This document shows positions 1 to 32,263 of a stretch of DNA of 32,263 bases, in pieces (positions within the stretch are counted from its first letter, which is position 1; every line of letters begins with the position of its first letter). The position numbers and the translations under genes were made by a program. The stretch comes from Beijerinckiaceae bacterium (GTDB lineage: Bacteria; Pseudomonadota; Alphaproteobacteria; Rhizobiales; Beijerinckiaceae). The notes under the pieces were generated by a model. The model did not search any database and had not been told where the DNA came from. It saw nothing but the letters and a program-made list of their open reading frames with translations. The DNA is taken from assembly GCA_031291515.1 (NCBI GenBank), contig JARLIW010000249.1:1-32263 (forward strand). Reading direction: 5' to 3'.

Positions 1-1157
1 AGAGGCCGCTGCGGATTGTTCAACGCACTGATCTGCTTTTGGTACGCTATAGATCGAGGAGAAGCCCTGTTTGGAACGTCCAAGCTGGGGTCCGGGCATA
101 ATTTTGGGTTGTTATCGTTCGCGGCAGGGGCCGCCACAGGCGCCTTGTCATCGTTGTCATCCGCCGCGTCGATCTGATCTTGATCGAAGGTAAGGACACC
201 GCCGAGATCCCGTGCAAAGGGAAAGCCGGTATTAAAATCATAAAAGACCCCATTGCGATCCCGCAGGCCGGCCGCGATGACGACAGGCGTGCCGCCTGTT
301 GTGTCGATCAGGCGTAACGAGCCGTCCTCCCGATTGAATTCGTAACGGGTTCCCGATTTACCGGGAAGAACGCCGCTCGACGAATCCGAATGCTGATAGG
401 GGACAAAAAGGAGCCCGAGGACCGCGGCCGCGCCAACGACGCCAACGATGGCTCCGGCAAATTCCGCCAACGCGGCGAGCCGCGCCGCCTCTTCCGCAGC
501 CTCGAATAGCGCAGGAACGGACGTAGCCGGCGCAAGCGCCTGCCACGAAACCGGCGGTGACGCCGCTTCCGGGCTGCCGGCGACGGGAACGGCCTCGGGA
601 GGGCGCGGTCCGCGCGCTGGCGGTTTCGCTGCTTCCGCGCTTTGCCCGCCTCCCCCGCCGCTGGTCCAACGCCCGCTTTCACCTCCGTTTCCAACGGGGA
701 CACGCGGCTGATCGGGGTTATAATCGCGAACCAGCGTCTCCGGCGGCTCGAGATCTAGCTCCCTGAGCAAGGCCCGGGCGGGCATGCCGCCCGACAAGAG
801 CTTGTCCGCCAAATCGAGCCGCAGTCCTATTTGGGCAGGCTCTGGAATATAGGTGAGCCGCGCCATCGCCAGGCGAATGTTGGCCTGAACGTAATCGCCC
901 CGGCGCGAATGGGCCGCGGCCACCTCGATGTGCCGCAACAAATGTGGCGCGAGCTTCTTCCGGAAGGCCAGAGCGAGCAGCGCGTCGAGACGGTCGCTCG
1001 CCACTCGATCATCCACGGTCTGGTCGAGCGCCGTGAGCGGATGCTGTGCAATGACGCGTCCGCCCAGCGTTAGCCCCGCCTCGGAGAAATACAAGGCATT
1101 GGCCGGGAATACCGGTGGCGCAATGCGCGAGCGCCGGGAAAATAAGTCGTTTTTCAA
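1..1157 (-). CDS. Partial (3' end off window) polymorphic-toxin-like protein with a C-terminal Tox-REase-5-like domain start
   Basis: Manual translation of the minus strand (codon starts = 2 mod 3) is open from a TTG at 1157 (GAGG about 5 nt upstream) to the window edge, about 385 codons. Contains pre-toxin-like linker YNPDQPRVPVGNGGESGRWT, a hydrophobic segment FAGAIVGVVGAAAVLGLLFV, and ends LCPDPSLDVPNRASPRSIAYQKQISALNNPQRP, resembling the N-terminus of Tox-REase-5 domains. Absent from the ORF track because it has no stop in the window. Confidence 0.65.
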   Translation of the reverse strand, partial: MKNDLFSRRSRIAPPVFPANALYFSEAGLTLGGRVIAQHPLTALDQTVDDRVASDRLDALLALAFRKKLAPHLLRHIEVAAAHSRRGDYVQANIRLAMARLTYIPEPAQIGLRLDLADKLLSGGMPARALLRELDLEPPETLVRDYNPDQPRVPVGNGGESGRWTSGGGGGQSAEAAKPPARGPRPPEAVPVAGSPEAASPPVSWQALAPATSVPALFEAAEEAARLAALAEFAGAIVGVVGAAAVLGLLFVPYQHSDSSSGVLPGKSGTRYEFNREDGSLRLIDTTGGTPVVIAAGLRDRNGVFYDFNTGFPFARDLGGVLTFDQDQIDAADDNDDKAPVAAPAANDNNPKLCPDPSLDVPNRASPRSIAYQKQISALNNPQRP

Positions 1158-1292
1158 ACCAACCTCGCAGCCCTTACCGAAGCCACGAGATTACGCTCGA
1201 TCATGAAAAACGCCTATACCACGGCAACGAATGCCGCCGGACAGGTTTGCGCGTGCGTTATGTCCGATCCGCGCCGCGAGCCAAGCGACCCC

Positions 1293-2120
1293 TCAATGCC
1301 GCCAAAAAACCATCTGGCCGATGGTCAGCAGGATTTCGGCGACGATCAGGATAACCACGGTGGTTTCCAGCCGCGTCGCCCGGTCCGCGTCGATGATATC
1401 GGTGAGGGCCCGGGCGGTTTCGGCGATCACGTCGAGCTTGCGCTTGAGGGTTTGCGCGCGTTCCTTGAGCTCGTATTCGTCTTCGAGCCGGGCGTAGAGG
1501 CGTTCGAGATCGGGGCGGTCCCACAGCACGTCGGGCTTTTCTTCGACCGCGACGCGGCCGGAGAGGCGGTGCTGCACCAGCAGCGTCTGGCCGATCAGCT
1601 TCAGCATCGAGCGCCGCCGCCACGGCGGGCGGCCTTTTTCGAACAGCTGCGCGGCGAAGGGCTCGATCTCGTCGAACACGGCATTGACTTCATGCTCGTC
1701 GCGACCGAGCGAGACGGTCTTCGCCAAGGCATCGGCGACCACGAGCAGCCGCGCGGGCGAAAGGTCGCGCAAATGAATCGTGCCGCCTGCGGGAATCCGG
1801 TCCTCGTTCTCGGCGGAAATGTCGATGTGCGCGATCTCGTCGTCGACATGCTCGTGCTGGCCCGAAACGCGGAGCTTCACCTGGTTGAGGACCTCGTCCT
1901 CCTCGAGCGGCGAAAGGCCGACGAACACCGCGACGCCAAAGCGGTACAGCGCGACAAAGCCCGAGGCGCCGGCGTTGAAGGCGAGCGGGTTCGAGGACAG
2001 CATGTCCGAGCGCTCGAGGCCGGAAGCGTCGATTCGGTCTCCCAGCAGCAGCGCGCGCGCCGTCACGCGGCGGTAGGGCTGAGCCTCGATGAGGGCGGGT
2101 GTCTGGTCAAGCAAGGTCAT
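1293..2120 (-). CDS. RMD1/YagE family (DUF155) protein
   Basis: 275 aa ORF; C-terminal ERLYARLEDEYELKERAQTLKRKLDVIAETARALTDIIDADRATRLETTVVILIVAEILLTI followed by a terminal hydrophobic segment, typical of the RMD1/DUF155 family. Confidence 0.85.
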   Translation of the reverse strand: MTLLDQTPALIEAQPYRRVTARALLLGDRIDASGLERSDMLSSNPLAFNAGASGFVALYRFGVAVFVGLSPLEEDEVLNQVKLRVSGQHEHVDDEIAHIDISAENEDRIPAGGTIHLRDLSPARLLVVADALAKTVSLGRDEHEVNAVFDEIEPFAAQLFEKGRPPWRRRSMLKLIGQTLLVQHRLSGRVAVEEKPDVLWDRPDLERLYARLEDEYELKERAQTLKRKLDVIAETARALTDIIDADRATRLETTVVILIVAEILLTIGQMVFWRH

Positions 2121-2154
2121 AACGGGCTACGCCTAACCTCCTTGCGTCCTAAAG

Positions 2155-3144
2155 TCACGCAAAGCGGCTCCGCCAATCCGGCGCCGCGCCCGGAAAAGGC
2201 AAGGCCTTCGCCTCGAAAATCGCGCGGGCCACGGCGCGGGAGAGGCAATCAGCCGCGAGAGCGCCAATTTCCAGCAGGCCGACCGCGGATGGCGGTTGCG
2301 ACGCGCGGGCTGTCGAGGCGACGAAAACCGTATCGCCATCGAACGCGGCATGCGCGGGCCGCAGCGCGCGCGCCAACCCGTCCTGCGCCATCACGGCGAT
2401 GCGCTTGGCCTCGGCCTTGGTCAAAGCGGCATCGGTCGCCACGAGCGCGATCGTCGTATTTTCCGGCCGGGCGCCCTTGACCCGCAGATCCAGGGCGTCG
2501 GCCGGAAACGGCGCGGGCCAGCCCAAGCCGCCAAATTCACTCGCGCGTTCATAAGGCGCGGCCCAAAAATGCGGCCCATCGCCGATGGTCGCGCTGCCCA
2601 AGGCATTGACGGCCACGATCGCCCCGACCGTGAAGCCCGATGGCGTTACCGCGCTCGCCGAGCCAAGGCCGCCCTTATAGGTGGCGGTGGTGGCGCCATA
2701 GCCCGCGCCCGCCGTGCCAAGTTCGAAATCGAGCCCGGCCTTGGCGGCGGCCTGATAGCCCAAGCGCCAATAGACCGGCTCGGGTCCCCAATCCTTGTCG
2801 CCCCCATTGAGCAAATCGAACAGGATCGCGCCCGGCACGATAGGGATCACGGCCTCGCCAATCCGGAAGCCCCGCCCCCGCTCCCGTAAAAACGCCTGCA
2901 CGCCGCCCATCGAATCGAGGCCGAAAGCAGAGCCCCCGGACAAAACGACGGCGTCGATCCGCTCGACCGTCATGCCGGGCTGCAACAAAGCCGTATCCCG
3001 CAACCCCGGCGCGCCGCCCCCGACCGAGATCGAAGCGACGCACGGCGTCTCGAACAGGATCGCGGTGACACCGGTCGCGATATGCTGATCGTCCGCCTGC
3101 CCGACGCTCAGGCCAGGAACATCGCAAATGGTGTCGCGCGTCAA
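2155..3144 (-). CDS. P1 family (S58/DmpA-like) peptidase
   Basis: 329 aa; GVTAILFETPCVASISVGGGAPGLRDTALLQPGMTVERIDAVVLSGGSAFGLDSMGGVQAFLRERGRGF. TTG start overlaps the serB stop (TTGA). Confidence 0.88.
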   Translation of the reverse strand: MTRDTICDVPGLSVGQADDQHIATGVTAILFETPCVASISVGGGAPGLRDTALLQPGMTVERIDAVVLSGGSAFGLDSMGGVQAFLRERGRGFRIGEAVIPIVPGAILFDLLNGGDKDWGPEPVYWRLGYQAAAKAGLDFELGTAGAGYGATTATYKGGLGSASAVTPSGFTVGAIVAVNALGSATIGDGPHFWAAPYERASEFGGLGWPAPFPADALDLRVKGARPENTTIALVATDAALTKAEAKRIAVMAQDGLARALRPAHAAFDGDTVFVASTARASQPPSAVGLLEIGALAADCLSRAVARAIFEAKALPFPGAAPDWRSRFA

Positions 3145-4037
3145 ATCGCGAACTCCTCGCGTGAAAACCCTTGAAAATAGAGCAAGGTAGTAAGATCACC
3201 GTGCTCGATCCGCGCGTCGGCCGCGGCGGCGACGGCGGGCTTCGCGCGAAAGGCAACGCCGAGCCCCGCCGCCTGAATCATGGCCAGATCGTTCGCGCCA
3301 TCGCCCACCGCGCAGGTCTCCGCGAGCGAAAGTCCGTGAGCGTAGGCGAGGCTCACCAAGACATGCCGCTTGGCCTCGCGGCCCAGAATGGGCTCTTCGA
3401 GACCGCCGGTCAGCTTGCCGTCTTCAACCATGAGCCGATTGGCGAAATGGGATTCGAAACCGAGCGCGTCCGCGACGCGCTCGGTGAACACCGTGAAGCC
3501 GCCCGACACGACGGCGGTCACGGCGCCATGGCGGCGCATGGTCTGGGCCAGCGCGCGCCCCCCCGGCGTCAAAGTGATGCGCTGAGCGAACACGTCGCCG
3601 ATTTGGCCGAGGTGGAGGCCGCGCAACAAGGCGACGCGCTCGCGCAACGCCGGTTCGAAGTCGATTTCACCGCGCATCGCGCGTTCCGTAATGCCGGCGA
3701 CATGGGCGCCGAGGCCAAGGGCGGCCGCCAGTTCGTCGATACATTCCTGCGCGATCAAGGTAGAATCCATATCCGCTATCAAGAGCCGCTTGCGGCGGAA
3801 GGCGGTGGGCTGCACCGCGATATCGAGGCGCTCGCCGGCAAATAAGGCCTCGATCTCGGCACGCAACCCTGGCTTGAAGCCCTCGGCCAGGGGTGCGAAA
3901 GGAAGATCCGCCGCGATGTCGGGCGCAAGCCAACGCGGCTCGCCAGGATTGGGCAAAATCCGGGCGGCGCGGCGCAAATGCTCAGCCGTCAGGATAGGCG
4001 CCCCGGGACCGGCGGCAAGGGTTACGACATAAGTCAT
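3141..4037 (-). CDS. serB: Phosphoserine phosphatase SerB
   Basis: HAD motifs LIADMDSTLIAQECIDELA and AVGDGANDLAMIQAAGLGVAFRAKP. Start set at MTYVVTLAAG (ATG at 4037); the longer track ORF runs antisense into miaA. Confidence 0.9.
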   Translation of the reverse strand: MTYVVTLAAGPGAPILTAEHLRRAARILPNPGEPRWLAPDIAADLPFAPLAEGFKPGLRAEIEALFAGERLDIAVQPTAFRRKRLLIADMDSTLIAQECIDELAAALGLGAHVAGITERAMRGEIDFEPALRERVALLRGLHLGQIGDVFAQRITLTPGGRALAQTMRRHGAVTAVVSGGFTVFTERVADALGFESHFANRLMVEDGKLTGGLEEPILGREAKRHVLVSLAYAHGLSLAETCAVGDGANDLAMIQAAGLGVAFRAKPAVAAAADARIEHGDLTTLLYFQGFSREEFAI

Positions 4038-4042
4038 TGCGA

Positions 4043-4074
4043 TGGAATCATGTTTGGCTTTGGAATCATGTTTG
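4043..4074. repeat. Two 14-bp direct repeats between divergent serB and miaA
   Basis: TGGAATCATGTTTG at 4043-4056 and 4061-4074 (18-bp period), each containing GAATC (a GANTC site). Confidence 0.7.
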
Positions 4075-4095
4075 AGTGGACGCGTGAGTGCTGAC

Positions 4096-5016
4096 ATGAA
4101 CAGGCCGGACGCTATTCTCATCGCAGGCCCGACCGCCTCGGGCAAGTCCGCGCTCGCAATACGGCTCGCGCAACGGCTCGGCGGCCTGGTCATCAACACG
4201 GATTCGATGCAGGTCTATCGCGATCTCCGCGTCATTACCGCGCGCCCCAGCGTCGAAGAGGAAGCAAGCGCGCCGCACGCTCTGTTCGGCACCGAGGACG
4301 GCGCGGAGAATTTTTCCACCGGCCGCTGGCTCATTGCCGCGCGGCGCGAATACGAGCGCGCCCAGGCCGTGGATCTGATCCCCATTTTCGTCGGCGGCAC
4401 GGGGCTTTATTTCAAGGCCCTGACGCAGGGGCTCTCGGATATCCCCACCGTGCCGGAAGAGGTTCGCGCGCGGACTCGACATGAGGCCGAAGGCCAGACG
4501 CCGGAGCAATTGCATGCGCTGCTCTCCTCTCTTGATCCGCTGACCGCGTCCCGGCTTCGTCCGAGCGACCCCCAAAGAATTTTGCGCGCCCTGGAGGTTT
4601 ACGCGGCGACCGGCGAAAGTCTCGCGACTTTCCAGTCGAGCCGAAGCGCGGCGCTGCTCGACCCGGCGCGATGCGTTGCGGTCTTCTTGACCTTGGACCG
4701 CCCGGCGCTGCGCGAGCGGATCGACCTTCGCTTTGAGCAAATGATGCGAGACGGCGCGCTGAGCGAGATCGAACGTCTCTCGGCCCGCCAGCTCGATCCC
4801 TTGCTGCCGGTCATGCGCGCGCATGGCGTGCCACCCTTGCTACGCCATATCCGCGCCGACTATCCACTCGCCGAGGCGGTCGCGGAAGGAAAAGCCGATA
4901 CGCGGCGCTACATCAAGCGCCAAGAAACCTTCGCCCGTCACCAGCTGCCAGACTTCCGTTTCGTCGAAGCGGCAACGGCCGAGGCTCATATTTTGTCGAG
5001 CCTGGACGCGTCGTAA
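4096..5016 (+). CDS. miaA: tRNA dimethylallyltransferase MiaA
   Basis: MNRPDAILIAGPTASGKSALAIRLAQRLGGLVINTDSMQVYRDLRVITARPS; IFVGGTGLYFKALTQGLSDIP. Start chosen at the internal Met of track ORF 4042..5016. Confidence 0.93.
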   Translation: MNRPDAILIAGPTASGKSALAIRLAQRLGGLVINTDSMQVYRDLRVITARPSVEEEASAPHALFGTEDGAENFSTGRWLIAARREYERAQAVDLIPIFVGGTGLYFKALTQGLSDIPTVPEEVRARTRHEAEGQTPEQLHALLSSLDPLTASRLRPSDPQRILRALEVYAATGESLATFQSSRSAALLDPARCVAVFLTLDRPALRERIDLRFEQMMRDGALSEIERLSARQLDPLLPVMRAHGVPPLLRHIRADYPLAEAVAEGKADTRRYIKRQETFARHQLPDFRFVEAATAEAHILSSLDAS

Positions 5017-5086
5017 GGCCGCTCGCGAGCCGCGACACGGCTCCGGCGACGTGAACATCGACGCCTTGAACGGTGGGGGCGCGGTG

Positions 5087-5365
5087 TCAACCCTTGGAAA
5101 AGGTCACCGGCGCTTCGATAATGCCGTCAAGGGTCCGCACGCGCATAAAAGCCCGCCCGTCCGCGCCAATATGAAAGCTGACACCGGCCCGCTCGAACGC
5201 CGCGGTTACCTTGAGAGCTATCCCCGGAACGACAGCGGCTCCGCTTTCAAGTAAAAGAATGTCAGCGACAGGCACGCCGGCCGCCGCGGCCAAATCGTCT
5301 TCACTCAAACCAAGAGCGGCGCGGCCAATCTTGCACCGGGCGTCATCAAGTCCAACGTCGCTCAT
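5087..5365 (-). CDS. Small helix-turn-helix (XRE-like) protein
   Basis: 92 aa; KIGRAALGLSEDDLAAAAGVPVADILLLESGAAVVPGIALKVTAAFERAGVSF has an XRE-type HTH pattern and the common alphaproteobacterial small-HTH ending. Confidence 0.65.
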   Translation of the reverse strand: MSDVGLDDARCKIGRAALGLSEDDLAAAAGVPVADILLLESGAAVVPGIALKVTAAFERAGVSFHIGADGRAFMRVRTLDGIIEAPVTFSKG

Positions 5366-5373
5366 CGATTAGG

Positions 5374-5580
5374 TCATTCTCGGCCGAACAGACTGCCGAT
5401 CTGGTGAATGGGGAGCCGCTGCCCGCAGGCGGCCGTGATCCAGATATTCTTCTTCACCGGCGGCTGGATCATCAATTCCCGCAAAACCGCGCGCCGCGCG
5501 AAAAAAGCATGGGCGGCCGCTTCGGTCATTCGAGAAACGCCCTGCGGCGCATCGTGTTTCGCGTTTTGAGGATTTAGCAT
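5374..5580 (-). CDS. Small hypothetical protein
   Basis: 68 aa ORF just upstream of and co-directional with the small HTH gene; no recognised family. Confidence 0.4.
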   Translation of the reverse strand: MLNPQNAKHDAPQGVSRMTEAAAHAFFARRAVLRELMIQPPVKKNIWITAACGQRLPIHQIGSLFGRE

Positions 5581-5870
5581 TGCGATTCACTCCACCGGAC
5601 TGACGCGATGGAATCAGTGAATGCGACTCGTGGCAATAGCTAAGCCGAGATCGACGTCCGGCGTTTCGACAGTGTTGCGACAATGACTCACTTGCCCCGC
5701 CAGCCACGCTCGCGTGGACCGGCCCGTCGGGCCCCGGTCCAAAAGCTGGACAACACCGCTTGCGCTACCTACCTTGCCTTCGAGCCGCTCCGCCGAGCGG
5801 ACGCCGCCCTCGCGTCGACATAGACGAGGGCGCCAGCTTCGCGCGGCAATGTCGATAGGAACGAACAACG

Positions 5871-6926
5871 ATGCGCTACAATAAGCTCGGCCGTACCGGC
5901 CTGTTTGTCTCCGAACTATGCCTCGGGACGATGACCTTCGGCGGCGATACGGGAATCTGGGGCCAGATCGGCTCTCTCCGACTCGGAGAAGCCGAGGAAT
6001 TGGTTGGCAAGGCCATTGAATCCGGCATTAACTTCATCGACACGGCCGACGTCTATGCCGAGGGACGTTCCGAGGAAATCACCGGCCAAGCCCTCAAAAA
6101 CCTGAACGTCCCGCGCGACAGCGTCGTCGTCGCAACGAAAGTCTTCGGGCAAACAGGGGAAGGCGTCAATCAGCGCGGCGCCTCGCGCGCGCATATCATC
6201 GCGGGCGTCAAAGCGAGCCTCAAACGGCTGCAGCTCGACTATATCGATCTTTATCAAATCCACGGTTTCGATCCCGCCACGCCCATCGAAGAAACCGTGC
6301 GGGCTCTCGATACCTTGGTTCAACAAGGCCACATTCGTTACGCTGGCGTCTCCAATTGGGCAGCTTGGCAAATCGCCAAGGCCGTGGGGATTTCGGAACG
6401 GCACGGCCTCGCGCGCTTCGAATCCTTGCAAGCCTATTACACCGTCGCGGGACGCGATCTCGAGCGTGAAATCGCTCCCATGCTCCGTAGCGAAGGGCTC
6501 GGATTAATGGTGTGGAGTCCGCTCGCGGGCGGATTGCTCAGCGGCAAGTATAGCCGCGACGACCAAGCCGGCCAGGGGGGCCGCCGGGCCACCTTCGATT
6601 TTCCGCCCGTCGATCGCGATCGCGCCTTTAACTGCATCGATGCCATGCGGACCATCGCGGACGCGCGCGGCGTTTCCGTCGCGCAGATTGCGCTGGCTTG
6701 GCTGCTGCATCAAGAGACCGTGACGAGCGTGATCATCGGCGCCAAGCGCTTGGAGCAACTCGACGAGAATATCGCGGCCACGCAAGTTGACCTCGCGCCT
6801 GGAGAGCTAAGGGTTCTCGATCAGGCCAGCGCTCTCCCCATGGAATATCCAGGTTGGATGCTCGAACGCCAGGGCGGGGTTCTCGTCAAGCAACTCGAGG
6901 CGCGTCGCTTTCGCGGCAAAACCTAA
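5871..6926 (+). CDS. Aldo/keto reductase
   Basis: 351 aa; MRYNKLGRTGLFVSELCLGTMTFGG, NFIDTADVYAEGRSEEITGQAL, LQLDYIDLYQIHGFDPATPIEET, SVIIGAKRLEQLDENIAA. Confidence 0.93.
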   Translation: MRYNKLGRTGLFVSELCLGTMTFGGDTGIWGQIGSLRLGEAEELVGKAIESGINFIDTADVYAEGRSEEITGQALKNLNVPRDSVVVATKVFGQTGEGVNQRGASRAHIIAGVKASLKRLQLDYIDLYQIHGFDPATPIEETVRALDTLVQQGHIRYAGVSNWAAWQIAKAVGISERHGLARFESLQAYYTVAGRDLEREIAPMLRSEGLGLMVWSPLAGGLLSGKYSRDDQAGQGGRRATFDFPPVDRDRAFNCIDAMRTIADARGVSVAQIALAWLLHQETVTSVIIGAKRLEQLDENIAATQVDLAPGELRVLDQASALPMEYPGWMLERQGGVLVKQLEARRFRGKT

Positions 6927-7222
6927 CGGTTTGTGCCCCTCGGGCAATTTCTTTCGGAGCGTTCGGTCGAGGAGCCGCGTGGAATCGCGATCCCGGGTTC
7001 TCGAGGTTGCCGCCATAGGAGAAAAATTTAATCGCCCTCAACAAAATCGTCCGGCCATCATGAATGCCGCTCCCATCGCAAAATGTCATGCCTGCAAGCG
7101 CTTCGTTCAAAAAGTAGAAAGTCTTTCTCGATAACGTCGGTCTCGATGGAGCCGCGTTCGCGCCGCCTGGTCCCGGTGGGTCCGACGCGGGCCGCTCGGC
7201 GGCGACCAATTGAGAGACCTAG

Positions 7223-8704
7223 GTGGCTGATTTTACTGACACTATCCAAGAGCATCTCGGAAGTATGTCGCAAGACGAGCTCGCCGCGACCGAAGCGCGC
7301 CGGATTTCGCGCGAAGCCGGGCCCGACGAGCGGCTCAGGCTCTCAGCCCTTTGGGAATCCGCTCCCGACGCGCCCGCCAAGGATCCCGTCACTAAGTACG
7401 TAAACCTTGAAATAGAGCCCTCGCCGGCGGCAAAAGGCGATGGCATTCTTCGCATTTTCGAAGGACAGGCCTTCGAGGAAACCATTCTTCTGACGCCCGC
7501 CGTTTATCGCCTCGTCGCGGGCGGTCAGGATCCCACGGCGACCGGCAAAGACCTGTCCGGGCGCTTCGTCCTCAAGGCAGGGGGCAATGGATTAGGTCGC
7601 GTCTCGGTTGAACGCGAGGCCTTGGCTTCGATCATGCAGGCGGTTTGCCCGATCGAAATGGAGCGCGCATTCCGTCTCGTCGCGACGGAACCGCGCGGCC
7701 CCGCGAAATCCACGGCGCTCCCGAACTTGGTCACGCTTTTCACGCAGCGCTGGGAACTCGACATGATCCACGCCGCCGTGGACGACGCCGTCGCGAAAGT
7801 GCCCTCGCGCATGCTTCACCTGATCGCGGGCAAGGATCTCGTGTCGCTCGCAGTCCGCAAGGAGGAACTGATCGTCGGCGAAAACGGTGTCTTTCGATCG
7901 CCCTTGGCTGCTGCGATCGTCCGACCGCCGGAGCTCCCGCGGTGCTCGACCCTCATTGTCGCGGGCGACGCCGACATGTACCGCGACCGCGATGCCCCGT
8001 TCCTTCAAAATACATTCGGGACGGGTCCGGTGCGAAGCCTTGTCCTCGATATGGCAAAACTTAGAGATGCAATGGCCGCGCTCACGCCCGAGGCGCGACA
8101 GGCCGCGCTCGATTTATTGGACCTCCTCGTTCAACGCGCCGCCGAACTCAATCGCGAACACGCCCGGCGCCCGCCCGTGCCGGTCCATCCCCTCGCGCCA
8201 GCGCGGCGCTTGCAGAAGATCCTCGCGCCGGCGCCAGCTCCGACACCCGAGGTCGAGACCGCCCCAATCGACACGAATATTGAAACCGAGGCCCCTGATG
8301 ATTTCGCGCCCGCGATGGACCTCGCGGCCAATTTCGAGCAAATCGAGCCCGTGGAAAGTGAAATCGAGCCCGAAGCATCCGAGCGTGACAACGAAGCGTC
8401 CATGATCGAACACGAAGCCGAGGAGGTCGAGCTCGACGGCGCCGGTGAGAAAACCGAAAGCGCCACGATCGACGCGGACATTGAAACCGGGGTCTCGGAC
8501 ATCGAAGAACTCGCACCCGCCCCCGAAGTCGCGGCCAAGACCGAGGAAAGCGAGATCGAGGCCGAACCATCCGAAAGCGGGAGCGACACGGACGCCCCAA
8601 TGCTCGCGTTCGAAGCTGAAGCGGAGGAGTTCGCCCTCGAAGCTCTCGGCGAGAAAAGCGAAATCGAGGTTGTCGAAGAGGAACTCGAAGCGGCGGAAGG
8701 CTAA
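7223..8704 (+). CDS. Hypothetical protein with acidic, internally duplicated C-terminal tail
   Basis: 493 aa ORF; globular-looking N-terminal ~300 aa, Pro/Ala linker, then a Glu/Asp-rich tail. Uninterrupted frame with plausible upstream intergenic region; no family recognised. Confidence 0.7.
   Translation: MADFTDTIQEHLGSMSQDELAATEARRISREAGPDERLRLSALWESAPDAPAKDPVTKYVNLEIEPSPAAKGDGILRIFEGQAFEETILLTPAVYRLVAGGQDPTATGKDLSGRFVLKAGGNGLGRVSVEREALASIMQAVCPIEMERAFRLVATEPRGPAKSTALPNLVTLFTQRWELDMIHAAVDDAVAKVPSRMLHLIAGKDLVSLAVRKEELIVGENGVFRSPLAAAIVRPPELPRCSTLIVAGDADMYRDRDAPFLQNTFGTGPVRSLVLDMAKLRDAMAALTPEARQAALDLLDLLVQRAAELNREHARRPPVPVHPLAPARRLQKILAPAPAPTPEVETAPIDTNIETEAPDDFAPAMDLAANFEQIEPVESEIEPEASERDNEASMIEHEAEEVELDGAGEKTESATIDADIETGVSDIEELAPAPEVAAKTEESEIEAEPSESGSDTDAPMLAFEAEAEEFALEALGEKSEIEVVEEELEAAEG
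8261..8662 (+). repeat. Two diverged ~67-codon (201 nt) tandem repeats in the acidic tail
   Basis: APIDTNIET...ESEIEPEASE...EASMIEHEAEEVELDGAGEKTES versus ATIDADIETG...ESEIEAEPSE...DAPMLAFEAEAEEFALEALGEKSE. Confidence 0.6.
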
Positions 8705-8899
8705 GTCGATCCGACCGGCGCGCAGACATCGGCGCGTAACCTCGCCTCGCGCATGCGGCTTCATCCCCGCCTCCGCACGCCGGAAGGCGGCAACCGGCGC
8801 ATCTCCTCGATAAATTCCCCTTCTACCGCAAGGGCTTATTCCAAATCCGCGAGCGCGCGTTTAACGCGGCTCCCGTCGCGGCGGGAGGCGACGTGACAC

Positions 8900-9223
8900 T
8901 CAAATCCCCGAGCCGTCCAATTCGTCGTCGGACCTTGGAACCACGGGCAGTTGGGCGACGAAACCAGGCGTCTTGACATCCGGAATCCCCGAGGGAAGCG
9001 GCATCCAATGCGACAATTCCCAATTTTCGTAGACGATCGGACAATCATGGCTCGAGTCGGTTGCCATCCAACAAAAATCGTCATCAAGCCTGGGCTTGTT
9101 CCAGCGAACGACGTCGACTTCCGTCGGCCCTTGCTCGGTGGGTCGGACGGTGGCGAGGATCCTCGTGCCGTCCTTGGGGGCCGTGGCCATGGGTTGCCAT
9201 GTCAACAGGGCGATATCGCTCAT
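8900..9223 (-). CDS. DUF551-like / phage-type small protein
   Basis: MSDIALLTWQPMATAPKDGTRILATVRP...WELSHWMPLPSGIPD matches the W-x-P-x-x-TAPKDGT...HWMPLP pattern. Start moved to internal Met at 9223. Confidence 0.6.
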   Translation of the reverse strand: MSDIALLTWQPMATAPKDGTRILATVRPTEQGPTEVDVVRWNKPRLDDDFCWMATDSSHDCPIVYENWELSHWMPLPSGIPDVKTPGFVAQLPVVPRSDDELDGSGI

Positions 9224-9514
9224 TTGATCCTCCGCGGCATAGTGTTCCGTGTCCCCGCGCAAGGGAAACACGCGGCGGGACGTCCGTAAAGCTCGCCGAA
9301 TGGTCTTCCGGCGCGGCAAACTGGTACAAGGTGCCGCATGCCGGTATAGGGACCGGTGGTCACGATTTTCCGTCGCGGATCGCGATCTTTCGCGACCGTT
9401 CTTTGCAGTGCCGACCCTCGTGCTCGGACCAGCAAGGAACGGCACGACCCGTTGGCCCCCTAGAGCAATCGATACGAGCCGGACATGCGCCTAGACCAGA
9501 TTGAGCCTGTATAA

Positions 9515-11623
9515 ATGAGAACGTTGGTTATCGATAATTACGATTCCTTTACGTACAATCTGGTGCACTTGATTTCGATCGTGAATCAGGAGCCGCCATT
9601 GGTCATCCGCAATGACGAAATGGACTGGTCTCAACTCCAAAGCCAATTGTTCGATAATGTCGTCATCTCGCCAGGCCCGGGGCGGCCGGATCGCGTGGCG
9701 GATTTCGGGATCTGCGCGCGACTGATCACCGAATGCAGCAAACCGATTCTCGGCGTATGCCTTGGCCACCAAGGCATCGCCACGGGATTCGGGGGCACGG
9801 TCTCGCGCGCGTCAACGCCCGTGCATGGAAAAACCATTCCGATCGAGCACGAGGGAACCGGGCTTTTTCACGGGATCCCCTCGCCGTTCCTCGCCGCTCG
9901 CTACCACTCGCTCATCGTCGAGCCACCGCTCCCCGACGAACTCGTCGCGACCGCCTGGACCGCGGACGGGCTCATCATGGCGCTGGCGCACCGGACGCGG
10001 CCGCTCTGGGGCATCCAATTCCATCCCGAGTCGATCATTTCGGAATTTGGCGAGCGTCTGCTTCGAAACTTTCGCGATTTGACCCCCATGGCAGCCCACG
10101 GAAGGCCAAGCCGGACGGTGGACGCGCCGCTTTCTCGCGCGGCCGAGGTTTCCCGGCCGCCGCTCATCGCCATTTGGAAAGAGATCGAACAGCCGCCGCA
10201 AGCCGAAGACGCCTTCGCGTCACTGTTCGGCGCCACGGCAAGCGCCTTCTGGCTCGATAGCAGCTCATCGGGCCAAGGCCAGTCGAGATGGTCGTATTTC
10301 GGCGCGGTGACGGATCAGGCCGGCGGCATTTGCAGCTATGACGGCGCATCGCGGACGACGACATTGCGTTGCGGAACAAAGACCCGCGACGAAGCCATCG
10401 GCATATTGGATTTTCTCGACCGCCAGCTCGGAGCGACCATTACGAACCGCCCCCCCTGCCCCTTCGTCGGCGGATGGGTGGGTTGGTTGGGCTACGAGAT
10501 GGCGCGCGAATTCGGCGGAAGCCGCGGGCGACACAGTCCCACTCCAGATGCCCTATTCCTCAACGTCGACAGATTCGTCGCCGTCGACCACGACAATCAA
10601 ACCATGGTCCTGGTCGCCGTGACCAAGAGCGGCGACGTCGAGAACGCGCGCGCGTGGATCGACGAAACCGAAAAGCGCCTCGCGGCGGTTTCACCGCTCC
10701 CCGGCATTGCGCCAGGACAGATCTCCAAGGCAATCCGCTTCCGGCTCGATCGGGGGCGGGATGCCTATATCGACGACATCGAGCAGTGCCTGGACTGGAT
10801 CCGCGCGGGCGAGACCTATCAAGTCTGCCTGACCAACGAGATCACGACGGACGTCGCAATCGACCCTTTTGACCTGTATCGGACGCTTCGCCGCATCAAT
10901 CCGGCACCCTACGCCGCCTTCGTCAAATGGCCCGGCGGGGCGGTCCTCAGCGCATCTCCGGAGCGGTTCTTTCAAGTCGACGCGAAGGGCCAAGTCGAGA
11001 CAAAACCTATTAAAGGAACGATCCGGCGGCACCAGGACCCCGCGCAAGACGCCGCTCTCGCGACGGAGCTCTTGAACAGCGAAAAAGACCGGGCCGAGAA
11101 CGTCATGATCGTGGATCTGCTGCGCAACGATCTGTCGCGCGTCTGCGAGCCCGGCAGCGTCACCGTGCCGAAGCTCTGCGATCTCGAGACCTATGAAACG
11201 GTCCACCAGCTCGTCAGCACCGTCCGCGGACAGCTTTCACCCGGATATACCGTGACCGACCTCATCCGCGCTTCCTTTCCGGGAGGCTCCATGACCGGGG
11301 CCCCGAAGATTCGCACGCTTCAGCTCATCGACCAGCTCGAGCGCCGTGCGCGTGGCATCTATTCCGGCGCCTTGGGTTGGATTGGCTATGACGGCGCGGC
11401 CGATCTCAGCATCGTCATCAGATCGATCGTCCAGACCAACAACCATTTGTCGATCGGCGTTGGCGGTGGCATCGTCGCGCAGTCGACCGCCGAGGGCGAA
11501 TTCGAGGAGATGCTGTTGAAAGCAAAGGCCTCGATACGCGCCATCATGCTGGCTTCCACCGGCGATTTCGATGAAACGCGGCTTGTCCTCGAGGACCCGG
11601 GCAGCACGCCCTCGTCGCCTTGA
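9515..11623 (+). CDS. pabAB: Aminodeoxychorismate synthase, fused glutaminase-component I (PabA-PabB)
   Basis: N-terminal amidotransferase (IDNYDSFTYNLVHL, ISPGPGRPDRVADFG, LGVCLGHQGIA, GIQFHPESI); C-terminal chorismate-binding domain with PIKGTIRR, VMIVDLLRNDLSRV, ASFPGGSMTGAPK. PIKGT rather than PIAGT favours aminodeoxychorismate synthase over anthranilate synthase. Confidence 0.88.
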   Translation: MRTLVIDNYDSFTYNLVHLISIVNQEPPLVIRNDEMDWSQLQSQLFDNVVISPGPGRPDRVADFGICARLITECSKPILGVCLGHQGIATGFGGTVSRASTPVHGKTIPIEHEGTGLFHGIPSPFLAARYHSLIVEPPLPDELVATAWTADGLIMALAHRTRPLWGIQFHPESIISEFGERLLRNFRDLTPMAAHGRPSRTVDAPLSRAAEVSRPPLIAIWKEIEQPPQAEDAFASLFGATASAFWLDSSSSGQGQSRWSYFGAVTDQAGGICSYDGASRTTTLRCGTKTRDEAIGILDFLDRQLGATITNRPPCPFVGGWVGWLGYEMAREFGGSRGRHSPTPDALFLNVDRFVAVDHDNQTMVLVAVTKSGDVENARAWIDETEKRLAAVSPLPGIAPGQISKAIRFRLDRGRDAYIDDIEQCLDWIRAGETYQVCLTNEITTDVAIDPFDLYRTLRRINPAPYAAFVKWPGGAVLSASPERFFQVDAKGQVETKPIKGTIRRHQDPAQDAALATELLNSEKDRAENVMIVDLLRNDLSRVCEPGSVTVPKLCDLETYETVHQLVSTVRGQLSPGYTVTDLIRASFPGGSMTGAPKIRTLQLIDQLERRARGIYSGALGWIGYDGAADLSIVIRSIVQTNNHLSIGVGGGIVAQSTAEGEFEEMLLKAKASIRAIMLASTGDFDETRLVLEDPGSTPSSP

Positions 11624-11648
11624 GGCGTCCATAAAGGCAACGCCTTCC

Positions 11649-12479
11649 ATGACTCCGATTTGGTTCAACGGCCGGCTCGTTGGCGAAAAAGAAGCCCGGA
11701 TCGAACCGTCCGACCGGGGCTTCACCCTCGCGGACGGCATTTTCGAGACGATCCGGGTCGCGGACGATCGCCTGCTCTGGATCGGCGATCATCTCTCGCG
11801 ATTGCGCTCCGGCGCGCAGACTCTCGGCATCCCGGTGCCTCTCGCCAATGCCGAAATCATCGAAGGACTGCGCGCGTTGATGAAAGCGAGCACGATGTCG
11901 GACTGTGCCCTACGTCTCAGTTTGACGCGGGGTCCGTCGGCAAAACGCGGGCTTTGGCCCGCGACCGAACCGGCAACACCAACCTTGGTTGCAACCATTG
12001 CCCCCTTCGCCGAGGCCCCGCCCGCGGATCTCGTCATCGCGAACTCGACCAGGCGAAACGAGCATTCACCGTTGTCGCATCTCAAATCGTTGAGCTACGG
12101 CGATAGCATCCTCGCAAAGCGCGAGGCGATCGAACGCGGCGCGACCGACGCGATCCTTCGCAACGGCCGTGGCGATCTTGCCTGCTGCACCGTTGGAAAT
12201 CTCTTTCTCCAAATCGCGGAGCGCTGGACCACGCCGCAAGTGTCCGACGGCATTCTTCCCGGCTTGGCCCGCGCGCGCATTATTCAAATGACCGGAGCCG
12301 AAGAGCGAACAATTTCCGTCGACGAACTGAACCACGTCACGGCGGCTTTCATTACGAACAGCTTGCAGACGACGCCCGTCCTACGGTTGGAAGGCCGACA
12401 GCTGTCGCCATCTTCCCTGCGACTGGATAAAACGACCCTTTACAAGGATCGGGACGAAGCTCCCACGCAGAGATGGTAA
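11649..12479 (+). CDS. pabC: Aminotransferase class IV, probable aminodeoxychorismate lyase
   Basis: MTPIWFNGRLVGEKEARIEPSDRGFTLADGIFETIRV; LKSLSYGDSILAKREAIERGATDAILRN; directly downstream of pabAB. Start set at ATG 11649 within the longer track ORF. Confidence 0.82.
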   Translation: MTPIWFNGRLVGEKEARIEPSDRGFTLADGIFETIRVADDRLLWIGDHLSRLRSGAQTLGIPVPLANAEIIEGLRALMKASTMSDCALRLSLTRGPSAKRGLWPATEPATPTLVATIAPFAEAPPADLVIANSTRRNEHSPLSHLKSLSYGDSILAKREAIERGATDAILRNGRGDLACCTVGNLFLQIAERWTTPQVSDGILPGLARARIIQMTGAEERTISVDELNHVTAAFITNSLQTTPVLRLEGRQLSPSSLRLDKTTLYKDRDEAPTQRW

Positions 12480-12706
12480 GCCGCCGCCGCGCGATGAAGC
12501 AAACATCGTCAAATTTGCGCGGACAGCGCTTTTCGCGACGAACTATGCGCGGCACGCTATTTGCGTTTTTTGACGGAGCGTCGTATTCCTCACACGTAAA
12601 ACGACGTTCTACCGGGAATTCCGATCGGCTCGATCTTGGCCGAATTTTGGATCCTGTTCCGTTGGGATACCGTCGATCGCGAAAACGAATATCGTAGGGG
12701 AGAGAC

Positions 12707-13201
12707 ATGAAGGGTGATGCCAAGGTTATCGAATATCTCAACAGGGGCCTTCGGAGCGAGCTGACGGCGATTAACCAATATTGGCTTCATTTCCGCATGT
12801 TGGACAATTGGGGTTACATCGATCTCGCGAAATACTGGCGCAAGGAATCGATCGAGGAAATGAACCACGCGGACCGGTTCGTCGATCGTATTTTGTTTCT
12901 CGAAGGCTTCCCGAATTTACAGGAACTCGATCCCTTGCGAATTGGTCAGACGGTGCAGGAGGTCATTGAAAGCGACCTCGCGTCGGAAATAGGCGCCCGT
13001 TCGCTCTATCTCGAAGCGGCTCAATACGCGGAATCGATCAATGATCGCGTGACGCGGATTCTGTTCGAAGACCTCGCGTCGGATGAGGAAGAGCACATCG
13101 ACTTTCTCGAAACGCAACTCGGACTGATTCAGCAAATCGGCTTGCCACTATATGCCCAGCGCCACATTGGCGGCCTCGACAAGATCGAGCCGGAAAAATA
13201 G
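12707..13201 (+). CDS. bfr: Bacterioferritin
   Basis: [32 protein letters not shown]...[23 protein letters not shown]; Met52 (haem ligand position) retained in EEMNHADR. Confidence 0.95.
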
Positions 13202-13231
13202 CCGGCACTTGATCTGCCGCTCTATGAAACA

Positions 13232-13268
13232 ACCAACCGGCTTGCCTCTGCAAAGGAAACCGGTTGGT
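13232..13268. terminator. 9-bp inverted repeat between convergent bfr and bfd
   Basis: ACCAACCGG (13232-13240) and CCGGTTGGT (13260-13268), 19-nt loop, at the convergent junction; no clear T-tract. Confidence 0.35.
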
Positions 13269-13279
13269 CGATACGCGCT

Positions 13280-13576
13280 TCAACCCATCGCTTGGGACTC
13301 GTGCGCCTCGGCAAGCGAGCGGGGCGTCGAGCCATAATAGCCGCGCGGCGGCTCAACTCGAGAGCAGGCCGCGTAGCGCGATTGGGTCCAGTTCGATTTT
13401 GTTTCTCCGTGGACTTGCTCGATAATCGCGCGGATCGAGCGCGCGCAGCGGCCGCACCGCGGACGACACCCTAAACAATGATAGACTTCAATCACGGTTC
13501 TGGCGCCGACGGGGTCAGCTTCCAAGGAAGCGCGAACCGCACCCTCCGATAAGACGTTACACGAACAAATAATCAT
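13280..13576 (-). CDS. bfd: (2Fe-2S) bacterioferritin-associated ferredoxin-like protein, copy 1
   Basis: MIICSCNVLSEGAVRASL...VYHCLGCRPRCGRCARSIRAII; start chosen at ATG 13576 inside a longer track ORF. Confidence 0.8.
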   Translation of the reverse strand: MIICSCNVLSEGAVRASLEADPVGARTVIEVYHCLGCRPRCGRCARSIRAIIEQVHGETKSNWTQSRYAACSRVEPPRGYYGSTPRSLAEAHESQAMG

Positions 13577-13799
13577 GGCCCGCCGTTCGCCCCGCCGCCG
13601 ATGATCTGAGATGATCAGCCTACGAGAAAGCAAGCGTCGTACCATCGCCGACGCCCGGATTTGAAGGTTTTCCGATCCGCCAATCGTCCGAGGCCGAAAC
13701 ATTCGCGAACCGTACCGGATATCAAGAATAACGGTTCGCGCGGGGAGTCTCGATCGATTCGACCCGTGGACGTTGCTCGAGGACGCGGGCGGTCTTGAA

Positions 13800-14069
13800 T
13801 TAAGCGCCGGCCCCCGCCGGTACCGCATGGCGATGATCGGTCTGGCGACCGATAGGACAAGCGGGACCGCATTGCGTCGCGCACCCGGCGTGTATTTCCC
13901 CAAGCGCGCTATTGAGAATGGAGCGGATGGTCTGCGCGCAACGCCCGCATTTCGGGCTGCAACCCAGGCATTGATAGACCTGCGCGGCTGTACGGGGACA
14001 ACCCGGACCAGGCGCCAGGCACGCGCGGACCTCGCCCTCAGACAAAATGTTACAAGAACAAACGATCAT
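13800..14069 (-). CDS. bfd: (2Fe-2S) bacterioferritin-associated ferredoxin-like protein, copy 2, with Cys-containing C-terminal extension
   Basis: MIVCSCNILSEGEVRACL...[44 protein letters not shown]. Confidence 0.8.
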   Translation of the reverse strand: MIVCSCNILSEGEVRACLAPGPGCPRTAAQVYQCLGCSPKCGRCAQTIRSILNSALGEIHAGCATQCGPACPIGRQTDHRHAVPAGAGA

Positions 14070-14128
14070 GGCGTTCTAATACACTTACGATAACAAGACC
14101 GCAATGCCTGTTTGACCTCCGCTAATAG

Positions 14129-14151
14129 ATTAGAATGGTTCAAAATTCTAA
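14129..14151. promoter_or_regulatory. Irr/ICE-like iron-responsive palindrome upstream of bfd copy 2
   Basis: ATTAGAA-TGG-TTCAAAA (14129-14145), imperfect match to the TTTAGAA-N3-TTCTAAA ICE pattern; TTAGAA (14130-14135) also pairs with TTCTAA (14146-14151). Confidence 0.45.
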
Positions 14152-14531
14152 CAACGAACCCATCTCAACAAGGACTATTCTCCATCGCTCGGGCGATGAC
14201 CAGTCTGTACGGTTAAGGTTGAACGATATTCGATGTCTCCGGGCAAGGAAGATGGCCAGCTTCGGCGGAAACATCGAATGACATCCCGCCCATGTTGTCG
14301 GAAGTCCTACAGCCGCAACGGGCATGTCCTAAAGCCAACGCGGCTTTGGCACGCCCGGCGACGCAAAAGGCGCCGGGCGCCTGAAATCATTCGTCCTGAC
14401 GCGCGAAAATGACGGCACGCCATTTGCAATTTACTCCCGATCACGGTCACAAGTATGAGCGCGACGGTCAAACGGCCAATATTTTAACAAGATCGAGCCG
14501 CAAACGACGATACCCTAAATGATCGACAGTC

Positions 14532-14556
14532 TAAAAAACCGCGTTTTTCGACGCGG
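14532..14556 (-). terminator. Rho-independent terminator-like hairpin reading on the minus strand
   Basis: Minus-strand reading CCGCGT-CGAAAA-ACGCGG-TTTTTT (plus-strand aaaaaaCCGCGTttttcgACGCGG). No minus-strand CDS immediately upstream. Confidence 0.55.
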
Positions 14557-14772
14557 CAACGTCGCATAATAGGAAACTAGTCCTGAAAGAGGAAGAATCC
14601 AGGGTAAAAATGCCTCCGCCAGTTTGGATCTATTCTAATTCTAATGTTAGGTTCGGCAGTTGATCTGTCCCGCGCGCTACCTTACTGAGATCGGAAAAGA
14701 AGGCGTCTCCCCCGGTCGTGCTCGGTTCGAGCGGATCAATGCCAGCCACGCCGTCGCGCATGGATCACCCTT

Positions 14773-15603
14773 ATGCTTGTCGCTTTTCTCATTATGCTCC
14801 GCGAAGGTATCGAAGCGTCCCTCATCGTCGGCATCATTGCGGGCTATTTGGCGCGGACGGGGCGCCGGCGTTTCCTCGGCGCGGTTTGGGCCGGGGTTCT
14901 CGCGGCCGCGGTGTTATGTCTCGCGCTCGGAATTGCGCTCGAAAAAGCCAGCACGGAATTTCCGCAAAGACAGCAGGAGCTCTTCGAGTCGATCGTTGCC
15001 TTTATAGCTGTCGGCGTTCTGACCTCGATGGTGTTTTGGATGAAGTCGGCGGCGCGCTCGATCAAGGCGCAACTGCACGATCAGATCGATGCCTCGCTTC
15101 AAACGAGTCGTGGTGGCGCGATAGCCCTCGTTCTCATGGCCTTCTTCGCGGTCGGCCGCGAGGGACTGGAATCGGTCTTCTTTCTTCTGGCGACATTCGA
15201 GCAAAGCACGGGGATCGGCGTGCCACTTGGCGCCATTCTCGGTCTCGTCGCGGCGGTGGCCTTTGGCTTGTTGATCTTTTACGGCGGCGTGCGCCTTAAC
15301 ATGCGAAAGTTCTTCCGCGTGACGGGGGCCTTCATCGTCATCGTCGCCGCGGGCCTTCTCGCCGGTGGCCTACGCTCCCTGCACGAAGCGGGTGTTTGGA
15401 ACGGCCTTCAACAGATTGTCGCGGATTGGAGCGCGGTTCTGCCAAAGGACGATGCGCTTGGCACCGTCTTGGCGGGGCTGTTCGGCTACAACGACATGCC
15501 AACATTGGGCGAAGCGCTGATCTATTTGGCCTATCTGATTCCCGCGCTGATCTTTTTCCTCATGCCTGCCCGCTCTGGTCTCCCGGTCCCCGAGCACGCC
15601 TGA
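14773..15603 (+). CDS. efeU: FTR1-family ferrous iron permease EfeU
   Basis: Membrane protein with the two REG(I/L)E motifs: MLREGIEASLIVGIIAGYL and FFAVGREGLESVFFLLATFE; followed by efeO and efeB. Confidence 0.92.
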   Translation: MLVAFLIMLREGIEASLIVGIIAGYLARTGRRRFLGAVWAGVLAAAVLCLALGIALEKASTEFPQRQQELFESIVAFIAVGVLTSMVFWMKSAARSIKAQLHDQIDASLQTSRGGAIALVLMAFFAVGREGLESVFFLLATFEQSTGIGVPLGAILGLVAAVAFGLLIFYGGVRLNMRKFFRVTGAFIVIVAAGLLAGGLRSLHEAGVWNGLQQIVADWSAVLPKDDALGTVLAGLFGYNDMPTLGEALIYLAYLIPALIFFLMPARSGLPVPEHA

Positions 15604-15644
15604 CCGACCTATCGTTGCGTTCAAAACCAAAGAGAAGCCCAACC

Positions 15645-16781
15645 ATGCGCCTGTCGCCCGCCACCGCGTTCCTTACCGCTTCGCTTTCTGGGTTGAGCAT
15701 CGTCACGATTCCAGCTTGGAGCGCTCCGGGGACCGACGCACCGCAAGACGTCATCGTCACGATCGGCGACAAGGGCTGCGTCCCGATGGAATTGACCGCG
15801 CCGCCATCAAAGGTCAGCTTCAAAATCAAAAACGAGAGCAAGCGCGCGGTCGAGTGGGAAATCCTCAAAGGTCAAAGCGTCATCGAAGAACGCGAGAACA
15901 TTTTGCCCGGATTCGTCTCGACCCTGACGGCGAAGCTCGAGCCGGGCGACTATGAAATGACCTGCGGTCTGCTCAGCAACCCCAAGGGCAAGCTCACCGT
16001 CAAAGCAGCAACGACCGTCGAGGACAAACCGAAGCGACATGATTTTGGTCCCGAGATCGTGGCCTATAAGGCCTATGTCACCGACGAAGCCGAACAATTG
16101 GCGACCAAGACCCGAACGCTCGTCGATGCAATCAAGGCGGGCAAACTCGAGGAGGCCCAAAAAGCCTATGCGCCCGCGCATTTCCATTACGAGCGGATCG
16201 AGCCCGTGGCGGAAGTTTTCAACGATCTCGATAAGAGCATGGATTCGCGCGCGGACGATTACGAAAACAAGGAAAAGGATCCAAACTTCGCCGGGTTTCA
16301 TCGGCTCGAGTTCGGCTTGTTTTCAGAAAAATCCACCGGTGGCCTCAAGGACTATGCGGACCGGTTGTTGAAGGATACGCTCGACCTCAAGGGCCGCGTG
16401 GCTTCGCTCGACATCACGCCGAAAATTCTTGCCGGTGGCGCCGCCGAACTGATCGAGGAAGTCGCGGCGAAGAAAATCAGCGGCGAGGAAGACCGCTATT
16501 CCAAGACCGATCTCTGGGATTTCCAGGCCAATGTCGATGGCGCGCAAAAGATCGTCGCCCTGCTCCGCCAGGACATCACCGCGCGCGATCCCGCGCTGGT
16601 TGCGCAGATCGATGCGAACTTTGCAAAAGTCGATTCGAAGCTGGCCAAATACAAGAATGGCGACGACGGCTTCGAGAGCTACGATAGTTTGACGCCGGAA
16701 GACCAAAAGGCGCTCAAAGGTCCGATCACGGCATTGGCCGAGGATCTTTCAAAACTGCGTGGCACGCTTGGAGTCGACTAA
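15645..16781 (+). CDS. efeO: Iron uptake system protein EfeO (cupredoxin + imelysin-like M75)
   Basis: Signal peptide MRLSPATAFLTASLSGLSIVTIPAWSA; cupredoxin-like region with ...YEMTCGLLSNPKGKL; HFHYERIEPVAEVFNDLDKSMDSRADD; GFHRLEFGLF. Start at ATG 15645. Confidence 0.92.
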   Translation: MRLSPATAFLTASLSGLSIVTIPAWSAPGTDAPQDVIVTIGDKGCVPMELTAPPSKVSFKIKNESKRAVEWEILKGQSVIEERENILPGFVSTLTAKLEPGDYEMTCGLLSNPKGKLTVKAATTVEDKPKRHDFGPEIVAYKAYVTDEAEQLATKTRTLVDAIKAGKLEEAQKAYAPAHFHYERIEPVAEVFNDLDKSMDSRADDYENKEKDPNFAGFHRLEFGLFSEKSTGGLKDYADRLLKDTLDLKGRVASLDITPKILAGGAAELIEEVAAKKISGEEDRYSKTDLWDFQANVDGAQKIVALLRQDITARDPALVAQIDANFAKVDSKLAKYKNGDDGFESYDSLTPEDQKALKGPITALAEDLSKLRGTLGVD

Positions 16782-16816
16782 TTTTAAACGTACCGGCATC
16801 CGTGGAGATCGAGGTT

Positions 16817-18133
16817 ATGCGTAAGACGAGCGAGCATCCAGACACGGCCGCGCAATCGGCCCCGTCTCCGGAGGGACCATCGCGTCGCGCCCTCATTATT
16901 GGCGCTGGACTTGCTGGTGGCGCCACGGTGCTGAAGGCGGGGGATGCCGCCGCGGTTCAGACATCCGGCGCCGTCGGACCTGCGCCTCGCGACGACGACA
17001 GCACTCTCGATGCGCAGCCGTTTTACGGCGACCACCAGTCTGGAATTCTCAATCCCCAGCCGCCGTCCGCCATCATCGTGTCTTTCGATGTGCTCGCGAC
17101 CGACCGCGCCGGGCTACAGCTTTTGTTCCAAGATTTGACCAAGCGGATCGCGTTTCTGACAAAAGGCGGAGAAATTCCGGTGGCCGACCCGCTCATGCCC
17201 CCGCCAGATTCCGGGATCCTCGGCCCCGACGCAAGGCCCGACAACCTCACCATGACGGTGGCGCTCGGGGCCTCGCTGTTCGATGATCGGTTTGGACTCG
17301 CCGCGCTGAAGCCGAAACAGCTCGCGCCGATGGAACGTTTTTCCAACGATTCGCTCGATGCCAAATTCTGCCACGGCGATCTTTTGATCCAGTTCTGCGC
17401 GAACACGGCCGAAACCAATGTTCACGCTTTGCGCGACATCCTCAAAAACACCCCCGCGCTCTTGGCGATTCGATGGAAAATGGATGGCTTTCTGCCGCCC
17501 AATACGTTGAAAAAAGCCGGCCGGGAAACGAACCGCAATCTGATGGGGTTTAAAGACGGAACCGCGAATCTCGACACGCAAGATACGAACGTAATGAATG
17601 AAATGGTCTGGGTTGGTCCTCGCTCGGACGAGCCCGCATGGACGCATGGCGGGAGCTACCAGGTCGTTCGCCTCATCCGCATGACGGCCGAGCGGTGGGA
17701 TCGCACGCCTCTTGGCGAGCAGCAAAAGATCTTTGGTCGGGATAAGGCGAGCGGCGCGCCGCTCGGCATGAAAAATGAACGCGATATCCCGAATTATACC
17801 GATACCGCGCAAGGCCTTTCGATCCCGAGGGACGCGCATATCCGGCTCGCCAACCCACGAACGCCCGCGACCCAGGCCAATCTCATATTACGCCGGCCGT
17901 TCAATTTCTCGCGCGAACTCACCGCGGCCGGTCAACTCGACATGGGTCTCCTGTTCATTTGTTACCAGGCCAATCTCGATGCCGGATTTCGTACCGTGCA
18001 GGCCCGGCTCAATGGCGAGCCTCTCGAGGAATATATCAAACCGTTCGGCGGCGGCTATTTCTTCGCGCTGCCCGGTGTCCGCGACGCATCGAGCTACCTC
18101 GCCAAGGACCTGATCGAGCGAAGCCCGGCCTGA
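16817..18133 (+). CDS. efeB: Deferrochelatase/peroxidase EfeB (DyP-type, Tat-exported)
   Basis: SRRALIIGAGLAGG Tat-like signal; NLMGFKDGTANLD and DAGFRTVQARLNGEPLEEYIKPFGGGYFFALPG DyP/EfeB motifs. ATG 16817 has GAGG upstream; GTG 16802 is an alternative start. Confidence 0.92.
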   Translation: MRKTSEHPDTAAQSAPSPEGPSRRALIIGAGLAGGATVLKAGDAAAVQTSGAVGPAPRDDDSTLDAQPFYGDHQSGILNPQPPSAIIVSFDVLATDRAGLQLLFQDLTKRIAFLTKGGEIPVADPLMPPPDSGILGPDARPDNLTMTVALGASLFDDRFGLAALKPKQLAPMERFSNDSLDAKFCHGDLLIQFCANTAETNVHALRDILKNTPALLAIRWKMDGFLPPNTLKKAGRETNRNLMGFKDGTANLDTQDTNVMNEMVWVGPRSDEPAWTHGGSYQVVRLIRMTAERWDRTPLGEQQKIFGRDKASGAPLGMKNERDIPNYTDTAQGLSIPRDAHIRLANPRTPATQANLILRRPFNFSRELTAAGQLDMGLLFICYQANLDAGFRTVQARLNGEPLEEYIKPFGGGYFFALPGVRDASSYLAKDLIERSPA

Positions 18134-18242
18134 TCGTGGTTCCGCCTGACAACGTATCACTGGGGTCAACCCCGGCGTCGCTTCCTCTTGTGGCAAATGC
18201 CCTTCGCCTGCACTATGGTCTCGCATTCGAAGGAGCTGGTCG

Positions 18243-21200
18243 ATGAGCGTCGTCGAATCAAATCCGGCGGCTTCCAAGCCGCGGCCATTCGCGGAATTCG
18301 CGTCCTCGATTCGCGCGCAATCCGAACTTCGCGCGGCAATCACGGCGCATGACCGGGCCCCCGAGCAGCAACGGGTGGCCGCGCTCGCCGTGCAAGCCGC
18401 CCTTCCAACGGAGATGACGACACGCGTTCAAGCGATGGCGCGCGCGCTCGTCGAGACGCTTCGGGCGAAAGAGACACGCGGCGCCTTGGACGGATTGGTG
18501 CGCGAATACGACCTCTCCAGCCAGGAAGGCGTCGCGCTGATGTGTCTGGCGGAGGCGCTGCTGCGCATTCCGGATCGCGCCACGCGCGACGCGTTGATCC
18601 GCGACAAGATCAGCACCGGCGATTGGCGCGGCCATCTTGGCCATTCGCCCTCGCTGTTCGTCAATGCCGCGACCTGGGGGCTCGCCGTCGCGAGCAAATT
18701 GACGGAAACCACGAGCGAAACCGGCCTTGGCACGGCGCTCTCCCGCTTGATCGCGCGAGGCGGCGAGCCGGTGATCCGCAAAGGCGTCGATATCGCCATG
18801 CGCATGATGGGGGAGAAGTTCGTCATGGGACGAACGATTGCGGAAGCTCTCGCCAACGCCCGGCGGCTCGAAACCAAAGGTTTCCGCTACTCCTACGATA
18901 TGCTCGGCGAGGCCGCGACCACCGGCGCCGACGCCGATCGTTATTACCGCGACTACGAGCTCGCGATTCATGCGATCGGCAGTGCTTCCGCCGGGCTCGG
19001 GATTTTTGAGGGACCGGGCATCTCGATCAAGCTTTCCGCGCTGCACCCCCGCTATGTCAGGCCACAGCGGGACCGCGTGATGCGCGAGCTGCTTCCGCGG
19101 CTGACGGCGCTCGCCCGGCTCGCGCGCCACTACGACATCGGGCTCAACATCGATGCCGAGGAGGCGGATCGGCTGGAGCTCTCGCTCGACCTTCTCGAAC
19201 AGCTTTGCTTCGATCCCGGCTTGATCGGCTGGAACGGCATCGGCTTCGTGGTCCAAGCGTACCAGAAACGGGCCGCTTTCGTGTTGGACTGGATCATCGA
19301 TCTCGGGCGGCGCAGCGGTCACCGTCTCATGATCCGGCTGGTCAAGGGCGCCTATTGGGACAGCGAGATCAAGCGCGCCCAGGTCGACGGGCTCGACGGC
19401 TTCCCGGTTTTTACCCGCAAAATCCACACGGACGTTTCCTATCTGGCCTGCGCGCGCAAGCTGCTGGCGGCGGCCGATGCCGTCTTCCCGCAATTCGCCA
19501 CGCACAACGCCCACACCTTGGCGGCGGTCCACGCCATGGCGGGTCCCCACTTCCACAATGGGCAATATGAGTTCCAATGTCTGCACGGCATGGGCGAACC
19601 GCTTTACGAAGAGGTGGTCGGCCCCGCCAAGCTGGACCGGCCCTGCCGTATCTACGCACCCGTCGGCACGCACGAGACATTGCTTGCCTACCTCGTCAGG
19701 CGTTTGCTCGAAAATGGGGCCAACTCCTCCTTCGTGAACCAAATCCAGGACCCGGCGGTGACCATCGACGAACTGGTGGCCGATCCGGTGGCGCGGGTCT
19801 TGGCGCACCAGCCTCCCGGCGCGCCGCACGAACGCATCGTTCACCCCCGCGATCTCTTCGCGCCAAGACGCCGCAATTCGGCGGGGCTCGACCTTGGCAA
19901 CGAGCAGACCTTGGCCCTGCTCGCGTCCGCCCTCCGACACAGCGCGTCTCGGGATTGGCGGGCTGTTCCATCGGACGGGACCAGCGCTCCGGCGCGCGAG
20001 ATCCGCAATCCCGCCGACCATCGCGACATCGTGGGCCAGGTCGTCGAAGCGACGCCCGCGCAAATCGACGCCGCCTTGACCCTCGCGGCCAAGGCAGCCG
20101 CGGGCTGGCAGGCGACGCCGCCGGCGGACCGCGCCGCCTGTCTGCTGCGCGCGGCGGATCTGCTGGAAGCTCGCATGCCGGCGTTGCTCGGGCTGATCGT
20201 CCGCGAAGCGGGCAAGTCGCTGGCCAATGCCATCGCCGAGGTCCGCGAGGCGGTGGACTTCCTGCGCTATTACGGAACCGAAGTGGCGACGCGGTTCGAT
20301 ACAACGACCCATAGGGCGTTGGGCGCGGTCACCTGCATATCGCCGTGGAATTTCCCGCTCGCGATTTTTACCGGGCAGATCGCGGCGGCGCTGGCCGCGG
20401 GGAACACGGTGCTCGCCAAACCAGCGGAGGAGACACCGCTCATCGCGGCCCAGGCCGTTGCGCTCCTGCACGAGGCCGGCATCCCAGAAAACGTCCTGCA
20501 TCTCTTGCCAGGACACGGCAGCGTGGGGGCTCGCCTCGTGGCCGATCCACGCACGCGCGGCGTCGTCTTCACGGGATCCACGGAGGTTGCCCGCCTGATC
20601 CAGCGGGAACTGAGCGAGCGGCTGAATCCCGACGGCAGCCCCGTCCCGCTCATTGCCGAGACCGGCGGCCAAAACGCGCTCGTGGTGGATTCCTCGGCCT
20701 TGGCGGAACAAGTCGTGGCCGACGTGCTGATATCCGCCTTTGACAGCGCGGGACAGCGATGTTCCGCGCTGCGGATCCTGTGCTTGCAGGAGGACATCGC
20801 GGAGCGCACCCTGACAATGCTGCGCGGCGCGCTCGCCGAACTGACGGTCGGCAACCCGGATCGCCTGTCCACCGACATCGGTCCGGTGATCACGGCGCGG
20901 GCGCGGGACGCCATCGCGGCGCATATCCGCGCCATGCGCGAACGCGGCTTTCCCGTTCATCAGCTGCCGCTGACCGAGGCGTGCGACCACGGGACCTTCG
21001 TCGCCCCGGCCATCATCGAACTTCCAAGCCTTGCCGCGCTCGAGCGGGAAGTGTTTGGTCCGGTCCTGCATGTGCTGCGTTACCGCCGCGACGGTCTGGA
21101 TACGTTATTGAGCGATATCAACGCGACGGGCTATGGCCTGACCTTCGGCGTCCATTCTCGCATCGACGAAACGATCGCTCGGGTGACCGCGAAAGCTAAG

Positions 21201-21905
21201 GCCGGCAACATCTATGTCAACCGCAACCTGATCGGCGCCGTCGTTGGCGCGCAGCCGTTCGGCGGCCACGGTCTATCCGGCACGGGCCCCAAGGCCGGAG
21301 GTCCGCTCTACGTGCGGCGTCTTCTCGCAATACGCCCCGTCGAAACAGGATTGAACACAAACCTTATCCGCGAGGCCGCGCGGATTTGGGCGGACTGGCT
21401 TATTCAGACCGGCCAAAAGGACGCGGCCACCCGATTGGCGCCGGAATTTGCCTCGACCCCCTTCGGCGTTGCGATCGCGCTTTCCGGCCCCACTGGCGAG
21501 CGCAACACCTACAGCACCGAGGCGCGAGGTGTGGTGCTTTGCATCGCGTCGAACCAAGATGAACTAGTTCATCAGATTGGCGTGGCGCTTGTGACCGGAA
21601 ATCGCGCGTTGGTCGCCGTCGGCGCCCTTTCGAGTCCGCAGCTTCTGCCCACGTCGTTGTCCACGTGGATAACGGAGACACCCAGTCCAGACGACAACGA
21701 ATTCCAGGCGGTCTTGTTCCACGGCAGTCGGCCCGGTCTCCAGGCCCTGAACCGAACGATTGCAGCCAGAACCGGCCCGATCATTCAGATCCACGTCCCA
21801 CAACCGAACGGCCGCTACCCACTCGAAGCGCTTGTGCAGGAACGTTCCGTTAGCACAAACACGGCGGCGGCCGGCGGCAACGCCAATCTCTTGATGATCG
21901 GATGA
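18243..21905 (+). CDS. putA: Bifunctional proline dehydrogenase / L-glutamate gamma-semialdehyde dehydrogenase PutA
   Basis: 1220 aa; PRODH domain (FEGPGISIKLSALHPRY, LMIRLVKGAYWDSEIKRAQ) and ALDH domain (GAVTCISPWNFPLAIFTGQIAAALAAGNTVLAKPAEETP, AETGGQNALVVDSSA, SAGQRCSALRILCLQ) plus C-terminal extension. Confidence 0.96.
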   Translation: MSVVESNPAASKPRPFAEFASSIRAQSELRAAITAHDRAPEQQRVAALAVQAALPTEMTTRVQAMARALVETLRAKETRGALDGLVREYDLSSQEGVALMCLAEALLRIPDRATRDALIRDKISTGDWRGHLGHSPSLFVNAATWGLAVASKLTETTSETGLGTALSRLIARGGEPVIRKGVDIAMRMMGEKFVMGRTIAEALANARRLETKGFRYSYDMLGEAATTGADADRYYRDYELAIHAIGSASAGLGIFEGPGISIKLSALHPRYVRPQRDRVMRELLPRLTALARLARHYDIGLNIDAEEADRLELSLDLLEQLCFDPGLIGWNGIGFVVQAYQKRAAFVLDWIIDLGRRSGHRLMIRLVKGAYWDSEIKRAQVDGLDGFPVFTRKIHTDVSYLACARKLLAAADAVFPQFATHNAHTLAAVHAMAGPHFHNGQYEFQCLHGMGEPLYEEVVGPAKLDRPCRIYAPVGTHETLLAYLVRRLLENGANSSFVNQIQDPAVTIDELVADPVARVLAHQPPGAPHERIVHPRDLFAPRRRNSAGLDLGNEQTLALLASALRHSASRDWRAVPSDGTSAPAREIRNPADHRDIVGQVVEATPAQIDAALTLAAKAAAGWQATPPADRAACLLRAADLLEARMPALLGLIVREAGKSLANAIAEVREAVDFLRYYGTEVATRFDTTTHRALGAVTCISPWNFPLAIFTGQIAAALAAGNTVLAKPAEETPLIAAQAVALLHEAGIPENVLHLLPGHGSVGARLVADPRTRGVVFTGSTEVARLIQRELSERLNPDGSPVPLIAETGGQNALVVDSSALAEQVVADVLISAFDSAGQRCSALRILCLQEDIAERTLTMLRGALAELTVGNPDRLSTDIGPVITARARDAIAAHIRAMRERGFPVHQLPLTEACDHGTFVAPAIIELPSLAALEREVFGPVLHVLRYRRDGLDTLLSDINATGYGLTFGVHSRIDETIARVTAKAKAGNIYVNRNLIGAVVGAQPFGGHGLSGTGPKAGGPLYVRRLLAIRPVETGLNTNLIREAARIWADWLIQTGQKDAATRLAPEFASTPFGVAIALSGPTGERNTYSTEARGVVLCIASNQDELVHQIGVALVTGNRALVAVGALSSPQLLPTSLSTWITETPSPDDNEFQAVLFHGSRPGLQALNRTIAARTGPIIQIHVPQPNGRYPLEALVQERSVSTNTAAAGGNANLLMIG

Positions 21906-22393
21906 ATGCCATCGGAACGACCATTCGCGAGCTCCCACGCGAAGTTGCGCCCATGTAAAAGGGGATCGCCGCCGCTCCACTCCAGGCTCTCGGCCAGTCA
22001 CGACTGGACCAGCCGCATGCCACGGTCAAGACCGGCGATTGGGGACATTGACCATCGGGAAATCAAGGCAAATCCGCGTTTAGAAATCCGATCGTGCGTA
22101 TTCACGGACCACAGAGAATAAAAACAGGGCCTTAGAATCGCTCCGCTTTCGCTTGCGGAGGCCAAATCGCCAGTATGCGGCCCGATCTCGAGGGGTAATA
22201 ACGGAAACAAAATTCGTCTAATACGAGAACAACAAGTGAATTATCCCACCGACAGCCCACAACGTGACCACATGATCTAAATCGCCACCGAATCATCATT
22301 CATTTCGTAGTATTTTTAATAACTTAAAATCATATACTCAAGTTTACGGCCACGCTTATTGCACCAAAAGCGATCTATTTCGAACATATTGGG

Positions 22394-22421
22394 TTGACGG
22401 CAAATTTTAGTGACCTATATT
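22394..22421 (+). promoter_or_regulatory. Sigma70-like promoter for the double-glycine peptide locus
   Basis: TTGACG (22394-22399), 16-nt spacer, TATATT (22416-22421), in an AT-rich intergenic region upstream of the peptide ORF. Confidence 0.55.
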
Positions 22422-22423
22422 TG

Positions 22424-22448
22424 TGCGTGACGCACCAAAATGCGTCAC
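22424..22448 (+). promoter_or_regulatory. Inverted repeat just downstream of the -10 (operator or 5' UTR hairpin)
   Basis: GTGACGCA (22427-22434) CCAAAA TGCGTCAC (22441-22448), perfect 8-bp arms; TGCGT-G-ACGCA (22424-22434) is itself palindromic. Confidence 0.5.
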
Positions 22449-22472
22449 TTCGCAACAAAAGGAGTGCAGTGC

Positions 22473-22694
22473 ATGTCGCATGATTTCGACACGATACGTG
22501 AACTCAATCCTTCGGAACTCGATCAAGTCGGCGGTGGCCTTTCCGTCGGTGTTGGCGTGACCGTAAATGCGAGTCAGGAACTCGGCGCCGTTTCCGGTCT
22601 TGTCGGCCAAGTCGGCAGCCTGGTAACCGGCCTCGTGGGAGGCGCCACGGGCACGGCTGGCGGCCTGGCGGGCGGCCTTCTCGGAATTCTGTAA
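22473..22694 (+). CDS. Double-glycine-leader, Gly-rich bacteriocin/microcin-like precursor peptide
   Basis: MSHDFDTIRELNPSELDQVGGGLSVGVGVTVNASQELGAVSGLVGQVGSLVTGLVGGATGTAGGLAGGLLGIL; leader has the ELxxSELxxVxGG pattern; GGAG SD at 22461-22464; followed by MFP and C39-ABC transporter genes. Confidence 0.8.
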   Translation: MSHDFDTIRELNPSELDQVGGGLSVGVGVTVNASQELGAVSGLVGQVGSLVTGLVGGATGTAGGLAGGLLGIL

Positions 22695-22703
22695 AGAGCG
22701 CGT

Positions 22704-22736
22704 GGGCGGCGGCTGGCATGGCCGCCGCCGCCTTTT
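22704..22736 (+). terminator. GC-rich hairpin between peptide gene and transporter genes (partial terminator/attenuator)
   Basis: GGCGGCGGC (22705-22713) TGGCATG GCCGCCGCC (22721-22729) followed by gccTTTTc. Confidence 0.55.
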
Positions 22737-22769
22737 CGTGAATGAACAACAGCGGAACGGTGCCAAGCC

Positions 22770-24065
22770 ATGACGCCTTCGCGTTTGTTCCGGCGCCAAG
22801 TCGCCGATGCCCGAAGGGACAATTGGCTTGGCCAGGCTCAGCTTGTTCAACCGATGCCGGTTCGCCTGATCGTTTGGACATGTGTGGGCTTCGTTGGCGC
22901 GGCCGTGGCATTCACCGCTTTTGGAACCTACACGCGTCGTGTCCACGCCGAAGGCGTGCTGTCACCGAATAGCGGCTTGATGACACTGACGAGTCCGCGA
23001 GCCGGCCGAGTGGGAAGCTCAGCCGTTCGCGAAGGCGACCGAGTCGAGAAAGGCCAGCTTCTCTATACGATCGATGTCGATGCGGTCTCCGCGAGTGGCC
23101 CGACACAGGCCCGGATCATCACGCAACTCAGCCGTCAAAAAGAAAGCGTCGAGCGGGAACGAGCCGCGCGCGCCGCCTTGGCCGTCATCGAAAAAAAGTC
23201 GCTCCAGGAGCAACTCGACAATAGCCTTCGGCAAAGTCGTGAATTCGCGGAACAAATCTCGCTGCAATCGAAGCTCGAAGGGCCGGTCAAGGATCGCACC
23301 GACGAACTCTCCAACGCCGTGGGCAAGGGCTTGGCGCGCGCTTCCGATTTCCAAAATCAAAATTATTTGTATCTCCAGGCCAACACCCAGCTCGCCCAAT
23401 TCAAGCAAGCCAGTCTGCAACTCGACGGCAAGATCGGCGATCTTCGATCACAAATCGAAGAATTTGACGACAAGCTCGCGCGCGATTTGGCCGAGTTCGA
23501 TCGATCGGCCGCGCGGCTCGACCAGCAAATCGCTGAAAGCGAAGCCCAGCGAGCCATCGAGATTCGCGCGCCGGAACGTGGCATTCTCACCTCGATCCAG
23601 GTTCATGCGGGACAACAGATCGCAACCGGAGGAGCCTTGCTTACGCTGCTTCCAAGCGCCGGACGGTTGCAGGCAAACCTTTACGTCGATAGTTCCGCGA
23701 TCGGATTCGTCGAGAAGGGCGAGGCGGTGATGTTGCGGTACGCGGCATTTCCATTCCAGCGCTTTGGCCTCTATCGCGGAAGCGTCGTCGAAGTGACCCA
23801 TGCGCCCCTTGATGCCCCCGGACAACCCACTCCGGGCGGCACCGAGTCGAAATCCGTCATTCCTGGCGGCGCTGGGATTTACAGGATTATCGTGCGGCCC
23901 GATCGGGATCAAATCATCGCGTATGGCGAAGCCAAAAGCCTCGAAGCGGGCATGCGCGTCGAAGCGGATATCGCGTTGGAAAAGAGGCCGATTTATCGCT
24001 GGCTCCTCGACCCCGTCTCGCACCTTCGACATAGCGCGGCCCTCGTCACCGGAGGTCCACGTTGA
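22770..24065 (+). CDS. HlyD/CvaA-type membrane fusion protein of a peptide exporter
   Basis: N-terminal TM (LIVWTCVGFVGAAVAFTAFGTYTRRVHAEGVLSPNSGL), long coiled-coil centre, RAPERGILTSIQVHAGQQIATGGALLTLLP lipoyl-like half and C-terminal VEADIALEKRPIYRWLLDPV. Confidence 0.9.
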   Translation: MTPSRLFRRQVADARRDNWLGQAQLVQPMPVRLIVWTCVGFVGAAVAFTAFGTYTRRVHAEGVLSPNSGLMTLTSPRAGRVGSSAVREGDRVEKGQLLYTIDVDAVSASGPTQARIITQLSRQKESVERERAARAALAVIEKKSLQEQLDNSLRQSREFAEQISLQSKLEGPVKDRTDELSNAVGKGLARASDFQNQNYLYLQANTQLAQFKQASLQLDGKIGDLRSQIEEFDDKLARDLAEFDRSAARLDQQIAESEAQRAIEIRAPERGILTSIQVHAGQQIATGGALLTLLPSAGRLQANLYVDSSAIGFVEKGEAVMLRYAAFPFQRFGLYRGSVVEVTHAPLDAPGQPTPGGTESKSVIPGGAGIYRIIVRPDRDQIIAYGEAKSLEAGMRVEADIALEKRPIYRWLLDPVSHLRHSAALVTGGPR

Positions 24066-26203
24066 GCCTGAGCGAAAAACTGCAATTCGGCTTCGGCCGA
24101 AGGCTTCCCGTCATCCTTCAAGCGGAAGCGGCGGAATGCGGTCTGGCCTGTCTTGCCATGGTCATCGGCTATTATGGGGGCCATGTCGATCTTGCCGGGT
24201 TACGGCGGCGTCACGTCCTCTCGCTGAAGGGAATGACCCTGCGCAATCTGATCGACTTCGCGGGCCAGATGAATATGGCGACACGGGCCGTGCGCGTCGA
24301 ACTCAATGATCTCGCGCGGCTGCGGACGCCGTCCATCCTCCACTGGAATATGAATCACTTCGTCGTCCTCGAACGGGTCGGAGCACGGGCGATCGTGATC
24401 CACGATCCGGCCCGGGGCCGCCGGCGCCTTTCGTACGACGAGGCATCGCGGGAGTTTACCGGCGTGGCGTTGGAGCTCAATCCGGCCACGGAGTTTACGC
24501 GCGCGAGCCCGCCGCCCGGGCTGCGATTGACCGATCTGTTTCACAATATCGCGGGGATCGGCGCCGCTCTTACGCAGGTCCTAATTCTTTCGCTCGGCAT
24601 CGAACTCGTCGCGCTCCTCCTTCCGATCGCATCGCAAATCGTTATCGACGAAGTGATCGTCAATGCGGATCGGGACCTTCTCATTGTCGTCGCCACGGGG
24701 CTCGCGCTTCTGCTGTTCGTTCAGCTCGCTCTCGGCGCGGCACGGACCTGGACCGTCATGCTGATTGGGGCCAAGCTGAATTTGCAATGGAACAGCAGCG
24801 TTTTCGATCATCTAACCCGTTTGCCTCTCGACTATTTCGAGAAGCGCCACGTCGGCGATGTGATCTCGCGGTTTGGCTCCTTGGCGACGATCCAAAAGGC
24901 GCTGACGACAGATTTGGTGCAGGCCATTCTCGACGGAATTATGTCGATCGGAATGCTCGCGATGCTGACCATCTATGGCGGCTGGTTCAGCCTGGTCGTC
25001 GTCGCCTCGACGGTCCTCAATTCCATACTCCGGATCGCGGCCTACAAGTCCTATCGCGAGAATACCGAGGAGGCAATCGCGGCGGAAGCGCGGCAACAGA
25101 GCCATTTCATCGAAACGATACGAGGCATGGCCAGCGTCAAGCTGCTCGGCCTTCGCGAGCGCCGCCTGAGCGCGTGGATGAATCAATTTGTCGATGCTCT
25201 AAATGCACGGTTGCGCCTGCAACGGGCGGATCTCGTATTCAACCGCGCCAACGAATTTCTTTCGGGCGCCGATCGTCTGCTTCTACTCGTTCTTGGCGCG
25301 AACGCGGCGATTCACCTCTCGATGTCGCTCGGAATGCTCGTTGCCTTCCTCGCTTATCGCGATCAGTTCTCGCAACGAATCGCGAATCTGATCAGCTCGG
25401 GATTCCAGTTGCGGATGCTCAATGTCCAAACCGCCCGTCTCGCTGATATTGTGATGAACGATCCCGAGCCCGCGGCGGCGCCCGGAGCCCGCCCGGCATC
25501 CCCGCCACCCGCGAAAGACAAGGGTTCGAATCTTCCGATGGCGCCAGCACCGCCATCCACTGGCGCTCTCATGGCCACGGGGCTCTCCGCGCGTTACGGC
25601 GCGAGCGAACCCTGGATTTTCCGCGAAGTGACGCTCACCGTTCCCGCGGGCGCATGCTTCGCGATTTCGGGGCCATCGGGTTGCGGTAAAACGACGTTGC
25701 TGAAAAGCCTGATGGGCCTGCAACCGTTGTCGGATGGGTCGATCTTCATGGATGGCCGGGACATCCGACTGATCGGCGCGGAAAGTTACCGCGGCCGGAT
25801 TGCTGGCGTCATGCAGAACGATGGCCTGTTCGCGGGTTCGATCGCCGAGAACATCGCCTGTTTCGACGACCATCCCGACCCCGGTTGGATTCAGGAATGC
25901 GCCGCGCGCGCCGCAATTTTGGACGACATTCGCAAGACGCCGATGGGATTTGAGACATTGGTCGGCGACATGGGCAGCACATTGTCCGGCGGCCAAAAGC
26001 AACGCGTGATCCTCGCCCGGGCTCTCTATCGGAGGCCCGAGATCCTATTTCTCGACGAAGCGACGAGCCATCTCGACGAGCCGACCGAAGCCAAGATCGC
26101 GGATGCGCTTCGCGATTGTTCGATGACGCGGATCATCATTTCGCATCGTCCCGCGACGATCGCCAATTCGGACGATGTGCTATTTCTTGGGGAAGCACGC
26201 TGA
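24062..26203 (+). CDS. Peptidase-containing (C39) ABC transporter, CvaB/LagD-like
   Basis: C39 domain QAEAAECGLACLAMVIGYYGGHVDLAGLRRRH with Cys, HWNMNHFVVLE with His, and IVIHDPARGRRRLS with Asp; TM domain; NBD Walker A GPSGCGKTTLLKSL, signature LSGGQKQRVILARAL, Walker B EILFLDEATSHLDE. TTG start overlaps the MFP stop (TTGA). Confidence 0.95.
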   Translation: MSLSEKLQFGFGRRLPVILQAEAAECGLACLAMVIGYYGGHVDLAGLRRRHVLSLKGMTLRNLIDFAGQMNMATRAVRVELNDLARLRTPSILHWNMNHFVVLERVGARAIVIHDPARGRRRLSYDEASREFTGVALELNPATEFTRASPPPGLRLTDLFHNIAGIGAALTQVLILSLGIELVALLLPIASQIVIDEVIVNADRDLLIVVATGLALLLFVQLALGAARTWTVMLIGAKLNLQWNSSVFDHLTRLPLDYFEKRHVGDVISRFGSLATIQKALTTDLVQAILDGIMSIGMLAMLTIYGGWFSLVVVASTVLNSILRIAAYKSYRENTEEAIAAEARQQSHFIETIRGMASVKLLGLRERRLSAWMNQFVDALNARLRLQRADLVFNRANEFLSGADRLLLLVLGANAAIHLSMSLGMLVAFLAYRDQFSQRIANLISSGFQLRMLNVQTARLADIVMNDPEPAAAPGARPASPPPAKDKGSNLPMAPAPPSTGALMATGLSARYGASEPWIFREVTLTVPAGACFAISGPSGCGKTTLLKSLMGLQPLSDGSIFMDGRDIRLIGAESYRGRIAGVMQNDGLFAGSIAENIACFDDHPDPGWIQECAARAAILDDIRKTPMGFETLVGDMGSTLSGGQKQRVILARALYRRPEILFLDEATSHLDEPTEAKIADALRDCSMTRIIISHRPATIANSDDVLFLGEAR

Positions 26204-26420
26204 CGAGCGCGAACATTAGAAGGACCGAGAAGCATTTACCACTTGGGCGGAATCACCAGTGGTAAGAGGGTTACGTGCTCTGCCTTGTGCCGCTTCCGGC
26301 GTCCTCCCGAACCCAAAACCTTTTGCTTTTGTGTGAGCTTGGCCTGCTGAAAACGCGGCGCGATGCATTCCTGCCCGGTCCTCTCGCCCACCGATCCGGA
26401 TCCGAAGGTCGAAATCGGAT

Positions 26421-26627
26421 TCATGGCTTCTGTTGAGACACAGACGGACCACCGTCCAAAAGCGGATACACCCTGGACACGATAGACCCCAAACAAATGA
26501 GCGCCACCAGCAGCTTAAGTAGGTTCGCCAGTCGAGCTTCAGGACAAAATCGATCGATGATCCAAAACAAGATCGCACCAACGACGATGGTAATCAGGAT
26601 TCCAATTAAGAGTGTGATCGTGAACAC
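26421..26627 (-). CDS. Small two-TM membrane protein (Thivi_2564-like)
   Basis: MFTITLLIGILITIVVGAILFWIIDRFCPEARLANLLKLLVALICLGSIVSRVYPLLDGGPSVSQQKP; GTG start with GGGAG about 6 nt upstream. Confidence 0.6.
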   Translation of the reverse strand: MFTITLLIGILITIVVGAILFWIIDRFCPEARLANLLKLLVALICLGSIVSRVYPLLDGGPSVSQQKP

Positions 26628-27398
26628 AATAATCTCCCAAACGTAGCGCTAAGTTGTTTCAACGCGCGTCGCCGCTTTTTGTTGCCAAGCGGAACCCCGA
26701 CCCCAAATGCGCGGTCGAGGCGCGGTGATCGCGGCTGGGAGACGCTCATCGAGTGTCGGCGACGCGTCTGATGCCCAAACAAGGTTGCGACCCTCGGCGG
26801 TCCACCGTCACGGCAAGTCGACAAAGCGCGCATCCCCTGGCCAAACCGAGCGGGCCTCTCCATGACGACTAACCTGCCCGACACCTCCGGCGCCGCCTGC
26901 CGGCGCTTTATCGCGGCAAGGCGGCTATGCCTGTCGGGGTTGTCCAAGCCATCCTCGATCGGATCATATCAATTCAGCACCGCGATATCGAATTCGCTCG
27001 CGGCCATGGCGAGCAACGATACCATATCGCACTGATAGGAGACCCGGCGGCCCGTGGCGGACTGACGTGAATAGCCCATGCGGAAGAACTGCCGACGTCC
27101 GACAAATGGGCGGCCCCGTCCAAATTAACGGTGGTTTGACATCCGATCAATCATCCGCCCCGAAACAACTACTTTTCTCATCAATTTTTGGCTCGGCCTG
27201 GGTTTGGTATCTTAGAGTTACTATAATTCTAATCTAGCGGATTAGCCTTGACAATGACTCGGTCTCCGGCTCTAGCGAAGATACTGATCTTTTCGTGACA
27301 ACTTCATTCGATGCGACATATCGAGTCCGATAGCGGCTGCCAGCCCGCCGCGGACGCGAGCATCCCACCCGTGCGAACTTCCAAGGGGACGGCGGATC

Positions 27399-27641
27399 AT
27401 GATCGACGAGTTGAATGGCCGCATGATCGCGAGCCAATTATTAATCACCGGGCTGATTGCGCGGGTCGCAAATCAAACGCCGAACCCGGTTTCGTTTTTG
27501 TCGGATTTTCGCGACGAAATTCTGGCCGTGACCGCGCAAATTCGGATCGCGGGCTCGAGCGACGCGTCGCGAACGCGCGACATCGCGCGTGAAGCGATCG
27601 ACGAACTTTTTTCCCTCATGAAGGGTCCAAGCCACGACTAA
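27399..27641 (+). CDS. Small hypothetical protein
   Basis: 80 aa, MIDELNGRMIASQLLITGLIARVANQTPNPVSFLSDFRDEILAV..., purine-rich sequence upstream of the ATG; no recognised family. Confidence 0.5.
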   Translation: MIDELNGRMIASQLLITGLIARVANQTPNPVSFLSDFRDEILAVTAQIRIAGSSDASRTRDIAREAIDELFSLMKGPSHD

Positions 27642-27729
27642 AGCGATCTTAATTTTCAGCCGCGGTCGTCCCGCCGAAAGCAATCTGTAATTATTCTAAA
27701 TACAAACTGCGGCATGTGCCCGAGAGTTT

Positions 27730-27746
27730 TTTAGAACTGTTCTATA
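27730..27746. promoter_or_regulatory. Irr/ICE-like box upstream of the TonB-dependent receptor
   Basis: TTTAGAA-CTG-TTCTATA, one mismatch to the TTTAGAA-N3-TTCTAAA palindrome; lies just upstream of TATAAT at 27765-27770, over the expected -35 region. Confidence 0.65.
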
Positions 27747-27852
27747 TTTCTACATTTGATCTATTATAATGTGCTCACGGAGAGTTGACGCCCGCGATTT
27801 TATTGTGGCAAATCCACGAAATCGAAGAGGCCGACTTTGAAAATCGGCGAGA

Positions 27853-30372
27853 ATGCATCTTGGGGGCGTCATGAGTTTAGTTCTTGTTCCACAATCGCTG
27901 AGATTTCGAAATTCAGCTTGGTTGGCGGACAGTTTCGGCGACTTCGAAGTCCCCTTCACGTTGACGGCGGCCTGCGCCATTGCCGCGGGATCAATCGGGC
28001 ATGCGGAAGCCCAGCAAGCGTCCTCCGCGCTGCCAGCGGTGACGGTCGACGCGCCGGCTAACCGGCCAAGCGTTGCGCCCAAACCATCCGAAGCCCAGAT
28101 CAAAGCACGCAACGCCTTGCGTCGCAAAGTCCGGCAGACCCGCGCCGCGCAGAATGTCCCGGTTTCCGGACCAAAATCATCAACGCCGGATCTTCCCGTC
28201 TTGGCTCGTCCGGGAGCCAACCCCTATGCGGACCCAGCCGCGCCTTACAAGGCCGACCGTTTGTCATCGAACAAGTTTACGGAACCGCTTCTCAACACCC
28301 CCAAAACCGTCACCGTTCTGACGAAAGAAGTGCTCGAGGACAAAAATGCGACATCGATGCGCGAAATCGGGCGCACGACGGCGGGCGTCACCTTGGGGAG
28401 CGGAGAAGGCGGCAACGCGTTTGGCGATCGCTTTTTCATCCGCGGATTCGACGCGCGCAACGATATTTTCGTCGATGGCGTGCGGGATCCGGGCGTCAGT
28501 ATCCGTGAGAATTTCTTTACGGAACAGGTCGAGATTTTGCGAGGTCCGGCGTCCTCCTTCTCGGGGCGAGGCACGACCGGCGGCGCGATCAATATCGTGA
28601 CCAAGAAGGCGAGCGACCAAGACTTCAACGAAATCGAAACGACGTTGGGAAGCGATCAGACGAAACGTGTCACGATTGACGTCAACAAGGCGATCAGTCC
28701 GATCTTGGACGTCCGTGTCAATGGCATGTTCCAGGACGCGGACGTTGCGGGGCGCAATTTTACCACGGACGACCGCAATGGAATCGCGGGCGCCTTGGCG
28801 TTTAGGCCCGGCTCCAATTTCACCCTGACGGCTGATTATGCCCACAGCTATCTGAGCGGCCTTCCAGACTTCGGTGTTCCCTATGATCTCAGCACCCACC
28901 GACCCGCGACGGAGGGCGTTGTTCCGCGGGATACGTATTACGGCATTATCAACCGCGACTTCACCAAGACGACACAGAACCTCGGGACGCTCGATGGCGA
29001 ATATAAGGTCAACGACTGGCTGACGCTCGAGAACAAAGCCCGCCAAGGATATTCCGTTCTGAATTATATCGGGACGATTCCAGAGAATCCGAGCGGGGCC
29101 TATGCGGCTTTCGCATCGACAGCCACAAACTTCCAGGGGCTCACGGAACTCAACGCGCAGAGCCGGTTCGAGACCTCCGCCGTGCTTGCCGATCAGACCG
29201 AGGCCATCGCAAAGTTCGACACCGGCCCGGTTCGACATACCGCCGTTTTCGGGACCGAATTCTCGGGCGAGCGCATCAGTATCAATAGCTACACCGGCCT
29301 GACCTCGGAGACCGTCGGTTCGTCATTCACATCGACCGGTTCGGTGGTCACGAGTATTTTCGATCCGACGAACTACGAGCCCGGATACACGGGGGCGACT
29401 CTCGGTGGCAATCCGCAGATTTACCACGTGAGCACCAAAGCGGTTTATTTGATGGATACCGCGAATTGGGATGATCGCTTGATCTTCAATTGGGGCGTCC
29501 GTTTTGACGACTATGGGATCACGTCGAAGAACAACACGAGTTCGGTGACGGCAAATGACAGTCTCGTGAATTACAATCTGGGCCTGGTCTATAAGCCGAT
29601 CCCGATCGGCAGCCTTTACGTTGCCTATGCAACCGCGTCCGACCCGGTCGGCGATGAGCTCGACGCGACGGCGAGCTCATACGGCGGTCTCAGTCCAACC
29701 CAAAACATATCCCAGATTTACGGCCCTATCCGGAGCCAATCGATCGAGGCCGGCACGAAATGGGAGCTATTCGATCGGCATTTGCTCGCGACCGCCGCCG
29801 CCTTTCAAACAGATGTGGAGAACGCGCGCGAATCGACGCCAGCCGGTCTGCCAGGCTATCCCGTTTCAAACACAGTCGTCGCGGGCGCCGCATACCGTGT
29901 TCAAGGTCTTGATTTCGAAATCGCCGGAAAGATCACCGACAAATGGAGCGTGATGGGCGGCGTTGTCCTCATGAAGTCGGACATCACACAATCCGTCGTG
30001 CCCCATAATATCGGTCTGCAGCTCGCCAATATCGCCCATCAGTCTTTCACCTTGCTTTCCAAATATGAAATTACGCCTTGGCTGGAAATGGGAGGCCAGG
30101 CGGTCTGGAGATCGGAGGTCTACGGGGGATCGCTGCTCGCGGCGAATGGCGGCGTCGCTTATAATGCAACGCCGGTGCCCACCGTACTGCCCTCGTTCTG
30201 GCGGTTCGATGCGTTCGCGGAATCGAAGATAGGTCCCTACTCGACCCTCAAACTTTACGCGGCGAATATCTTCAACAGAACCTATTACGATTCGATCTAT
30301 CAAAGTGGGGCGCCATTCATCCGCGTCGCGCCGGGACGCAGCGTATCCTTGATCGCAACCGTAAAATTCTGA
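27853..30372 (+). CDS. TonB-dependent siderophore receptor (catecholate, Fiu-like)
   Basis: Plug region ([65 protein letters not shown]), [29 protein letters not shown]-terminal [11 protein letters not shown]; followed by piuC. Confidence 0.94.
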
Positions 30373-30383
30373 TCGGAGTCCCA

Positions 30384-31067
30384 ATGCTGGTTTGTATTCC
30401 CAACATATTGAGCAAGTCCGAGGTTGCGTCGTTTCGCGCGGTCATGGACAAGGCCACGTGGGAGGACGGACGCTCCACGGCTGGAGCTCAGTCCGCGCTC
30501 GTCAAGGCAAATGAACAATTGCCGCCAGATTGCGAAATCGCCCGGACGTTGGGCGACCGCATCATTACCGCTCTCGCGGCCAACTCGCTTTTTCGGGCGG
30601 CCGCGATTCCCTTTCGGATTTTTCCGCCGCTGTTCAATCGATATGGAGCGGGGCAAAAATTTGGCGTCCACATCGATAATGCCATACGCGGCGACCATCT
30701 GACTGGCATGCGGATTCGCACCGATCTTTCCGTGACGTTGTTTCTCTCGGAGCCGGAAGAATACGAAGGAGGCGAACTCGTCATCGAGGACTACTACGGG
30801 TCGCAGCGCATCAAACTCCCGGCCGGCGATCTCGTGCTTTATCCCGCGACGAGCCTTCATATGGTCACGCCCGTAACGAGCGGCCGGCGAGTCGCCTCTT
30901 TTCTATGGCTGCAAAGCATGATCCGCGACGCGCAGGCCCGCAGCATGATCTTCGATCTCGATAGCGCGATCCAGGGGCTTGCCGATCGGCACGGGCAAGA
31001 CGACCGCGAAGTCGTCAAACTCACCGGTGTGTATCACAACCTTATCCGGCACTGGGCAGAGCTATGA
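30384..31067 (+). CDS. piuC: Fe(II)-dependent PKHD-type hydroxylase PiuC/YbiX
   Basis: [105 protein letters not shown]. Confidence 0.94.
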
Positions 31068-32005
31068 AACACGCAATCGATTGGCTCCGCATCCTTGCGG
31101 TCATCATTCCAGCCACGGTGGTCTTGCCCGCGGCAACGCGTGGTCAAGACATACGTCCCGCTATTTCGAGCGTGCCGGCCAAACCGAGCCAGGCGGGCGC
31201 GGCGCCGCTATCGGACCGGCCGACGGCATCCCTTCAATCCATCGGCGCGCCCAGTCCCGCCGTTCCCCTCGCCGCGCCGAATGCGACGCAACACGGTACG
31301 CTAGATGGGCCTGTCCTCCATGAACTCTCGCCTTGGTCCATGTTTCTTGCCGCGGATGCCATCGTCAAAGGCGTCATGGTTGGCTTGATGCTCGCATCGA
31401 TCGCGACATGGACGGTCTTTGCGGGAAAATCCGTGGAACTGGCGGTTGCCCGGCGCGGTCTAAGCAAAGCGCTCGCCCGGTTCGAGCGCGCAAAGAGTCT
31501 TCCGGAAGCCAAAATCGCCGCGGGTGTCCGGTCTGGATTCCTGCCGCGCCTCGTTGTGGCGGCGACCGAAGAGCTGGAGTTGTCGGGCTTCGCGTCGGCG
31601 CCTTCCGGCATTAAGGAACGCGCTCAATCCCGCTTCGCCGATCTCATCCGCGCGGAAACACAAGCGATGCGCCGCGGCATGGGTTTGCTTGCGACGATCG
31701 GCGCGACCGCGCCATTCGTCGGGCTGTTTGGCACCGTCTGGGGCATCATGAATAGTTTCATCGGAATTTCAAAAGCGCAGACGACCAATCTCGCCGTCGT
31801 GGCGCCAGGCATCGCCGAGGCCCTGCTCGCCACAGCGATCGGTCTCGTCGCCGCGATTCCAGCTGTCATCATCTATAACCATTTTTCGCGCGCGACCCGA
31901 AGTTACCAGCTTCTCGTCAACCAGGCCGCGGGTGCCGCGGGCCGGCTCTTGTCGCGGGAACTCGATCGTGACCGCCCGGCCAAAGCCGCGCGATTGGCGG
32001 AATGA
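31064..32005 (+). CDS. exbB: TonB-system energiser ExbB
   Basis: [74 protein letters not shown] overlaps the piuC stop (ATGA). Confidence 0.95.
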
Positions 32006-32008
32006 ACC

Positions 32009-32263
32009 ATGGGCGCCGGACTGAATGACCTTGATGACGACGACTTCGGGGAAACACACGACATCAATGTCACGCCGTTTATCGACGTGATCCTCGTTCT
32101 GCTGATCATTTTCATGGTCGCGGCCCCCCTTTCGACCGTGGACCTTCCGGTCGATCTTCCGGTCTCGACGGCGGTGCCACAAAAGAAACCGGATAAGCCC
32201 ACTTATGTCACCATAAGGGCCGATCTATCCGTGGCGATCGGTGAGAACCCTTTGAAGCGAAAC
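32009..32263 (+). CDS. exbD: TonB-system protein ExbD (partial, runs off window)
   Basis: Manual translation MGAGLNDLDDDDFGETHDINVTPFIDVILVLLIIFMVAAPLSTVDLPVDLPVSTAVPQKKP...; ATG at 32009, no stop before the window end. Confidence 0.93.
   Translation, partial: MGAGLNDLDDDDFGETHDINVTPFIDVILVLLIIFMVAAPLSTVDLPVDLPVSTAVPQKKPDKPTYVTIRADLSVAIGENPLKRN

What the first reader, a model, noticed from the sequence alone, without database searches (positions are those of the whole stretch)
1..1157. ORF-track blind spot: minus-strand polymorphic-toxin-like gene running off the left edge
A ~385-codon frame from TTG 1157 continues past the window start. It has a basic helical N-terminus, a Rhizobiales-type pre-toxin linker (YNPDQPRVPVGNGGESGRWT), an Ala/Gly-rich TM-like segment and the beginning of a Tox-REase-5-like domain (CPDPSLDVPNRASPRSIAYQKQISALNNPQRP). 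If correct, the toxin core and its immunity gene lie just left of this window. The track shows only spurious alternate frames here.
Basis: partly seen in the sequence, partly recalled or inferred. Interest (0 to 1): 0.6.

Follow-up and report, generated by a model that had tools for sequence, protein, structure and literature searches.

The report
Contig-cut antibacterial toxin of phage-particle-linked family
The left edge of this contig cuts through a gene for a bacterium-killing toxin whose relatives are paired with a protective immunity gene and, in other bacteria, sit inside gene clusters for virus-like particles that carry DNA between cells, which suggests that such particles may deliver poison as well as genes.

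Summary
Window 3..1157 (-) is an open 385-codon frame; position 1 is a real contig end, so the gene is truncated. It is a polymorphic toxin: a ~145-aa folded N-terminal domain, the linker YNPDQPRVPVGNGGESGRWT, a spacer, a hydrophobic segment, a beta region, and the first residues of a Tox-REase-5 domain. A relative (L004, 40% identity to the last residue) continues into Tox-REase-5, and the next gene is Imm52. A domain twin, L292, passes Pfam's Tox-REase-5 cut-off (E 2e-12).

The unexpected part is the company the family keeps. The same linker joins variable toxins to phage portal, prohead-protease and MuF proteins, including portal and protease genes of gene-transfer-agent-like clusters, with immunity genes and tandem spare cassettes. 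Genes with the window's own N-terminal domain sit in such clusters: TerL–toxin–Imm52–portal, protease–toxin–capsid, GTA_TIM–toxin–Imm52. The window's genome encodes such a particle cluster, and no T6SS gene (VipA) was found. Here the gene stands alone among housekeeping genes, so particle delivery is an inference (about 45%). Toxin identity is about 93% secure. Head-packaged effectors are known in phages; the GTA association, adaptor domain and linker were not found in the papers searched.

The parts
3..1157 (-). Truncated polymorphic toxin gene, TTG start at 1157, running off the contig end
   Evidence: open frame; homologues; contig edge
1163..1166 (-). GAGG, Shine-Dalgarno-like, 5 bases before the TTG
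   Evidence: sequence
723..1100 (-). N-terminal domain (residues about 20-145), three strands then helices; shared adaptor of the family
   Evidence: 37-row alignment A5; AlphaFold pLDDT mostly 85-95 over residues 21-140; no Pfam, PHROG, or convincing PDB or viral-fold match
663..722 (-). Linker YNPDQPRVPVGNGGESGRWT (residues 146-165), the element shared with phage and GTA portal, protease and MuF fusions
513..662 (-). Gly/Pro/Ala-rich spacer
   Evidence: sequence
402..458 (-). Hydrophobic Ala/Gly-rich segment (residues 234-252), membrane-like
   Evidence: hydropathy; conserved position in Tox-REase-5-bearing relatives
162..374 (-). Beta-rich pre-toxin region (GVLPGKSGTRYEF...GVLTFDQDQID)
   Evidence: alignment A6 and model of relative L060
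3..113 (-). PKLCPDPS...AYQKQISALNNPQRP: beginning of the Tox-REase-5 domain; catalytic part missing
   Evidence: same stretch precedes and starts the PF15648 match in L004 and L060
1293..2120 (-). Upstream neighbour: RMND1/Sif2-like DUF155 protein, not part of the system
   Evidence: PF02582 E 9e-34

Best explanation
The gene encodes an antibacterial polymorphic toxin. The conserved N-terminal domain and linker are the carrier. The hydrophobic and beta regions probably help the last step of entry. The C-terminal Tox-REase-5 nuclease, whose core lies beyond the contig end, would cut nucleic acid in a recipient that lacks Imm52. Shown: domain order, C-terminal swapping, and pairing with Imm52 in relatives. 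Inferred: the nuclease core and Imm52 of this copy, and toxicity. Most likely route, inferred: the carrier domain docks the toxin in the head of a phage-like or gene-transfer-agent-like particle, as the same linker does when fused to portal, prohead protease or MuF. The toxin would then enter recipients with the packaged DNA, sparing kin that hold the immunity gene.
For: Polymorphic toxin: a shared N-terminus with different C-termini. Two tandem G012 genes are 86.7% identical in DNA over the first 632 bp and show no further match; one ends in a NucA/NucB DNase. Tox-REase-5 and Imm52; TseT-TsiT (7dym) has the highest Foldseek probability listed for the toxin model (0.93), though its E is 0.45. 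Particle link: linker plus toxin on portals (PF04860 + PF18431, L137, L139, L142; L137 lies in a GTA-like cluster) and on a prohead protease (PF04586 + PF18431, L132), with CdiI_2-like genes next door at weak E. Of 68 linker-bearing viral-contig proteins, 28 match Phage_portal, and a few others match Portal_Mu, Phage_portal_3, Peptidase_S78 or Phage_Mu_F. The window's own domain type occurs in particle clusters: L304, L301, L292, L317/L318. In the less biased genome collection, 5 of 28 such loci have head or tail genes in the fetched flanks, chance about 5e-7 under a simple model. The closest carrier domain in the tree set, L304 (40%), lies between TerL and portal and ends in the same RNase A toxin type that rides on GTA portals. 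G000 holds a TerL-portal-protease-capsid-tape-GTA_TIM cluster on C110, and a toxin+Imm52 pair 17 kb upstream of TerL. No T6SS VipA was found in G000 or in the complete genome G012 with six members.
Against: The window gene is not in a particle cluster; its neighbours are housekeeping genes. Most of its closer relatives are also outside such clusters within the flanks seen, and most cluster-embedded members form a different part of the tree; L304 is the exception, and the window's own placement is unsure because of its long branch. IMG/VR is enriched for viral genes by construction. At genome level, presence of the family tracks neither T6SS nor GTA_TIM. The N-terminal domain matches no known capsid-internal fold. 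No particle, toxicity or immunity experiment exists.
Confidence: 0.45

Rival explanations
1. Stand-alone contact or secretion effector: a polymorphic toxin with Tox-REase-5 and Imm52 exported by an undetermined secretion system (T4SS, T1SS, eCIS or another), with no role for particles. The carrier domain is an export signal that phage-like elements have borrowed.
For: Stand-alone location here and in most close relatives; the hydrophobic segment; six members in G012 scattered over the chromosome.
Against: No T6SS VipA in G000, G001, G002, G012 or G024; the same carrier domain and linker lie in head-gene clusters, and the linker is fused to head proteins; no secretion-system gene was noticed beside the members read, though other secretion systems were not searched for.
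Confidence: 0.35
2. T6SS cargo effector like TseT of Pseudomonas aeruginosa.
For: TseT is the most probable solved-structure analogue of the toxin model, and Tox-REase-5 toxins are often T6SS-delivered (PMC3482391).
Against: VipA is missing from most carriers; co-occurrence with T6SS is at chance (6 of 25 against 60 of 248); no PAAR, VgrG or Hcp family match.
Confidence: 0.05
3. Decaying relic: an orphan copy without working toxin, kept or lost neutrally, like the frame-broken paralogue on C185.
For: Paralogue C185 is split over two frames and other members have stops; the window copy is the most divergent of the family (end branch 2.11); its continuation is unseen.
Against: 385 intact codons with no stop; family linker and domain order are kept.
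Confidence: 0.15

Closest known systems
Tox-REase-5 (PF15648) with Imm52 (PF15579), Zhang et al. 2012 (PMC3482391)
   Same: Order of domain and immunity gene in relatives; E-x-K, D..C and W positions; the window holds the first residues of the domain.
   Different: Carrier: an undescribed N-terminal domain and PRVPAG linker, not RHS, filamentous haemagglutinin or PAAR.
MuF polymorphic toxins of temperate phages (Jamet et al. 2017, PMC5576092)
   Same: Toxin C-termini with adjacent small genes, carried by proteins of the phage head-gene region.
   Different: The window protein has no MuF domain; relatives lie in GTA-like clusters and the linker also joins toxins to portals and prohead proteases. 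That paper's text has no occurrence of 'gene transfer agent'.
Phage effectors fused to portal, MuF or capsid-processing peptidase (PMC9503650)
   Same: Fusion of enzymes to the same three head proteins, read as head-packaged and injected.
   Different: There: enzymes thought to counter host defence. Here: toxin-immunity pairs with tandem spare cassettes, in GTA-like clusters.
TseT-TsiT of Pseudomonas aeruginosa (PDB 7dym, 9oz0)
   Same: Most probable fold analogue of the toxin part, weak statistics.
   Different: T6SS-delivered; no shared N-terminus or linker.

Membership tests
Polymorphic toxin (general) | Conserved N-terminus with exchangeable C-terminal toxins | tested here: met
   same N-terminus with Tox-REase-5, NucA/B, RNase A and unknown C-termini
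Polymorphic toxin (general) | Immunity gene directly downstream | not testable with these tools
   contig ends inside the gene; met in relatives L004, L005, L013, L014, L292, L301
Tox-REase-5 (PF15648) | Profile match above cut-off over the catalytic core (FDG, E-x-K) | not testable with these tools
   window: only about 16 residues of the domain, no Pfam hit; relatives: L004 E 0.027 and L060 2e-4 below cut-off, L292 2e-12 above
Imm52 (PF15579) partnership | Imm52 next to the toxin | tested here: inconclusive
   absent from the window by truncation; own genome holds Imm52 genes on C185 (two), C282, C110 (cut at the edge) and C160 (cut at the edge)
T6SS effector | T6SS in the producer, or a PAAR, VgrG or Hcp fusion | tested here: not met
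   no PF05591 in G000; no such domain in the protein; caveat: assembly 88% complete
MuF toxin | MuF domain PF04233 or PF06152 in the N-terminus | tested here: not met
   no Pfam or PHROG hit
Phage- or GTA-particle-associated toxin | Gene inside a head-gene cluster or fused to a head protein | tested here: not met
   window gene stands among housekeeping genes; met by same-domain relatives
Phage- or GTA-particle-associated toxin | Protein physically in the particle | not testable with these tools
   needs particle proteomics

The most novel reading that the evidence does not exclude
Gene transfer agents and related phage-like particles of Hyphomicrobiales carry polymorphic toxins in their heads. 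Interchangeable toxin modules are attached by a common PRVPAG linker to portal, prohead protease or a dedicated adaptor domain (the window's domain). Immunity genes and tandem spare cassettes sit in the particle cluster, so transferred DNA benefits kin and poisons others. The window gene is a dispersed cargo of such a system.
Probability: 0.35. Interest if true: 0.88.

Novelty: new variant of a known kind. Interest (0 to 1): 0.62.

Why it matters
Gene transfer agents are usually seen as selfless donors of random DNA, and how such a costly trait is kept is an old question. If their heads also carry toxins that immune kin survive, they become kin-selective weapons, and the question becomes testable with one particle preparation and one immunity knock-out. 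The linker gives a simple sequence handle for finding every such fusion. For the window itself, a gene without a Pfam, PHROG or NCBIfam match gets a family, a likely toxin type and a likely immunity partner.

Tried and rejected
Pfam, NCBIfam and PHROG scans of the truncated protein gave nothing. A single-sequence scan of genome contigs found no relative; the alignment query did, after a broader alignment proved too variable. My first two viral-contig linker patterns had the wrong spacing and found nothing (checked, redone). T6SS as carrier: rejected on presence/absence. Genome-level co-occurrence with GTA_TIM: uninformative, the marker is in 191 of 248 genomes. Fold search of the N-terminal domain: no match in PDB or viral models, best E 0.45. 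The toxin-part model is of low confidence (mean pLDDT 58), so only its TseT match, which agrees with the sequence evidence, was noted. PDB sequence searches gave only weak, unconvincing hits. A coverage or join test between the window's contig end and other contig ends was not done.

Full report
What is there. The window is contig C37 of a 334-contig assembly and starts at that contig's first base. On the minus strand a frame starts at TTG 1157, preceded by GAGG, and runs 385 codons to position 3 without a stop. No base shuffle of the region reached its stop-to-stop length, and homologues in related genomes, best E 7e-61, confirm it. The gene is cut by the assembly, so its end cannot be read here.

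Anatomy. Residues 20-145 form a compact domain, three strands followed by about six helices, mostly pLDDT 85-95, from a 37-row alignment. It has no Pfam, NCBIfam or PHROG match and no structural match. Next come the linker YNPDQPRVPVGNGGESGRWT, a Gly/Pro/Ala spacer, a hydrophobic segment at residues 234-252, a beta-rich stretch, and PKLCPDPS...AYQKQISALNNPQRP, where the contig ends.

What it continues into. Relative L004 aligns to the window's last residue (40% identity; the closing AYQKQISALNNPQRP is identical in both) and goes on into a region with the motif DGTMIEAKGPGY; Pfam gives Tox-REase-5 at E 0.027, below cut-off. The next gene, starting at the stop, is Imm52 at E 5e-13. L005, L013 and L014 have the same order. 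Across the alignment four members match Tox-REase-5, best E 1e-12. L292, with the window's domain order, reaches 2e-12, above cut-off, and has Imm52 beside it. The features kept, E-x-K, D..C, Q and W, agree with those listed for Tox-REase-5 by Zhang et al. (PMC3482391). A low-confidence model of the toxin part has P. aeruginosa TseT-TsiT as its most probable PDB analogue.

Polymorphism. The same N-terminus and linker carry other C-termini. In G012 two tandem genes are 86.7% identical over the first 632 bp and then show no similarity; one ends in a NucA/NucB DNase. In L304 the C-terminus is a CdiA-type RNase A. Own-genome paralogues include a frame-split toxin with two Imm52 genes on C185, a toxin part followed by Imm52 on C110, Imm52 genes without a toxin on C282 and at the edge of C160, and an N-terminal piece followed by barstar on C174.

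The linker leads to phage heads. A search of named genomes with the N-terminal alignment gave 49 loci, in which the linker follows several unrelated N-termini. In L080 it follows a portal protein, between a terminase-like gene upstream and prohead-protease- and capsid-like genes downstream. Among 248 genomes of the family, several linker hits on long frames lie 5-15 kb from GTA_TIM hits. Read out, these are GTA-like clusters. L137 has portal + linker + RNase A (PF04860 8e-85, PF18431 6e-13), then a small gene weakly like CdiI_2. L132 has prohead protease + linker + RNase A (PF04586 2e-32, PF18431 1e-15). L142 and L139 repeat the portal case. L134 carries three portal-tail/linker/toxin cassettes in a row with small genes between them, the layout of orphan toxin cassettes. 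Of 68 such proteins with long N-termini, 28 match Phage_portal; a few more match Portal_Mu (3), Phage_portal_3 (2), Peptidase_S78 (2) or Phage_Mu_F (2). The toxin-like tails include RNase A types, ADP-ribosyltransferases, Zeta, CdiA_C and PemK.

The window's own domain is found there too. L304: terminase, ClpP-like, carrier-domain toxin (RNase A), small gene, Imm52 (2e-15), portal. L301: GTA_TIM (7e-99), then carrier-domain gene, then Imm52 (2e-23). IMG/VR is biased to such places, but in the genome collection 5 of 28 carrier-domain loci have head or tail genes within the fetched flanks, where a rough model expects 0.2. The window's genome has its own cluster (terminase, portal, protease, capsid, tape, GTA_TIM and downstream tail-like genes) on C110, with a toxin part and Imm52 at the start of the same contig.

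Limits. The window gene is not in such a cluster. In the tree most cluster-embedded members group apart from the group near the window, with L304 the exception; the window's branch is long and its place unsure. Genome-level presence tracks neither T6SS (6 of 25 carriers, 60 of 248 overall) nor GTA_TIM (19 of 25, 191 of 248); these carrier counts were made by hand and tested. T6SS is still unlikely as the route, because complete carriers such as G012 lack VipA. Whether the clusters are GTAs or prophages is not settled; I call them GTA-like for GTA_TIM and gene order.

Literature. MuF toxins (PMC5576092) and enzymes fused to MuF, portal and capsid peptidase in phages (PMC9503650) are known and make head packaging a sound reading. 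Searches for GTA with polymorphic toxins, immunity proteins or kin discrimination, and for the linker sequence, found no report of this; the library holds open-licence papers only.

Verdict. Toxin family and type: about 93% secure. Delivery by phage-like particles: about 45% for the combined explanation. Kin-selective GTA toxins as a general system: 35%, high interest if true.

Noticed in passing
L137:2735-4582, L142:1923-3983, L139:5196-7712 (three loci): Portal proteins, in L137 within a GTA-like cluster, are fused through the PRVPAG linker to a CdiA-type RNase A; in L137 a small CdiI_2-like gene follows at weak E.
   Followed up: yes
L132:211-1812 (G121:C11): Prohead protease fused through the same linker to an RNase A toxin, upstream of the same contig's GTA_TIM gene.
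   Followed up: yes
L134:952-7010 (G249:C9), L133, L136, L163: Tandem partial portal tails with the linker and differing C-termini, in L134 with small genes between them: looks like an array of spare toxin tips for the portal.
   Followed up: partly
L304:4759-7307: Carrier-domain RNase A toxin with its own small gene plus an unrelated Imm52 between terminase and portal; suggests a past toxin swap leaving the old immunity gene behind.
   Followed up: partly
L082, L084, L086, L087, L089 (Afipia and Bradyrhizobiaceae): Proteins with repeated RWLRPDA-like N-termini plus the linker follow the GTA-like capsid gene directly; another possible carrier domain.
   Followed up: partly
G000:C185 (L042:807-3338): Own-genome paralogue split over two frames, followed by two different Imm52 genes; decay or assembly error not distinguished.
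   Followed up: no
G000:C174 (L045:7707-8762): Carrier-domain piece with the linker followed by a barstar-like gene (PF01337, E 5e-6).
   Followed up: no
L050:4081-5034 (G012): Family member whose linker reads PGQPRDDHGRFASG instead of PRVPAG; L290:44-712 has QPRDEDGRWT. A second linker form may be common.
   Followed up: no
G000:C160:2-133 and G000:C110:3-632: Imm52 genes cut by contig ends; whether either belongs to the window's toxin was not tested.
   Followed up: no
L091, L093, L094, L096-L098 (Phyllobacterium): A repeated ~85-aa N-terminus plus linker and a long, related, unannotated C-terminus across Phyllobacterium species; toxin type not identified.
   Followed up: no
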